NCBI GenBank assembly: GCA_938074445.1
Contig: CALJEK010000016.1
Span: 1 to 64,000, forward strand
Source: Candidatus Kryptoniota bacterium
Lineage (GTDB): Bacteria; Bacteroidota; Ignavibacteria; Kryptoniales; Kryptoniaceae
Direction: 5' to 3'
DNA length: 64,000 nt
The translations under genes and the position numbers were made by a program. Of the stretch, positions 1-64,000 are shown one piece after another (the first letter of the stretch is position 1; the number at the start of each line of letters is the position of its first letter). The notes beneath the pieces are model-generated. The model was given only the letters and a program-made list of their open reading frames with translations. It did no database searches and was not told the origin of the DNA.

Positions 1-141
1 TTATTGCGTCAAGAATGCTATAGTGAGAATGATTGTGAAGATGAATAAACTCAGGCATTTATCACCCTAAGGTTCTTTGTTTAACAACGGTAATTTGAAG
101 ACACCAAAATATACGCAAGGGAAGTGATAAAGTCAAGGTTT

Positions 142-170
142 TTGATCCTTTAGCGAATATCAGGTATGCT
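142..170 (+). promoter_or_regulatory. possible sigma-70-type promoter of the sensor kinase gene
   Basis: TTGATC at 142-147 and TATGCT at 165-170 are separated by 17 bases, each matching the sigma-70 consensus at four of six positions. If used, transcription would start near 177, downstream of the first in-frame ATG at 166, which favours the ATG at 277 as the real start of the kinase. The match is weak and this is only a candidate. I see no supported gene in bases 1-141; a short open frame runs to a stop near 71 but has no recognisable content. Confidence 0.25.
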
Positions 171-276
171 TGATAAATTTAGTTTTGTATTTTATATTTA
201 TACTGGTAGTCAATGTTTACTTTTATCAAAGAGCGGGAGAGGTTTAAAGTTTTTTATAAAAACGGTTTTTGTTCCA

Positions 277-3048
277 ATGAGCGGTAAAACTTTCGCAAGT
301 TTGGTAGCATTTTTCATAATTTTGATCACCGGGGTTTTAATTTACTTTAACGAGCATGTAATCATAAGAAATTTTGAAACTTACGAACGGGATAAGATTA
401 GCGTTTTATTATCGAATTTAAAACACGCAGTTGAGTCCCATCTTTTGAACGGGGAAAACGAAAAATTTCTTGAGATCGTTCAAGATTATAAAAATTTGCC
501 AGGTGTAAAGCTAATAGCAATACTTGATAGTTTGGGCGATGTAATCTTTTATGTTGGTGATCAAGCCGAGCTCCCTCAGGAATTATCATCATTTCAAGCT
601 GATGTTTTGCAGTATATCCCGGAGCGAAAAATTTATGAGATTTTCTCTCGGGTCGGTGATGATAGAGGTAAAATTGCCGGAGTTGTCCTTAAAGTCGAAG
701 CCACACTTTACAGAGGAAGCGTATCCAAAACAAACTTGTTGGTTTTTACTATCATCGCCCTTGTTGTGATTTTGGGGTTTGCCGTGGTGATCACGAGTTT
801 TAATCGTAAGGTATTAAAGCCGATATCCGGGGTTTCGGGTCTTATGCAGGATATAGCGCGGGGCGTTTATAATGTTCAACTTAAGGTTCCTCATTCATCT
901 GATATTTATGAGTTTGCGGAGAATTTTAATCAAATGGTTAGGCTTCTTGATGAAAAGGAGGGACGACTTGAAAGGCAAAAGTCGCAATTTAAAGTCATAT
1001 CCGAAATTTCACGGCTTGGTCTCGATATAAAATCGATCGACGAGTTCTTTAAAAGCATTGTCACGCTTATAAGAAATGAATTTAACTTTTTGAATGTTAT
1101 TTATTTCACTATTGATCCGTTGAAAAAGTTAAGGTTAAGCGCTGTCTCGGGCTATCTTGAGAATTATATTGATGAGAGCTATGTAATTGAGGTTGGTTAT
1201 GGAATTGCTGGTTCATCTGTTTTGATTGGTGATGTAATTGTTATAAATGACGTCTCAAAAAGTCCGCAGTTTGTCCCTCTTTATGACGCTCCTATACAAT
1301 CGGAGATGGCGATACCTGTTAGAAAGAAAGGCAAAATCGTTGGGGTCTTGGATATAAGTTCAGATAAAATAAATGCCTTCACTTCGGAGGATGTAAGGGT
1401 TTTCAAAACAATCGCAGAGACAATATCTGTTATACTTGAGAAGTTTGATTCCACAGTAGAAAATGTTAGGCTCCTTTTCAAACTTGAATCAGTCTATAAG
1501 TTAACGCGCGATCTCGTTTTGATGAAGGATATTGACAAAATTTTTGAGAACGCTGCTAAAATAATTTATTCCATACTTGGGAAAAAAGAGCTCGTGGTGG
1601 AGATTTACGAAAGGGTTGAAAACTTGCTCGTTATGAAAACTGTTTACGGTTCTCTAAAAGAACCATTGACATATGAATACATTCAATCAATTAACGAAGG
1701 GATAATCGGGAAAGCAGTCAGAGAGAAAACCCTAATTTATGTTCCAGACATTATACTTGAGCCTGAGGCGGTAAGGTATTATAAAACTGTATCTTCAGAA
1801 GTTGTTGTTCCCTTAATTGTTGAGAATGAAGCTATCGGAGCGATAAATTGTGAATCCGGGGTTATAAATGCCTTTGATAATGTTGATATACTTGTTCTTC
1901 GAACGATCGCGGATACGCTTTCAATAGTGGTTCACAACGCAAAAATGTATCAAAAAATTTCTGAATCTGAAAGCAAATATAGGACTATATTTGAGAATTC
2001 AAGTGAAGCTATTTTCAGAATCGATCAAGATGGGAGATTTGTTGAGGTGAATCCAACTTTTGTGAAAATTTTTGGCTTTACCTCTGAGGATAAGGTTAGC
2101 CTTTATGACTTATTTGTTTCAAGCCAAACTGCTGAAAGATTTAAGAGAGAGCTTAAAATTTATGGTCAAGTTTCTGGATTTGACGCTCAATTGAGAAATA
2201 AAGAAGATAAAACTTTAAATGTTAAAATTTCCTTGAAAATTTTAGCTGAAACTCCAATCGCAACTTATTATGACGGAATTATAGTTGATTTAACCGAATA
2301 CTTGGCGATGAAAGATAAAATTTATGAAGCGGATAAACTTCGTGGGCTTGCACAGATAGCGGGCGGGATGGCACATGAGTTTAACAATATATTTGCCGGA
2401 ATTCTTGGCTCCGCTCAACTTATAAAAATGAAAGTTTCAAAGGAGGATAAAATTTATTACTGGGCTGATATAATTGAGAGGTCAACGATGCGAGGCGCTG
2501 ACCTTGTTAAAAAATTGGTTGCCTACGCAGGCGGTGGCAAATTGAAAATTTCAAGGGTCAATATCAATGAACTAATTATTAAAGTCCTTAAGGAGTTTAA
2601 GCACCTTGACAAAATTACTTTGAAAACAGAATTTGAACCTCAGATACCCGAAATTCTTGGCGATCATGATCAAATCGCTCAAGTTTTTTACAATGTAATT
2701 CAAAATGGAATTGAAGCGATGGGAAATGGGGGAACTTTACATATAAAAACTGGGCATGAATGGGTTGATCAGAAGAGTATAGGCTACCCAGAGTTTAACG
2801 CTGGTGAATATGTGTATGTTATCATTTCAGATACAGGTATTGGTATGTCGGAGGAGGTTTTAAGTCGAATTTTTGAGCCTTTCTTTACAACTAAAAGAAC
2901 CTTAGGCAAGAGCGGACTTGGTCTGTCGATGGTATATGGAATCGTCAGAAATCATGGCGGTTATATAACTGTATCAAGTGCACCTGGGAAGGGCTCAAGA
3001 TTTAGTATATTTTTCCCTGTTGGCGAGAAGCAAGGAAGTAATGGGTGA
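277..3048 (+). CDS. multi-sensor histidine kinase (HAMP, two GAF, PAS)
   Basis: Membrane sensor kinase that autophosphorylates on histidine in response to an unknown signal. With the start at 277 (923 residues) the order is: membrane segment (about 7-25), periplasmic region, second membrane segment (about 153-175), HAMP, two GAF domains (about 235-385 and 410-555), a PAS domain (about 570-680), then HisKA and HATPase_c. The phosphoacceptor is H700 in GGMAHEFNN; the ATP site shows N-box NVIQNGIEA, G1 DTGIGM, F-box FEPFFTT and G2 GLGLS. An in-frame ATG at 166 would add 37 residues, but a candidate -10 box overlaps it. No response regulator gene lies beside it here; the left edge is 276 bases away, so a partner could be outside. 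The H-box resembles nitrogen-regulator/hybrid-type kinases. Confidence 0.9.
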   Translation: MSGKTFASLVAFFIILITGVLIYFNEHVIIRNFETYERDKISVLLSNLKHAVESHLLNGENEKFLEIVQDYKNLPGVKLIAILDSLGDVIFYVGDQAELPQELSSFQADVLQYIPERKIYEIFSRVGDDRGKIAGVVLKVEATLYRGSVSKTNLLVFTIIALVVILGFAVVITSFNRKVLKPISGVSGLMQDIARGVYNVQLKVPHSSDIYEFAENFNQMVRLLDEKEGRLERQKSQFKVISEISRLGLDIKSIDEFFKSIVTLIRNEFNFLNVIYFTIDPLKKLRLSAVSGYLENYIDESYVIEVGYGIAGSSVLIGDVIVINDVSKSPQFVPLYDAPIQSEMAIPVRKKGKIVGVLDISSDKINAFTSEDVRVFKTIAETISVILEKFDSTVENVRLLFKLESVYKLTRDLVLMKDIDKIFENAAKIIYSILGKKELVVEIYERVENLLVMKTVYGSLKEPLTYEYIQSINEGIIGKAVREKTLIYVPDIILEPEAVRYYKTVSSEVVVPLIVENEAIGAINCESGVINAFDNVDILVLRTIADTLSIVVHNAKMYQKISESESKYRTIFENSSEAIFRIDQDGRFVEVNPTFVKIFGFTSEDKVSLYDLFVSSQTAERFKRELKIYGQVSGFDAQLRNKEDKTLNVKISLKILAETPIATYYDGIIVDLTEYLAMKDKIYEADKLRGLAQIAGGMAHEFNNIFAGILGSAQLIKMKVSKEDKIYYWADIIERSTMRGADLVKKLVAYAGGGKLKISRVNINELIIKVLKEFKHLDKITLKTEFEPQIPEILGDHDQIAQVFYNVIQNGIEAMGNGGTLHIKTGHEWVDQKSIGYPEFNAGEYVYVIISDTGIGMSEEVLSRIFEPFFTTKRTLGKSGLGLSMVYGIVRNHGGYITVSSAPGKGSRFSIFFPVGEKQGSNG

Positions 3049-3072
3049 AGATTAATTCCTTGAACAATTTTT

Positions 3073-4023
3073 CTACCGCATGTCAAGTATGGCGCCGTAC
3101 CTTACCCCTCTATCGCTTGCGATTATTTTATCAAAATTAAATTTCTCCATAAAGTCACGCAGGATCAAAATGCCTGAAAATATAACATCTTCCCTTCCTT
3201 TTGAAATTTGCGGGATTTTTCCAATCTCATCGATGCTGAGTTTTTTAAATTTATTGTAAATCTCGTCAATTGTCTCGAAACGCATTTCATGCATGTTAAC
3301 TTTTTCACCATCGTATTTTTCAAGTTTTAAATCATAAGCTGCGATCGTCGTAACGGTTGCGGCAACTCCAACGAGTATCGAATTGTTTAGGTTAAATTTT
3401 CCGATAATTTTTTCAAATTCATCCTTGATAAAGTCCCGAGCATGTTTTATTTCTTTTTCAAGCGGTGGGGAATGTTTAAAAAATTTTTCAGTTATTCTCA
3501 CTGTTCCGATGTTAAGCGATGCGAGATTTTTTATTTCGAAGCCAAACCCATTTATTATCTCCGTGCTACCTCCACCTATATCAATTACGGTTATTTTTGA
3601 GTTTAAAATTTTGCGATCGAGACCGCTTACCGCTCCGAGATAAGTTAGTCTTGCCTCTTTTTCGCCTGATATAGCTTCGATCTTGATTCCGGTTTTTTGA
3701 TATATGAAATCAATAAGTTGAGGTCCATTTTTCGCATCTCTTAATGCGCTCGTCCCAATTGCAATGATTTTTTCAACATTAAAGTTTTCCGCTGTCGTTT
3801 TAAATTTAAGAATGGCATTTAAGACCTTATCAAAGATTTCCTCTTGAATTAAATTGTTTGCATCAATGTTTCTCCCAAGTCTTAATATTATTTGATCGTT
3901 ATACAATGGAATTATTTCGTCTTTTTCAAGTTTTGCAATTAGAAGAAGGGCTGTGTTCGTTCCAAGATCGATCGAGGCGATTTTTGTTGATTTACTTTCT
4001 CGAGACAATTGCGATCCATTCAT
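3073..4023 (-). CDS. ppx: Ppx/GppA-family exopolyphosphatase
   Basis: Member of the ASKHA-fold Ppx/GppA family, which removes terminal phosphate from polyphosphate or hydrolyses pppGpp to ppGpp. The first phosphate-binding loop is DLGTNTALLL (19-28), the second DIGGGSTEI (about 148-156), and the SGEKEA segment holds the catalytic glutamate (E121). At 316 residues it is the short form with only the two N-terminal ASKHA domains, lacking the C-terminal HD-like region of E. coli Ppx. Its start overlaps the end of prmA by 32 bases, so the two are probably translated from one message. Substrate (polyphosphate or pppGpp) cannot be decided from sequence. Confidence 0.88.
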   Translation of the reverse strand: MNGSQLSRESKSTKIASIDLGTNTALLLIAKLEKDEIIPLYNDQIILRLGRNIDANNLIQEEIFDKVLNAILKFKTTAENFNVEKIIAIGTSALRDAKNGPQLIDFIYQKTGIKIEAISGEKEARLTYLGAVSGLDRKILNSKITVIDIGGGSTEIINGFGFEIKNLASLNIGTVRITEKFFKHSPPLEKEIKHARDFIKDEFEKIIGKFNLNNSILVGVAATVTTIAAYDLKLEKYDGEKVNMHEMRFETIDEIYNKFKKLSIDEIGKIPQISKGREDVIFSGILILRDFMEKFNFDKIIASDRGVRYGAILDMR

Positions 4024-4843
4024 TTTCTTTTAAAACATCAATTACCTCAAAATTATTCAGCCACAGATGTTCTTCAATTGTTCCCTGATCTATGTCGAGA
4101 TATCCCGATGTGATTAAAAAACCATGGTCTTTTAATTTTTCGTAAAATTGAGGGATCATTTTAACTATCGCGTTTTTATTTATATTCGCGAGAACGAAAT
4201 CAAAATTTGTTTCATTTACATCATCAATTGTCCCAAGTATCACCTTAAATTTGTCTTTCACATTGTTGACCTCAGCATTTTCATTAGCGTTTTCGCAAGC
4301 CCAGGGGTCGTTATCAACTCCTATTGCTACGTCAGCCCCAAGTTTAATCGCAGCTATTGAAAGTATTCCTGAACCAGTTCCAACATCAAGGACTTTACAT
4401 TTCGGGTAAAGATATTTTTCAATGGCTCTCAGCATTAATCTGGTTGTTTCGTGGTGTCCTGTTCCGAAAGCCATTTTGGGGTCGATTTGGATAACTATTT
4501 TTTCTGTTTTGTGGTATTTTTTCCATGTTGGCTTTATCACAAGCTTTTCGCCGACTTCAATTGGCTCAATTGTTTGTTCCCATATTTCGTTCCAATCTTT
4601 ATCTACAATTTCTTTGACTGAGATTTTCACCTTTGCGTTTTCTCCATACAGGTTTTGAATAAAATTTAAAAGTTGTTCTTTTTGTTTTTCGCTCCAACTT
4701 TCTTTTTTGAAGTAACATTTAATTAAGTTTTCCTCTTCCCAGCAACCGGTGCTTCCGAGTTCATTGGCGAGGTAAATGATTTCATCTTTTATGTTTTCTG
4801 GGAGATCTGCTATAGATATTTCGATCCAAGTTTGATTTGACAT
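3992..4843 (-). CDS. prmA: ribosomal protein L11 methyltransferase
   Basis: S-adenosylmethionine-dependent enzyme that trimethylates amino groups of ribosomal protein L11. From the ATG at 4843 the protein is 283 residues: an N-terminal substrate-recognition domain, the family signature DPKMAFGTGHHETT (121-134), SAM motif I VLDVGTGSGI (151-160), and LANINKN as the catalytic-loop equivalent of NPPY. The open frame extends upstream to 4975, but that extension runs through the divergent promoter and resembles nothing, so MSNQTW is taken as the start. First gene of a two-gene unit with ppx; transcription probably begins near 4888. Confidence 0.92.
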   Translation of the reverse strand: MSNQTWIEISIADLPENIKDEIIYLANELGSTGCWEEENLIKCYFKKESWSEKQKEQLLNFIQNLYGENAKVKISVKEIVDKDWNEIWEQTIEPIEVGEKLVIKPTWKKYHKTEKIVIQIDPKMAFGTGHHETTRLMLRAIEKYLYPKCKVLDVGTGSGILSIAAIKLGADVAIGVDNDPWACENANENAEVNNVKDKFKVILGTIDDVNETNFDFVLANINKNAIVKMIPQFYEKLKDHGFLITSGYLDIDQGTIEEHLWLNNFEVIDVLKENEWIAIVSRK

Positions 4844-4893
4844 TTTATTCACACTTTGAAGGGATATAGGATTTTTATCATCTTTCGGGGTAA

Positions 4894-4945
4894 AATATAT
4901 CCAAATTTTTGTTTTCTTGCAACAAAGCAAGTTTTTTTGTAAAAT
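4894..4945. promoter_or_regulatory. divergent promoter pair sharing one palindromic -35 box (prmA / nfeD)
   Basis: TTGCAA at 4917-4922 is its own reverse complement. On the plus strand it lies exactly 17 bases upstream of TAAAAT (4940-4945), reading toward the NfeD gene; on the minus strand it lies exactly 17 bases upstream of TATATT (4899-4894), reading toward prmA. Both arrangements are good sigma-70 promoters, and predicted starts near 4952 and 4888 sit 28 and 45 bases from the two chosen start codons. One RNA polymerase should occlude the other. Confidence 0.55.
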
Positions 4946-4979
4946 TGAAATACGGAAGGCAAATAAAACCTTCACCGAG

Positions 4980-6275
4980 ATGAAAAAATTAATTTTATTT
5001 TCGTTTTTAGCATTAAGTCAGGTGTTTGCTGATAGTTTTGTGTATGTAATAAAGGTAGATGGAACTATAAACCCTGCGACTGCTGATTATATTTCAAGTT
5101 CTATAAAGAAGGCGACCGAAGAAGGTGCTGAGTGCCTTATTATAGAGCTTGATACCCCTGGCGGTCTTCTTGAATCAACGCGAAACATCGTTAAAGCAAT
5201 TCTCGGGGCTGAGATCCCAGTTGTCGTTTTTGTATATCCGTCAGGTGCGCGTGCTGGTTCTGCAGGCGTCTTTATCACTCTTTCAGCTCATATCGCAGTT
5301 ATGGCTCCTGGCACGAACATTGGAGCAGCTCATCCTGTGGGGATAGGTGGCATTGGTGATACATCAAGGGTGATGGAACAAAAGATAACTAATGACGCTG
5401 CTGCCTTCGTTAGAACGATCGCGGAGAAAAGAAATAGAAATGTGAAATGGGCTGAAAGAGCAGTGCGCGAAAGTATCTCCTCAACTGAAACAGAGGCTTT
5501 GAGAGATAGTGTAATTGATTTGATCGCCAGGGATTTGAAGGATTTACTTGATAAGATCGATGGAATGGTTGTCAAAGTTGACTCGCGGGAAAAGATTTTA
5601 AAGACAAGAGATGCGCGCGTGAAGTTTGTGGAGATGAATTGGCGTGAGCGTCTCCTTGCATTGATAAGCGATCCAAATATTGCTTATATCTTACTTTTGC
5701 TTGGCATTTATGGAATTTTATTCGAGCTTTATAACCCGGGGTCAATTTTTCCGGGAGTAATTGGGGCAATTTGTTTAATCCTTGCTTTCTATTCATTACA
5801 AGCATTACCTATAAATTATGCTGGTCTTGCTTTAATAATACTTGGTATAATTTTGTTGATACTCGAGATTAAAATTGTAAGCCACGGGCTTTTGACAATT
5901 GGTGGCGCAGTTTCGCTATTGCTTGGTTCAATAATGTTAATAAATTCACCATTTGAACTTATGCAAATATCTTTGACTGTTATAATAACTGCTGTTGCAT
6001 TAACGGTTCTGTTTTTCCTTTTTGCAATAGGGATGGCTTTAAAAGCGCAGCGCAGAAAACCAACCACAGGAAAGGAGGGGTTGATAGGCGAGGTCGGCAT
6101 AGCCCTCACTCAATTTAACCCATCAAAGGACGGTTGGGCAGCGGGTCAAGTGAGAGTCCATGGGGAGATATGGAGAGCAATAAGTCAAGATAAAATCGAC
6201 CCTAACGATGAGATAATTGTAAGGGGCATTGATGGATTGACGTTAAAGGTTGAGAAAGCTAACAAGAAAGAGTAA
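4980..6275 (+). CDS. NfeD-family membrane serine protease (ClpP class)
   Basis: Long-form NfeD protein (431 residues): signal peptide (1-17, [17 protein letters not shown]), ClpP-like protease domain, four or so membrane segments (about 225-360), and a C-terminal NfeD OB-fold domain. The protease Ser is S94 in GARAGSAG and the general-base Lys is probably K135 in MEQKITND; the 41-residue spacing equals that of the characterised Pyrococcus PH1510 Ser97-Lys138 dyad. The upstream in-frame ATG at 4917 overlaps the -35 box, so the ATG at 4980, which gives a clean signal peptide, is chosen. It is followed by a slipin gene, the classic NfeD-stomatin pair; the protease is thought to act on membrane proteins in microdomains. 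Confidence 0.92.
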
Positions 6276-6297
6276 AATTAAAATTTGGAGGTGCGCT

Positions 6298-7056
6298 ATG
6301 ACAATATCACTTTTAACTGTACTTGTCGTTTTTTTAATAATCATACTATCAAGCGCTATAAGGGTGTTACGCGAATATGAAAGAGGCGTTATTTTTCGAC
6401 TTGGTAGATTGATTGGCGCAAAAGGACCTGGTCTTGTGCTTTTAATTCCAATAATTGATAAGATGGTCAAGGTAAGCTTAAGAACTATAGTCCTTGATGT
6501 ACCGCCTCAAGATGTTATAACGAAAGATAACGTATCGATTAAAGTTAATGCGGTGATTTATTTTAGAGTTGTTGACCCTGAAAGAGCGATCGTTGAGGTT
6601 GAAGATTATTTATATGCGACATCGCAGCTTTCACAAACTACCCTCAGAAGCGTGTTGGGGCAAAGTGAACTTGATGAAATTCTTGCTGAAAGGGAGAAGA
6701 TTAATCAAAATCTTCAGCGGATAATTGATTCGCACACTGATCCGTGGGGAATTAAAGTTTCAATGGTTGAGATCAAACATGTTGATCTCCCCGTTGAGAT
6801 GCAAAGGGCTATGGCAAGGCAAGCCGAAGCTGAAAGGGATAGGAGGGCTAAGATCATCAATGCCGAAGGAGAATACCAAGCAGCGCAACGACTCGCTGAA
6901 GCAGCACAAATAATAGGGCAGTATCCGACCGCGATTCAGTTAAGGTTTTTGCAAACATTATCTGAAGTTGCATCTGAAAAGAACTCAACAACCATTTTCC
7001 CGATCCCAATTGAGCTCATAAGACCATTTATTGAGGTAGGTGATAAGAAGAAATAA
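6298..7056 (+). CDS. slipin (stomatin/SPFH-family membrane protein)
   Basis: A 252-residue bitopic protein: N-terminal membrane segment (about 3-20) then an SPFH/band-7 domain (motifs [28 protein letters not shown] and [13 protein letters not shown]). The C-terminal part has the typical helical [11 protein letters not shown] and ends with a hydrophobic stretch. Slipins oligomerise into membrane scaffolds and are substrates or partners of the NfeD protease. GGAGG at 6287-6291 lies six bases before ATG 6298, which fixes the start against an in-frame ATG at 6250 that would overlap the NfeD gene. It belongs to the same operon as the upstream protease. Confidence 0.92.
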
Positions 7057-7068
7057 TGGGAATTTATT

Positions 7069-7983
7069 TTGAATTTGCTTGTCGTTGGTTCAATAGCGCT
7101 TGATACAATAGAGACGCCTTTTGCGAAAGTTGGTGAAACCCCGGGTGGTTCAGCGCTTTATATTTCAATTTCAGCCAGTTATTTTACTAAACCAATTGGG
7201 CTTGTTGGGGTTGTCGGAGATGATTTCCCCGGTGATGTGATTGAAGAGTTGCGCAATAGAGGTGTCGATTTGAGAGGGCTTCAAATTATAAATGGTGCAA
7301 AAACGTTCAGATGGGGTGGAAAATATCATTACGATATGAATACTCGAGAGACGCTGTTTACTTATTTAAATGTTTTTGCTGATTTTAACCCTGCGATACC
7401 CGATGAGTTTAAATCAAGTAGGTATGTTTGTCTTGGTAACATTGATCCCGGTCTTCAGATGAAGGTTCTTAAGCAGGTGAGGAACCCAAAGCTTGTCATT
7501 GCAGATACGATGAATTTCTGGATAGAAAGAAAGTATGATGAACTCCTCGAAACATTAAAATATGTTGACGTTTTAATTGTGAATGATGCTGAAGCTAGAC
7601 AGATTGCAATGGAGCCGAATTTAATAAAAGCGGGAAAGAAAATTCTTAAACTTGGTCCTGATGTTGTGGTAATTAAAAAGGGAGAGCATGGGGCTGTTTT
7701 GATTATTGATGGCACAATCTTTACAGCCCCGGCTTATCCGATTGAGTCCATTCAAGATCCAACAGGTGCTGGAGACTCTTTTGCTGGGGGGTTTGCAGGA
7801 TGGATTGCGAAAACCGATGATATTTCGGAGGAAAACTTAAGGAAAGCTGTAATTTATGGAAGCGCAATTGCTTCGTTTTGCGTTGAAGATTTCGGAATTA
7901 GCAAAATTAGGAATTTATCCTGGGATAAAATACAGGAAAGATTTATAGCTTTTCGCGAATTGACGAGATTTGAGATAAAGTGA
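7069..7983 (+). CDS. PfkB-family sugar/nucleoside kinase
   Basis: Ribokinase-fold kinase of 304 residues. The N-terminal substrate-side glycine motif is TPGGSALYISIS, and the C-terminal PfkB signature DPTGAGDSFAGGF (about 227-239) contains the catalytic Asp and anion hole. The gene begins with TTG (LLVVGSIALDTI follows) because no ATG is available in frame, 12 bases after the slipin stop. Substrate is unknown; members of this branch phosphorylate sugars or nucleosides. Co-orientation with NfeD/slipin may simply be an operon of convenience. Confidence 0.85.
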   Translation: MNLLVVGSIALDTIETPFAKVGETPGGSALYISISASYFTKPIGLVGVVGDDFPGDVIEELRNRGVDLRGLQIINGAKTFRWGGKYHYDMNTRETLFTYLNVFADFNPAIPDEFKSSRYVCLGNIDPGLQMKVLKQVRNPKLVIADTMNFWIERKYDELLETLKYVDVLIVNDAEARQIAMEPNLIKAGKKILKLGPDVVVIKKGEHGAVLIIDGTIFTAPAYPIESIQDPTGAGDSFAGGFAGWIAKTDDISEENLRKAVIYGSAIASFCVEDFGISKIRNLSWDKIQERFIAFRELTRFEIK

Positions 7984-8037
7984 GAGAAATTTAGATAGAC
8001 AAACTTCGCGATTAATATAACAAAATTCTAAGAGCAG

Positions 8038-10623
8038 ATGTTGAAAAAGATCTGGCTTATTTTATGCGCTTTATGTCTTTTGAGTTACAATTTAAAAGCA
8101 CTTCAGTATAGCACTGAGAAATTTTTTGTAAATGGTAACCCAACGCTTACCGGAATTGATGCTGGGATGTTCCAAGATACAAATACAAGATTTAAAATTG
8201 ATTTATCAGGTAAATGGTTAGCGAAAATTGAAGGGGATAAGAAGTGGTTTGAGATACCAATCCCATCGACTTATGATTTCACGGGCAAAGTGATATTTAG
8301 AAAAAACTTTAATATTCCCGATACATTAGTCATCAATAAAACTATATTTCTTGTCGCGTATGGCATAAATTATGAATGTCAAATTTTTGTTAACGGTCAG
8401 TTCATAGCAAGGCATTCAGGTGGCTATACATCTTTTGTTGTTAGAATTCCGGATAGAGTGTTAAATGTTGGGGAAAACATTCTTGAGATTCGTGTTAGCA
8501 ATGAGCTTAATTCAAGGACGACAATTCCACTAAGACATCAGGTTTGGGCTTGGAGAAATTATGGGGGTATTTACAGAGATATATATATTCTTGTAGTTCC
8601 GAAGGTTTGGGTGGATGATGCTCGCGTTAAATATTCGTTTGCTTCAAACTTTTCAATTTTAAACGGAGAGGTGGAAGTTTATATTTCTTCTGGTGAGGTT
8701 TCAAAATTTTTTGAAAACCCAAATTTTGATGTCAAACTTCAAATATTTGAAAAGGTTAACGAAACTTTTGTCACTGAAACTGCACCATTAAGATTTTTCA
8801 TTGATGATTTTAAAAGTTTAAGGGTAAAGATCCCGTTTACAATTTATAGCCCAAAACTGTGGTCCCCGGAATCGCCATCGCTTTATATTTTAAAATTAGT
8901 TGTTACGAATCTTGGCAAGATCGTTGACGAGTTCATTGTGGTCACCGGATTTAGGGAGTTGAAAATTAGCAATGGGAATATCTATTTGAATGGGAGGAGA
9001 ATTGTTTTGAAAGGAATTTCAAGACACGAAGATCATCCTAAGTTTGGGAATGCTCTAACTTATGAGGAGATGGAGAAGGATATAGTTTTGATAAAGAATA
9101 TGGGTGCTAATTCAATTCGACTTGGGCATTATCCCGCTCATCCATATGTTTTAAATTTGTGCGATAGATACGGAATTCTGGTTCTTGAGGAAATTCCTGT
9201 GTGGAATGTTCCGGCGGATATTTTAACAACGGAGAGATTTATCTCGTTAGCCAAGGATTATATTTCGGAGATGATCAATAGGGATAAAAATCATCCAAGC
9301 ATTTTTGCGTGGGGAATTGGGAATGAATTCGATTCCGCGGATGAGGAATCGAGGAAATATGTTATGGAGTTGGCAAAGTTTGTCAAATCAATTGACGACA
9401 GACCAGTTTACTATGCATCGAGAATGATAAAAAATGATGTGTGTATGGATTTGGTTGACTTGGCTTGTGTGAATGTTTACATAGATAACCTTGAGAAATT
9501 TTCTGAAAACTTAAAATATTGGAAGAGCAAATATGGTGATAAACCGGTCATAATAACTGAATATGGCAAGGCAGTTCAGATAGACAATCGGAATGGGTAT
9601 GCTGATCCGCTTTCATATGAGAGTCAGGCAAAGTATATACTTGATAGATACAGGATAATTCAAGAAATGGATTATGATGGTTCATTTGTTTGGATTTTTT
9701 CAGACTGGCGTGGGGAAAGACCAGTTATGACGGTTCCAAATCCAGACCTTTATCTTTACACTATGGGGGTTGTCTCGTATAATAGAGAAAGAAGACCATC
9801 TTATGAGGTTTTGAAGGCGCTTTATACAGATGGGAAAATTCCAACTCTTGCGATCGGTGATTATTCTGAAGAGACGCCGGTTATTTACCCTGTGGTTGGG
9901 GTAATTCTTTTACTTTTTCTTTCTTACATCTATTATTCATATCGTTGGTTTAGGGAGAATTTTAACAGGGCGATATTTAGACCCTATAATTTCTTCGCTG
10001 ATGTAAGAGATCAAGGGCAGATTTCGTTTAGCCAGACAAGCGTGCTTGCCTTGATAATTTCGACGACGCTTGGTGTTTTCATATCCGGTGTCCTTCATAA
10101 GTTAAAGCAAAACGAATTTTTTGATTATATTTTGACGCATTTAATTTTCGTCGATTGGTTGAAGGTGAAGCTAATTTCAATGATATGGTCTTCTTTTACA
10201 TCGGTGGTTTACTGTTCTTTGTTTTCGTTTATTTTGATTGTGCTTTTGACTTTTGTTGTGCAATTTTTTTCTATGTTTGTTGCTGTTAGAGTATTTTTAA
10301 GTCATTCTTACTCTGTTGTTGTTTGGTCGTTTATTCCTGTTATATTTTTGATCCCGATTGATATGGTTTTGTATCGGGTGATAGGAAGTTTGGGGTCGGG
10401 GTTTATGATAGTAGGATTTGGTTTGCTTATTATTTTGATTTCATTGGTTAGGTTAATAAAGGGAATTTCGATAATCTATGAGGTGAGTCAATTGCGAGTT
10501 TCAATCTTTTCGCTTGTTTTAGTTTTAATTTTGTTGACGGCGCTTTTAATTTTTTACGACTATAGATTTTCAACTTTTGCATATTTGAAGTTTTTACTAA
10601 ATATTTTGAGCAGTGTAAAATAA
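8038..10623 (+). CDS. secreted GH2 glycosidase with C-terminal membrane domain
   Basis: Glycoside hydrolase family 2 protein (beta-galactosidase, beta-glucuronidase or beta-mannosidase type). A signal peptide (1-22) is followed by a jelly-roll sugar-binding domain (about 45-190), an immunoglobulin-like domain (about 190-310) and the TIM barrel (about 310-605). Catalytic acid/base is E430 in GIGNEFDS, nucleophile E508 in IITEYGKA, 78 apart as in LacZ. Residues after about 615 are unusual: six or so hydrophobic segments (about 616-635, 669-686, 720-755, 759-781, 787-806, 822-841), so the enzyme is probably tethered with its catalytic part outside the inner membrane. Substrate cannot be told. 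The next gene, smc, begins 19 bases downstream. Confidence 0.88.
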   Translation: MLKKIWLILCALCLLSYNLKALQYSTEKFFVNGNPTLTGIDAGMFQDTNTRFKIDLSGKWLAKIEGDKKWFEIPIPSTYDFTGKVIFRKNFNIPDTLVINKTIFLVAYGINYECQIFVNGQFIARHSGGYTSFVVRIPDRVLNVGENILEIRVSNELNSRTTIPLRHQVWAWRNYGGIYRDIYILVVPKVWVDDARVKYSFASNFSILNGEVEVYISSGEVSKFFENPNFDVKLQIFEKVNETFVTETAPLRFFIDDFKSLRVKIPFTIYSPKLWSPESPSLYILKLVVTNLGKIVDEFIVVTGFRELKISNGNIYLNGRRIVLKGISRHEDHPKFGNALTYEEMEKDIVLIKNMGANSIRLGHYPAHPYVLNLCDRYGILVLEEIPVWNVPADILTTERFISLAKDYISEMINRDKNHPSIFAWGIGNEFDSADEESRKYVMELAKFVKSIDDRPVYYASRMIKNDVCMDLVDLACVNVYIDNLEKFSENLKYWKSKYGDKPVIITEYGKAVQIDNRNGYADPLSYESQAKYILDRYRIIQEMDYDGSFVWIFSDWRGERPVMTVPNPDLYLYTMGVVSYNRERRPSYEVLKALYTDGKIPTLAIGDYSEETPVIYPVVGVILLLFLSYIYYSYRWFRENFNRAIFRPYNFFADVRDQGQISFSQTSVLALIISTTLGVFISGVLHKLKQNEFFDYILTHLIFVDWLKVKLISMIWSSFTSVVYCSLFSFILIVLLTFVVQFFSMFVAVRVFLSHSYSVVVWSFIPVIFLIPIDMVLYRVIGSLGSGFMIVGFGLLIILISLVRLIKGISIIYEVSQLRVSIFSLVLVLILLTALLIFYDYRFSTFAYLKFLLNILSSVK

Positions 10624-10642
10624 AAAGGGTGATTCAGACGAA

Positions 10643-13600
10643 ATGTATCTTTCGAAGCTTGAGATATTTGGATTTAAGTCATTTGCTAATAAGGTTGAAT
10701 TAAAATTTAACGGCGGGATAACTGCTATAGTTGGTCCGAATGGATGCGGTAAAACGAATATAGTCGATGCAATAAGATGGGTTCTCGGGGAACAAAGGAC
10801 AAGCGTTTTAAGAAGCGATAGGATGGAAGATGTTATTTTTAATGGGGCGAGGGACAGAAAACCGCTTGGGATGGCGGAGGTCTCTATCACAATAGAGAAC
10901 ACGAAAGGAATCCTTCCGATGGAGTATTCTGAAGTTACCATAACAAGACGAATCTTTAGGTCTGGGGAAAGTGAATATCTTCTTAACAAAGTCCCATGTA
11001 GGTTAAAAGATATAATTGATCTTTTTGCGGATACGGGAATGGGAGCAAATGCTTATTCGGTGATCGAGTTAAAAATGATAGAATCCCTTTTAAGTGAAAA
11101 AGCTGAGGAAAGGCGGAGGCTCTTTGAAGAAGCAGCTGGCGTGACTAAGTATAAGCAAAGAAAGAAGATAACTCTTAGGAAGATTGAAGATGTAAAAAAC
11201 GACCTTTCAAGAGTGGACGACATAATTCGAGAGGTTCAAAAAAATGTTGCTTCCCTTGAAAGGCAAGCGAAGAAAGCAGAAAAATATAATCAAATTCTCG
11301 AGGAGTTGAAGAATAAAGAAATTGAACTTTTGCAGAGGGAATTTTCTGAATTTCATAGAACCTTGATTTACCTTGAGGAAACGTTGAATGTAGAGCGAGG
11401 TAAAAAAATAAGCATTGGTGACGAGCTTTCCAAGGGGGAACAACTTCTTGACATATTAAGGGGCGAACTTAAAACTTTTGAAGCGCAGGTTGAGGAAATA
11501 CATTTAAAAATTGAATCTGGTAATAGAGAGCTGAGTTTGATAGAGCAGGAAATTATTCTTTTGAAGGAAAGGAAGAAAATGTTTGTTGAAAGGATTGAAA
11601 AAATGTCTCAGGAAAAGATTGACTTCCAACGCTTGCTTTATGAGTTAAATCAAAAAATTAATGAAAAAAAACTGCTGTATGACGCCATTTCAACTGAAAA
11701 GGAAAAGGTAAAGAATGAATTCAATGAGAGGAAGATTGAACTTGATAGGATGTCGATGGAGCTTGATGTAAAAAGGAGTCATGTGAGAAATTTGAATGAA
11801 ACTTTAATTGAGAAGATGAATGAAATTGCGCAAAAGAGAGGGGAAATTGATAAAATCAAAGCGAGGATGGAAAACCTCAAAGGGAAGGCTGATTTGCTAA
11901 ACGATGAGAGGAAAGCGTACGAGAAAGAAATAAGTGAAGCAGAGATTGAGTTAAATGCTTATTTTGAAAAAAGAGCGACGCTTTTGAATGAGCTTGCAAA
12001 CTCTGAGAGGATATTCAACGAGGCTGAAATTTTGAAGAAAAACTTAGGAGCCGAGATCGAGGAGTTGCAGAGAAAGTTATTTGAAGTTAAAAATGAGTAT
12101 GAAAAGAAAGTGTCAAAGATTGATTTTTTAAGGGAATTGATTGAGAAGCACGTTGGCTTGCCTGAAGGCGCTCAATTCCTTGTGCAGAATTATAACCCGA
12201 GTTTTAAAAGTGTTTCCGATGTGATTGAGGTCGAGCCCGAATTCTCGCTTGCTATTGAATCAGCGCTTGGGGAATCAGCTGGTTATTTGATCGTCGATAC
12301 AGTTGAGGACGCTGAGAAAGCTATTGATGTTTTAAAGTCTCAAAATAAAAGCAAGGTTACGTTTATTTGTCTTGATAAAATTCATGAAAATTACGCGTCG
12401 AATTTGCCAGTTAGGGGAAGTGGGATAATAGGTTGGGCAAATGAGATAGTTTGGTGCGAGAGAAAATTTAAGAAGGTGATTGATCTTTTATTAGATGAAT
12501 TTCTAATTGTGAGGGACAAGGTTTCAGCGCTTGAAGCCCTGAAAAATTATGGAAGTGTTAAGTGTGTAACGCTTGAGGGCGAGATTTTTACCGATGAAGG
12601 TTTGATTAAAGGTGGAAGCACAAACGGTTTATCCCAAAGTATAATTGGGAAGAAAAAGCAAATTGAAAACCTCGAAAAGGAAGCAGAGAAACTCAGGGAT
12701 GAACTGAATCGCATTCAAAACGAAATTGACGAAAAAGCTCGGGAAATTGAAACTATAAATTTGAAAGAGCTCGCCGATACCGTGAGAAATATACAGGTTT
12801 CTATCACCGAAGTTGAAAAGATAATAAACCAGCTTGAATATAAAAAAGCGAAGGCTATAGAAAGCATTGCTAATATCGATAGGGAAGAATTTGAAATAGA
12901 AAAAGAGATGAAAACACTTTCTGAAATTTTGTCAGCCCTTGAAGATGAGGTTGTGGGTCTTGAAAAGGAGAAAGAGAAAATCGAATATGATCTCTCTGTT
13001 GCAACTTCCGAATTCGAAGCTCTTGAAAGGGAATGGAGTATAAAGGCGAAGCATTTGACCGAACTCAATATAAAACTTGTTTCAGTTGAAAATGAGGGAA
13101 AAAATCTTGAGTCGGAGATAGGACGATTGGAGAGCGAAATTGCAAGTGTTTCTTCAAAAATAGTTGAATATGATGTCAGTATTGAAGAGGGAAAGCTTCA
13201 GATTGAGGATATAGAGTCAAATCTTGTCGAGTTAAATGATAGGCATAAAATGCTTGCAGGAGAGATTTCAATGCTTCGGGAAAGGTTAAAAGAGGTTCAA
13301 TCTCAGCATAATGAAAAGGCGCTTGAAATCCAAAGTTTGGAAAGAAAAATTAGAGAGGAGAGGATAAAGTATGAAGAGTATATCAGCGCAACACACGATC
13401 TTGAAATGAAGATAAACGAGATAAAGTTGAAAATGCAGAATCTAAAAGAGAGGGCAAGGGAAGAATATCAGGTTGAGCTTGAGTATAAAGAGTTTGAGGA
13501 TTACAACATTGCAGTTTTAAAAGAGGAGGTTGAGAATTTAAAGGCGAAATTGAAGCTTCTTGGACCTGTGAATTTGCTTGCTTTCAACGATTATCAGGAG

Positions 13601-14185
13601 GAAAAGAAAAGACTTGAGTTCTTGCTGTCACAGAAGAATGATTTGCTTGAATCAGAGAAGGCACTTAAGGAGACGATCGAGGAGATAAACACGACCGCAG
13701 AAAGAAAATTTCTTGAAACGTTTGAAAAGATAAGGGAAAATTTCAAGAAAACATTTGAAACACTTTTTGGAGCCGAAAGTGAAGCGGATTTGAGACTTAT
13801 TCCAGATGAAGATGGCAAGGTTGACCCGCTTGAGTCAAAAATAGAGATAATGGCAAAGCCAAAGGGTAAGAGGTTGCAATCAATTGATCTTTTATCCGCT
13901 GGTGAGAAGACATTGACCGCTATAGCGCTTTTGTTTGCTATTTACCTTGTGAAGCCAAGCCCGTTTTGTGTTCTTGATGAAGTCGATGCACCACTTGATG
14001 ACGCTAACATTGATAGGTTTATAAATCTTTTAAAAGCCTTTTCAAAGGACACGCAATTTATCATAGTTACGCATAATAAAAAAACGATGGAAGCGGCTGA
14101 TACTTACTATGGCGTAACGATGGAAGAAGAGGGCGTTTCTAAAATAGTATCAATTAGATTTAAACAAGGGATTGAACAAGGTTGA
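10643..14185 (+). CDS. smc: chromosome segregation protein SMC
   Basis: Condensin-type ATPase of 1180 residues, the normal bacterial length. Walker A GPNGCGKT is at 31-38; two long coiled coils flank a hinge (about 500-680, with VGLPEGAQFL and GEIFTDEGLIKGG); the C-terminal head holds the ABC signature LSAGEKTLTA (about 1083) and Walker B CVLDEVDAPLDDAN. Two heads of a dimer bind ATP and, with ScpA/ScpB (not in this window), organise the nucleoid. It starts 19 bases after the glycosidase gene and its stop abuts the next gene, so the region is read as one unit. Confidence 0.97.
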   Translation: MYLSKLEIFGFKSFANKVELKFNGGITAIVGPNGCGKTNIVDAIRWVLGEQRTSVLRSDRMEDVIFNGARDRKPLGMAEVSITIENTKGILPMEYSEVTITRRIFRSGESEYLLNKVPCRLKDIIDLFADTGMGANAYSVIELKMIESLLSEKAEERRRLFEEAAGVTKYKQRKKITLRKIEDVKNDLSRVDDIIREVQKNVASLERQAKKAEKYNQILEELKNKEIELLQREFSEFHRTLIYLEETLNVERGKKISIGDELSKGEQLLDILRGELKTFEAQVEEIHLKIESGNRELSLIEQEIILLKERKKMFVERIEKMSQEKIDFQRLLYELNQKINEKKLLYDAISTEKEKVKNEFNERKIELDRMSMELDVKRSHVRNLNETLIEKMNEIAQKRGEIDKIKARMENLKGKADLLNDERKAYEKEISEAEIELNAYFEKRATLLNELANSERIFNEAEILKKNLGAEIEELQRKLFEVKNEYEKKVSKIDFLRELIEKHVGLPEGAQFLVQNYNPSFKSVSDVIEVEPEFSLAIESALGESAGYLIVDTVEDAEKAIDVLKSQNKSKVTFICLDKIHENYASNLPVRGSGIIGWANEIVWCERKFKKVIDLLLDEFLIVRDKVSALEALKNYGSVKCVTLEGEIFTDEGLIKGGSTNGLSQSIIGKKKQIENLEKEAEKLRDELNRIQNEIDEKAREIETINLKELADTVRNIQVSITEVEKIINQLEYKKAKAIESIANIDREEFEIEKEMKTLSEILSALEDEVVGLEKEKEKIEYDLSVATSEFEALEREWSIKAKHLTELNIKLVSVENEGKNLESEIGRLESEIASVSSKIVEYDVSIEEGKLQIEDIESNLVELNDRHKMLAGEISMLRERLKEVQSQHNEKALEIQSLERKIREERIKYEEYISATHDLEMKINEIKLKMQNLKERAREEYQVELEYKEFEDYNIAVLKEEVENLKAKLKLLGPVNLLAFNDYQEEKKRLEFLLSQKNDLLESEKALKETIEEINTTAERKFLETFEKIRENFKKTFETLFGAESEADLRLIPDEDGKVDPLESKIEIMAKPKGKRLQSIDLLSAGEKTLTAIALLFAIYLVKPSPFCVLDEVDAPLDDANIDRFINLLKAFSKDTQFIIVTHNKKTMEAADTYYGVTMEEEGVSKIVSIRFKQGIEQG

Positions 14186-14187
14186 AC

Positions 14188-14898
14188 ATGAATATTAAGG
14201 TTTTTTGTGATTTCGATGGAACTATAACAAAAAATGATGTCGGGGATTTATTTTTTGAAACCTTCGGAGATAAAGAGTATTATTTGGCGCTTGTTGAGAG
14301 ATGGCGCAGTTATGAGATTTCTTCTATTGAGTTGTGGGAAAGGGCTGTGGAAAAGGTTAGAATTGATAAGGAAAATGCTGAAGAATTGATACTTTCGCAG
14401 GAAATTGATCCCTATTTTGGTCAATTTGTTAAATGGGCGAAGGGAAAGGGGATTGAAATTTTTATTTTGAGCGATGGATTTGATTTTTACATAAGGCGAA
14501 TTCTCGAAAAATATGATTTATCCGATGTTAAGTTTTTCTCTAATAAGTTGTGGATTGAGGACGGGAAAGTAAATCTTGCTTTTCCTTATCCTGATTCGAT
14601 TTGTCGAATTTGCGGTAATTGCAAGCGAAATCATATGCTGACACTTTCTGGGGATGAGGACATAATTATTTATATTGGCGATGGCTATTCAGATAGGTGT
14701 CCTGTTGAATATGCGGATGTTGTTTTTGGAAAGAGGGAGTTATTGAAATATTGCAGAGATAAAAATATCCCTGTTTATGAGTTTGAGACATTTAAGGATG
14801 TAATGGATCAGTTTGAAAGATTTTTGAGCGGTCGAAAGAAATTGCGAAAAAGATGGCAGGCAGAGTTGAAGCGGAGAGAGGTTTTTACGCGGGAGTAA
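14188..14898 (+). CDS. HAD-family phosphatase (MtnX/SerB-like)
   Basis: Haloacid-dehalogenase phosphatase, subfamily IB, 236 residues. Motif I is DFDGTI (nucleophile D8, acid/base D10); motif II is ILSDGFDFY; motif IV is GDGYSDRCPVEYAD. The cap contains CRICGNCKRN, resembling the Cys cluster of the MtnX-like 2-hydroxy-3-keto-5-methylthiopentenyl-1-phosphate phosphatases, but there are no other methionine-salvage genes here, so substrate is open. ATG at 14188 is chosen; a TTG at 14182, two codons earlier, would overlap the smc stop and is equally possible. Confidence 0.82.
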   Translation: MNIKVFCDFDGTITKNDVGDLFFETFGDKEYYLALVERWRSYEISSIELWERAVEKVRIDKENAEELILSQEIDPYFGQFVKWAKGKGIEIFILSDGFDFYIRRILEKYDLSDVKFFSNKLWIEDGKVNLAFPYPDSICRICGNCKRNHMLTLSGDEDIIIYIGDGYSDRCPVEYADVVFGKRELLKYCRDKNIPVYEFETFKDVMDQFERFLSGRKKLRKRWQAELKRREVFTRE

Positions 14899-14923
14899 TC
14901 TAAAATAAAAAGATTAATTTACG

Positions 14924-15520
14924 GTGAGTTCCGATTTCAGGCAGAAAATTTTTTCCTACAGAAGTTATACTCCAATTCCATTTTTTATTGTCATGCTTAT
15001 TTTTGCGAAGCCAACTTTGTTAAGTTTGGTGGTTGGCTTTATCATTGCTTCGGTGGGGGAGTTGATAAGGATTTGGGGTGTTGGATACGCTGGATCTGAG
15101 ACGAGGACGACAGGTCCAGTTGGAGGTAGTAAGCTTGTGACAAATGGACCCTATGCTTATGTGCGCAATCCTCTTTATATTGGGAACCTTATTATTTATC
15201 TTGGCTTTGGTATTATGTCGATGGCTCTTTTCCCATATCTTCAAATCGTTGCTCTGATTTATTTTTACATTCAGTATTATTTAATTGTGACGCTTGAGGA
15301 GGAATATTTAAGTAAAACTTTTGCGGGGGAATACGAGAGATATTTCAATAGCGTTCCAAGATTTATACCCAGACTAAAAAGATATGAATTCGCTGGAGAT
15401 TTAAAGTTTAACTTTGTGGAGGCGCTTAAATCAGAGCGAAGAACTTTACAGGCATTTTTTAGCGTCACCATTTTAAACGTTCTTATTTTTATTTTTAAAA
15501 ACAATTCCTCAACCCCGTAA
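14924..15520 (+). CDS. isoprenylcysteine methyltransferase-like membrane protein
   Basis: Small integral-membrane methyltransferase of the ICMT/PEMT superfamily, 198 residues with about five membrane segments. The signature GPYAYVRNPLYIGN (about 76-89) and the EEEYL...F-GEYERY segment form the SAM-binding C-terminal part. Bacterial members methylate lipids or small molecules; the substrate is unknown. The gene starts with GTG and lies directly ahead of lpxB, five bases from its start, so a role in envelope lipids is a reasonable inference but unproven. Confidence 0.8.
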   Translation: MSSDFRQKIFSYRSYTPIPFFIVMLIFAKPTLLSLVVGFIIASVGELIRIWGVGYAGSETRTTGPVGGSKLVTNGPYAYVRNPLYIGNLIIYLGFGIMSMALFPYLQIVALIYFYIQYYLIVTLEEEYLSKTFAGEYERYFNSVPRFIPRLKRYEFAGDLKFNFVEALKSERRTLQAFFSVTILNVLIFIFKNNSSTP

Positions 15521-15524
15521 GAAT

Positions 15525-16673
15525 ATGCCAAAGAAAATAATGGTGATTGCTGGAGAGGCTTCCGGTGATTCACATGCTGGGAAAGTTGTGTGTGCGATTA
15601 AAAAGATAAACCCAGATTTTGAAATCTTCGGTGTTGGAGGGGAGAGGATGCGAAGATGTGGAGTTGAGATAATTTACGATGTTTCTGATATATCTTTCAT
15701 TGGTTTTGTCGATGTGGTCAAAAATTTGAAAAAAATTACGCGATTTGAAAATTTATGTAAAGATACCCTTTTAACCCGCAGACCTGACGCTGTTTTGCTT
15801 GTAGATTACCCGGGTTTTAATCTGAGATTTGCTAAGTTCGCTAAGGAAAATGGATTTAAAGTTTTTTATTATATCGCTCCGCAGGTTTGGGCTTGGGGGA
15901 GAGGGAGGGTTAATATTTTGAAAAATTATGTCGATGGGCTTTTTGTCATATTTAAGTTTGAAGAGGAATTTTTCAAGAGATATAAAGTTAAAGCGGAATT
16001 TGTCGGACATCCGTTGCTTGAAGATTTGAAGGGAATTGAGTTCTTGGAGGGTGAAGATTTTTTTGAGAAGTATAGAATTAAGAGGGGGAGAATTGTTTCG
16101 TTCTTCCCAGGAAGTAGAGTTCACGAAGTAAAGATGATGCTCAAAACGATGTTAGATGTAGGTGAGGCGGTAAAAAATTTTGATGTCGAGGTTGTATTCA
16201 GCAAAGCGAAATCAATCGATGAGTCGGAGATAAGAAAAATTGCTGGGGAGAGATTTGATAAGTTTAAATTTGTTGAAGATCCGCATTTGCTTTTGAAATT
16301 TTCTCACATCGCTATTGTTAAAAGCGGGACAACATCGCTTGAAGCAGGAATACTCGGGATACCAATGGTTGTGTGCTATAAAACTTCATTTTTAAATTAT
16401 ATTATTGGGAAAAGCCTCATTAGAACAGATGTAGTTGAAAGTATCGCGCTTCCAAATATAGTGCTTGGCAAAAGGGTTGTTCCTGAGTTAATTCAAAGCA
16501 ATTTTACAAAAGAAAAAATCTTAAGCGAGGTTGAGAAATATCTCGCAGATGAAAATTTGTATCAGAGTGTGAGAAACGAGCTTTTAAAGATCAAACAATT
16601 GCTCATTTCCGAAACCGATGGGAAAACAGCATCGGAGATTGTCGCTGAAAGGATTATTTCGAAATTATATTAA
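15525..16673 (+). CDS. lpxB: lipid-A-disaccharide synthase
   Basis: Family GT19 glycosyltransferase that joins UDP-2,3-diacylglucosamine and lipid X into lipid A disaccharide phosphate on the inner face of the cytoplasmic membrane. The 382-residue protein begins with the family motif MVIAGEASGDSHAG (5-18) and carries PQVWAWGRGR, FVGHPLLED, FFPGSRVHEV and the donor-site KSGTTSLEAGILGIPMVV. Length is typical. It is followed six bases later by lpxK, giving the last two committed lipid A steps side by side; this is direct evidence for an LPS-type outer membrane. Confidence 0.96.
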   Translation: MPKKIMVIAGEASGDSHAGKVVCAIKKINPDFEIFGVGGERMRRCGVEIIYDVSDISFIGFVDVVKNLKKITRFENLCKDTLLTRRPDAVLLVDYPGFNLRFAKFAKENGFKVFYYIAPQVWAWGRGRVNILKNYVDGLFVIFKFEEEFFKRYKVKAEFVGHPLLEDLKGIEFLEGEDFFEKYRIKRGRIVSFFPGSRVHEVKMMLKTMLDVGEAVKNFDVEVVFSKAKSIDESEIRKIAGERFDKFKFVEDPHLLLKFSHIAIVKSGTTSLEAGILGIPMVVCYKTSFLNYIIGKSLIRTDVVESIALPNIVLGKRVVPELIQSNFTKEKILSEVEKYLADENLYQSVRNELLKIKQLLISETDGKTASEIVAERIISKLY

Positions 16674-16679
16674 GGGGTT

Positions 16680-17726
16680 ATGGGTGGAGTTTTTTTTAAA
16701 GTATGGCGAAGTTTGAGATATTTTTTGTTTCCTTTTTCACTTCTTTACGGTTTTGGGGTTGTAATTAGAAATTTATTTTATGAGTGGGGCATTTTTAAAG
16801 TTAAAAAGCTTCCGCGACCTGTTGTTTCTGTTGGAAATATCATGGCTGGGGGAACGGGTAAAACTCCGATGGTTGAGTGGATTGGGCGATATTTTTCTTC
16901 TCTTGGGAAAAAAGTTGCTATTTTAAGTCGGGGCTATAAAAGGATAACCAAAGGTTTTATTCTTGTGTCAGATGGGGATGAGATTCTTGCGAATTCAGAT
17001 GAATGTGGTGATGAACCATTTCAAATGGCGTTGAAATCGGTCGAGGAAAAACTGGGTTGGATCGTCGCAGTTTGTGAAGATAGGTATATTGCTGGGTTAA
17101 AAATTCTTGAAAGGTTTAATGTTGATGTTTTTTTGCTCGATGATGGTTTTCAAAGAAGAGATTTGCACAGGGATATTGATATAGTAATTATTTCGGGCGA
17201 TGAAATAAGCGAACCGTTAATTCCGGCTGGGTTTAAGCGTGAGCCACTTCATTCGTTAAAGAGGGCGGATGTTATATGCGTTTGGGATAGAATCAAAATG
17301 GATAATTTTAGCCGTTATCTTGATGAAAATAAGGTAGTGGCTAATTTTGATTATGAACTTCTTGAAATACGGAAATTTTTTGATTATATTTTAAGCAAGG
17401 AAGAGTTTAAAGGCAAAAAAGCAGTTGCTTTTTCAGGAATTGGAAAACACACAAAGTTTGTGAAACTATTGAAAGACAATAATTTTATAGTTGGAGAAGA
17501 TTTTGAGTTCCCTGATCACTATAGGTATAGCCCGCGAGATATTGAGAGATTAATTGATGCCTTGCACGCGACGAAAGCGGAGTTCATTGTTACAACTGAG
17601 AAAGATTATGCGCGGTTATTTAGTATGAAGGAGTTGGAAAAGTTTCCCTTTTTTTATGTGAAGATTCGAGTTAGGTTTTTAGATGGGGAAGAGGGTTTAA
17701 AACAAAAGCTTTTAGAGTTGATTTAA
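16680..17726 (+). CDS. lpxK: tetraacyldisaccharide 4'-kinase
   Basis: P-loop kinase that phosphorylates the 4' position of the lipid A disaccharide made by LpxB. The protein is 348 residues with an N-terminal membrane-associated helix (about 10-30), Walker A AGGTGKTP (56-63), SRGYKR, and the [12 protein letters not shown] motif expected for LpxK. The final part contains the [15 protein letters not shown] region and [10 protein letters not shown]. It starts at ATG 16680 just after lpxB and is directly followed (no gap) by the next gene. Confidence 0.96.
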
Positions 17727-18407
17727 ATGATAAAGATAGGGGTTTCTTATTGTGACAGCAAGCTTGAAAATTATATTAACTGGTTAAGAAGAGCGCCTGT
17801 TGAGATTGAGCCGGTGATTTTATCGTATAAGGAGCTCAACGCCGAAGAGTTGAGAAAATGTGATGCACTTTTGCTTACAGGTGGGGATGATGTTCATCCA
17901 GAATTTTATGGTGAACCTGAGAGCGAGGGTGATAGATATAATCGTGATAGGGATTGGTTTGAGTTTAAACTTCTTGACATTGCATTTTCGAAGAATTTGC
18001 CAATTCTTGGAATTTGTCGTGGATTGCAGATTACAAATGTTTATTTGCGAGGTAGTTTGATTTTTGACATTTTAACGGTTGTTGGGACGAATCATAGGAA
18101 GGATGAAAATACTGGGGAGGATAGATTGCATGATGTGATTGTTTTTGAGGGTTCGAAATTGTTTAAGATTGTTGGCGAGGGGAAGGGAGTTGTGAATAGT
18201 AGTCATCATCAATCTGCAGATAGAATTGGTGAGAATTTACGTGTGAATGCGAAGTGTAGTGATGGTGTGATAGAAGGGCTTGAATGGGCTGGGGATGATA
18301 GATTTATTTTGCTTGTGCAGTGGCACCCCGAAAGAATGAGGGACTTTCAGAGTGTTTTTTCAAAAAATTTGCTTAATGCATTTATAAATTCAATAACTCA
18401 AAAATAA
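17727..18407 (+). CDS. class I glutamine amidotransferase-like hydrolase (peptidase C26)
   Basis: Member of the gamma-glutamyl-gamma-aminobutyrate hydrolase (PuuD-like) family, 226 residues. The nucleophile is C97 in LGICRGLQ and the catalytic His/Glu are H200 and E202 in [18 protein letters not shown] is the family's N-terminal signature. Such enzymes cleave gamma-glutamyl amides. There is no polyamine or putrescine pathway nearby, so the substrate is not known. It starts on the base following the lpxK stop and ends 17 bases before ppdK. Confidence 0.85.
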
Positions 18408-18424
18408 ATGAGGAGCTAAGCGCG

Positions 18425-21229
18425 ATGGCGAAAAAATATGTTTATTTTTTTGGCGGTGGTAAGGCGGAAGGGACGGCGGAAATGAAAAATCTTCTTGGAG
18501 GTAAAGGTGCAAACCTTGCTGAGATGACGAACATTGGTTTGCCTGTGCCACCTGGATTTACTATTACGACGGAAGTTTGCAGTTATTATTATAAGCATAA
18601 TCAAACATATCCAAAGGGTCTTGAAGAACAAGTTAGAAAGGCACTTGCAAAAGTTGAAAATCTTGTTGGGAGAAAGTTTGGCGATCCTAAAAATCCGCTT
18701 CTTGTTTCTGTTAGATCTGGGGCTCCTGTTTCAATGCCTGGAATGATGGACACAATTTTAAATCTCGGGTTGAATGATGAAACTGTTAAAGGTTTAATCG
18801 AGCAGACGCGCAACGAGAGATTTGCATGGGATGCGTATAGAAGATTTGTTCAGATGTATGGTGATGTTGTTCTTGGTTTGAAGCCTGAAACCAAAGAAGA
18901 AAGAGATCCATTTGAAGTTTTAATTGAGGAGAAAAAGAAAGCAAAGGGAGTGCAACACGATATTGAACTTACTGCGGAGGATTTGAAAGAGCTTGTTTAT
19001 GAGTTTAAAGATTTGATAAAGAGGAGGAAAGGGGTTGAATTTCCAGAGGAGCCATGGGAGCAATTGTGGGGGGCAATCGGGGCTGTTTTCAGATCATGGA
19101 TGAATCCAAGGGCTATTGCTTATAGAAAAATTTACAATATTTCGGATGATATGGGAACGGCTGTAAATGTTCAGACAATGGTTTTTGGAAATATGGGCGA
19201 TGATTCTGGAACTGGGGTTGCATTTACGAGGAATCCCGCGACGGGTGAAAATGAGTTTTATGGCGAATTTTTGATGAATGCCCAAGGGGAAGATGTGGTT
19301 GCGGGGATAAGAACGCCGTTGCCGATTTCAAAGTTGAAAGATGTTATGCCACATGTTTATGAACAGCTTCTTGAGGTAAGGAAGATTCTTGAGAGTAAGT
19401 TGAAGGATATGCAGGATATTGAATTTACGATAGAGCGTGGGAAACTTTACATGTTGCAAACACGCGCTGGGAAAAGGACTGGATTTGCTGCGGTAAGAAT
19501 AGCGGTTGATATGGTTGAGGAAGGTTTAATAACGAAAGAGGAAGCTTTGTTGAGGATAGAGCCGGATGCTTTGAATCATCTTTTAAGACCAATTTTTGAT
19601 GTTGTTGAGAAAGATGCAGCGATCAAAGATGGGCGTTTGCTCGCAAAGGGATTGCCAGCAGGTCCAGGTGCTGCGACTGGTAGAGTTGTTTTTCATTCAG
19701 AGGATGCTGAGGAATGGGCAAGGCGTGGTGAAAAAGTTATTTTAACGAGGATAGAAACATCTCCCGATGATATAAGAGGTATGTATTCTGCTGAAGGTAT
19801 ATTAACATCACGTGGTGGTATGACCTCGCACGCTGCGCTCGTTGCAAGACAAATGGGAAAAGTTTGTGTCGTTGGATGTGGAGCTCTTGATATTGATTAT
19901 GTTAAGAAAGAGATGAGGGTTAATGGTCGGGTTATAAAAGAGGGTGATTACATTTCAATCGACGGTTCAACTGGCGAAGTTATACTCGGGAAGATAACCA
20001 CGAAACCAAGCGAGGTTTTGCAAGTTCTTGTTGAAAAGACACTTGATCCTGAAAAAGCGCCAGTTTATAAACAATTTGAAAAGTTGATGAAATGGGCTGA
20101 TGAGGTAAGAAGGTTGAGAATTAGAACAAATGCTGATCTTCCAAAACAAGCAGAAGTTGCTGTTGCATTTGGGGCAGAGGGAATTGGATTGACCAGAACC
20201 GAGCATATGTTCTTTGAAGGGGATAGAATTATATCCATGAGAAAAATGATACTTGCGGATACGAAGGAAGAAAGAGAAGCAGCTTTAAATGAACTTTTAC
20301 CTCTGCAAAGAGCTGACTTTTATGGAATTTTTAAAGTTATGGGCGATAGACCAGTAACGATAAGGACGCTTGATCCGCCGTTACATGAATTTTTGCCCCA
20401 TACAGATGAAGAGATAAAAGAATTTTCTGAGAAGACGGGCATACCGGAAGAGAAAATTCGTAGAAAAATTGCTGAGCTTAAAGAATTTAACCCGATGCTT
20501 GGCTTTAGAGGTTGCCGACTTGGAATTGTGTATCCTGAGATTACTGCAATGCAAACAAGGGCTATTATGGAAGCAGCATGTGATGCAGCTAAAGAAGGGA
20601 TAAAGGTTAAACCTGAGATAATGATACCGCTTGTTGGTCATGTGAACGAGCTTAAGAATCAGGAAAAGATTGTCCGTGAGGTTGCTGAAAAAGTTATGAA
20701 AGAAAAAGGTATCGAAATTGAATATTCAGTTGGGACGATGATTGAAGTTCCGAGGGCAGCTATAACTGCAGATGAAATAGCAACTGTTGCTGAGTTCTTC
20801 TCATTTGGAACGAACGATTTAACGCAGATGGGGATGGGGCTTTCGAGAGATGACTATGAGAAGTTTATCTATAAATATCTTGACTATGGAATTTATGACA
20901 AAGACCCATTTCAAACGATTGATGTTAAAGGTGTTGGAGAACTGATGAGAATTGGGGTTGAAAAAGGTCGCTCGGTGAGACCAAACTTGAAGGTTGGAAT
21001 TTGTGGAGAGCATGGGGGCGATCCCGCAACGATTGAGTTTTGTCATAGGATTGGGCTTGACTATGTAAGTTGTTCGCCATATCGTGTTCCTATAGCGCGA
21101 CTTGCTGCTGCGAGAGCTGCATTGCTTTATGATGGGGTTAAGAAAGTATCCGCAAAGAAGACAAATAAAAAAGGCGTGAGCAAAGTTAAACAAAGAGCAA
21201 AAGGAAAGGCAAAAGCTAAAGCGAAATGA
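18425..21229 (+). CDS. ppdK: pyruvate, phosphate dikinase
   Basis: Interconverts pyruvate, ATP and phosphate with phosphoenolpyruvate, AMP and pyrophosphate. The 934-residue protein has the N-terminal ATP-grasp region ([26 protein letters not shown]), the swivelling phosphohistidine domain (H469 in [16 protein letters not shown]) and the PEP-binding barrel ([30 protein letters not shown]). Normal PPDK is about 875-890 residues; here the last 30 or so form a Lys/Ala-rich tail (ending KGKAKAKAK) that looks disordered and basic. GAGGAG precedes the start. A clear hairpin terminator follows. In thermophiles and anaerobes PPDK often works in glycolysis, saving pyrophosphate energy; the direction here is not known. 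Confidence 0.96.
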
Positions 21230-21237
21230 AAAATTGG

Positions 21238-21261
21238 GCGGGGGAGTTTACCCCCGCTTTT
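21238..21261 (+). terminator. rho-independent terminator after ppdK
   Basis: GCGGGGG (21238-21244) and CCCCCGC (21251-21257) form a perfect 7-bp GC stem with a six-base loop, followed directly by TTTT. It starts nine bases after the ppdK stop and separates it from queA. Confidence 0.85.
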
Positions 21262-21290
21262 AAATTTAAAAAATAAGCTTTTAAAGTATC

Positions 21291-22331
21291 ATGAAACTTT
21301 CGGAATTTAACTATCAGCTCCCAAGGAATTTAATTGCAAAGTATCCTGTTGAGCCGAGAGATAGTGCGAGATTGCTCGTTGTTGACAGGAAGACAAAAAC
21401 ATTTGAAGATAAGGTTTTCACTGATATAGTTGATTATCTTGAAGAAGGTGATTCCCTCGTTGTGAACAAAACTAAGGTTTTCCCCGCAAGGTTAATTGGG
21501 CGAAAGGAAAAAACTGGCGCAAAGATTGAAATACTCTTGCTCCGCGAGCTTAATCCTGAAGAACATCTATGGGATGTAATTGTTGAGCCAGCTCGTAAGG
21601 TTAGGATTGGGAACAAAATTTATTTTGGTGATAACAACGAGGTATATTGCGAAGTGATTGATAATACAACTTCGCGAGGGAGAACTTTAAAGTTTCATTA
21701 CGAGGGTGATTTCTTTAAATTTGTGGAAAAATATGGTTTGGTTCCGCTACCACCTTATATAAAAAGACAGCCTGAGGAAGGGGACAAAGAGTGGTATCAA
21801 ACTGTGTATGCAGAGGTTGTTGGCTCAGTTGCAGCTCCAACCGCAGGTTTACATTTTACAACGAGATTGCTTAAGAGAATAGAGAAAAAAGGGGTTAAGA
21901 TTGTCCCGATTGTTCTTCACATTGGGATTGGAACCTTTAGAAAGATTGAGGTTGAGGATTTGAGCAAGCATAGGATGGATTCGGAGTATTTTGAAATTTC
22001 GCCTGAAAGCGCTCGTATGATAAATGAAACGATTGATAAAAGGAAAAGCGTGGTTGCGGTTGGGACAAGCGTTGTCAGAGCTCTTGAGTCGAGCGTGACC
22101 GCTGATGGTCATGTGAAACCTTATAAGGGGTGGACTGACAAGTTTATTTATCCGCCTTATGATTTCAAAATTGTTAATAAACTTATAACAAACTTTCATA
22201 TGCCTGAGTCAACGCCTCTTATTCTTACTGCTGCATTTACGGGGCTTGAGCTCTTGATGCAGGCATATAAACACGCCATTAAAAGTGGATATAGATTTTT
22301 AAGCTACGGGGATGCAATGTTTATAATTTAA
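21291..22331 (+). CDS. queA: S-adenosylmethionine:tRNA ribosyltransferase-isomerase
   Basis: Transfers and isomerises the ribosyl group of SAM onto 7-aminomethyl-7-deazaguanine in tRNA, forming epoxyqueuosine. The 346-residue sequence has the expected N-terminus (LSEFNYQLPRNLIAKYPVEP), RDSARLLVV, the VVNKTKVFPARL segment, PLPPYIKR, VAAPTAGLHFT and NFHMPESTPLILTAAF. Other queuosine genes are not in the window. It stands after the ppdK terminator and 27 bases before the permease gene; its own promoter is not obvious. Confidence 0.96.
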   Translation: MKLSEFNYQLPRNLIAKYPVEPRDSARLLVVDRKTKTFEDKVFTDIVDYLEEGDSLVVNKTKVFPARLIGRKEKTGAKIEILLLRELNPEEHLWDVIVEPARKVRIGNKIYFGDNNEVYCEVIDNTTSRGRTLKFHYEGDFFKFVEKYGLVPLPPYIKRQPEEGDKEWYQTVYAEVVGSVAAPTAGLHFTTRLLKRIEKKGVKIVPIVLHIGIGTFRKIEVEDLSKHRMDSEYFEISPESARMINETIDKRKSVVAVGTSVVRALESSVTADGHVKPYKGWTDKFIYPPYDFKIVNKLITNFHMPESTPLILTAAFTGLELLMQAYKHAIKSGYRFLSYGDAMFII

Positions 22332-22358
22332 AATAAACTATATAACCCCACCTCCCGT

Positions 22359-24215
22359 ATGAGAACCTTCATATTCATCGCCATAAATCTTTTGATTTTC
22401 TTCATTTTTGCTAACCTTGTTAAGAAAAAGAATTTGTTAAGTTATTTTGATTCAGGGCGTTGGTGGATTACATGGTTTGCCGTTGCCATTATAACCTTGA
22501 TGGATGAACTCACATCTATTTATTACGCTCCGTTTGAGGCATATAGATTTATTGGGATAAAAGCAATCGTCTACATTGCTCTTACTTCTCTTTTCATTCG
22601 TTTTCTTTCAACTCGGATGGTTGAAATAGCTGAAATTCTTGAAGTTCACGGTATAAAAGGTGGTGGTGTTTACTCTTTCTCGTATCTTGTCCTTGGTCCG
22701 ACAATTTCTTTTATAGCTGTTGCTTCAATACTCGTGGTTTATATTTTAACGGCTTCAATCTCAACCGTAAGCGCTGTTGAAAATGGTCTTGCGTTTATAT
22801 CAATTCAACCTCATTTAAAGTTTTTATTGAAAATTCTTGTCGTTTGGTTTATAGCTGGTCTTAACATACTTGGGATAAGGGAGAACGCTAAATTTACATT
22901 TGCAATTTTTATTTTTGCTTCGTTCGTGATTTTAAATTTAGTTGCGGGAGCAGTTTTGAGTTTTGAGCAATCTTCAGTGGGAAAAGTTAAAGAATCAGTT
23001 TCCCTTTTTCTTTCAGATATTAGTGAGCCCTCGATTTTTAAGTCCTACTCAAATCTCGTTACTGGGATAGGGAGTTGTATTCTTGCGTATTCTGGAATTG
23101 AATCGGTTCTTCAAACTGCATCACTTGTCAAAAATTGGCATGATGTGAGGAAAGCCTATATTTTTCTTGCGCTTACGGTTGGGATAGTAACTCCACTTAT
23201 TGCTCTTTTCGCACTTTCATCAAATATTGACCTTGAAAAACACGAGACTGATTTGATTCCAACATTTGCTGAAAAGGTCAATGGTTATTGGTTTGGGATA
23301 ATTGTTAGCGCTCTTGCGAGTATAACATTGATAATGGCTGTTAATACTGCAATGGTTGCCTCTTCAGAGTTGATAGAAAAAATCTGCGAAAGGTATAATT
23401 TCCAATGGCTAATGAAATTAAATCGGCGAGGTTCGCTTTACAGGATACATATTTTTAATGCGATTTTTTATTCCATTATACTTTTTATAACAAGTGGAAG
23501 TCAGGCTATGCTTGCGGAGATGTACGCGGTTGGGCTTGTTGCGAGTTTTTCAATTAATATTGGTTCACTTGTGATTTATCGTTATCGTATGGGAACAAAA
23601 GAGATAACATATCATACTTCAAGGACGGGCACCTTGTTTCTTTTCATTATGACATTTAGCATTTTTGTTTATATAGTTTTGAATCGCATTTATGGTGCGT
23701 TGCTTTGGCTTTTTATGACGCTTTTCTTTTTGTTTGCTGGTTTAAGAATTTCAAAGTTTAGAGCCCCTGAAATTCCAATAAGACGGATTACCGACAGCCC
23801 TATGGACGTTGTGTTTGCAATTGCGGAGTCTGAAGCCGATGAAGTTCACATTCACTTTAAAAGACCAAAAGAAAATATTGAAAATGTGGATAGAAATGCA
23901 ATTTATGTCAGTTTTTATTCACCTCGCGTTGATAAACCCGAGAGGAGTTTCTCGAGGCATTTTTGGATTTCAATTCAGCCGAGGATGAGTTTGTTTGATA
24001 TGATAGTTGGTCTGCTTAATACAATAAAGTATGAAGTTCCGCCCGAAAAGAAAATTCATATTCATTTCGGTTGGCCACTTTCGTCATGGATTGACAGGCT
24101 GTCTACAGGGATAATGGTTTATAATATCATAAATTTGCCAAAAAAGTTTCCAGATTTTATCTTTCATATTGATTATGTTGTCGAAAATGAGAAGAAAAAA
24201 GAGGACAAAGATTGA
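22359..24215 (+). CDS. APC-superfamily permease with C-terminal soluble domain
   Basis: Integral membrane protein of 618 residues with about twelve hydrophobic segments up to residue 470, in the amino acid-polyamine-organocation fold (for example GIKGGGVYSFSYLVLGP and LVTGIGSCILAYSGIESV near the discontinuous helices). The last 140 residues are hydrophilic and mixed alpha/beta (DVVFAIAESEADEVHIHF), a cytoplasmic domain I do not recognise. Transported substrate cannot be assigned. The stop TGA overlaps the TTG start of ispD, so the two are translationally coupled. Confidence 0.78.
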   Translation: MRTFIFIAINLLIFFIFANLVKKKNLLSYFDSGRWWITWFAVAIITLMDELTSIYYAPFEAYRFIGIKAIVYIALTSLFIRFLSTRMVEIAEILEVHGIKGGGVYSFSYLVLGPTISFIAVASILVVYILTASISTVSAVENGLAFISIQPHLKFLLKILVVWFIAGLNILGIRENAKFTFAIFIFASFVILNLVAGAVLSFEQSSVGKVKESVSLFLSDISEPSIFKSYSNLVTGIGSCILAYSGIESVLQTASLVKNWHDVRKAYIFLALTVGIVTPLIALFALSSNIDLEKHETDLIPTFAEKVNGYWFGIIVSALASITLIMAVNTAMVASSELIEKICERYNFQWLMKLNRRGSLYRIHIFNAIFYSIILFITSGSQAMLAEMYAVGLVASFSINIGSLVIYRYRMGTKEITYHTSRTGTLFLFIMTFSIFVYIVLNRIYGALLWLFMTLFFLFAGLRISKFRAPEIPIRRITDSPMDVVFAIAESEADEVHIHFKRPKENIENVDRNAIYVSFYSPRVDKPERSFSRHFWISIQPRMSLFDMIVGLLNTIKYEVPPEKKIHIHFGWPLSSWIDRLSTGIMVYNIINLPKKFPDFIFHIDYVVENEKKKEDKD

Positions 24216-24913
24216 AGGTGACCGCGATAATTCCAGCTGGCGGGTATGGCAAAAGGATAAATGCTGGAATACATAAACAGTTGATAGAGATATCAGGGAA
24301 ACCGATTTTGATTCATACGCTTGAGAAGTTTCAGAACTGTAGTTGTATAGATGCGATAATCATAGCAACTGCTCCGGAGATTTTGCTTGAAGTTGAGAAT
24401 GCGATTAAAAAATTTAACATAACTAAAGTTGTTGAAGTTACTATCGGTGGGAACGAGAGGCAGGATTCAGTTTATAACGCTTTGCAAATGATGGTTTATC
24501 ATCATACTGAAATAGTTGTTGTTCACGATGCAGTTAGACCTTTTATAACTTGTGAGAAAATTTGCGAGGTAATTTCGGCATGTAAAGAGACAGGCGCAGC
24601 AATTCTTGCAGTTCGCCCAAAGGAGACAATTAAGCTTGGCAGAGAAAATAATTTTGTTGAGAAAACGCTGGATCGAGATTCTCTCTGGCTTGTTCAGACA
24701 CCACAAGCGTTCTATTACACAATTTTACAGCAGGCATATAAAAAGGCTTATACAGATTCGTTCTATGCAACGGATGATTCAGCTCTTGTTGAACGTCTTG
24801 GTGTCAAAGTAAAAGTTGTTGAAGGTTTATATGAAAACATCAAGATAACCACGCCGGAAGATATTGAACTTGCAAGGTTGATGCTTGAAAAAAATGAAAC
24901 TTCGCGCCTGTAG
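24212..24913 (+). CDS. ispD: 2-C-methyl-D-erythritol 4-phosphate cytidylyltransferase
   Basis: Third enzyme of the MEP isoprenoid pathway; couples CTP with methylerythritol phosphate. The nucleotide-binding motif is PAGGYGKR (8-15 region); further family motifs are GGNERQDSVYNAL, VVHDAVRPF and TPQAFYY, with ATDDSALVE near the end. The length of 233 residues is typical. It starts with TTG overlapping the permease stop. Remarkably its last three codons and stop (TAG, 24911-24913) lie inside the tRNA-Arg gene, overlapping it by ten bases. Confidence 0.95.
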   Translation: MKVTAIIPAGGYGKRINAGIHKQLIEISGKPILIHTLEKFQNCSCIDAIIIATAPEILLEVENAIKKFNITKVVEVTIGGNERQDSVYNALQMMVYHHTEIVVVHDAVRPFITCEKICEVISACKETGAAILAVRPKETIKLGRENNFVEKTLDRDSLWLVQTPQAFYYTILQQAYKKAYTDSFYATDDSALVERLGVKVKVVEGLYENIKITTPEDIELARLMLEKNETSRL

Positions 24914-24977
24914 CTCAATTGGACAGAGCAGCGGACTTCGGATCCGCGGGTTGGGGGTTCGAGTCCCTCCAGGCGCG
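24904..24977 (+). tRNA. tRNA-Arg (anticodon TCG)
   Basis: Full cloverleaf: acceptor GCGCCTG (24904-24910) pairs with CAGGCGC (24970-24976), discriminator G, D arm GCTC/GAGC, anticodon stem GCGGA/TCCGC with loop CTTCGGA (anticodon TCG at 24938-24940), T arm with TTCGAGT. No CCA is encoded. The first ten bases are also the end of ispD on the same strand. Confidence 0.95.
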
Positions 24978-24994
24978 CTAAAATCTTAAGCAAC

Positions 24995-25990
24995 TTAAAT
25001 TTCAATATCCTTTGAGTTCAGTTCTATATCTCCCCCGGTCGAAGCTTTAAGGGTTACACCAGAATCTGGCTTCCCAATCCAGCCTTTTAATTCAGAGCGT
25101 GTTTTCGTGTCAATTTTTATAGGGAAGTCAATCTTTATATCTCCACCTGAAGCTTTAAAATCAACATATGCGTTTAAATTTGAAGGGGCGTAAATTTTTA
25201 TATCTCCACCAGCTGAAGATAGTTTTGTTGTTCCTAACGGTTTAAGAAATTCAACTTTTATATCTCCACTGGATGAAGATGCAAAGACTGAACCAACTAA
25301 TTTATTTACCGTGATATCACCCCCTACTGATTTTAACTCAAGTTTTCCTTGATGATTACTTACAAAGATATCTCCGCTGGGTGTTTCTATCTTAGCTGAA
25401 CCGTTGCAATTTCTAACTCTTATATCTCCACCTGCTGAAGAGGCGTAAATTGTTCCATTAACGCTGTCAATATTAATGTCTCCACTGGATGAGGAAATGT
25501 TGAAGTCAGCCTCTATGTTTGAGGCTTTAACATCCCCTCCAAAAGCTTTGATATTTACAGAGGATAGTTTAAAGGGTACGTTAACAATAAGCCGTACATC
25601 TTTATACCACTTTCTGTCAAAGGGTTTAAAAAGGTCGGTAAAGTTAAACCACTCGAACTTTTTCTTTCTCTCGACTTTAATCGTTAAATCTTTTTCACTT
25701 TCTTCAAATGAAACATTGAATTCCTCTAACTTCTCTTTTAAACCTTTAGCGTAGAAGTCGACTTTGATTTCATTCTCTTTGTGTGATCGTATTAATATAT
25801 CCGCAACCTCAGATTTAATGCGGAGATTCAAGCTTGGGTTTGCTTTAAATGATTTTGAAATTTTCAGCTCGTCAACTGTATTTAGATTGTATTCAGTTGT
25901 TATCTCTTTTGTTTTTATGTTGGAACAAACGAGCAGACCGCCAGCAAATATTAAACCAGTGAGGATGAAAATAAAAAATTTTGTTTTCAT
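24995..25990 (-). CDS. DUF4097-type repeat protein (beta-roll/GIN-like)
   Basis: Exported protein of 331 residues with an N-terminal hydrophobic signal (about 5-22, with a Cys at 22 that could be a lipobox, FAGGLLVC). After a 100-residue lead the sequence becomes a run of about nine short repeats, roughly every 17-25 residues, alternating the cores SSSGDI and SAGGDI (GGDVKA, SGDINI, GGDIRV, SGDIFV, GGDITV, SGDIKV, GGDIKI, GGDIKI, GGDIEL). This is the right-handed beta-helix pattern of DUF4097/DUF2807 'putative adhesin' proteins common in Bacteroidota. Function is unknown. It is the last gene of the minus-strand group and converges on tRNA-Arg. Confidence 0.82.
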   Translation of the reverse strand: MKTKFFIFILTGLIFAGGLLVCSNIKTKEITTEYNLNTVDELKISKSFKANPSLNLRIKSEVADILIRSHKENEIKVDFYAKGLKEKLEEFNVSFEESEKDLTIKVERKKKFEWFNFTDLFKPFDRKWYKDVRLIVNVPFKLSSVNIKAFGGDVKASNIEADFNISSSSGDINIDSVNGTIYASSAGGDIRVRNCNGSAKIETPSGDIFVSNHQGKLELKSVGGDITVNKLVGSVFASSSSGDIKVEFLKPLGTTKLSSAGGDIKIYAPSNLNAYVDFKASGGDIKIDFPIKIDTKTRSELKGWIGKPDSGVTLKASTGGDIELNSKDIEI

Positions 25991-26055
25991 AAGTGATTTT
26001 AAGATTTTGTTTTCCTGTAGATATGATACGGCGGTTTCAAGGTAGATGTTACAGG

Positions 26056-27126
26056 TTATTTTTCTATTTCGCTGGCGGTTTTAAATGTGTGAAGGATGGC
26101 GTCTATTTGAACGATAAGTTTTTTCTTCTCATATCTGGGTGCGAAGATCGAACCATCGAGGAAGTAAATTCTCTTTTGGGTTGAATCATAAAAAACATAA
26201 GAGATAAATGGACCACCACCTGTAAAGTCGTTGAACCTCCACAGACCTTGCACTCTTACAGCATATCTCCCGTTGAAATTTACTGGGAAGAAATAAAGAT
26301 GTTTTATACTCTCGGGGTCATCTGCAATCACAACCCATGCGTCATCTCGAGTTGTCCTGTAGAATTTTTGGGTTATTTCATTTCTTTTATTCGCTATCCA
26401 TATCTGATTAAAGAACTTATACGGATTGTAAACGGAGTCAATCCAATGAACGAAGATAAATCTTTCCATATCCTCTGGGGTTCTTCTTCTTAACCAAACA
26501 AATCTTTCTTGGGCTGAGTCCTTAGCAACGTAATAATCGTGTTGCACGAAAATTTTCCAGCCATATTTTTCGAGCAAGTATCTTTCTATATCTTTTTTGT
26601 TGTGCCCTTCCGAGATCACCGCATTTATTTCTCGTTTGAAAAAGTCATCCCTGAAGTAGAGATAAATCTCGTTTCTATCTTTTTTCAAACGTTTTAGAAG
26701 CGTTTCCTTATCCTTTGCTACGAGGATTAAAACGATCTGGTCTTTGCTCCAAAGGTCATTTTTTATGAAAATATATGCTGAGTCTTTTTGAATAAGTTCT
26801 TTTGAAGTTGGGTCAAGCATGTTGAGGATGTATAAACCTATATTGCTTTTGTCGTCAAGGGTTGAGACAAACATTAAATTTTTCCGATATTTTAGCTTGT
26901 CTATCGAATAAATTTGAAATTCTGGTTTCACGATGAATAAGCTTTCTGGTTGTGGGGTGTAAATTAACCGGTGGAACACAGATTTTAAATCTTGCTCAAT
27001 TTGTGAGTATAAAAGCGAATCCACATAGGTTATGATTTCTGTTTCATCGCCTGTGGCTTTGGGTTTTAGTTGTGAGCATGAGATGAGGATAAATGAAATA
27101 ATCAGGGGAAGAAAAAATTTTTTCAT
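26056..27126 (-). CDS. DUF4837-family lipoprotein
   Basis: Predicted lipoprotein of 356 residues: signal peptide with lipobox LISC (Cys about 17) and then a mature domain matching what I recall of DUF4837, a family of uncharacterised lipoproteins in the Bacteroidota group. Recognisable features are FIVKPEFQIYSIDKL, the KNDLWSKDQIVLILVA segment, WLRRRTPEDMERFIFVHW and a C-terminal GGPFISYVFYD. No function is known. It starts 12 bases after the preceding gene's stop and so belongs to the tilS-ftsH transcription unit. Confidence 0.78.
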   Translation of the reverse strand: MKKFFLPLIISFILISCSQLKPKATGDETEIITYVDSLLYSQIEQDLKSVFHRLIYTPQPESLFIVKPEFQIYSIDKLKYRKNLMFVSTLDDKSNIGLYILNMLDPTSKELIQKDSAYIFIKNDLWSKDQIVLILVAKDKETLLKRLKKDRNEIYLYFRDDFFKREINAVISEGHNKKDIERYLLEKYGWKIFVQHDYYVAKDSAQERFVWLRRRTPEDMERFIFVHWIDSVYNPYKFFNQIWIANKRNEITQKFYRTTRDDAWVVIADDPESIKHLYFFPVNFNGRYAVRVQGLWRFNDFTGGGPFISYVFYDSTQKRIYFLDGSIFAPRYEKKKLIVQIDAILHTFKTASEIEK

Positions 27127-27138
27127 GGTTGTGAAGAT

Positions 27139-27885
27139 TTATTTTAAAAAGTATAGGTCGAGATTTGGGTAGAAGATTAAGTAAAGAAGCCACATGCTTG
27201 CACCTATACTTACTGGAATTAGAAGATTGTCATCGACTTTTAGATTGATTGATGCTGCTTCTATGATTCCGCCTACTATTGCTGATGCCATCGTTATTAT
27301 ATATTCACCGGGCAAGTTTTGAACTTTTGGGGCTAATAGGACGACGGGGACTGCAGCTAAAATAAAGGCGATCGTCCCTTCAAGTGATTTTTTGAAGAAT
27401 TTATGTTTTCCGAATTTTCTACCGAAGACAGCTGCGCTTGCATCGGAAAGTATCAAAATGGCGAAGGCATTTATAACAATAAATTTGGGGAATATTATTA
27501 CGCAGACAAGTGCGGAGATGAATACCCATGTTGCGCCGTTTAGATTTTTCATCTTATGGTCTCTTTCATGTTGACGGAGTATGAAACCGAAAAATCTATA
27601 AAAAAGCCTTTGAATTGTTGGGTTATAGTATCTTGCTATATCGGCGATGATGAAGCCAAGCGTTAAAAAAATTAAAATTTTTATTGCGAGATCACGGGGG
27701 GTAAAATAGTAAATCACGGGGATTAACATTGAGAATTGATGAATCGCCTTGCGAATGTATTCGGCTTTGTAATTTCTATCTATGTTTTGGTTTATGTCTA
27801 TTAATTCTTCGGGATAATTTGATGCTTCAAGTTTTTCGTTAATCTTTTGATTCAGGAGTTGAAGATACTCTTGAAATTGTTTCAT
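27139..27885 (-). CDS. diacylglycerol/polyprenol kinase or CTP-transferase-like membrane protein
   Basis: Membrane protein of 248 residues with about six hydrophobic segments and a charged N-terminal 55 residues. It resembles the DGK1/SEC59/VTE5 group of CTP-dependent lipid kinases: [17 protein letters not shown], then [28 protein letters not shown], and a glycine-rich GGIIEAASI. The eukaryotic relatives phosphorylate dolichol, phytol or diacylglycerol with CTP; the bacterial substrate is unknown. It overlaps the end of ftsH by 47 bases, in line with coupled translation. Confidence 0.78.
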
Positions 27886-29863
27886 CTTGACCGTCGGCTT
27901 TCTTTTGTGATGGTGGCAGTTCTTCTCCTTTTATGACCTTATCTATTTCATCTCCAGTTAAAGTTTCTCTTTCAAGGAGCGCGTTTGCGAGCCGATGGAG
28001 TGCATCTATATTGTCTGTTAAAATTTTTTCCGCTCTTTCCATACAGCTCGTGATAATTTTTTTAACTTCTTCATCAATCAAAACGGCGGTTTGATCGCTA
28101 TAATTTTGATGTCTTGTTATTTCTTTGCCGAGAAAGATTTCTTCTTCTTTTTTCCCATATGTTAAAGGTCCGAGGCGTTCGCTCATTCCCCATTCACATA
28201 CCATTTTTCTGGCAATCGTTGTTGCTTTTTCGAGGTCATCAGCAGCACCTGTTGTGAAGGTATTGAAAATAATTTTCTCAGCTGCTCTTCCACCAAGCGC
28301 ATAGGTTATCAGCGCTTCGAGGTATTCTTTTGGATAGATGTGTCTTTCATCTATCGGGAGGTAGGTTGTAACGCCAAGCGCTCTGCCACGAGGAATTATC
28401 GTAACTTTGTGAACTGGGTCAGCTTCAGGTATCATTTTCGCAACGAGGACGTGTCCAGACTCGTGGTATGCTATTATTCTTTTTTCACGGTCAGATATTG
28501 CGGTGTTTTTTCTTTGAATCCCCATCATTACTTTATCTTTAGCTTCTTCAAAGTCTTGCATTGTGACAAGGTCGTGATTTTTCCTTGCAGCGAGCAATGC
28601 AGCTTCGTTCACAAGGTTTGCAAGATCAGCACCAGAAAACCCCGGAGTTGATTTCGCTATAACTTCAAGATCAACGTTTGGATCAAGTGGCAATCTGCGG
28701 GTGTGAACTTTTAGAATTTCAAGTCTTCCTTTTACATCTGGTCTATCGACGACAATTTGTCTATCAAATCGTCCGGGTCTTAAAAGTGCGGGATCAAGTA
28801 TATCGGGTCTATTTGTTGCAGCGATTACAATTATTCCACTGTTTTCCTCAAATCCATCCATTTCAACGAGAAGTTGATTTAAGGTTTGCTCTCTTTCATC
28901 GTGTCCTCCACCGAGCCCTGCACCTCTATGTCTTCCAACAGCATCAATTTCATCTATAAAAACGATGCAAGGTGCTAATTTTTTAGCTTGATCGAAAAGG
29001 TCTCTTACTCTGCTTGCTCCAACGCCGACAAACATTTCAACAAATTCAGCACCGCTTATTGAAAGGAATGGGACACCTGCCTCTCCAGCAACCGCTTTTG
29101 CAAGAAGTGTTTTCCCAGTGCCTGGAGGTCCAAGCAATAGAACACCTTTCGGTATTCTAGCCCCAAGCCGTTTAAACTTTGCCGGGTCTTTTAGGAATTC
29201 AATTATTTCTTTTAATTCTTCCTTCGCCTCGTCAACCCCTGCAACATCATTGAAAGTAACTTTAGGTATATTATTTGTCACAATTCGAGCTCTGCTCTTC
29301 CCAAATGTAAAAATATTTTTCGTTGTGGTTCCTTGCATTCGCCTCATTATTAATAACCAAATGAAAATCAGTAGAACCCAGGGGATTATGCTTAAGAGAG
29401 CGTTTAACCATTGATCGCTTTCTTTTACAAAGTTAAACTTAATTCCCCTTCGCGTCCATTCTTCTATAACCCTTGAATCTGAGGCATTGGGTAGAAACAC
29501 AACAAATCTATCACTTCTAACTTTTTTCCCGTCTACTGTTATCATTTCTTCAGGTTCTTTAAGGACGCCATGAAAATCGAAGTTGTTTACATCGGTTTTC
29601 TTTACAATTGCCTCTTTGATTTTTCCAGCTTTTAAAAATTGCTGGTATTGGTCAAATGTAATTTCATATTCAAGTTTTTGACTTCCTCTGAACCAAATCA
29701 TAAGTGCGAAAACTGCCGAAATAATTATCAGCCAGCTTAAAATGACCCTTGTCACTTTTCCCCAGTTGAAGTCATCGTTATTGTTGTCAAATTGAGGTTT
29801 TCTCATCTTTCTATCGCTTTTACTGAATCTATTATCACTTGAATTTAAGAATTTTGTAAACAT
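27839..29863 (-). CDS. ftsH: ATP-dependent zinc metalloprotease FtsH
   Basis: Membrane AAA+ protease that degrades membrane and regulatory proteins. The 674-residue protein has two membrane segments (about 38-57 and 156-174) around a periplasmic domain, Walker A GPPGTGKT (245-252), Walker B VFIDEIDA (301-308), the pore motif FVG (278-280), the second region of homology with arginine fingers ([19 protein letters not shown]) and the zinc site HESGH (467-471). AAGGAGG at 29879-29873 lies nine bases before the ATG, one of the strongest ribosome sites in the window. Order tilS-hpt-ftsH matches the conserved arrangement in Bacillus and many other bacteria. Confidence 0.97.
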
Positions 29864-29888
29864 TTTTCAAAACCTCCTTGTTGATTTA

Positions 29889-30437
29889 TTATTGTGCGTC
29901 AATTACATAAATTGCTTTTAAATTTCGTCCTTTTTGGGCATAATCAAGACCGTAACCGATAACAAATTCGTCGCCTATCTCAAAGCCAATATAATCAATT
30001 TTGAAATCAACCTGAACTCTGTTCTTTTTATATAACAAAGTAACTATGCTTAAAGATTTCGGGTTTTTGAGCATGATTAAGTTTCTTATAAATTTTATTG
30101 AAAGCCCCGAGTCAATCACATCTTCAACCACGATTATATCTCTTCCCGTCACCTGACAATCAAGGTCTTTGAGGAGCTTTACATGTCCTGATGAAATTTT
30201 TTCGTCCCCATAGCTTGAAAGTTTGAGGAAGTCGATCTCACAATCAATTTTAACTTCGCGAATCAGATCGGCAAAAAATATAACTGAACCATTTAGAACG
30301 CCAACGAAAATTGGCACACATCCCTTGAAGTCCTCGCTTATTTGTTCTCCAAGTTCTTTTACTCTCTTTTTTATATCTTGTTCTGGAATTAAAATTTTAA
30401 ATTTTTCACCGTTGATGTAAACTATATCGCTACTCAT
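29889..30437 (-). CDS. hpt: hypoxanthine phosphoribosyltransferase
   Basis: Purine salvage enzyme converting hypoxanthine or guanine plus PRPP into IMP or GMP. The 182-residue protein holds the PRPP loop VVEDVIDSG (103-111), the pyrophosphate loop GVLNGSVIFFADL and the flexible-loop SSYGDEKISSG; the base-binding end has DYIGFEIGDEFVIGYGLDY. It overlaps tilS by eight bases and lies 25 bases ahead of ftsH, so it sits in the middle of the conserved tilS-hpt-ftsH operon. Confidence 0.96.
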   Translation of the reverse strand: MSSDIVYINGEKFKILIPEQDIKKRVKELGEQISEDFKGCVPIFVGVLNGSVIFFADLIREVKIDCEIDFLKLSSYGDEKISSGHVKLLKDLDCQVTGRDIIVVEDVIDSGLSIKFIRNLIMLKNPKSLSIVTLLYKKNRVQVDFKIDYIGFEIGDEFVIGYGLDYAQKGRNLKAIYVIDAQ

Positions 30438-31830
30438 TGCCTTGTTGGGTTAGTTTTGGGTAAAATTCTATTTTAAGAATTTTACGTGTCGAGTCGGTTA
30501 TTTTAAACCTATCGTCGAGGCGCAGTCCGCAAACCCATACAATTTTCCCTTCTGATTCAAGTACTAAAACTTTTCTTTTATCATAAACAGGTATCTTGAT
30601 ATCGATGAGAAAGTCGCTAATTTTTTTCTTTCCTTTCATACCAAGCGGAATGAACCAATCACCAGGTTGCCAATTTCTTAAGATAAGCTCATCCGCTATT
30701 AGTTCTGCGTCAATATATTCAACTCGTGGATCGTTGTTAAATTGGACATTTTCTCTTTTAACAAATTCGGACGATAATACAAAGAAATCAGTTTCATATT
30801 TTTCACCTGGGTGAATATAGGCAAATACTTCTGTTCCCTCGAGCTCAGGTTTTCGCAGAAAGACGAGATGTTGTCTATCTCTATATACAAATAAATCCTT
30901 CGAGAGCATCACGGAACTACCTGGGGTTGAATCAATTAAATTAAGCACGGAAATAACTCTGGGGAAGTCAACCTTTTCATTAAAGAATGTTTCTATTATT
31001 GAAATTATAACGCTTTCCTGAATGAAAAAAAGATAACTTTTTAATCGCTGTATGTCAATCAAAATTTTCCCGGGGCTTTCTTCAATTGAAACGAACTTTA
31101 TAATTTTTGATACTTCAAAGCGTATAAATTCAGCGAGTTCAGAAAAAATTTGAGAAGATCGATTAAGCGTTTCAATTATGCCTGGGTTTATATTTTCGCT
31201 TATAAGCGGTAAAAGTTTAAGCCGTATATAGTTTCGGCGATATGTTGTTTTAAAGTTTGATGAATCGATTCTATATGGGAGTCCTTTTTCAGATGCGTAT
31301 TCTTCTATTTCTTCTCTTGTTGCAAACAAAAGTGGTCTTATGATATTCCCTCGTTTAATTTGAATTCCGGCAAGTCCGTTTATCCCGGAACCGCGGAAAA
31401 GGTTAAGTAAGATTGTTTCGGCATTGTCGTTTGCGTTGTGAGCTGTTGCAATTTTATCAAATCCTTTGATCAATCTTAAGGTTTCGAAAAAATTATATCT
31501 TAATTCCCGTGCGCCCTCTTGAATTGAAATTTTTTTCTTTTTGCAATATTCTTTCGTGTCCTCACTTCTTACATAGCATTCAATACCAAGTTTAGATGTA
31601 AGTTCTCTAACGAATTTTTCGTCCTCATCGGATTCCTCACCTCTCAATTTATGGTTGAAATGTGCAGCTATGAGTTCAATTTTAAGCTGAGTTTTTAATT
31701 CGTTTAAAACATCAAGGAGGACTGTGGAGTCGACCCCACCACTTACTGCAACAATAATTTTATCCCCGGATGTTATAAGTTTATTTTTTTGTATGAACTC
31801 ACGAAAGCGGTTTAAAAAATCTTTCACCAT
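30430..31830 (-). CDS. tilS: tRNA(Ile)-lysidine synthetase
   Basis: N-type ATP pyrophosphatase that converts C34 of the CAU-anticodon tRNA-Ile into lysidine so it reads AUA. The P-loop SGGVDS is at 30-35; AAHFNHKLRG, GIECYVRSED and TAHNANDNAETILLNLFRGSG are the family signatures; the C-terminal TilS domain includes LRNWQPGDWFIPLGMKG. Length (466) is that of the long, two-C-domain form. It is the first gene of the minus-strand operon and lies 73 bases downstream of tRNA-Met, separated from it by a hairpin terminator. Confidence 0.95.
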   Translation of the reverse strand: MVKDFLNRFREFIQKNKLITSGDKIIVAVSGGVDSTVLLDVLNELKTQLKIELIAAHFNHKLRGEESDEDEKFVRELTSKLGIECYVRSEDTKEYCKKKKISIQEGARELRYNFFETLRLIKGFDKIATAHNANDNAETILLNLFRGSGINGLAGIQIKRGNIIRPLLFATREEIEEYASEKGLPYRIDSSNFKTTYRRNYIRLKLLPLISENINPGIIETLNRSSQIFSELAEFIRFEVSKIIKFVSIEESPGKILIDIQRLKSYLFFIQESVIISIIETFFNEKVDFPRVISVLNLIDSTPGSSVMLSKDLFVYRDRQHLVFLRKPELEGTEVFAYIHPGEKYETDFFVLSSEFVKRENVQFNNDPRVEYIDAELIADELILRNWQPGDWFIPLGMKGKKKISDFLIDIKIPVYDKRKVLVLESEGKIVWVCGLRLDDRFKITDSTRKILKIEFYPKLTQQGNE

Positions 31831-31845
31831 ATCGTAGGTTTTCTC

Positions 31846-31876
31846 TTTATATATAAAAAACCTTTCAGTCAGCTGG
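31846..31876 (-). promoter_or_regulatory. weak candidate promoter for tilS, embedded in the terminator
   Basis: Read on the minus strand, CTGACT is followed after 17 bases by TATAAA, about 20 bases upstream of the tilS start codon. The -35 half lies within the terminator hairpin arm and loop. Matches are moderate and it may be coincidence; the alternative is read-through from the tRNA-Met promoter. Confidence 0.2.
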
Positions 31877-31890
31877 ACTGAAAGGTTTTT
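31855..31890. terminator. bidirectional terminator between tRNA-Met and tilS
   Basis: AAAAACCTTTCAGTC (31856-31870) and GACTGAAAGGTTTTT (31876-31890) form a perfect 15-bp inverted repeat with a five-base loop, A-rich on the left and T-rich on the right, so either strand gives a hairpin plus T-tract. It most likely ends minus-strand transcription of tRNA-Met, which finishes 14 bases away. Confidence 0.8.
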
Positions 31891-31903
31891 GTTTTAAAAT
31901 TTG

Positions 31904-31976
31904 TAGCGGGTGAGGGACTCGAACCCCCGACACGCGGATTATGATTCCGCTGCTCTACCACCTGAGCTAACCCGCC
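31904..31976 (-). tRNA. tRNA-Met, elongator type (anticodon CAT)
   Basis: On the minus strand: acceptor GGCGGGT (31976-31970) pairs with ACCCGCT through a G1-U72 wobble, discriminator A73; D arm GCTC/GAGC; anticodon stem GCGGA/TCCGC with loop ATCATAA (anticodon at 31943-31941); T loop TTCGAGT. No CCA encoded. A CAU anticodon could mean initiator, elongator or lysidine-modified Ile; there are not three GC pairs at the base of the anticodon stem in initiator style, and G1-U72/A73 matches the Bacillus elongator tRNA-Met, so elongator is favoured. The neighbouring tilS gene makes the Ile option worth testing. Confidence 0.85.
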
Positions 31977-31994
31977 ACAGGTAATTTCACCTAT

Positions 31995-32023
31995 AAAATA
32001 AGAATTTGGAGCAAAAAAATCAA
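31995..32023 (-). promoter_or_regulatory. promoter of tRNA-Met
   Basis: Minus strand TTGATT (32023-32018), 17 bases, then TATTTT (32000-31995); expected start of transcription near 31988, about 12 bases before the tRNA. The -35 box is identical to that of the divergent tRNA-Lys promoter. Confidence 0.45.
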
Positions 32024-32068
32024 GTTGAGCATATAGTTTATTTTAATTGCTTTTAGATTTAGGCGAAT

Positions 32069-32097
32069 TTGATTTTATTAAGAAAATTTTTTATATT
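32069..32097 (+). promoter_or_regulatory. promoter of tRNA-Lys
   Basis: TTGATT (32069-32074), 17 bases, TATATT (32092-32097), with transcription expected near 32104, eighteen bases before the tRNA. The same two hexamers with the same spacing occur at 52194-52222. Confidence 0.6.
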
Positions 32098-32121
32098 TAA
32101 AACCGCCTCATTAGAGTTAGT

Positions 32122-32195
32122 GCACCACTAGCTCAACATGGTAGAGCAGCGGACTCTTAATCCGTTGGTTCGGGGTTCGAGTCCCCGGTGGTGCA
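32122..32195 (+). tRNA. tRNA-Lys (anticodon CTT)
   Basis: Acceptor GCACCAC (32122-32128) pairs with GTGGTGC (32188-32194), discriminator A; D arm GCTC/GAGC; anticodon stem GCGGA/TCCGT with loop CTCTTAA (anticodon CTT at 32156-32158); T stem CGGGG/CCCCG with loop TTCGAGT. No CCA encoded. It lies 85 bases upstream of rpsL on the same strand, with no hairpin between. Confidence 0.95.
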
Positions 32196-32219
32196 CGCGG
32201 TATATTTTTTTGTTTGAAT

Positions 32220-32248
32220 TTGTTAAAATTGATTTTTTTCAGTAAATT
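32220..32248 (+). promoter_or_regulatory. candidate promoter of the ribosomal super-operon
   Basis: TTGTTA (32220-32225), 17 bases, TAAATT (32243-32248), each four of six matches, 33 bases before the rpsL start. As there is no terminator after tRNA-Lys, read-through from the stronger tRNA-Lys promoter could also feed the operon. Confidence 0.35.
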
Positions 32249-32280
32249 AAAAACTTGTAAAAATAAATGAGGATTCGGTT

Positions 32281-32658
32281 TTGCCGACGATCAACCAATT
32301 AATTCGGTACGGCAGAGAGAAAGTTAAATGGAAAAGTAAATCTCCGGCTTTACAAGGATGCCCTCAGAAAAGAGGAGTTTGTGTCAGAGTTTATACGACA
32401 ACGCCTAAGAAGCCAAATTCGGCACTGAGAAAAGTTGCAAAAGTTAGGCTTACTAATGGTATTGAGGTTATAGCTTATATTCCTGGAGAGGGTCACAATC
32501 TTCAGGAGCACTCTATAGTTTTGGTACGCGGTGGTAGAGTTAAGGATTTGCCAGGCGTTAGGTATCACATAATTCGTGGTGCTTTAGATACAGCTGGGGT
32601 TGAAGGCAGGAAGCAAGGTCGTTCAAAATATGGTGCAAAGAAACCAAAGGGACAATAA
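32281..32658 (+). CDS. rpsL: 30S ribosomal protein S12
   Basis: Decoding-centre protein of the small subunit, 125 residues. The N-terminus [13 protein letters not shown] and the conserved [20 protein letters not shown] and [13 protein letters not shown] segments are unmistakable; the streptomycin-site lysines in PKKPN and GRVKDLPG are the wild-type residues. The start is TTG: the only nearby ATG (32268) is out of frame. First gene of the str part of the super-operon. Confidence 0.98.
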
Positions 32659-32673
32659 AATTAATTTAGGTTT

Positions 32674-33141
32674 ATGAGAAGAAGAAGAGCTGAGCCGAGA
32701 CAAATAGCCCCTGATCCGAAGTATAATGATGTGCTTGTTGCTAAGTTGATCAATAAAGTTATGAAAGATGGGAAGAAAAGCATAGCGCAAAAAATTGTGT
32801 ACAACGCGTTTGAGATAATAAGAAAAAAAACGGGGCAGGATCCACTTGAGGTTTTTAAAAAGGCAGTTGAGAATGTCAAGCCAATCCTTGAGGTGAGACC
32901 TAGGAGAGTTGGTGGGGCAACATACCAGGTTCCAATTGAGGTTAGACCTGAAAGAAGTATTTCGCTTGCTTTGAGGTGGATTGTTCAATACGCGCGCGAA
33001 AGGAAAGGAAAGCCGATGATGTTTAGGCTTGCTGAGGAGTTAATGGCTGCTGCGAGAAATGAGGGATTGGCTGTGAAGAAGCGCGAGGATACACATAAAA
33101 TGGCCGAGGCAAACAAAGCTTTTGCTCATTTTAGGTGGTAG
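32674..33141 (+). CDS. rpsG: 30S ribosomal protein S7
   Basis: Head-domain assembly protein that binds the 3' domain of 16S rRNA, 155 residues (usual length). It starts [19 protein letters not shown] and has [17 protein letters not shown] and the C-terminal [20 protein letters not shown]. It follows rpsL by 15 bases and precedes fusA by 49, the classical str order. Confidence 0.98.
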
Positions 33142-33190
33142 TATAAAAGTTTTTTGAAAACAAAATTTCAGGAGCGATAAAATTAAAAAG

Positions 33191-35293
33191 ATGAGGGAGT
33201 ATCCTTTAGAGAAAACGCGCAATATTGGAATAATGGCGCATATAGATGCAGGAAAAACAACTACGACCGAAAGAATTCTTTATTACACAGGTAGGATCCA
33301 TAGAATGGGTGAAGTGCATGAAGGTTCTGCTACGATGGACTTCTTACCTCAGGAGAGAGAGCGTGGTATAACAATCACCAGTGCTGCAACGACATGTTTT
33401 TGGAGGGGACATAGAATTAACATCATTGATACCCCGGGACATGTTGATTTTACAGTTGAGGTAGAAAGGTCATTGCGTGTTCTTGATGGGGCAATTGCAT
33501 TGTTTTGTGCTGTTGGTGGTGTTGAACCTCAGTCAGAGACGGTATGGAGGCAAGCGAATAAGTATCGTGTTCCAAGAATTGCGTTTGTTAATAAAATGGA
33601 TAGGGTTGGGGCTGATTTCTTTAATGTTGTTAATATGATCCGCGAACGTCTCGGGGCTAATCCGGTGCCAATACAGTTACCTATGGGACAAGGCGAGTTG
33701 TTTACGGGTATAATTGATCTTATAAAAATGAAAGCTGTTGTTTATAAAGAGGAAACGCTCGGTGCCACATGGGAGGAGTTTGAGATCCCGAGAGAGTTGG
33801 TAGATATGGCCGTTGAATATAGAACGAAGATGCTTGAAGCTGTTTCTGAATTCGATGATACCTTGCTTATTAAATATCTTGATGGAGAGGAGATAGGTGA
33901 AGATGAAATTAAATTAGCGATAAGAAAGGCAACCCTTGAGTTTAAGATAGTTCCTGTGCTTTGTGGTTCTGCTTTTAAGAACAAAGGGATTCAGCGTCTT
34001 CTTGATGCTGTTGTTGATTATTTGCCATCGCCCCTTGATATAAACAATGGTCAAATTGTGGGGCATCGCCCGTTTAAGGATGATAGGGTTATAAGATTGG
34101 TTTCTGATGATGAAAAATTTACAGCTCTTGCGTTTAAGATAATGACAGATCCATATGTTGGGAAGTTAACATTTATAAGGGTTTATTCTGGAACTTTAAA
34201 GGCTGGGTCGTACGTGTATAATTCAACTCAAGGTAAGAAGGAAAGGGTTGGCAGAATTTTAAGAATGCATGCAAATCATCGCGAAGATGTCGAAGAAGCT
34301 TACGCTGGCGATATTGTTGCTCTCGTCGGGTTAAAGTTTACAAAAACTGGGGATACGCTTTGCTCCGAAGATGATCCAATATTGCTTGAAAAAATGGATT
34401 TTCCTGAACCTGTTATATCTGTTGCAATTGAACCAAAGACAAAAGCAGATCAAGATAAACTTGGTGAAGCCCTTTCAAAATTAATGGATGAAGATCCAAC
34501 GTTTAGAGTAACGGTCGATGAGGAAACAGGTCAAACTTTAATAAGTGGAATGGGTGAATTGCATCTTGAGATAATTGTAGATAGGTTAAAACGTGAGTTC
34601 AGAGTTGAAGCTAATGTCGGAAAACCGCAAGTTGCTTATAAGGAGACCATAAAAAGGAAAGCAAGAGCTGAAGGTAAATTTATTCGTCAGACTGGTGGAC
34701 GTGGTCAATATGGACATGTTTGGATTGAGATTGAGCCAAATCGTGGTAAGGGCTATGAGTTCATAGATGCAATAGTTGGCGGGGTTGTGCCGAAGGAGTT
34801 TATCCCTGCTGTTGACCAAGGGATAAGGGAAGCAATGCAGAATGGTATAATTGCGGGTTATCCTGTTGTTGATGTTAAAGTTACGCTTTTTGATGGTTCT
34901 TATCATGAAGTTGATTCGTCTGATCTTGCTTTTAAGATTGCTGCTTCAATCGCTTTCAAAGAAGCGGTAAAACAGGCAGAACCAGTTCTTCTTGAACCAA
35001 TTATGGAAATTGAGATTATCACTCCTGATGAATATCTTGGTGATGTGATTGGGGATTTAAATTCAAGGCGTGGAAAGATTGAGGGGATTAATATGAGAAA
35101 AGATGGTCAAGTTGTAAAGGCGCTTGTTCCACTTGCCGAAATGTTTGGTTACGCGACGAGATTAAGGTCGATTACTCAAGGAAGAGCTATTTATACGATG
35201 CAATTCCATCATTATGAAGAAGTTCCGCGGCAAATTGCCGATATAATTGTTGAAAAAGTCAAGGGTAAAACAAAAGAAACATTAAATGTTTAA
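33191..35293 (+). CDS. fusA: translation elongation factor G
   Basis: GTPase that drives tRNA-mRNA translocation and, with RRF, ribosome recycling. The 700-residue protein has G1 AHIDAGKT (16-23), switch [14 protein letters not shown], domain II and the domain IV tip [17 protein letters not shown], then domain V with [10 protein letters not shown]-like [14 protein letters not shown]. Length and domain order are standard. It lies between rpsG and tuf. Confidence 0.98.
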
Positions 35294-35317
35294 AAACTAA
35301 AAATCGAGGTGAAAAAC

Positions 35318-36529
35318 ATGGCGAAGGAGAAATTTGTAAGAGACAAACCCCATGTTAATGTTGGAACAATTGGTCATATCGATCACGGAAAAACGACATT
35401 AACAGCAGCGATAACTTACGCGCTTGCAAAGAAAGGGCTTGCTCAACCAAGACCATTTGAGTCAATTGATAATGCTCCAGAGGAAAGAGCGCGTGGTATT
35501 ACGATTGCCGTTTCCCATGTTGAGTATTCAACGGAAAAGAGGCATTATGCTCACGTCGATTGCCCGGGACATGCTGACTATATAAAGAACATGATTACGG
35601 GTGCTGCGCAGATGGACGGGGCGATCCTCGTTGTCGCCGCGAACGACGGAGTTATGCCTCAAACAAGAGAGCATGTGCTTCTCGCAAGGCAAGTTAATGT
35701 TCCATATATTGTTGTTTTTATGAACAAGGTTGATATGGTTGATGACCCGGAGCTTTTAGACCTTGTTGAGCTTGAAGTTAGAGACTTGTTGAAGAAATAT
35801 GATTTTCCCGGCGATGAGGTCCCCGTTGTAAGAGGCAGTGCCTTGAAAGCGCTTGAGGCAGGAATGAAGCCAGAAACGCCCGTTGATCATCCAGATTTAC
35901 AACCGATTTATCAATTGCTCGATGCGATTGATAATTACATACCATTGCCACAGCGCGACATAGACAAGCCATTCCTTATGCCCGTTGAGGATGTTTTCTC
36001 TATTACTGGTCGTGGAACCGTTGGTACAGGGCGTGTTGAAAGAGGTAGGGTAAGGCTTGGCGATGAAGTTGAGATCGTCGGGCTTGGTCAACATAAGAAA
36101 ACAGTTGTAACAGGTATTGAAATGTTCCGCAAGGAGCTTGACGAGGCTATAGCTGGAGATAATGTTGGATTGCTCCTGCGCGGTGTCGAGAAGGATGAAC
36201 TTGAGCGCGGTATGGTTATAGCAGCTGTTGGAACAATTACACCGCATACAAAATTTGAAGCTGAGGTTTATATTCTTTCAAAGGAGGAAGGTGGTCGTCA
36301 TACTCCGTTCTACAAAGGTTACAGACCGCAGTTCTATTTTAGAACAACCGATGTTACCGGGACGATAATTGGATTGCCAGAAGGGCAGGAAATGGTTATG
36401 CCCGGTGATAACGTAAGGTTGACAATTGAGTTGATTGCTCCTGTCGCTATGGAGGAAGGGTTAAGGTTTGCTATTCGTGAAGGTGGTAAAACGGTCGGTG
36501 CAGGAGTAGTTACCAAAATACTTGAATAA
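35318..36529 (+). CDS. tuf: translation elongation factor Tu
   Basis: GTPase that delivers aminoacyl-tRNA to the ribosome; 403 residues. P-loop GHIDHGKT (19-26), switch [14 protein letters not shown], and the domain II/III motifs [11 protein letters not shown] and [10 protein letters not shown] are intact. ATG 35318 with GAGGTG seven bases upstream is chosen over an in-frame start three codons earlier at 35309. The region around 35560-35700 uses more C/G-ending codons than its neighbours, as expected of a very highly expressed gene. Only one tuf is present in the window. Confidence 0.98.
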
Positions 36530-36546
36530 AATAAGTTCTTCTTAAA

Positions 36547-36858
36547 ATGGCACAGCAAAAAAGAATCAGGATTAAATTAAAATCTTACGATTATCGTTTA
36601 ATTGATAAGTCGGCTGATAAAATTGTAAGAGCCTTAAAGCAGACGGGTGCTGTTATTTCAGGGCCGATACCCCTGCCGACAAAGCGCTCGGTTTTCACTG
36701 TTTTAAGATCGCCGCATGTTGATAAGAAGTCGCGTGAGCAGTTTGAGATAAGAACGCATAAGAGGTTGATTGATATTTTAAGTTGGAATGCTAAAACTAT
36801 GGATGTTTTGACGAAAATTGATCTGCCGGCAGGGGTAGAGGTAGAAATTAAGACATAA
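36547..36858 (+). CDS. rpsJ: 30S ribosomal protein S10
   Basis: Small-subunit head protein, also the NusE transcription antitermination factor; 103 residues. Motifs: [18 protein letters not shown] at the start, GPIPLPTKR, and [16 protein letters not shown]. It begins the S10 part of the super-operon, 17 bases after tuf, with no visible promoter of its own. Confidence 0.98.
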
Positions 36859-36880
36859 AAATTTAAATTAGCTTTGGGCA

Positions 36881-37507
36881 ATGGTTGGATTGATAGGTAA
36901 AAAACTGGGTATGACAACAATTTTCGGTGAAAATGGAGTAGCGATACCTTGCACTGTCCTTGAAGTAGGACCTTGTTATGTTGTGCAGGTGAAGACCAAA
37001 GAAAAGGATGGATATGAGGCGCTTCAACTTGGATTTGGAACGGCAAAGGAAAAGAGAACTCCGAAACCATTGCAAGGTCATTTTAAAAAAGCGAATGCTC
37101 CATTTTTAAGGGTACTCAAAGAGTTCAAAGGTTTTGACATAAGCAAATATAAACCTGGTGATCAAATAAGGGTTGAAGATATTTTTTCTGTTGGTGACCT
37201 TGTTAAAGTGACGGGAAGATCGAAGGGTAAAGGATTTCAAGGGGTTGTGAAAAGGCATGGTTTTGGTGGAGGTCCAAAGACGCACGGTCAAAGTGATAGA
37301 CACAGAGCTCCTGGTTCGGTTGGTTCGAGTTCTTTCCCATCGCATACATTTAAAGGGCAAAGGATGGCTGGACATATGGGAGATGAACAAGTTACGGTGA
37401 GGAATCTTGAGGTTGTTGAGGTAATCCCTGAGGCTAATTTACTTGTTGTTAAAGGTTCGGTTCCTGGGGCAAAAAATAGTTATGTGCAGGTGATGAAATT
37501 GAGTTGA
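36881..37507 (+). CDS. rplC: 50S ribosomal protein L3
   Basis: Large-subunit protein whose loop reaches the peptidyl transferase centre; 208 residues. Start [13 protein letters not shown]; loop region [20 protein letters not shown]; then [16 protein letters not shown]. The Gln in THGQSD is the residue methylated by PrmB in other bacteria. A 62-base gap to rplD holds no structure I can name. Confidence 0.98.
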
Positions 37508-37569
37508 GATGCCTTTGGATGGAAGATTTTATAAATTGTGAATCCAAAAAATTAACTGGAATTTGAGGA

Positions 37570-38199
37570 ATGAAGCTTGAGGTTTATAAAATAGACGGGA
37601 CTAAATCGGGCGAATACGTTGAATTAAGACCCGATATTTTTGAGATCAAGCCAAATGATCATGCGATTTATTTAGCTGTTAAGGCGTATCTTGCTAATCA
37701 AAGGCAGGGAACGCATAAAACGAAGACGCGAGGAGAGGTCAGAGGTGGAGGTAGAAAGCCTTGGCCACAGAAACACACTGGAAGGGCGCGAGCTGGTTCG
37801 ATTAGATCGCCACTTTGGGTTGGAGGTGGTACTGTGTTTGGTCCTGTCCCAAGGGATTACAGTCTTGATTTACCGAAGAAAGTTAAACAACTTGCGAGAA
37901 AATCTGCGTTGTCTTATAAAGCAAAAGACGAGCAAATAATTGTTGTAGAAGATTTTACTTTTGAGGAGCCGAAGACAAAAAAGATGGTTGAGATTTTGAA
38001 GGCTTTTAATCTTTTGAATAAGAAAGTTTTGCTTTTAACGCCGAATACGGATTTGAATGTTTATAAGTCTGGAAGAAACATACCTGGGCTTAACATTCTT
38101 GAGGCTTATAAGGCGTCAACTTATGATATTTTAAATAATCAGGCGATTTTAATTCAAAAAAGCGCAGTTGAAGTCCTGCAAAATACTTTCACAGAATGA
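37570..38199 (+). CDS. rplD: 50S ribosomal protein L4
   Basis: Early assembly protein lining the exit tunnel, and in enterobacteria an autoregulator of the S10 operon; 209 residues. The tunnel loop contains GGGRKPWPQKHTGRARAGS and the following SPLWVGGGTVFGP is characteristic. Nothing resembling the E. coli S10 leader is visible upstream of rpsJ, so autoregulation here is not supported. Confidence 0.97.
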   Translation: MKLEVYKIDGTKSGEYVELRPDIFEIKPNDHAIYLAVKAYLANQRQGTHKTKTRGEVRGGGRKPWPQKHTGRARAGSIRSPLWVGGGTVFGPVPRDYSLDLPKKVKQLARKSALSYKAKDEQIIVVEDFTFEEPKTKKMVEILKAFNLLNKKVLLLTPNTDLNVYKSGRNIPGLNILEAYKASTYDILNNQAILIQKSAVEVLQNTFTE

Positions 38200-38212
38200 A
38201 AATTAAGGTTTT

Positions 38213-38512
38213 GTGGATGAGATGCCAAGTATTTTAATTAGACCAATAGTCACGGAGAAATCGACGATTTTGCGAGATAAGAATCAGTATGTTTTCGAAG
38301 TTGCTATGAATGCAAACAAAATTGAGATCAAGAAAGAGATAGAATCGAGATTTAATGTCAAGGTGAAGAAAGTTAGAACTGCAATTGTTAAGGGGAAAAG
38401 AAAGTTTATGTTGACGAGACGAGGGAGATTTGAAGGGAAGAGGCGTGATTGGAAAAAGGCTATCGTCGTTCTTGAGCCCGGATACAAGATTGATATTTTT
38501 GAGAACATTTAA
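38213..38512 (+). CDS. rplW: 50S ribosomal protein L23
   Basis: Tunnel-exit protein that docks trigger factor and SRP; 99 residues. Contains SILIRPIVTEKSTIL near the N-terminus and the KVRTAIVKGKRK basic loop. The start is either GTG 38213 (AAGG just upstream) or ATG 38222, which would remove three residues and match the usual family start more closely. Small gap of 13 bases after rplD. Confidence 0.95.
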   Translation: MDEMPSILIRPIVTEKSTILRDKNQYVFEVAMNANKIEIKKEIESRFNVKVKKVRTAIVKGKRKFMLTRRGRFEGKRRDWKKAIVVLEPGYKIDIFENI

Positions 38513-38531
38513 AAATTTGAAGGAGTGAGCA

Positions 38532-39365
38532 ATGGCTGTAAAGACATTTAAACCTACAACGCCGGGAAGAAGATTCTTTACTGTTTCCGATTTTTCAGAT
38601 ATAACTAAAACGGAGCCTGAGAAATCACTTGTTGTTCCACTAAAGAAACATGCTGGGAGAAATAATCAGGGACGAATTACTGTGAGGCATCGAGGCGGTG
38701 GGCATAAGAGAATGTACAGGATTATTGACTTCAAGAGAGATAAGGTTGGAATCCCGGCAAAAGTTGCTGCGATAGAGTATGATCCAAATAGAAGTGCAAG
38801 GATAGCACTTTTACATTATGTCGATGGCGAGAAAAGATATATTATAGCTCCAGATGGCTTGAAAGTTGGAGATACAGTTATGTCTGGACCAGATGCTGAG
38901 ATAAAGGTCGGCAATGCATTGCCATTAAGAAATATTCCTGTTGGTGAGTTTGTTCACAATATTGAACTTCGTCCGGGTAAAGGTGGGCAGATCGCAAGGA
39001 GTGCTGGAACTTACGCTCAAGTTATGGCGAAGGAAGGGGATTATGCACTTTTGCGTTTGCCATCTGGCGAGTTGCGGAAAGTTCATTTAAATTGTTACGC
39101 GACGGTAGGAATTGTAGGTAATCTTGACCATGAAAATATTACGCTTGGTAAAGCTGGGAGAGCACGTTGGCTTGGCAGAAGACCTTATGTCCGTGGTGTT
39201 GCTATGAACCCTGTCGATCATCCGCATGGCGGTGGCGAGGGCAAGGCTCCACAAGGTAATCCTCACCCAGTTTCTCCGTGGGGATGGCACACGAAAGGAA
39301 AGAAGACAAGAAAGAAGAACAAGGCGTCTGATAAGTACATTGTCGCAAGGAGAAAGAAAAAATAA
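38532..39365 (+). CDS. rplB: 50S ribosomal protein L2
   Basis: Core large-subunit protein needed for subunit association and peptidyl transfer; 277 residues. N-terminal [30 protein letters not shown], and the C-terminal [19 protein letters not shown] with the conserved functional His. AAGGAGTGAGC precedes the ATG by a few bases. Confidence 0.98.
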
Positions 39366-39378
39366 AAATTAAATTGAT

Positions 39379-39669
39379 ATGGCTCGTTCGCTCAAAAAAG
39401 GTGTATATGTTGATCGTAAATTGTTGAAGAAAGTTCAAGAAATGTTAAAGACTGGGCAGAAGAAAGTTATAAAAACATGGGCGCGTGATTGCACTATAAT
39501 ACCTGATTTCGTTGGGTTTACATTTGCTGTTCATAATGGCAAGCAGTTCATCCCTGTTTATATAACTGAAAATATGGTTGGGCACAAACTTGGTGAGTTC
39601 GCTCCAACGAGAACCTTTAGAGGTCATCCGGGGACGAAAGCTGAAAAAGCAAGTAAAATGAAAAAGTAA
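39379..39669 (+). CDS. rpsS: 30S ribosomal protein S19
   Basis: Small-subunit head protein near the A-site finger; 96 residues. Starts [16 protein letters not shown] and has [15 protein letters not shown] and [15 protein letters not shown]. Lies 13 bases after rplB, following the AAATTAAAT spacer seen at several junctions of this operon. Confidence 0.98.
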
Positions 39670-39687
39670 AAAAGTTTGGATAGTGAT

Positions 39688-40068
39688 ATGGAAGCAAAAG
39701 CTGTAGCAAGGTATATACCGTCTTCTCCGAGAAAAATGAGAGCTGTGATTGATTTAATTCGAGGTAAATCAGTTGATGAGGCGCTTAACATTTTGCACTA
39801 TACTCCCAAACGCGCAGCAAAAATTGCAGAAAAGGTTTTAAGGTCTGCAGTTGCAAACTTTATGAATAAAGAAACTGAAAGAAGGGTTGATATATCTGAT
39901 CTTTATGTAAAATCAGCCTATGTAGATCCTGGACCAATGTTAAAGCGCGTTTTGCCTGCGCCATTCGGCAGGGCATACATTATAAGAAAAAGGAGCAATC
40001 ACTTAACAATAGTTGTTGCTGAGAAGTCTGAAAAAGCGGACAAAGCAAATAAATCAAAAACAAAGTAG
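39688..40068 (+). CDS. rplV: 50S ribosomal protein L22
   Basis: Exit-tunnel protein, 126 residues from ATG 39688. [18 protein letters not shown] and the loop motif [20 protein letters not shown] identify it; the C-terminal 15 residues are Lys/Ala-rich. An in-frame TTG at 39676 would add four residues, but [16 protein letters not shown] fits the family start better. Confidence 0.96.
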
Positions 40069-40082
40069 TCGGTGGAGGAGTC

Positions 40083-40727
40083 TTGGGACAGAAAACAAAT
40101 CCAATAGGTTTTAGGCTCGGAATAATAAGAGATTGGGATGCACGTTGGTATGATGATAAGAATTTTGCGGAGAAGCTTCAAGAGGATTTAATGATTAGAA
40201 ATTATTTGCGGAGTCGTCTTAAAAGGAGTGGAGTTTCAAGGATTATAATTGACAGGAAGACGAGACAGATTGAGATTAAAATTCATACCTCTAGACCTGG
40301 GATGGTCATAGGTAAAGGAGGTAAGGATATTGAGTTGCTACAGGAGGAGTTAAGAAGGTTGACAAATAAAGAGGTTAAAATTGAGGTTGTTGAAATTAAG
40401 CGCCCTGAACTTGATGCTTATCTTGTCGCTGAGGCTATAGCTGCGCAGATTGAAAACAGGGTTTCTTATAGAAGAGCTATGAAGGCTGCTGTTACAGCTG
40501 CGATGCGAATGGGAGCTCAGGGAATTAAGGTTATGTGTTCAGGTAGGTTGGCTGGAGCTGAAATTGCGAGAAGTGAATGGTATCTTGAGGGGAGAGTTCC
40601 TCTTCATACAATAAGAGCGGACATCGATTTTGCGATTGCGGAAGCCTTGACTATTTATGGTAAGATTGGAGTTAAAGTTTGGATTTTTAAAGGTGAAGTT
40701 TTGGGAAGGAAACCACAACTCCGTTAA
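40083..40727 (+). CDS. rpsC: 30S ribosomal protein S3
   Basis: Forms part of the mRNA entry channel and helicase; 214 residues. Starts [13 protein letters not shown]; the KH-domain RNA-binding loop is [13 protein letters not shown]-terminal [14 protein letters not shown]. The start codon is TTG preceded at good distance by GGAGGAG (40074-40080). Confidence 0.98.
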
Positions 40728-40750
40728 AATTAATTTTGGAGTTTTTAACT

Positions 40751-41170
40751 ATGTTGATGCCCAAAAGGACAAAATATCGAAAACAGCAACGTGGTCGTTT
40801 GAAAGGCAAATCATATCGTGCATCGACCCTTGCGTTTGGAGATTATGGGTTGAAGGCGCTTGAACCCGCGTGGATAACAAATAAGCAAATTGAAGCAGCG
40901 CGCGTTGCGATTTCAAGAACTTTAAAAAGAGGCGGTAAGGTTTGGATAAGAATTTTTCCGGATAAGCCATATACAAAGAAGCCAGCTGAGACGCGTATGG
41001 GTAAGGGTAAGGGTAATGTTGAAGGTTGGGTTGCCGTTGTTAAACCTGGGCGAATAATGTTTGAGATAAGCGGTGTTGCTCGAGATGTGGCGGAGGAAGC
41101 GCTCAAGCTTGCTGCGGATAAATTACCTATAAAGACAAAATTCGTCACAAGAGTTGAAGCAGGTGCTTAA
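40751..41170 (+). CDS. rplP: 50S ribosomal protein L16
   Basis: Binds 5S/23S rRNA at the A-site tRNA elbow; 139 residues. [16 protein letters not shown] is the classic N-terminus, which with GGAG nine bases upstream selects ATG 40751 over an upstream TTG at 40736. Further motifs: [16 protein letters not shown] and [10 protein letters not shown]. Confidence 0.97.
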
Positions 41171-41196
41171 AAATTAAATAAAATCTTAAAAATAGG

Positions 41197-41403
41197 ATGA
41201 AAGCGAGTGAAATAAGGCAACTTCCAGACGAAGAGATAAGGCAGAGGATAAAAGAACTTGAAGAGGAGTTATTCAATTTAAGGTTTCAAAAAGCTCTCGG
41301 ACAACTTGAAAAGCCTCATAGATTTAAAATGATTCGGAAAGACATTGCAAGGATGAAAACAATTTTAAGGGAAAGGGAATTACAAAGAGAAAACAAAAAG
41401 TAA
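41197..41403 (+). CDS. rpmC: 50S ribosomal protein L29
   Basis: Small two-helix protein at the exit tunnel, 68 residues. Recognised by [20 protein letters not shown] and the conserved [18 protein letters not shown]. Position between L16 and S17 confirms the identity. Confidence 0.96.
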
Positions 41404-41412
41404 GGTTGATCG

Positions 41413-41745
41413 ATGAGCGAGAATAAAATCCAAGAGCAAGGGAACACTGGGCAGGTTCAAGATGAAATGCAACAATCTCGATCTGAAAGATTGAAGCGCG
41501 GTCAAAGAAAGGTTAGAATTGGAAAGGTTGTAAGCAATAAAATGCAAAAGACGATTGTAGTTGCAATTGAGAGAAAGGTTATGCATCCGATTTACAAGAA
41601 AGTTTATGTTCAGACCACGAAGGTTATGGCTCACGATGAAAAAAACGAGTGTAATATTGGAGATATTGTAAAAATCATGGAAACAAGACCTTTAAGTAGG
41701 CATAAGAGATGGCGCCTTGTTGAAATAATAGAAAGAGCAAAATAA
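41413..41745 (+). CDS. rpsQ: 30S ribosomal protein S17 with N-terminal extension
   Basis: Primary 16S-binding protein of 110 residues. The normal S17 fold begins near residue 33 ([18 protein letters not shown]-like) and includes [21 protein letters not shown] and [16 protein letters not shown]. The first 30 or so residues are a Gln/Glu-rich, probably disordered extension ([15 protein letters not shown]...) beyond the usual 80-90-residue length. ATG 41413 is nine bases after rpmC; no internal Met gives a shorter canonical protein except M33-like positions inside the core. Confidence 0.95.
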
Positions 41746-41761
41746 AACTTCGGAAAATGCC

Positions 41762-42130
41762 ATGATAAGAAGAGAAACTGACCTTGTTGTTGCTGACAAT
41801 TCGGGAGCTAAAAAAGTTCGATGTATAGGTATAATAGGTCAGCACCAAAGATTAACTGCGACTGTTGGGGACATCATTGTTGTCTCTGTAAAGAGCGCAA
41901 TTCCGGGTGCGCCGATTAAGAAAGGCGAAATTTCGCGGGCTGTAGTTGTTCGCACCAAAAAAGAGATAAGGCGTAAAGATGGGTCTTATGTGAGGTTTGA
42001 TGAAAACGCAGTCGTTTTGCTTGATAAACAGGGAGAACCGCGAGGAACGAGAATCTTTGGACCTGTAGCCAGGGAATTGCGTGAAAAACAATTTATGAAA
42101 ATAATCTCACTTGCGCCGGAAGTTGTTTAA
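41762..42130 (+). CDS. rplN: 50S ribosomal protein L14
   Basis: Intersubunit-bridge protein, 122 residues. [35 protein letters not shown] and [26 protein letters not shown] are all canonical. First gene of the spc part of the super-operon, 16 bases after rpsQ. Confidence 0.98.
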
Positions 42131-42151
42131 AAAATTTAAATTTGGTGGAGA

Positions 42152-42472
42152 ATGAACGTTAAAAAGAATGATACAGTTAAGGTAATTGCAGGAAATTATA
42201 AGGGTAAAATTGGTAAGGTTTTAAAAGTTTTTAGGGAAAAGGAAAGGGTTCTTGTTGAAGGTGTAAATATTGTTAAAAAACATGTTCGTAAGTCGCCCAG
42301 ATATCCACAAGGTGGAATAATCGAGATGGAAGCCCCGATCCATGTTTCCAACGTTATGCTTGTTTGTCCGAAGTGTGGGCAAGCAACGCGTGTTGGTCAT
42401 GCAACCCTTACTTCTGCCGATGGTAAAAAGAGCAAGATGAGAGTTTGTAAAAAATGCGGTGAAATGTTTTAA
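42152..42472 (+). CDS. rplX: 50S ribosomal protein L24
   Basis: Assembly initiator, 106 residues. KOW motif [18 protein letters not shown] and [19 protein letters not shown]. The C-terminal part carries CPKCGQATR and CKKCGEMF, two Cys pairs that can form a zinc ribbon, as in many non-enterobacterial L24 proteins. GGTGGAG precedes the ATG. Confidence 0.97.
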
Positions 42473-42494
42473 TTAAAACAATTGGTGAGTTAAA

Positions 42495-43145
42495 ATGGCA
42501 AAGGAGAAAAAAGAGAAAAAGCAGAAAAAACAGGAAGAAGTTCAAGAGATTGAAGAGGTTCAAGAGAGGGTTGTCCCGAGATTGAAAAAGCTTTACCATG
42601 AGGTTATAGTTCCAGAGATGATGAAGAAATTCAATTATAAAAATGTGATGCAAGTGCCAAAACTTGTTAAAATCGTTGTTAATATGGGTGTTGGTCAAGC
42701 AACCCAGGACCCGAAGCTCCTTGAAATGGCGATGAAGGAACTTGCAAAGATCACGGGACAACAGCCTGTTATTAGAAGAGCGAAAAAGTCAATTTCTAAT
42801 TTTAAACTAAGGGCTGGAATGGCTATTGGATGTAAAGTTACATTAAGACGCGAGAGGATGTATGAATTTCTCGATAGGTTAATAAATGCAGCAATTCCAA
42901 GGGTTAGGGACTTCAGGGGTCTATCTGATAAGTCCTTTGATGGCAGGGGAAATTATACGCTCGGGATTAAAGAGCATGTAATTTTTCCTGAGATAAATGT
43001 TGATGAAGTTGAGAGGATTTTTGGTATGGATATAACAATTGTCACGACGGCGAAAACCGATGAGGAAGCGTATGAGTTGCTTAGATTGTTTGGTATGCCA
43101 TTTAGAAAGCGAGAAGTCGTCATTGAAGAAAAAGCAGTGGCGTAA
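42495..43145 (+). CDS. rplE: 50S ribosomal protein L5 with charged N-terminal extension
   Basis: Binds 5S rRNA in the central protuberance; 216 residues, about 35 longer than usual. The first 30 residues are almost all Lys, Glu and Gln ([17 protein letters not shown]) and then the usual core starts at [38 protein letters not shown] and [20 protein letters not shown] are typical. The extension is likely disordered. Confidence 0.96.
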
Positions 43146-43168
43146 AAATAAATTTTGGGAATCAAAAC

Positions 43169-43354
43169 TTGGCACGAAAAGCATCAATTCAAAAAGCGTT
43201 AAGGGAACCGAAATATAAAGTCAGAAAGAGAAATCGGTGTTCAATTTGTGGTAGACCAAGAGGCTATTATAGAAAATTTGGAATATGCAGAATTTGTTTT
43301 AGAAAACTTGCACTTGAGGGTAAAATTCCCGGAGTAAGAAAGGCAAGCTGGTAA
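43169..43354 (+). CDS. rpsN: 30S ribosomal protein S14, zinc type
   Basis: Small-subunit head protein in the short 61-residue zinc-binding form (type Z). The four cysteines are visible in [10 protein letters not shown] and [12 protein letters not shown]. Start is TTG ([10 protein letters not shown] follows), no in-frame ATG being available. Sits between L5 and S8 as expected. Confidence 0.97.
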
Positions 43355-43381
43355 AAATTAAATTTAAAGGTAAAAGCGAAT

Positions 43382-43777
43382 ATGATGACCGATCCAATTG
43401 CGGATTTTTTAACAAGGATAAAAAATGCGGTCAGAGCCAAACATAAAGTTGTCGAAGCCCCTTCTTCGAAACTTAAGAAAGCTATAGCGCAAATTCTGCT
43501 TGAGCAGAAATTTATAAGAGGATATGAAGTTATTGATGATGGGAAGCAAGGAATTTTGAGAATTTATCTTAAATATACCGAAGACGGTGAACCTGCTATT
43601 ACAAATCTTGTTCGTGTGAGTAAACCTGGGCGTAGAATTTATGTTGGAGTTGATGAGATACCGAGAGTTTTGAATGGGCTTGGCATTGCAATTTTGACTA
43701 CATCGAAAGGAGTTATGACTGACCGCCGTGCGAGGAAGGAAAGAGTTGGTGGTGAAGTGATTTGTTATGTGTGGTGA
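43382..43777 (+). CDS. rpsH: 30S ribosomal protein S8
   Basis: Central-domain assembly protein and, in E. coli, repressor of the spc operon; 131 residues. Starts [15 protein letters not shown] (ATG 43382 or 43385) and has [31 protein letters not shown] and the C-terminal GGEVICYVW. Followed by a 55-base gap without recognisable structure. Confidence 0.97.
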
Positions 43778-43832
43778 GTCAAATAACCGAGATTTACTTA
43801 AAACACATAGTAAAATAAATTTGTGATAAGAG

Positions 43833-44372
43833 ATGTCTAGAATTGGAAAAAAGCCGATACCTATCCCAAAAGGTGTTAAGGTTGAAAAGACAAATGGCGT
43901 TTTAAAGGTTTTGGGTCCAAAGGGTGAACTTTCGACCAAGATTCATCCAAGAATAGAGGTTGAGATAACAACAGACAATGTTTTAGTTAAAAGAAAGAGC
44001 GATTCAAGGCTTGATAAAACATTACATGGGCTGTGGAGGTCTTTGATTAACAATATGATAATCGGTGTTTCCCAAGGTTATACGAAGAAACTTGAAATCG
44101 TTGGGATTGGGTATAGAGCTGAATTGAAGGGCAAAGCGCTTGTTCTTTATCTTGGATATTCGCACCCGATAATTTTTATACCTCCGGATGGAATTAAGCT
44201 TGAGGTTCCTCAGCCAACAAATATTATTGTAAGTGGGATTGACAAGCAACTTGTTGGTCAGGTTGCGGCGAAGATACGTTCATTTAGACCACCTGAGCCG
44301 TATAAAGGTAAAGGTATACGCTATGAAGGTGAAGTTATAAGGATGAAAGCTGGAAAGGCAGCTGGTAAATAA
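43833..44372 (+). CDS. rplF: 50S ribosomal protein L6
   Basis: Large-subunit stalk-base protein near the GTPase centre; 179 residues. MSRIGKKPIPIPKGVKVE, LHGLWRSLINNMIIGVSQGY and PPEPYKGKGIRYEGE are the family signatures. It ends three bases before an intercistronic hairpin that separates it from rplR. Confidence 0.97.
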   Translation: MSRIGKKPIPIPKGVKVEKTNGVLKVLGPKGELSTKIHPRIEVEITTDNVLVKRKSDSRLDKTLHGLWRSLINNMIIGVSQGYTKKLEIVGIGYRAELKGKALVLYLGYSHPIIFIPPDGIKLEVPQPTNIIVSGIDKQLVGQVAAKIRSFRPPEPYKGKGIRYEGEVIRMKAGKAAGK

Positions 44373-44375
44373 AAT

Positions 44376-44413
44376 GAACGAGGCGGGCTCATATTGTGAG
44401 CGTAACCTCGTTC
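44376..44413 (+). promoter_or_regulatory. intercistronic stem-loop between rplF and rplR
   Basis: GAACGAGG (44376-44383) pairs with CCTCGTTC (44406-44413), and inside, GCTCA (44387-44391) pairs with TGAGC (44397-44401) around a five-base loop, leaving a 3/4-base internal loop. This 13-bp structure is the only strong hairpin inside the 19 kb operon. No T-tract follows on the plus strand, so it is unlikely to be a terminator there; an RNA-processing or r-protein binding site is possible. Confidence 0.6.
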
Positions 44414-44446
44414 GGAATTCAAAATAAAATTGGTTAAATTTAGGGT

Positions 44447-44824
44447 ATGATAAAGCGAGAATTTGAAAAGAAGAAGATAAGAAGAGAAAAAATTCGTAAG
44501 CGCGTAAGATCTAAGATTTTTGGTACCCCGGAGAGACCGCGTTTGTCGGTTTATAGAAGTTTAAAGCATATTTACGCACAAATAATTGATGATACGAAGG
44601 GACATACGCTTGTTGCGATGTCAAGTTTGTCGAAAGAAATAAGGGATGAGATTAAGAACAGCAAGACCAAGACCGAGGTTAGTAGAATTGTTGGGCTTGC
44701 GCTTGCAAAGAAAGCGCTTGAGAAGGGCATAACTAAGGTTGTGTTTGATAGGAATGGTTATAAGTATCACGGTAGGGTGAAAGCGCTTGCAGAAGCAGCT
44801 CGTGAAGGTGGATTAATTTTTTAA
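44447..44824 (+). CDS. rplR: 50S ribosomal protein L18
   Basis: 5S rRNA-binding protein, 125 residues. The basic N-terminus ([17 protein letters not shown]) is followed by [45 protein letters not shown]. Its start is 74 bases from rplF, the longest gap between consecutive genes in the super-operon, and contains the hairpin described separately. Confidence 0.97.
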
Positions 44825-44849
44825 GTTAAAACAAACTTGTTAGGGTAAA

Positions 44850-45383
44850 TTGCCGAGAATAAAAAGAGTAAAACCGAGCGAACTTGAGGGCTTAAGGGAA
44901 AAACTTGTTATGATCAACAGGACTGCGAAAGTTGTAAAGGGTGGTAAAAGAATTCGATTTAACGCTATCGTTGTGGTCGGAGACAAAAATGGGCACGTTG
45001 GCATTGGGCTTGGAAAAGGTCGCGAGGTGACTGATGCAATTCAAAAGGCAAGTGAGAACGCAAAGAAAAATATAGTTGAAGTTCCAATTGTTAACGGAAC
45101 TGTTCCGCATGAGATTGTTGCGAAGTTTGGAGCTTCAAAAGTTTTAATTAAACCGGCTGCGCCTGGAACCGGTATAATTGCAGGTGGAGCTGTTAGAGCT
45201 GTGCTTGAACTTGCGGGTGTGCAGAATGTGCTTACAAAGTGCTTTGGGTCAACTAATCCGCATAATGTTGTCAAGGCTACTTTAAAAGCTTTGACGAGCA
45301 TGATTGATGCCAAAACAATGGCAGCAAAACGTGGGATGACGCTTAAAGAGTTGTTTGAATCTGATTCACTCGTAAAAATTTAA
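44850..45383 (+). CDS. rpsE: 30S ribosomal protein S5
   Basis: Decoding-fidelity protein at the mRNA entry; 177 residues. [20 protein letters not shown], the [19 protein letters not shown] and [17 protein letters not shown] segments are canonical. Start is TTG ([13 protein letters not shown] follows). Confidence 0.97.
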
Positions 45384-45397
45384 TTTGAGTTTTGAAA

Positions 45398-45601
45398 ATG
45401 GCGAAAAAGCTTAAAATCACGCAGGTAAGAAGTATAATTGGAACGCCGGAAAAGCAAAGAAGAACGATAAAAGCTCTTGGTTTGGGAAAACCGCATAAAA
45501 CAGTAATTCATTATGATACTCCCGTAATTCGTGGAATGGTGAATAAGGTTAAACATCTTGTCGTCGTTGAAGAAATAGAAGATGGAGGTGAAAATGCCTA
45601 A
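45398..45601 (+). CDS. rpmD: 50S ribosomal protein L30
   Basis: Small protein of 67 residues from ATG 45398. [19 protein letters not shown] and [17 protein letters not shown] identify it, and the last residues form [10 protein letters not shown]. An upstream TTG two codons earlier is a poorer start. The stop codon lies eight bases inside rplO, whose GGAGGTG ribosome site is within this gene's 3' end. Confidence 0.95.
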
Positions 45602-46058
45602 TATATTGAGCAATTTAAAACCAGCTCCTGGCTCGAGGAAAAAAGAAAAAAGAATCGGAAGAGGACAGGGCTCAGGACATGGCGGAACTTCAACGCGTGG
45701 TCATAAAGGACAAAAGTCAAGATCTGGAGAAAGCATAAAGCCGTGGTTTGAAGGTGGTCAGATGCCCTTGATCAGGCGAATTCCGAAGCGCGGTTTTAGG
45801 AATCCATTTAAGGTCGAGTATCAAATTGTGAATTTGGGTAGAATTCAGGAGTTGATTGATAAAGGCAAAATTTCGAGTGATGCAAAGGTTACACCTGAAT
45901 TGCTTTATGAAATAGGCGTCGTTTCAAAGAAGACATTGCCCGTAAAAATTCTCGGTGATGGAGAATTAAAATCTGCGCTTGAAATTTCTGCTCATGCCTT
46001 TAGTGAATCAGCAATAAAAAAGATACAAGCAATTGGAGGTAAAGCGATAAAGCTATGA
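45594..46058 (+). CDS. rplO: 50S ribosomal protein L15
   Basis: Late assembly protein of 154 residues. ATG 45594 has GGAGGTG at 45585-45591 directly upstream, fixing the start. [20 protein letters not shown] is the glycine-rich tail that threads into the subunit; [18 protein letters not shown] follows. Overlaps secY by four bases (ATGA). Confidence 0.96.
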
Positions 46059-47398
46059 GCAAATTAGTTGAAAATCTTAGAAATATTTTCAAAATCGAAG
46101 AGCTTCGCGATAGGGTTCTTTTCACAATTGCCTTGCTTGCTGTTGTTAGAGTTGGTGCGCATATAACTTTGCCTGGGGTTGATGCATCACTTCTTGCTGA
46201 GGTTATTAGAAGTCAATCACAAAATTCTCTTTTTGCTCTTTATGACCTTTTTGCTGGTGGAGCTTTTCAGAACGCAGCGGTTTTTGCACTCGGGATAATG
46301 CCTTACATAAGCGCTGCGATTATCTTACAATTGCTTGGTGCTGTTGTTCCGTATTTTAGAAAGTTACAACAGGAAGGGGAAGAGGGTCGTAGAAAGCTTG
46401 AACAATACGCAAGGCAAGGTACTGTTTTAGTTGCTGCGCTTCAGGCTTGGGGTGTAAGCATAAGGCTGATGAATATGACAACCCCAGGGGGATTGCCAAT
46501 AGTGCCAGAAGCTGTAAAGGGATTGGGTTTCGTTATAACTACTGTTTTTATTCTTACAGCAGGAACGATCTTCATTATGTGGCTTGGGGAGCAAATTACG
46601 GAGCGCGGTATAGGCAATGGGATTTCTTTAATAATTTTCGTTGGTATAATCGCCCGCTTTCCAAACGCTTTGCTTGAGGAATTTCAGATGATAAAAACGG
46701 GCTCAAGAAGTATAATTGAAGAGATATTAATTATCGCAGGTATGGTTTTAGTTGTTGCGCTCGTTATACTTGTCACCACAGGAACGAGAAGGATTCCAGT
46801 TCAATATGCGAAGAGAGTTGTTGGCAGAAGAGTTTATGGAGGGGTAACCCAGTATATTCCTATAAGAGTGAATGCAGCTGGTGTGATGCCAATAATATTT
46901 GCTCAGTCGGTTATGTTTTTACCCAGCACAATCATAACGTTTTTCCCGCAAAGTGAATCGCTTCAGGAGTTTGCAGCGAACTTTAATTATACTTCTTTTT
47001 GGTATAGCCTTGTTTATGCTCTGTTGGTTATATTTTTCACATACCTTTACACGGCGATTGTTTTTAATCCGCAGGATATTGCCGATACGATGAGAAAGCA
47101 AGGTGGCTTTATACCTGGGATAAGACCTGGGAAAAGCACGGCTGATTTCATTGACAACATTTTGACGAAGGTGACTTTGCCGGGCTCAATCTTTTTGGCT
47201 ATAATTGCGATTTTACCTGGGTTTATGATAAGATTGGGAGTTTCTCCAACCATGGCTTCGTTCTTCGGTGGAACAAGTTTGCTGATCATGGTTGGGGTTG
47301 CTCTTGATACATTGCAACAGATTGAGACATATCTTTTGATGAGGCATTATGATGGGTTTATGAAGACAGGTAGAATAAAAAGCAGAGTTGGCTATTAA
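46055..47398 (+). CDS. secY: protein translocase subunit SecY
   Basis: Pore-forming subunit of the SecYEG channel; 447 residues with ten membrane segments. Typical motifs: GVDASLLAEVIR, LYDLFAGGAFQNAAVFALGIMPYISAAII, GNGISLIIFVGII, NAAGVMPIIFAQS and GGTSLLIMVGVALDT. It is translationally coupled to rplO and is followed directly by map; adk, usually between the two, is absent here. Confidence 0.98.
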   Translation: MSKLVENLRNIFKIEELRDRVLFTIALLAVVRVGAHITLPGVDASLLAEVIRSQSQNSLFALYDLFAGGAFQNAAVFALGIMPYISAAIILQLLGAVVPYFRKLQQEGEEGRRKLEQYARQGTVLVAALQAWGVSIRLMNMTTPGGLPIVPEAVKGLGFVITTVFILTAGTIFIMWLGEQITERGIGNGISLIIFVGIIARFPNALLEEFQMIKTGSRSIIEEILIIAGMVLVVALVILVTTGTRRIPVQYAKRVVGRRVYGGVTQYIPIRVNAAGVMPIIFAQSVMFLPSTIITFFPQSESLQEFAANFNYTSFWYSLVYALLVIFFTYLYTAIVFNPQDIADTMRKQGGFIPGIRPGKSTADFIDNILTKVTLPGSIFLAIIAILPGFMIRLGVSPTMASFFGGTSLLIMVGVALDTLQQIETYLLMRHYDGFMKTGRIKSRVGY

Positions 47399-47402
47399 AG
47401 GA

Positions 47403-48161
47403 GTGAGCATAAAAAGCGAGAGGGAAATAGATTTGATGAGAGAGGCTGGCAGAATCGTTGCGGATTTATTAAGGTTGCTTGGTAAGTATATTAAGCCTGG
47501 TATCTCAGCTTATGAACTTGATAAGATAGCGGAAGATTTCATATTGTCACAAGGTGCAAAGCCTGCTTTTAAAGGTTATGGTTTCGATAAGAAAAATCTT
47601 TTTCCGGCGTCGATTTGTGTTTCAATTGACAACGAAGTTGTGCATGGGATTCCGAGCAAAGAAAAAGTTTTAAAGGAAGGACAGATAGTTTCAATAGATG
47701 TTGGAGTTGTTAAAAACGGATATTACGCAGATGCAGCGAAGACATTTGCCGTTGGAAATGTAAGCGATGGGAAAAGAAAATTAATGGAGACAACAGAGGA
47801 AGCTCTTTATATAGGAATTGAGCAAGCGGTTGAAGGAAATCGGCTTTTTGATATCGGATACGCAATTCAAACTCATGTTGAATCGCAGGGTTTTTCTGTT
47901 GTTCGAGATTTGGTTGGGCATGGTATAGGGAAAAAATTACATGAGGAACCACCTGTTCCGAATTTTGGACAAAAGGGAAAAGGAATGAAATTACGTGAGG
48001 GAATGACGCTTGCAATTGAGCCAATGGTTAATGTTGGAACTTGGCAAATTTATTTTGGGAGCGATGGGTGGACTGTTTACACTCTTGATGGTTTGCCATC
48101 GGCTCATTTTGAACATACGATCGTTGTTAGAAAAGGGAAACCAGAAATTTTGACATTGTGA
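47403..48161 (+). CDS. map: methionine aminopeptidase, type I
   Basis: Removes the initiator methionine from nascent proteins using two divalent metal ions. About 252 residues: metal ligands in [19 protein letters not shown], the catalytic His region [18 protein letters not shown], and the C-terminal [12 protein letters not shown] and HFEHTIVV. The start is uncertain: GTG 47403 gives the usual [15 protein letters not shown] beginning but has AAAGGAG right against it; TTG 47388 adds five residues and overlaps secY by 11 bases. Confidence 0.95.
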
Positions 48162-48379
48162 TGGCTAAACAGGAAGGTGTAAAAATGGATGGCGTTGTAA
48201 TTGAATCTTTGCCGAACGCGACCTTTAAAGTCAAACTTGACAACGGACTTGAGGTTATCGCTCATGTTTCAGGTAAAATGAGGATGCATTTTATTAAAAT
48301 TTTGCCCGGTGATAAGGTTCAGGTTGAACTTTCACCTTACGATTTGACCAAGGGAAGAATTGTTTACAGGTATAAATAA
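48161..48379 (+). CDS. infA: translation initiation factor IF-1
   Basis: OB-fold factor that binds the A site during initiation; 72 residues. [17 protein letters not shown] and [38 protein letters not shown]-type sequence are canonical (only parts quoted). ATG 48161 shares its first base with the last base of the map stop (TGATG), so translation is coupled. Confidence 0.97.
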
Positions 48380-48394
48380 ATTTGAGATGGGAAA

Positions 48395-48511
48395 ATGAAA
48401 GTTCGTTCATCAGTTAAGAAAATTTGCGAGCATTGCAAAATAATCAAGCGCAAAGGAGTTATAAGGGTCATTTGCAAAAAAAATCCAAAGCATAAACAAA
48501 GGCAAGGTTAA
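48395..48511 (+). CDS. rpmJ: 50S ribosomal protein L36
   Basis: Smallest ribosomal protein, 38 residues, easily missed because of its size. It reads [14 protein letters not shown]... and ends NPKHKQRQG. Zinc ligands C11, C14, C27 and H33 are all present (zinc-binding form). It stands in its standard place between infA and rpsM, 15 bases after infA and six before rpsM. Confidence 0.96.
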
Positions 48512-48517
48512 AAGAGT

Positions 48518-48901
48518 ATGGCAAGAATAGCTGGAATTGAATTGCCGAAGAATAAAAGGTCATTTATTGCTTTAACCTACATTTACGGAATAGGTAGAAG
48601 TTCGGCTCTGAAAATACTTGAAAAGGCTGGAGTAGACCCGATGAAGAAGATCGGAGAGCTTACGGATGAGGAGATCGGTAAGATAAGGGATATAATAAAC
48701 GCTGAGTATAAGGTTGAGGGTGCTTTAAGGGCTGAGATTCAAATGAATATAAAACGTCTTATGGATATTGGTTGTTATCGGGGTTTAAGGCATCGCCGTG
48801 GATTACCAGTTCGTGGTCAAAGAACCAGAACGAACGCAAGGACCAGAAAAGGTAAGAGGAAAACAGTCCCAGGTAAGAAGAAAGCAACGGCTAAAAAATA
48901 A
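48518..48901 (+). CDS. rpsM: 30S ribosomal protein S13
   Basis: Head protein contacting P-site tRNA, 127 residues. [34 protein letters not shown], and the C-terminal [19 protein letters not shown] tail are canonical. First gene of the alpha part of the super-operon. Confidence 0.98.
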
Positions 48902-48924
48902 AAATTAACACAGGAGGATATAAG

Positions 48925-49308
48925 TTGGCTAAGATAAAGAAACAGAAGAAGAAAATTCAAGTAGATGCTCACGGTGTAGCTCATATTAAAGCGACTTTTA
49001 ATAACACTATAGTAACTATCACTGATAAATATGGTAACGTTCTTGCATGGTCATCTGGTGGCAGGATAGGTTATAAAGGAACGAAGAAGGGGACGCCATT
49101 CGCAGCTCAGCTTGCTGCGGAGGCAGCAGCTAAGGAAGCGTATAATCTTGGCGTTCGCAAGGTTGATGTCCTTGTTAAAGGTCCTGGTTCTGGGAGAGAA
49201 GCGGCTATTCGTGCGCTTCAAACCGCGGGTCTTGAAATTCTTACTATTCGCGATGTAACTCCGATTCCACATAATGGTTGCAGACCGCCGAAGAGAAGAA
49301 GAGTTTAA
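48925..49308 (+). CDS. rpsK: 30S ribosomal protein S11
   Basis: Platform protein lining the mRNA exit, 127 residues. [37 protein letters not shown] and [17 protein letters not shown] are typical. The start is TTG with AGGAGG (48913-48918) six bases upstream. Confidence 0.98.
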
Positions 49309-49332
49309 AAAATTAAAATCAAACTAAAAATC

Positions 49333-49962
49333 ATGGGAAGATACACAGGTCCAGTTTGCAAGCTTTGCAGAAGAGAGAGAATGAAACTTTATCTCAAAGG
49401 TGAGAAATGTTATACTGAAAAATGTCCGCTCGAAAAGAAAAATTACCCACCAGGTCAACATGGTCCGTTAAGGCGTGCACGATTATCCGAGTATGGAGTT
49501 CAGTTGAGGGAAAAGCAGAAGCTTCGTAGAATTTATGGTGTTTTGGAACGTCAATTCCGAAGATATTTTGAAATGGCAACGAAGCAGAAGGGAAAAACGG
49601 GTGAAAATTTAATAAAGATACTTGAAAGACGCCTTGATAACGTGGTGTATCGTTTGGGGTTCGCCCCATCTAGAAAAGCAGCTAGGCAACTTGTGAAACA
49701 TAGACATATTATGGTGAACGGTAAAGTTGTGGATATCCCATCTTACCTTGTTGAGCCAGGAGATGAGATAAGAGTAAGAGATAAAAGCAAGGAACTTGAA
49801 ATAATACACAACTCACTAAAACGCGTCACCGAAACAAATCTTGTCCCGTGGCTTCAACTTAATAAAGCAACTTTAAGTGGCGTGTTTATGTATACGCCTG
49901 AGCGTTCTGAGATACCGATTAATGTCAATGAACAGTTGATCGTTGAACTTTACTCTAAGTAA
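49333..49962 (+). CDS. rpsD: 30S ribosomal protein S4
   Basis: Primary 16S-binding protein and translational repressor of the alpha operon in E. coli; 209 residues. The N-terminus holds the zinc-site cysteines ([10 protein letters not shown] then [11 protein letters not shown]); [28 protein letters not shown] and the S4 RNA-binding domain [19 protein letters not shown] follow. Confidence 0.98.
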
Positions 49963-49985
49963 AAATTAAAGGTATAGAGGTAGAA

Positions 49986-50996
49986 ATGCTAAATATTTCT
50001 TTGACTTTCCCCGAGAATGTGGAAATCGACGAGGCAACATATTCAAACACCTTTGGAAGATTTATTATTCAACCGCTTGAGCGTGGTTACGGTGTAACTA
50101 TAGGAAACGCTTTGCGAAGGGTTTTACTTTCATCAATTCCTGGATATGCTTTTATAGCTGTGAAAATAGAAGGTGTATTACACGAATTTTCAACAATCCC
50201 GGGTGTTGTTGAGGATGTCGCTGACATCGTGTTAAATTTGAAAGGCGTTAGGTTTAAATTGATTGATAAATCGCTTAAGAAAGTGAATGTGCTTGTAAAA
50301 GGTCCTGGTGTTTTTAAAGCTGGTGATATACAAAAGCAGAATTCGGGAATAGAGATTTTAAATCCTGAACATCACATTGCTGATGTAACTGGCGATGTTG
50401 AATTTGAAGTAGACCTGTGGATTGGTTATGGCAAAGGTTATGTTCCATCAGAGGAACTTGTATATCTTTATCCTTCGCCTCCAGTAACCCAAGAAGCTGG
50501 GATAATAATGCTTGATGCCATTTTTACACCGATAAAAAATGTTAGATACTTTATCGAGAACGTTCGCTTAAAACAGAAAGGCGACTATGAAAAGTTAGTG
50601 CTTGAAGTTGAAACGGACGGTTCAATAACTCCGGATGATGCACTTGTGCTTGCTGCGAAGATTTTGAAGGAACATTTTGAAATTGTGATCGAAGTCCATC
50701 CACAGGTTGAGCCAGAGGTGGCTTCCAAAGCTGAGGATAAAAGTATGAATGAAAAAGAGCGGATCAAAAAAATTTTAAAAACCCCGATAGAAGAACTTTT
50801 CCTTAGCATGAGGGCTTTCAATATTTTGAAGTCCAATGGCTTAAACACGATCAGTGATATTGTAAGGTATCAGGAGCATCAGCTTTTAAGCTTTAAGAAC
50901 TTCGGGCGAACCTCGCTAAATGAGATAAAGAGAATCATTGAGGGATATGGATTGCATTTCGGTTTTGATGTGGATAAATATCTCAAGGAAAGTTAA
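49986..50996 (+). CDS. rpoA: RNA polymerase alpha subunit
   Basis: Scaffold subunit of RNA polymerase, 336 residues. The N-terminal dimerisation domain has FIIQPLERGYGVTIGNALRR and SIPGYAFIAVKIEGVLHEFS; the C-terminal DNA/activator-binding domain (about 255-330) has PIEELFLSMRAFNILKSNG and FKNFGRTSLNEIK. Normal length and place between rpsD and rplQ. Confidence 0.98.
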   Translation: MLNISLTFPENVEIDEATYSNTFGRFIIQPLERGYGVTIGNALRRVLLSSIPGYAFIAVKIEGVLHEFSTIPGVVEDVADIVLNLKGVRFKLIDKSLKKVNVLVKGPGVFKAGDIQKQNSGIEILNPEHHIADVTGDVEFEVDLWIGYGKGYVPSEELVYLYPSPPVTQEAGIIMLDAIFTPIKNVRYFIENVRLKQKGDYEKLVLEVETDGSITPDDALVLAAKILKEHFEIVIEVHPQVEPEVASKAEDKSMNEKERIKKILKTPIEELFLSMRAFNILKSNGLNTISDIVRYQEHQLLSFKNFGRTSLNEIKRIIEGYGLHFGFDVDKYLKES

Positions 50997-51016
50997 AAAA
51001 TTTTTTGGAGGTTTAA

Positions 51017-51463
51017 ATGCGACATTTGAAGAAAGGAAGAAAGCTTAAGAGAACACACAGCCATAGGAAGGCAACTTTATCAGCTCTTGCAACAGCTTTG
51101 TTTCTTCATAAAAGAATTGTAACAACAGTCGCAAAAGCAAAGGAAGCAAGAAGATTTGCAGAAAAGCTGATAACGAAGGCGAAACGTGGCGATATACATG
51201 CCAGACGACTTGTTGCGAGATTTATAAGGAGCAGGAAAGCATTAAAAGAATTGTTTGACGAGATCGCCCCAAGAGTTATGGATAGACCCGGTGGTTACAC
51301 CCGAGTTGTTAGGCTTGGCTTTAGGCGTGGTGATTCCGCTGAACTTGCTGTGCTTGAATTAGTTGATTACAATATCGGCACCGGAATGGTGAAACCAAAG
51401 AAAGAGAAAAAAGTTGAAGCCCAACCATCAAGTGAGCAGGTTGCGCAGGGAGCCTCATCTTAA
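51017..51463 (+). CDS. rplQ: 50S ribosomal protein L17
   Basis: Exit-tunnel protein, 148 residues with a C-terminal extension of about 25 residues rich in Lys/Glu/Ser. MRHLKKGRKLKRTHSHRKA, the LITKAKRGDIHARRLVARF segment and GGYTRVVRLGFRRGDSAELA identify it. A GGAGG precedes the ATG. Last gene of the super-operon; its stop codon lies within the loop of the terminator hairpin. Confidence 0.97.
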   Translation: MRHLKKGRKLKRTHSHRKATLSALATALFLHKRIVTTVAKAKEARRFAEKLITKAKRGDIHARRLVARFIRSRKALKELFDEIAPRVMDRPGGYTRVVRLGFRRGDSAELAVLELVDYNIGTGMVKPKKEKKVEAQPSSEQVAQGASS

Positions 51464-51490
51464 CTGATGAGGCTTTCCTGTTTCGTTTAG
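51451..51490 (+). terminator. terminator hairpin overlapping the rplQ stop codon
   Basis: AGCCTCATC (51451-51459) and GATGAGGCT (51466-51474) form a perfect 9-bp stem with a six-base loop that starts with the stop codon TAA (51461-51463). The following stretch is only moderately T-rich (TTCCTGTTTCGTTTAG), so efficiency is uncertain. The last codons of rplQ form the left arm. Confidence 0.65.
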
Positions 51491-51516
51491 TTTTTAAAAC
51501 ACAGGGCTTTGAAGCT

Positions 51517-52146
51517 ATGAAAATAACATCCGCAAGATTTGTGGCGAGTTTAAGCGATGTGAAGCAATTGCCCACCGATGGATTGCCAGAAATCGCTCTT
51601 GTTGGAAGATCAAACGTTGGGAAATCATCCCTTATCAATAAACTCTGTGGGAAGAAAAATCTCGCATTTATAAGTTCAACCCCGGGGAAGACACAAACGT
51701 TAAACTATTTTTTGATAAATGAATCGTTTTACCTCGTCGATCTACCAGGTTACGGCTATGCTCGAGTTCCGGAGCATTTAAAGGCGGGGTGGAGTAAACT
51801 TATAGAAAATTACCTAAGCAATAGAGATAGAATTAAACTTGTTCTTCACATCGTTGACGCGCGCCATGAGCCAACCGAACTTGATAAAATGATGGCAGGA
51901 TGGCTTGACTACTTTAAGATTCCATATATCGTTGTGATAACTAAAATCGATAAAATCGCAAGGAGCAAAATTTCAAGACAAGTTGAGATGATTAAAAATT
52001 CTTTTGGGAAGTTAAAGTATTGTCAAGATTTTATCACCTTTTCAGCTGTGACGGGTGTTGGGAAAAATGAGTTGCTCTCGGTGATTGAAAAATATATTTC
52101 AACTACGAAGAAGTCTCTGCGAAGCAAACAACCACAGACGCTCTAA
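51517..52146 (+). CDS. engB: ribosome biogenesis GTP-binding protein EngB/YsxC
   Basis: Small essential GTPase acting late in 50S assembly; 209 residues. G1 GRSNVGKS (30-37), G2 Thr in STPGKTQTLNYF, G3 DLPGYG, G4 TKIDK and the SAVTGVGKNEL G5-like segment are present. It follows the super-operon terminator by 27 bases, so it may be served by read-through. Confidence 0.96.
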   Translation: MKITSARFVASLSDVKQLPTDGLPEIALVGRSNVGKSSLINKLCGKKNLAFISSTPGKTQTLNYFLINESFYLVDLPGYGYARVPEHLKAGWSKLIENYLSNRDRIKLVLHIVDARHEPTELDKMMAGWLDYFKIPYIVVITKIDKIARSKISRQVEMIKNSFGKLKYCQDFITFSAVTGVGKNELLSVIEKYISTTKKSLRSKQPQTL

Positions 52147-52193
52147 GAAAAGCGATGACTTTTCAATCCATCCTTACCTGCTCCCAATTCTTC

Positions 52194-52222
52194 TTGATTT
52201 GCAACCCTTCAATGTTTATATT
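52194..52222 (+). promoter_or_regulatory. strong sigma-70-type promoter upstream of the TPR gene
   Basis: TTGATT (52194-52199), 17 bases, TATATT (52217-52222), the same hexamers and spacing as the tRNA-Lys promoter. Transcription would start near 52229, 32 bases before the TPR gene's ATG, and may carry the envelope gene group as far as 61084. Confidence 0.5.
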
Positions 52223-52260
52223 TAAAGTAAAAAATCGCAATTCGTTGAAAGGTCTTGGAT

Positions 52261-55260
52261 ATGCTTAAAAAATTTACACTATTTTTCCTGCTATTATCAA
52301 CATCGTTGTTCGCTCAGGTAAACTTGCAGGAGATGCGCGATTTTAAATTCGCTTATTCTCTCTTTGAGGATAGGATGTATCAACTTGCCTTCTCAGAGTT
52401 TCAAAAGTTTATAATGAATTATCCAGAGAGTAAGCTTGCAGAGGAAGCGCGATTTTTCAGCGCAGAATCAATGTTTAAACTTGGCGAGTATGACACCGCC
52501 CTTAAAATTTATCTTTCGCTTTTATCAGACCTTCCGAACACCAGATTTAAAGATAGAGCAAATTACCGAATTGCGGAAATATATCTAAAACGAAAAAATT
52601 ATACTTCCGCCATTGAAAATTTTAAAAGAACGATCGAAAATTCGTCCGATAAATTGTTAATTTCTCAATCAGCGTATTATCTCGGAGATATTTACTTTGG
52701 GCAAGGTGATTATAAAAACGCATTGAGATATTACACCCTTTCTTATGAAGTTGACACAACGAGCGAGGTTGCCCCTTTTTCACTTTTTTCCATCGGTTTA
52801 ACCCTTCAAAAGCAGGCGAAATTTCAAGATGCGATCGAAAAATATAAAAGTTTGCTCGAAAAGTTCAGCAGAAAGGATGGGGAATTGAATAAGCTTTTAA
52901 ACGACGCAAAGTTAAATCTTGTCAATTGTTATTATGAGCTTGGAAACCATAGAGAAGTTGCTGGGCTTGCCCGTGAGATTTTGAGTAGCGGGGTTGAGAA
53001 CGAAAAAGTAATTTTTATTCTTGGGGAAAGTTATTACGCTATTGGTTTATATGATTCGGCGATGTTTTATTATGAGAATTATCTGAAAAATTTCCCCAAT
53101 GGCGAGTTAAAGAATCATTCGCTTTATTCAATCGGTTGGATTTATTATAAGCAAGGTAATTATGGTAAGGCAATCCAAATTTTCGACTCCCTTTCCAAAG
53201 GTGGTGATGAGATAGCGAATTTTTCGCTTTATTATCTTGGGGAAGTTAAAAAGGCTTCGGGTGATACCGTTGGTTCGATTTTAACGTTTAAAAGTTTTGT
53301 TGAGAGAAATAAAAACTATTCTAAATTATTTGCTTTGGCAAATTACGAGCTTGGGTTGATTTATTTCTCGCAGGGCAAATATGATAGCGCAATCGTCTAT
53401 CTTGAAAAAATCCACATTGATGATACAACTGGCATTGGCGTGAAAGCGTTTGAGCTACTTGCTCAGTCTTATATAAGACAGGGCAATTATTCAAAAGGCG
53501 CTTCAATTTTGCGAATGATAAGAAATGAAATGAAACTTTCAACTGAGAGTGAGGCAATTAACATTTATACCGAAGGTGTTGCTTTAATGCAAGAAGGGAA
53601 GTTTGATGAGGCAATAAAAGTTTTTGAGGAGTTTTTGTCGAGGTTTCCAAATAACTCTAATGTTGAGTGGTCGCTTCTTTATCTTGGTGAGATGCATTAT
53701 AAATTGGGTGATTATAGAAATGCGAGAAGATATTATGCCGAGGTTTTAAACCGTTTCCCGAGGAGTCGTAATGCTGAACAAGCGCTTTATTCAGTTGCAT
53801 GGTCATATTTTAAAGAAGGGGAGTATAAAGAGGCAGCAAAGCAATTTGAAAAGTTTTTGAGTATATACTCAACGGGGAAAAGGGCACTTGATGCGCGACT
53901 TAGACTCGCGGATTGCTATTTTATGATGAAGAATTATAAGCAAGCGGAGTCGAATTATCTTTCTTTTGTGCGACTTTTCGGGAATCAAGAAGGCGCTGAT
54001 TACGCTTATTTTCAACTTTCACAAATTTATCTTCGGCAACGTCAGTTGATGCGCTCGCTTGAGATGTTAAATCTTTTGCTTGATAGGTTTCCAGATTCAC
54101 CTCTTGCCCCTTCGGCAAAGTATCAAATGGGATGGATTTATTTTCAAGATAAAAATTATACGCCTGCTATAAACTCGTTTCGTGAGGTGGTTGAAAAATA
54201 TCCAGATAGCGAAGTTGCACCAAAGGCGCTTTACGGCATTGGCGATGCTTACTACAATATGGGGAGATATGAACTTGCTCTGAAATCATATCTTGAGGTG
54301 ATTGAAAAATATCCTAATTCAAGATATTCTGAGGACGCAATTTCGGGCATCCAATACTCGCTCTCAGCGCAGGGGAAAAATCCAAATCTTGTTGACGATT
54401 TAATTTCAAAGAGTAAAAATCCCGATTTTCTTGAGCTCGTTTTGATGAAGAAAGCTGAATTCCAAATTTCGCAAGGAAACTATTCAGAGGGCATAAATCT
54501 TTATAAAAAATTTATAGCGAATTACCCGGGAAGCAAATTCTTACAAAAGGCTTATTATGATCTCGGAAGGGCTTATGAATCTACGGGTAAAAATTTTGAG
54601 GCGGTTGAAATTTATAAAAATCTTGTTTCAAATTATCCGCTAAGTGAATATGCTCAAAATGCGCTTGTTCGTCTTGGATGGTTGAAGTTTAATTTGGGAG
54701 AATTTTCTGAGGCAATTGGGTATCTTGGCAAGGTTGAAACTAAGGTAAAATTTTATGATGAGGTTCTTTATCTTATCGGATTGAATTATCTTTCGTTGGG
54801 TGATACAGCTGGGGCTTTGAGGAAATTTAGCGAGGTCGTAAATAAATTTCAGAACTCCGACTTTTCAGATAGAGCGAGGGTTAAACTGGGAGAAATTTTG
54901 TTAAATTATGACAAAGCCAATGAAGCGATTGAAATTTTAAAGCCTGTTGTCACGCACAGGGCAACAGATGAAGTTTCGGCAGAGGCGCAGTATCTTTATG
55001 CAGAATCATTTTTCAAACTTGGGGATATTGATGGGGCAATACTTCAATTTTTGAGGGTCAAATATTTATACGGTGAGTATGTTAAGTTGTTGCCGATGAC
55101 TTATTATCGAATTGCGCAATGTTACGAAAGCAAGGGAGATTACTCTAAAGCAATACAGTTTTTAAACGAAATTCTTAAGATGCACATAACCGATGAGATG
55201 AAGGCGAAAGTTTTTGAAAACTTGGAACAGCTAAAAACAAAAATGAGGGCCGAAGGATGA
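52261..55260 (+). CDS. large periplasmic TPR-repeat protein
   Basis: Secreted protein of 999 residues: signal peptide (1-20, cleaved after SLFAQ) followed by TPR/Sel1-like helical repeats almost to the end, with tell-tale cores such as ALKIYLSLLSDLPNTRF, YRIAEIYLKRKNYTSAIENF, AYYLGDIYFGQGDYKNALRYY, and many 'FPNS-AEQALY' linkers of the BamD/YbgF type. It probably acts as a protein-interaction scaffold in the periplasm; the exact partner is unknown. ATG 52261 is chosen over TTG 52255. Its last codon overlaps the cytochrome start (ATGA). Confidence 0.85.
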   Translation: MLKKFTLFFLLLSTSLFAQVNLQEMRDFKFAYSLFEDRMYQLAFSEFQKFIMNYPESKLAEEARFFSAESMFKLGEYDTALKIYLSLLSDLPNTRFKDRANYRIAEIYLKRKNYTSAIENFKRTIENSSDKLLISQSAYYLGDIYFGQGDYKNALRYYTLSYEVDTTSEVAPFSLFSIGLTLQKQAKFQDAIEKYKSLLEKFSRKDGELNKLLNDAKLNLVNCYYELGNHREVAGLAREILSSGVENEKVIFILGESYYAIGLYDSAMFYYENYLKNFPNGELKNHSLYSIGWIYYKQGNYGKAIQIFDSLSKGGDEIANFSLYYLGEVKKASGDTVGSILTFKSFVERNKNYSKLFALANYELGLIYFSQGKYDSAIVYLEKIHIDDTTGIGVKAFELLAQSYIRQGNYSKGASILRMIRNEMKLSTESEAINIYTEGVALMQEGKFDEAIKVFEEFLSRFPNNSNVEWSLLYLGEMHYKLGDYRNARRYYAEVLNRFPRSRNAEQALYSVAWSYFKEGEYKEAAKQFEKFLSIYSTGKRALDARLRLADCYFMMKNYKQAESNYLSFVRLFGNQEGADYAYFQLSQIYLRQRQLMRSLEMLNLLLDRFPDSPLAPSAKYQMGWIYFQDKNYTPAINSFREVVEKYPDSEVAPKALYGIGDAYYNMGRYELALKSYLEVIEKYPNSRYSEDAISGIQYSLSAQGKNPNLVDDLISKSKNPDFLELVLMKKAEFQISQGNYSEGINLYKKFIANYPGSKFLQKAYYDLGRAYESTGKNFEAVEIYKNLVSNYPLSEYAQNALVRLGWLKFNLGEFSEAIGYLGKVETKVKFYDEVLYLIGLNYLSLGDTAGALRKFSEVVNKFQNSDFSDRARVKLGEILLNYDKANEAIEILKPVVTHRATDEVSAEAQYLYAESFFKLGDIDGAILQFLRVKYLYGEYVKLLPMTYYRIAQCYESKGDYSKAIQFLNEILKMHITDEMKAKVFENLEQLKTKMRAEG

Positions 55261-55649
55261 AAAAGATGGCGCTTTTTTATACAGGATTACTGCTCTTTAT
55301 AATTATCGGATTAATCATTGCGGTTGAATTGAATAAAAAAGAAAGCGGAGTTAACACGGGCACGGTTGCATGGGGGCAGACCAGTGTTGGGAGAAATTTG
55401 CAGGTTTTGACAGATGTTCGCTCAAAAGAACAATTGCAAAAAATTATGGAGGAAATCTCCGATGCTCTTGGTGTTAAATGTAACTATTGCCATGATGTCA
55501 ACAATTATTCAAGTGATGTGAAAGAAACGAAGAGGAAAGCCAGAGTAATGCTTAAAATGGTGATGACGATAAATCGTGATTTCATAAACTGGGAGGGCGC
55601 TCAAGTAGTTGATTGTTCAACATGTCATCGCGGTCAAACGAAACCGTAG
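55257..55649 (+). CDS. membrane-anchored diheme c-type cytochrome
   Basis: Protein of 130 residues with an N-terminal membrane anchor (about 5-24) and two heme c attachment sites, CNYCH (75-79) and CSTCH (120-124). The spacing and the segment VLTDVRSKEQLQKIMEEI before the first site resemble the photosynthetic reaction-centre cytochrome c-like family found as small stand-alone proteins in Bacteroidota and Acidobacteria; no photosynthesis is implied. Likely electron carrier on the outer side of the inner membrane. Overlaps the TPR gene by four bases. Confidence 0.87.
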   Translation: MKKMALFYTGLLLFIIIGLIIAVELNKKESGVNTGTVAWGQTSVGRNLQVLTDVRSKEQLQKIMEEISDALGVKCNYCHDVNNYSSDVKETKRKARVMLKMVMTINRDFINWEGAQVVDCSTCHRGQTKP

Positions 55650-55677
55650 GGAGCTTCAAAATAAACTTTCTCATATC

Positions 55678-57348
55678 ATGAGAGGAATTACTTGCGTGCT
55701 TTTGTTTTTTGTTTCTGCGAATCTTTTGTCGCAGGAGATGAAGCCGAGAGAGATGGAGTTCAAAATTGACACGACAAAATTTGATGGAGCAAAGGCTGAA
55801 TTCATACTCCCCGAATTTGTGATAACGGGACGGGAAACAATCGAAGTTGAGATCGGGCAAAAATTGGAAACCATCGATGTTAACCTGCCTATGGTTGATT
55901 TGACCTTATATAAAATTTCGTCCGCTGAAAAATTTACACCCGAAGTTTCAGTTAAAGTTTCAAAAAGTGATTATGTGAAATTTCCCGAGAGAAATCCTGT
56001 CGCTAAGTTCAAGGTGGGCGTTGGGAGATACATGACAACTTACTTCGATGGCATACTTCAAGGTAATGTCACTAAAAATTTTTCAATCAGTTCAAATTTT
56101 TATCATCGTTCAAGTCAAGGGTTTATTGAGAACGCGGATTATGTGAGAAATCAATTTTCTGTTAACACAGGTCTTCACCTTCCACAAATAAAAGATAAAA
56201 TTTTTGATTGGCTTGGTGGTGCGAAAATTACGACTTCAGTCAGTTACTTAACTTATAGTTTTGGTTTTTATGGTTCTACTTCTCCGAGCTTTCATAGAAA
56301 TATGAATAACTTCAATCTGGGGTTTCTCATCGAGTCGCCATATAGAAACAATTTTGATTATGGCTTAGGATTTAATTACTCAATTTTTACATTGCTTGAT
56401 ACAATAGCAAGCTATGACAGTTCGAATTTTGATGGGAAAGAGAAGCGATTTGATTTGAGTTTTAATTATAAACATAAGGTCGATTTTTTAAAATTGATGT
56501 TTAGCGTTGATTACGCGCCTTTGCCGATTAGATACCTCAGGATAGGGATATTCGCTGGGAATTTGCTTGAGTTTTTTGAAATTAAGAGAAGTTATGTTCT
56601 TGATTTGGGGGTTAAGCTATTTTCATTCCAAAATTATGATTTAACGAACAGATTTAGGGTTTATCCCGATGTTTCATTTAAATATCTTGCCGATGGGAAG
56701 ACACAAATTTATACTTTTTTTGCGCCGGAAGTTTTAAATTTGACGGTTTCAAATTACTTGTGGACGAATAGATTTTTGGCAAAGAAATTAAACATCCACC
56801 ATCCCGAGGGGTATTTTAATCTCGGTTTTGGGGTGAAATATGGGGTGGGTAATTTTGGTGTTGATGTTGGGTTAAATTTTAAAGCATTTAAAGATTTCCC
56901 AATATATGTTGATGAAGACGAAGATGGGTTTTACGCAGTTGAATTTGAACGGGTTCAATTTACCGAGTTAAAGGGCTTGGGCTATTTTAATTATCGGGGT
57001 GGCGAGCTTATTTTAGGGATCGTTTTAAATTCATCGTATAATGCGAGAAATAAAAAAACCGTTCCATATTACCCAAGTTTTTCAGCTAATCTTGAATATA
57101 AACACCGTTTTGCTTTTGGATTTGTAATTAATCTGAAAATTGATTTAATTAGTAGTAGAGTTTACAATTTTAGTGGAGATGAGCTGAAGGGATTTGCACT
57201 TGTAAATCTTGGAGCGGAGTATGAAGTCTTTAGAAATTTCAAGGTTTTCTTGAATTTTGATAATTTGTTGAATCAGAAATTTTACATTTGGCATAGATAT
57301 CTTGAACCCAACACAGTTTTCATCGGTGGGATTGAATATAAATTTTAA
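55678..57348 (+). CDS. outer-membrane beta-barrel protein (TonB-receptor-like)
   Basis: Exported protein of 556 residues with a signal peptide (1-17, ending ANLLSQ). After a short periplasmic segment (PEFVITGRETIEVEIGQKL) the sequence consists of alternating hydrophobic/aromatic strands and ends in aromatic GGIEYKF, the pattern of a beta-barrel inserted by BAM. It lacks a clear plug domain, so it may be a porin-like or TonB-dependent-like protein rather than a full receptor. ATG 55678 gives a clean signal peptide; an in-frame ATG at 55609 lies inside the cytochrome gene. Confidence 0.75.
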   Translation: MRGITCVLLFFVSANLLSQEMKPREMEFKIDTTKFDGAKAEFILPEFVITGRETIEVEIGQKLETIDVNLPMVDLTLYKISSAEKFTPEVSVKVSKSDYVKFPERNPVAKFKVGVGRYMTTYFDGILQGNVTKNFSISSNFYHRSSQGFIENADYVRNQFSVNTGLHLPQIKDKIFDWLGGAKITTSVSYLTYSFGFYGSTSPSFHRNMNNFNLGFLIESPYRNNFDYGLGFNYSIFTLLDTIASYDSSNFDGKEKRFDLSFNYKHKVDFLKLMFSVDYAPLPIRYLRIGIFAGNLLEFFEIKRSYVLDLGVKLFSFQNYDLTNRFRVYPDVSFKYLADGKTQIYTFFAPEVLNLTVSNYLWTNRFLAKKLNIHHPEGYFNLGFGVKYGVGNFGVDVGLNFKAFKDFPIYVDEDEDGFYAVEFERVQFTELKGLGYFNYRGGELILGIVLNSSYNARNKKTVPYYPSFSANLEYKHRFAFGFVINLKIDLISSRVYNFSGDELKGFALVNLGAEYEVFRNFKVFLNFDNLLNQKFYIWHRYLEPNTVFIGGIEYKF

Positions 57349-57365
57349 ATAAAGTTGGGTTTTGG

Positions 57366-57644
57366 ATGAACAAGGGTGAGCTGGTAAAATTGCTCGCACA
57401 GGATTTGAAATGGAGCGCAGCAAAGACTGAAAGAGTCGTTGATGTGTTTTTTAATTTGATATCTGAAATTTTGACGAAGGAGAGGAAATTGAACTTGTCT
57501 AAGTTCGGGGTTTTCACAGTAAAGCATAGAGCAAGCAGAAAGGGGCGTAATCCTAAAACTGGTGAGGAGCTGATTTTACCACCGAGAGATTATCCGCATT
57601 TTAAGCCAAGTAGATCGATAATTAACGCAATTAACACTAGATAG
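57366..57644 (+). CDS. HU/IHF-family DNA-binding protein
   Basis: Nucleoid-associated protein of 92 residues. MNKGELVKLLAQDLKWSAAKTERVVDVF forms the dimerising helices and LSKFGVFTVKHRASRKGRNPKTGEEL contains the beta-arm and the conserved KGRNPKTGE. The Pro at the arm tip that kinks DNA is in the IPPR-like LPPRDYPHF region. Followed seven bases later by a second HU-domain gene. Confidence 0.9.
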   Translation: MNKGELVKLLAQDLKWSAAKTERVVDVFFNLISEILTKERKLNLSKFGVFTVKHRASRKGRNPKTGEELILPPRDYPHFKPSRSIINAINTR

Positions 57645-57651
57645 TTTCGGA

Positions 57652-58953
57652 ATGGATAAGAGTGAATTTTTAAATTTACTTTCAAAGCGTGCAAATATTT
57701 CTTATGATGAAGCGAAATTATTTTACGACAAGTTTATTGCAAGATTTGTGAGGGCTATAAAATCTGGTCAAAGTGTTAAAATCTCTGGGTTTGGTGAATT
57801 CAGGCGGAAGCTTAGAAAGGGGAAAAGAGTTTTTGACCCTAAAACTGGTCTCGAAAGAATGAGCCCATCAAAAGCTGTCGTTAGCTTTTCACCTGCGAAA
57901 ATTTTTGCCGATAAGATCAATATAAGATACAAAAATCTTAAGTCAGTTGCCGTTAAGGTGCAACCGCCTATCGTTGAGGAAAGAGGGACGGAGGAGTTTA
58001 AACTCACATTTTTTGAACAGGAGAAAAAAATAGAAGGTGTAAGCTCAGAAGTTATTTTTGGTGAGCATGATGTGGTTGAACCGATTCAAACTTTAAAGAT
58101 GCAAGCTGAGGATTATTTGATTTTACCTAAGGAACCAATATTGGAGGGAAAAGTTGAAGCGATAGATATTGAAATCCCTATTTTTGATGTTTTTCAGAAG
58201 GTTGATTTTTCTGGTGATTTAAAACAGGAGGAGGAAGTTATAGAATTTAGTGAATTGGAGAAAGTAAAAATTAATGAGGAGGTAACAATGCCGGAATTTA
58301 ACTTAACGGAAGAAGAGGGGCGATTTCAAGAAAAGGGTGAATCGAAAAAATTTTTTGATGATACACAAAAAAAGGAGGTACCAGCAATGGCATTTGAATA
58401 TGAAGGTGAAGAGGAGAACAAGAGAACAGGCTTTTGGGTATTTCTTCTGGTGGTATTTTTGATTTTTATCGGTGGGGTTGTTTTTTTGCTAAATCAATAT
58501 GGTTATATCCATTTGTGGGGTGCGGGTAAGAAAGCAGATAAGGTGGAATTCAAACCGCCGGAAGAAGTTATTATAGCGACGCCTCCAGAGGTGAAGCTAA
58601 AACCAGAGGCACCAGCAACAGTTGAAGAAAAGAAACCGGAGCCTACGGTTGCTATTAAATCTCCGAAGGTTAGCAAATCAGTTTTAAAGGAAAGGAGAAA
58701 TTATATAATTCAAGTTGCCTCATTTCAAGATAAAAAGTCAGCGGATGCTTTCGCAAGCAGTTTGAGGAAAAAAGGTTATAATGCTTTTGTTGAGAGGGCT
58801 TTTGTTGAATGGAAAGGGGGAAACTGGTATCGCGTTCGTGTTGGTTTTTTTGATTCAATTGAACAAGCAAATGAAATTGCTAAAAAATTGAAAAGAGATG
58901 CAAATGTTGAAAAAATTTGGATAAGTGAGGCGTCAAGGGGCGTGGTAAAGTAA
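57652..58953 (+). CDS. HU domain-transmembrane-SPOR domain fusion protein
   Basis: A 433-residue protein joining three parts. Residues 1-95 form an HU/IHF-type DNA-binding domain (MDKSEFLNLLSKRANISYDE, KISGFGEFRRKLRKGKRVFDPKTG). An acidic linker (95-255) is followed by one membrane segment (about 260-281, WVFLLVVFLIFIGGVVFLL), a Pro/Lys-rich stretch and a C-terminal SPOR domain (about 348-430, IIQVASFQDKKSADAF...WYRVRVGFF) that binds denuded septal peptidoglycan. It would therefore place a DNA-binding head in the cytoplasm and a peptidoglycan anchor in the periplasm. Two internal ribosome-site/ATG pairs in the linker could give an HU-less form. Confidence 0.88.
   Translation: MDKSEFLNLLSKRANISYDEAKLFYDKFIARFVRAIKSGQSVKISGFGEFRRKLRKGKRVFDPKTGLERMSPSKAVVSFSPAKIFADKINIRYKNLKSVAVKVQPPIVEERGTEEFKLTFFEQEKKIEGVSSEVIFGEHDVVEPIQTLKMQAEDYLILPKEPILEGKVEAIDIEIPIFDVFQKVDFSGDLKQEEEVIEFSELEKVKINEEVTMPEFNLTEEEGRFQEKGESKKFFDDTQKKEVPAMAFEYEGEEENKRTGFWVFLLVVFLIFIGGVVFLLNQYGYIHLWGAGKKADKVEFKPPEEVIIATPPEVKLKPEAPATVEEKKPEPTVAIKSPKVSKSVLKERRNYIIQVASFQDKKSADAFASSLRKKGYNAFVERAFVEWKGGNWYRVRVGFFDSIEQANEIAKKLKRDANVEKIWISEASRGVVK
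58276..58290 (+). promoter_or_regulatory. internal Shine-Dalgarno and in-frame ATG within the HU-SPOR gene (first)
   Basis: GAGGAGGT (58276-58283) is followed after five bases (counted from the GG end) by an in-frame ATG at 58288, which is Met213 of the fusion. Starting there would give a 221-residue protein with only linker end, membrane segment and SPOR domain. The Glu-Glu-Val codons alone can produce this sequence, so use is unproven. Confidence 0.35.
58371..58389 (+). promoter_or_regulatory. internal Shine-Dalgarno and in-frame ATG within the HU-SPOR gene (second)
   Basis: AAAGGAGGT (58371-58379), a full complement of the 16S rRNA tail, lies eight bases before an in-frame ATG at 58387 (Met246). 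This would start translation just before the membrane segment (TM near 260), giving a 188-residue TM-SPOR protein of the usual layout. Confidence 0.4.
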
Positions 58954-58972
58954 AAAATAATCGCAGGGCTAA

Positions 58973-60541
58973 ATGGTTAAGTTTGTTTTCCTGGACTATT
59001 TTTGGCTTGTGCTTTACCTTATTTTAATGACCGGTGCGGGGGTTTTATTCTATAACCTTGGTAAAAGGTCTGAAGCGGATTTTTTCCTTGCTGGGAGAGC
59101 TTTGCCGTGGTGGCTCCCAGCTGTGAGTGTTTACGCCACTCATACAGCAACTGATACACCAATGTGGGTAAGCGGTGTCATCTATAAACATGGTTTTCGC
59201 GGTCTATGGTATACTTTTTTCTCCGCATGGTGTGCGATTGCTGCTTTTGTATCTGCAAGAATTTTTAGAAGGTCAGTCGCGTACTCGCAAGCTGAGTGGC
59301 AAAGTTTAAGATATTCTGGGCTTGGTGCTGAGCTTTTGCGCGGTTGGATGGCTGGTTGGGGATTTTTCCTTAATATGTTTATCCTTGGCTGGGTTGGAAT
59401 GGCGATGGGGAAATTATGTAATTATTTATTTGGTTGGGAAAACTGGATCGGGCTTGTATTTTTTTCTTCTATAACTGCAATTTATGTTTTGTCGGCTGGA
59501 TATTGGGGTGTTGTAATGGCTGACTTCCAACAAGGAATAATTGCTTTTTTAGTTATAGTTATAGCCTCGCTATGGGGTGTTCGTGAAGCAGGTGGTCCTT
59601 ATGCAATTGTTCAAAAATTATATGAGCTTGGCGAGTCCTGGCGTTTAAACCCATTTCATTTCACAGGATTTTTTTCCGGGGATTTTCCCGTTGCATGGTT
59701 TATAACAATGATAGTAATTGCTGTCCTTGGTGGGTTCGGAATGGGGACAAGCATTGATTGGTATGCTGAAGCTCAAAGAATTCAATCATCAAAAACAGTT
59801 CGCGATGCCTCATATAGTATCTGGTGGGGAACTGCAGTGACATTGACAAGAAATGCTGTTTGGGCAGTTGCAATACTTGCTTTTTTTGTGATGAATCCAT
59901 TTCTGGTAGATGTGAAAGAGTATGAAATGGCATGGTTTAGGGTTGCATTTGAACATTTACCAGCTGGTATGACTGGATTTTTATTTGCTGGAGTGGTCGC
60001 TATCCACATTTCAACTATTTCAACACATTTAAACCTTGGCTCCGTTTATCTGACGCGTGATATTTATCATCACTATATAAAGCCAGAAGCAAGTCAAAGA
60101 GAGCTCGTATGGGTGGGGAGAATTGCAACACTATTTCTTCTGATCGGTTCATTCATCTATGGCTCAATGATGGAAGAAATAACAAAGTGGTTAATTTTTG
60201 CCCTGTGGATAATGGGGGCTGGAATGTGGCTCCCAAATATCTTACAGGTTGTTTGGTGGCGATTTAATTCATGGGGTTATCTTTCAGCATGGATTGCAAA
60301 TTTAGGCTTTTCATGGCTTGTGGTATGGGTTCTTCCTACGTTTGGTGTCATCCCTGAATTGCCCGATTATTGGCAATTTTGGATATTGATGTTTCTAACT
60401 GCTCTTGTTTATATTCCCGTGACCTTTTTAACAAAGCCAGAGGATATGGAACATCTTGTCAGGTATTATGTTATGACAAGACCAATTGGGTGGTGGAAGC
60501 CAGTTGAAGATGAGGCAAGAAAAAGAGGGTTAATAAAATAA
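58973..60541 (+). CDS. sodium:solute symporter family protein
   Basis: Membrane transporter of the SSS family (LeuT fold), 522 residues with about 13 membrane segments. The family signature is seen in FFLAGRALPWWLPAVSVYATHTATDTP and GGFGMGTSIDWYAEAQRIQSSKT, and the TRDIYHHYIKPEASQRE segment is the typical loop after the second bundle. Unusually Trp-rich near the C-terminus. Substrate unknown. It is followed within 18 bases by three small membrane proteins, suggesting a multi-component transporter. Confidence 0.87.
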   Translation: MVKFVFLDYFWLVLYLILMTGAGVLFYNLGKRSEADFFLAGRALPWWLPAVSVYATHTATDTPMWVSGVIYKHGFRGLWYTFFSAWCAIAAFVSARIFRRSVAYSQAEWQSLRYSGLGAELLRGWMAGWGFFLNMFILGWVGMAMGKLCNYLFGWENWIGLVFFSSITAIYVLSAGYWGVVMADFQQGIIAFLVIVIASLWGVREAGGPYAIVQKLYELGESWRLNPFHFTGFFSGDFPVAWFITMIVIAVLGGFGMGTSIDWYAEAQRIQSSKTVRDASYSIWWGTAVTLTRNAVWAVAILAFFVMNPFLVDVKEYEMAWFRVAFEHLPAGMTGFLFAGVVAIHISTISTHLNLGSVYLTRDIYHHYIKPEASQRELVWVGRIATLFLLIGSFIYGSMMEEITKWLIFALWIMGAGMWLPNILQVVWWRFNSWGYLSAWIANLGFSWLVVWVLPTFGVIPELPDYWQFWILMFLTALVYIPVTFLTKPEDMEHLVRYYVMTRPIGWWKPVEDEARKRGLIK

Positions 60542-60558
60542 AAACGGTATTTTTCTTT

Positions 60559-60849
60559 ATGACTTTTATCAGAAGGAATTGGACTCCAGAGGAAGCGGAC
60601 AAATGGACTCGTGAAGATATAATTGCTATTATTATCTCACCGTTTGCCTATGCTTTTTTGATGATCGGAGTTGCGCTAAGTCTGTTCCTTTTTCTGTGGG
60701 GATTTGTGGCTCTTTTGATTGGTATAATCTTAACTGGGTTTATGCATTGGGTAATAGATCCGAAATTAAAAGCGATTTCAAGTGAATATGAGAAGAAACA
60801 GCGGGAGTATATAGAAAATCTCGAGAAAATAATCACCTGGAGGGAATAA
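60559..60849 (+). CDS. small membrane protein of unknown function
   Basis: A 96-residue protein with two close membrane segments (about 22-46 and 48-66) and an acidic/basic C-terminal helix (SSEYEKKQREYIENLEKI). N-terminal NWTPEEADKWTREDIIAII looks amphipathic. I do not recognise the family. Its stop overlaps the start of the next microprotein by one base, so it is part of the symporter operon. Confidence 0.75.
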   Translation: MTFIRRNWTPEEADKWTREDIIAIIISPFAYAFLMIGVALSLFLFLWGFVALLIGIILTGFMHWVIDPKLKAISSEYEKKQREYIENLEKIITWRE

Positions 60850-60962
60850 TGGAGAAGGGTTTAACAGTGGTTTTAGGGATGACGATTGCCTACTTTGTTT
60901 CATTTCTTGGTTTAATCCTCGCTTACATTTCTTATAAGAAAAGGAAAGGAACGAAAAAATGA
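60849..60962 (+). CDS. 37-residue single-pass membrane microprotein
   Basis: ATG 60849 shares its A with the preceding TAA. The peptide begins MEKGLTVVLGMTIAYF, has one membrane segment (about 5-27) and ends in a basic tail (SYKKRKGTKK), so the tail should be cytoplasmic. No family recognised. Tight overlaps on both sides (TAATG upstream, ATGA downstream) argue that it is translated. Confidence 0.62.
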   Translation: MEKGLTVVLGMTIAYFVSFLGLILAYISYKKRKGTKK

Positions 60963-61084
60963 ATACAGATACAATTGTATGGGGAGTGATGATACCGCTT
61001 TTCATCTTCGTGTTTTCTTTTGCGATAACCTATAGGCTTTATAAAAAATTTTCAAAAGAACTGATCTCAAATGACAAAGGGTAA
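60959..61084 (+). CDS. 41-residue single-pass membrane microprotein
   Basis: ATG 60959 overlaps the previous stop (ATGA). The peptide starts MNTDTIVWGVMIPLF, with one membrane segment (about 6-26) and a basic, hydrophilic end (LYKKFSKELISNDKG). Last gene of the plus-strand group, ten bases from the convergent inositol-phosphate synthase gene. Family unknown. Confidence 0.6.
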   Translation: MNTDTIVWGVMIPLFIFVFSFAITYRLYKKFSKELISNDKG

Positions 61085-61093
61085 GATGAATTT

Positions 61094-62416
61094 TTAATCG
61101 TAGTACTCAAGTCCAAGGTGTGTTATAAGTTCCTCACCCATCAAATGGCGCAATCTATTTTTAAGTTTCATCAGTTGAATAAACAAATCATGCTCTGGAT
61201 AAATCGTTGGTGCGTGCATTGGGCTTTTGAAGTAAAAGGATAACCACTCTTGAATTCCGCTCATTCCACTCCTTTGGGCGAGGTCAAGAAATAGAGCAAG
61301 GTCAAGGACTATTGGGGCAGCAAGAATTGAATCACGGCAAAGGAAATTTATTTTGATTTGCATAGGGTAGCCAAGCCATCCAAATATGTCGATATTATCC
61401 CATGCTTCTTTTTCATCTCCACGTGGTGGGTAAAAGTTTATTCGAACCTTGTGGTAGTAATTCCCATATAATTCTGGGTAAAGGTCGGGTTGTAAAATAT
61501 ATTCAAGGACGCCAAGTTTGCTAACTTCTTTTGTCTTAAAGGATTCTGGATCATCCAAAACTTCGCCATCGCGATTCCCGAGTATATTAGCGGAGAACCA
61601 ACCTGTGAGTCCAAGCATCCTTGCTTTAAGCATTGGGGCTATCACGGTTTTGACAAGCGTTTGCCCGGTTTTAAAATCTTTTCCAGCAATTGGGACTTTC
61701 ATTTCTTTGGCAAATTGGATAAGCGCTGGTATATCAGCTGATAAATTAGGTGCACCGTTTGCGTAAGGAACGCCCTCTGCGATTGCAGCATAAGCGTAGA
61801 TCATACTTGGTGCTATCGAATCATCGTTTCTTTTCATCGCTTCTTCAAACTTTTCAAGAGTTTGATGTGATTCGCTTGGTTCCATATAAACCTCTGTGCT
61901 TCCACACCAAATCATAACAAGGCGATCACAGTTGTTTTGTTGTTTGAAGTTTCTTATATCCTCTCTCAACATTTGTGCAAGTTCAAATTTATCCTTTGCT
62001 TTTTTTACATTTGGTCCATCAAGCTTTTTAACATATCTTTTATCAAATACAGCTTTCATTGGTTTAATTTGTTCAAGTTCATCCTTTACAAGGTCGAGAT
62101 GCTCTTTTTTTAGAACGCCAGCTTTTAGCGCAGATTCATATGCGTTATCTTCAAAGATATCCCATCCACCGAATACGAGGTCATTTAAGTCGGCAAGCGG
62201 AACAAATTCTTTAATTTTTGGGAACCTTCTTTCGGTTCTTTTGCCAAGTCGAATTGTTCCCATTTGCGTTAGTGAGCCAATTGGCAAAGCTAATCCTTTG
62301 CGAACGAGCAATGTTCCAGCGATAAAAGTGGTTGCAACAGCTCCAAGTCCAGGTAAAAGTACGCCAAGTTTTCCAATTGGTTCTTTTATTTCCGCACCCG
62401 ATTTTGTCTTTATCAT
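61094..62416 (-). CDS. myo-inositol-1-phosphate synthase
   Basis: NAD-dependent isomerase that turns glucose-6-phosphate into inositol-3-phosphate (Ino1/MIPS family), 440 residues. NAD-binding loop LPGLGAVATTFIAG (21-34); active-site segments include GKDFKTGQTLVKT, SANILGNRDGEVLDDPESFKTKE and the MSGIQEWLSFYFKSPMH region. It overlaps the CDP-alcohol phosphatidyltransferase gene by four bases (ATGA), indicating that the inositol phosphate feeds that enzyme. Confidence 0.93.
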   Translation of the reverse strand: MIKTKSGAEIKEPIGKLGVLLPGLGAVATTFIAGTLLVRKGLALPIGSLTQMGTIRLGKRTERRFPKIKEFVPLADLNDLVFGGWDIFEDNAYESALKAGVLKKEHLDLVKDELEQIKPMKAVFDKRYVKKLDGPNVKKAKDKFELAQMLREDIRNFKQQNNCDRLVMIWCGSTEVYMEPSESHQTLEKFEEAMKRNDDSIAPSMIYAYAAIAEGVPYANGAPNLSADIPALIQFAKEMKVPIAGKDFKTGQTLVKTVIAPMLKARMLGLTGWFSANILGNRDGEVLDDPESFKTKEVSKLGVLEYILQPDLYPELYGNYYHKVRINFYPPRGDEKEAWDNIDIFGWLGYPMQIKINFLCRDSILAAPIVLDLALFLDLAQRSGMSGIQEWLSFYFKSPMHAPTIYPEHDLFIQLMKLKNRLRHLMGEELITHLGLEYYD

Positions 62417-63153
62417 TTTTCCGCCTCCTTGTTTTGTGTTATAAGTTCGGCTTGGTTTTTAAGTTGATTTTCAAGTAATTCTATCTCTTTTGATTTCTTC
62501 CATACATAGTGAAGCCTTTGAAACGCGGTTATATTAGTTAAAACAGCCATTATATAAATTGCAATTGAAAGAGGCATAGGCGGATAAGCAGGGAGAGCAA
62601 AACTAAATTTATCGAATACGTAATCAAAAAATTCTACAAAATAATCATGGAGAAAGTAAAAAATTGAGCTAAATCCAAGCAGAACTATTCTCTCTGCCCT
62701 TCTCATAAATCCAATGTTGCAATCAAAACCGAGCCCTTCCGCTCTTGCCCTTATATAACTTACCATCATTGAACCGCCTATTGCGAAAACAGCAGCAACG
62801 GATGTAATGTAAAAATTATATTTTATCAAGTAGACACCGATCCCAAAAAATACAATTACCTCTGCATATCTATCGAGCGTGGAGTCATAAAGCGCCCCAA
62901 ACTTTGTCACTCTGTTGTTTAACCTTGCGATTTTTCCATCAATTGTGTCAAATATCCCGCTTAATAAAGTTAAAATGCCAGCAATTATGAATTTACCCAG
63001 CGAGAAAAAATATCCAGCGAATATACCTATGATAAGTGCAAGTGTGGTTAAAAAATTCGGGTTTAAGTTTAAATGTGAGATCGATTTTAGAATTTTTTCT
63101 ATCGAGTTAAGATATAAGGTTTCGACTTTTCTCGGTATCAGGTTTAAGGGCAT
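62413..63153 (-). CDS. CDP-alcohol phosphatidyltransferase, probable phosphatidylinositol-phosphate synthase
   Basis: Integral membrane enzyme of 246 residues with about six membrane segments. The catalytic CDP-OH-P motif is complete: D69, D72-G73, A76-R77, G86, D90 and D94 (in FDTIDGKIAR and GALYDSTLDR). The family exchanges CMP of a CDP-lipid for an alcohol phosphate. Coupling to inositol-phosphate synthase makes inositol phosphate the best-supported acceptor, giving phosphatidylinositol phosphate; a phosphatase to finish phosphatidylinositol is not seen here. Confidence 0.85.
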   Translation of the reverse strand: MPLNLIPRKVETLYLNSIEKILKSISHLNLNPNFLTTLALIIGIFAGYFFSLGKFIIAGILTLLSGIFDTIDGKIARLNNRVTKFGALYDSTLDRYAEVIVFFGIGVYLIKYNFYITSVAAVFAIGGSMMVSYIRARAEGLGFDCNIGFMRRAERIVLLGFSSIFYFLHDYFVEFFDYVFDKFSFALPAYPPMPLSIAIYIMAVLTNITAFQRLHYVWKKSKEIELLENQLKNQAELITQNKEAEK

Positions 63154-63164
63154 AAAACGTTTTG

Positions 63165-63950
63165 TTAATTCTTCCTCAGTGCAATAAGTGTGTTTTCATC
63201 AACATGAGTTATTTGCTCCGGATCATAGTATTTAAGCAAATTTTGCTTAAAAAGTCTAATTGCCTGTTTATATTCTTCATCGTCATAAAAATAAAAAGTA
63301 GAATAATGTTTTGCAAATGCTTTTTTAAGGAGTTCTTCCATGGTCGATATGCGCGAGTATTCAAATTCGGTATAGCTTACAATTTCAAATTTTTTTAATC
63401 TTTTAAGTCGTTTAATCAGATCGACTTTCCAAAACAGACGATGTTCTTTGTCTGAGAAATTCGGGAAAAATTTACCCCAGATTGATCTGCGATTTTGTTC
63501 TTGTGTTCGAGTGTAAATGAAAAGAAAACCGCCAGGTTTTAAAATCCGTTGTGCCTCGCGAATAAATTTTTTGAAGTCGAAATGATGAATTGCGTTAAAA
63601 ACGGTTAGCACTTCGATTGTTTGGCTTTTCAATGGCAAGTTTTCAGCGGGCGAATTTATAAAGTAAACCTTGCGACCTGTAAGGTATGATTGTGCCATTG
63701 AAAGCATCTCAAAACTTATATCAATTAATAAAGCAGCGTTAATATTTTCGGGTTTAAGAACTTTAATCAAAAGCTCTGTGTATCTCCCGGTTCCAGCCCC
63801 TATGTCTGCAATTTTTATTGGCTTTTTTAATTTTTTATGTTTTATCAGAATATCTCGTATTGCCAGAATCGGTTCGGGGTCGAGGTTTCTAACATGCCGA
63901 TATACTGGTGCAATTTTGGCAAAATGTTGATATATGCCACTTTTTTTCAT
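63165..63950 (-). CDS. class I SAM-dependent methyltransferase
   Basis: Soluble methyltransferase of 261 residues. Motif I is IADIGAGTGRY (47-57); INAALLIDISFEML is the acidic-loop strand and VLTVFNAIHHFDFKKFIREAQRILKPGGFLFIYTRT contains motifs II/III (quoted only in part). A GGAGGTG site lies five bases before the ATG on the minus strand. It is the first gene of the inositol lipid unit, 11 bases from the phosphatidyltransferase; a lipid or quinone substrate is possible but not shown. Confidence 0.82.
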   Translation of the reverse strand: MKKSGIYQHFAKIAPVYRHVRNLDPEPILAIRDILIKHKKLKKPIKIADIGAGTGRYTELLIKVLKPENINAALLIDISFEMLSMAQSYLTGRKVYFINSPAENLPLKSQTIEVLTVFNAIHHFDFKKFIREAQRILKPGGFLFIYTRTQEQNRRSIWGKFFPNFSDKEHRLFWKVDLIKRLKRLKKFEIVSYTEFEYSRISTMEELLKKAFAKHYSTFYFYDDEEYKQAIRLFKQNLLKYYDPEQITHVDENTLIALRKN

Positions 63951-64000
63951 CTGACACCTCCACTTTTATTTCTCATTTCCCAGAAATTACAATCACAAAT

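Follow-up and report, generated by a model that had tools for sequence, protein, structure and literature searches.

The locus analysed here raises the question of what a bacterium might do with a single protein that carries an HU domain at one end and a SPOR domain at the other. The gene lies within a stretch of 64,000 nucleotides of Candidatus Kryptoniota DNA (hereafter the window), at positions 57652–58953 of the + strand; these coordinates and the frame proved right, and the 433-aa product is encoded in one uninterrupted frame. According to the original prediction, such a protein could tether the nucleoid to the division site, a mechanism that we regard as possible.

Profile matches, an AF2 model and the orthologues described below agree on an anatomy (HU, acidic linker, transmembrane helix, SPOR) that is nearly certain. 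The HU/IHF domain (residues 1–92, positions 57652–57927, + strand) matched Pfam PF00216 over residues 1–90, with 62.2 bits (cut-off 22.4; E approximately 1e-17) and 90/90 model positions covered, while the SPOR domain (residues 348–427, positions 58693–58932, + strand) matched PF05036 over residues 349–416, with 65.8 bits (cut-off 21; E approximately 1e-17). The segment between them comprises a predicted disordered, cytoplasmic linker with a net charge of −22 (residues 93–257, positions 57928–58422, + strand) and one hydrophobic helix (residues 257–282 in the AF2 model, positions 58420–58497, + strand; KD mean 3.08 at residues 262–280). In the AF2 model, for which the input was 15 aligned sequences, the HU fold had pLDDT values of approximately 70–85 and the SPOR fold values mostly above 90, with the linkers below 50. 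Foldseek placed the HU-DNA crystals 1p51 and 1p71 (28% identity) as the best matches of the N-terminal part, and recovered CwlC (1x60) and the RlpA SPOR domain with denuded glycan (6i09) for the C-terminal part (TMt 0.79–0.80). The architecture originally proposed, i.e. the order HU–membrane segment–SPOR in a single frame with an acidic linker and one membrane segment, was thus confirmed, with the expected fold predicted at both ends. We infer a bitopic inner-membrane topology with the N-terminus inside and the C-terminus outside.

The full-length protein was found in 6/7 genomes of the genus, including that of the window, and the other five copies were 54–79% identical to the window copy; completeness of the seventh genome is 78%. 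The nearest named matches were from Candidatus Kryptonium thompsonii (78%) and Candidatus Thermokryptus (52%). Within the genus, the best conserved long block is the SPOR region (residues 348–422, 80% mean identity), and in the stretch that follows the membrane helix (residues 282–292, QYGYIHLWGAG) 9/11 residues are invariant. An artefact (chance HU- or SPOR-like similarity, a frameshift or a misassembled fusion) is barely conceivable and was rejected, since the same full-length architecture occurs in six genus genomes and in other families and the E-values of both domains are very low, while no point in its favour was found.

Directly upstream is the gene of a free HU protein of 92 aa (positions 57366–57644, + strand; PF00216, 93.9 bits), whose stop precedes the start of the fused gene by 7 nt. 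The fused gene also follows a 92-aa HU gene, always by 6–8 nt, in the five further genus genomes. The genome of the window contains exactly three HU-family matches, namely this pair and one on another contig. To survey the Bacteroidota more broadly, custom-built HMMs were run over loci of a phylum sample, in which families carry anonymous labels (f1, f4, etc.). An HU gene was located upstream of an HU-TM gene, at a distance between −11 and +24 nt, at 27 loci in 8 families (f24, 12 loci; f1, 6; f40, 3; f5, 2; f41, f37, f33 and f21, 1 each), a spacing that is consistent with co-expression, and a SPOR domain was detected at the end of the fused protein in 24 of them. The three others are two f24 pairs (the remaining 10 of that family have SPOR) and the single f37 pair, in which the fused ORF ends at the slice edge, before any SPOR domain would be visible. 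The idea of a unique fusion was therefore abandoned, HU-TM-SPOR proteins being widespread in the sample. In f4 and f12, a lone HU domain forms the N-terminus of the SPOR protein and no HU gene lies next to it, and a hidden short HU gene sought upstream of the f4 fusions was not found.

Two f24 genomes carry, besides their SPOR pair, a second HU pair (L071, 3092–4838; L110, 1544–3056) in which the HU-TM protein ends in a possible LysM domain instead of SPOR. LysM is another type of wall-binding domain; since the Pfam matches of the two SPOR-less fusions (E = 0.046 and 0.47) are below the Pfam cut-off, this identity is only a lead.

The loci L081–L098, judged Bacteroidia-like from their CCDC81_bac matches, encode proteins in which SPOR is preceded by two short HU domains on the same chain. 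These correspond to the CCDC81-like HU-SPOR proteins of Bacteroidetes, the Pfam family HU-CCDC81_bac. In hhalign comparisons the f24 free HU was assigned to tandem domain 1 (94%, against 6% with domain 2), and the fused HUs matched tandem domain 2 in f24 (97% vs 25% for domain 1), f4 (96% vs 52%) and Kryptonium (96% vs 65%). The Kryptonium free HU was ambiguous (6 and 12%), with domain 1 scoring no better than domain 2, and on the fused protein of the window PF18175 reached 19.8 bits, under its 35-bit cut-off. Both types share the N-terminal HU module, the membrane helix and the C-terminal SPOR domain, as well as the family of the barrel encoded upstream (L093, L094 and L097). They differ in that Kryptonium has one HU in the chain and the second in the upstream gene, and in that its HU is canonical, with a full basic arm. 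The profile comparison and the shared operon place the Bacteroidia proteins in the same family. The separateness from CCDC81-type proteins suggested by the original prediction was therefore lost: judging from hhalign and synteny, Kryptonium has the two-gene version of a phylum-wide Bacteroidota HU/CCDC81-SPOR family. At L114 (1692–3211), a tandem-HU ORF (289 aa) overlaps an out-of-frame TM-SPOR ORF (263 aa), as separate ORFs or through a frameshift.

This relationship bears on the suggestion that the free HU dimerises with the fused one. Because the Bacteroidia relatives hold both HUs in one chain, and the HUs of the split pairs follow the order of the tandem domains wherever the comparison discriminates (a Rosetta-stone argument), the two adjacent products likely form a heterodimer; the free HU is a conserved neighbour across the 27 loci and its product probably the partner. 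In a phylogeny of HU domains only, which is weak at 93 columns, the free HUs from the pairs of f1, f40 and f5 grouped together (support 85/81), apart from the other HU of the genome; a clade of the fused HUs of f1 and f40 was neither established nor rejected (p-AU 0.335).

The gene order in Kryptonium is TPR, small cytochrome c, barrel, HU, HU-SPOR and then a sodium:solute symporter. The TPR protein has YbgF-like repeats (positions 52255–55260, + strand; TIGR02795, 365 bits), and the outer-membrane gene encodes a TonB-receptor-like beta-barrel (positions 55678–57348, + strand; the ORF is listed from 55609 and the likely start was inferred from orthologue length), whose orthologue in L059 matched PF00593 with 37.4 bits. 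The small c-type cytochrome between them (55257–55649) is CytoC_RC-like, with two CxxCH motifs. Barrels of one HMM family lie directly upstream in f1, f4, f5, f12, f24 and f40, as well as in the three tandem-HU loci named above; TPR genes with YbgF-like repeats come before the barrel in several families, and ExbB, ExbD and TonB-like genes follow downstream in f4, f24, f40 and others. The shared operon can thus be written as TPR / outer-membrane barrel / [HU] / HU-TM-SPOR / ExbB-ExbD-TonB.

These neighbours could be read as a trans-envelope machine (barrel plus ExbB/ExbD/TonB) that is not devoted to division, with SPOR as a wall anchor and HU as a regulatory or structural add-on. The conservation of the barrel, ExbBD-TonB and TPR genes speaks for such a machine. 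However, SPOR domains generally concentrate at septa via denuded glycan, and no motor genes adjoin the Kryptonium pair, the three MotA/ExbB genes of its genome being on other contigs, which makes this reading quite unlikely. A resemblance to Tol-Pal is seen in the YbgF-like TPR neighbour and, in the relatives, in the ExbB/TolQ, ExbD/TolR and TonB/TolA genes of the operon; the TolQ-TolR-TolA genes are present at the loci of f4, f24 and f40, but not beside the Kryptonium pair.

The same operon slot is occupied in f2, f3, f9 and f36 by a TM-SPOR gene without HU, and in f6, f7 and f10 by other SPOR genes without HU. In f2 (L042–L049, L051 and L058; loci that belong, where this applies, to the window's order) the barrel operon contains a TM-SPOR gene of approximately 200 aa, followed in most cases by a TonB-like gene. 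The HU part is thus an accessory module, the TM-SPOR gene being retained without HU in some sister lineages.

The HU domain of the window has the DNA-binding look ascribed to it, being strongly basic (net charge +13) and keeping both the arm (K53, R55, K56, K58, R59) and the position of the intercalating proline (P63). In an ungapped alignment with 1p51, P63 was kept and positions 53, 55 and 58 were basic, whereas R61 was lost; in Kryptonium the canonical R61 is replaced by a non-basic residue and N62 by D. K53, K56 and P63 are invariant in the six orthologues, all of which have basic residues at positions 58/59, and net charges range from +10 to +13 for the fused and from +9 to +11 for the free HUs. 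Kryptonium is the only form examined in which both subunits have complete arms, the P63 position and a strongly positive charge. In most relatives the charge of the fused HU is close to zero or negative (near neutral in f40 and f4; −10 to −13 in the f24 SPOR pairs), and many have no arm, which was lost from the f24 fusions with SPOR, from the majority of f4 members and from tandem domain 2. DNA binding is therefore not a constant of the family. With arms and charge intact, tethering of DNA by the Kryptonium pair is plausible from its sequence, but it cannot be assumed family-wide, given the armless, acidic f24 and the near-neutral f40 forms; nor can nucleoid tethering be the central function common to the entire family, in view of these losses and of the HU-less TM-SPOR proteins in sister lineages.

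The same losses argue for a different reading, in which the protein would be a septal SPOR protein of the FtsN/DedD/Tol type and the HU pair a dimerisation or docking module that connects a cytoplasmic division factor with the envelope operon (TPR, barrel, ExbBD-TonB). FtsN, DedD and DamX have the same bitopic layout (an N-terminal cytoplasmic part, one transmembrane helix and a C-terminal SPOR domain), although in Kryptonium the cytoplasmic part is HU; the FtsN model TIGR02223 gave a weak match of 31.2 bits, below its cut-off of 107.65. The dispensability of HU in sister lineages also fits, as does a structural match of the AF2 tandem-HU model (L085, 1327–1725) to chain 8snb_1K of a sperm doublet microtubule (136 columns, TMq 0.53), which would agree with the reported link between CCDC81-like proteins and the eukaryotic centrosomal protein CCDC81. 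A possible docking site would be the conserved linker motif MPxFNL / VPVxTNL, found 34–52 residues before the membrane helix in f1, f40, f5 and f24. The pattern occurred in 10/16 representatives compared with 1.2 expected in shuffles, a statistic that is only indicative, because the pattern was picked after viewing the alignment, 1 of the 10 matches (f4) lies elsewhere in the linker and the representatives are not independent. Against docking stand both arms, the P63 position and the strongly basic HUs of both subunits in Kryptonium, and we consider this reading doubtful, if a serious contender.

Several further observations concern the same regions. In the window the linker motif reads MPEFNL (residues 213–218, positions 58288–58305, + strand; approximately 49 residues before the helix), and its distance from the helix is near-constant. 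A second motif, roughly IN.[KR]Y.NLKP, recurs after the HU domain in f1, f5, f24 and f40. Mimicry of the FtsZ C-terminal peptide by the linker motif was dismissed, as comparison by eye with the FtsZ tail of the same genome (NLIVPSYVRRG...) gave no convincing match. The matches of the L085 model, which also included the gliding machinery chains of Mycoplasma mobile (9io5), were near full-length and of low significance; single-chain IHF was not among the best matches listed.

The reading that we favour, with somewhat less than even confidence, is that of a membrane-anchored HU/HU heterodimer linking chromosomal DNA to septal peptidoglycan. Besides the gene pairing, the tandem-domain comparison and the basic arms, the well-conserved SPOR block and the possible LysM pairs speak for it; the changes at R61 and N62, the arm and charge losses and the HU-less operon slots of relatives, the ambiguous Kryptonium free HU, the low LysM scores and the lack of single-chain IHF among the best matches listed speak against it. 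The domains, their order, the gene pair, the operon, the orthology and the predicted folds can be read from the sequence; the heterodimer, its DNA binding, its septal location and its role are what we infer from them. The cytoplasmic HU domain of the fused protein would be one subunit of an IHF-like heterodimer and the HU from the gene 7 nt upstream the other. Held at the membrane, this heterodimer would bind chromosomal DNA in Kryptonium, because both subunits keep basic beta-arms. The SPOR domain would bind the denuded glycan made at division, so that the pair would link nucleoid DNA to the septal wall, the flexible linker of approximately 165 residues bridging the two ends. It would probably serve to bring late chromosome segregation into step with envelope constriction. 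The family is encoded in one operon with the TPR protein, the barrel and, outside Kryptonium, the ExbB/ExbD/TonB motor. It is rather unlikely, in a bolder version, that such a heterodimer couples the chromosome to a motor-powered operon for wall and outer-membrane constriction as an ancestral connection between nucleoid and envelope in Bacteroidota, of which the arm-less CCDC81-like proteins would be descendants.

The favoured heterodimer resembles HU and IHF alpha-beta in fold, in its adjacent paralogues that probably dimerise and in the retained arm and P63 position, but differs in having one subunit anchored in the membrane with a 340-residue extension; none of the IHF or HU equivalog cut-offs was reached by the Kryptonium protein. 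The tandem-HU form of the HU-SPOR family is already known: Burroughs et al., in 2017, are said to have dealt with CCDC81-like HU-SPOR proteins and to have already proposed a role in chromosome partition. A literature search on HU/SPOR or CCDC81-HU found nothing relevant, the 2017 HU-superfamily paper being outside its scope. What may be new is the gene pair with both arms intact, and perhaps also the operon link.

How chromosome position is coordinated with envelope constriction is poorly known in Bacteroidota, and a conserved HU plus HU-SPOR pair that shares one operon with genes for an outer-membrane barrel and a motor resembling Tol offers defined, testable parts. The Kryptonium form, in which both arms are intact, may reveal the earlier role of the CCDC81-like proteins, before the arms were lost.
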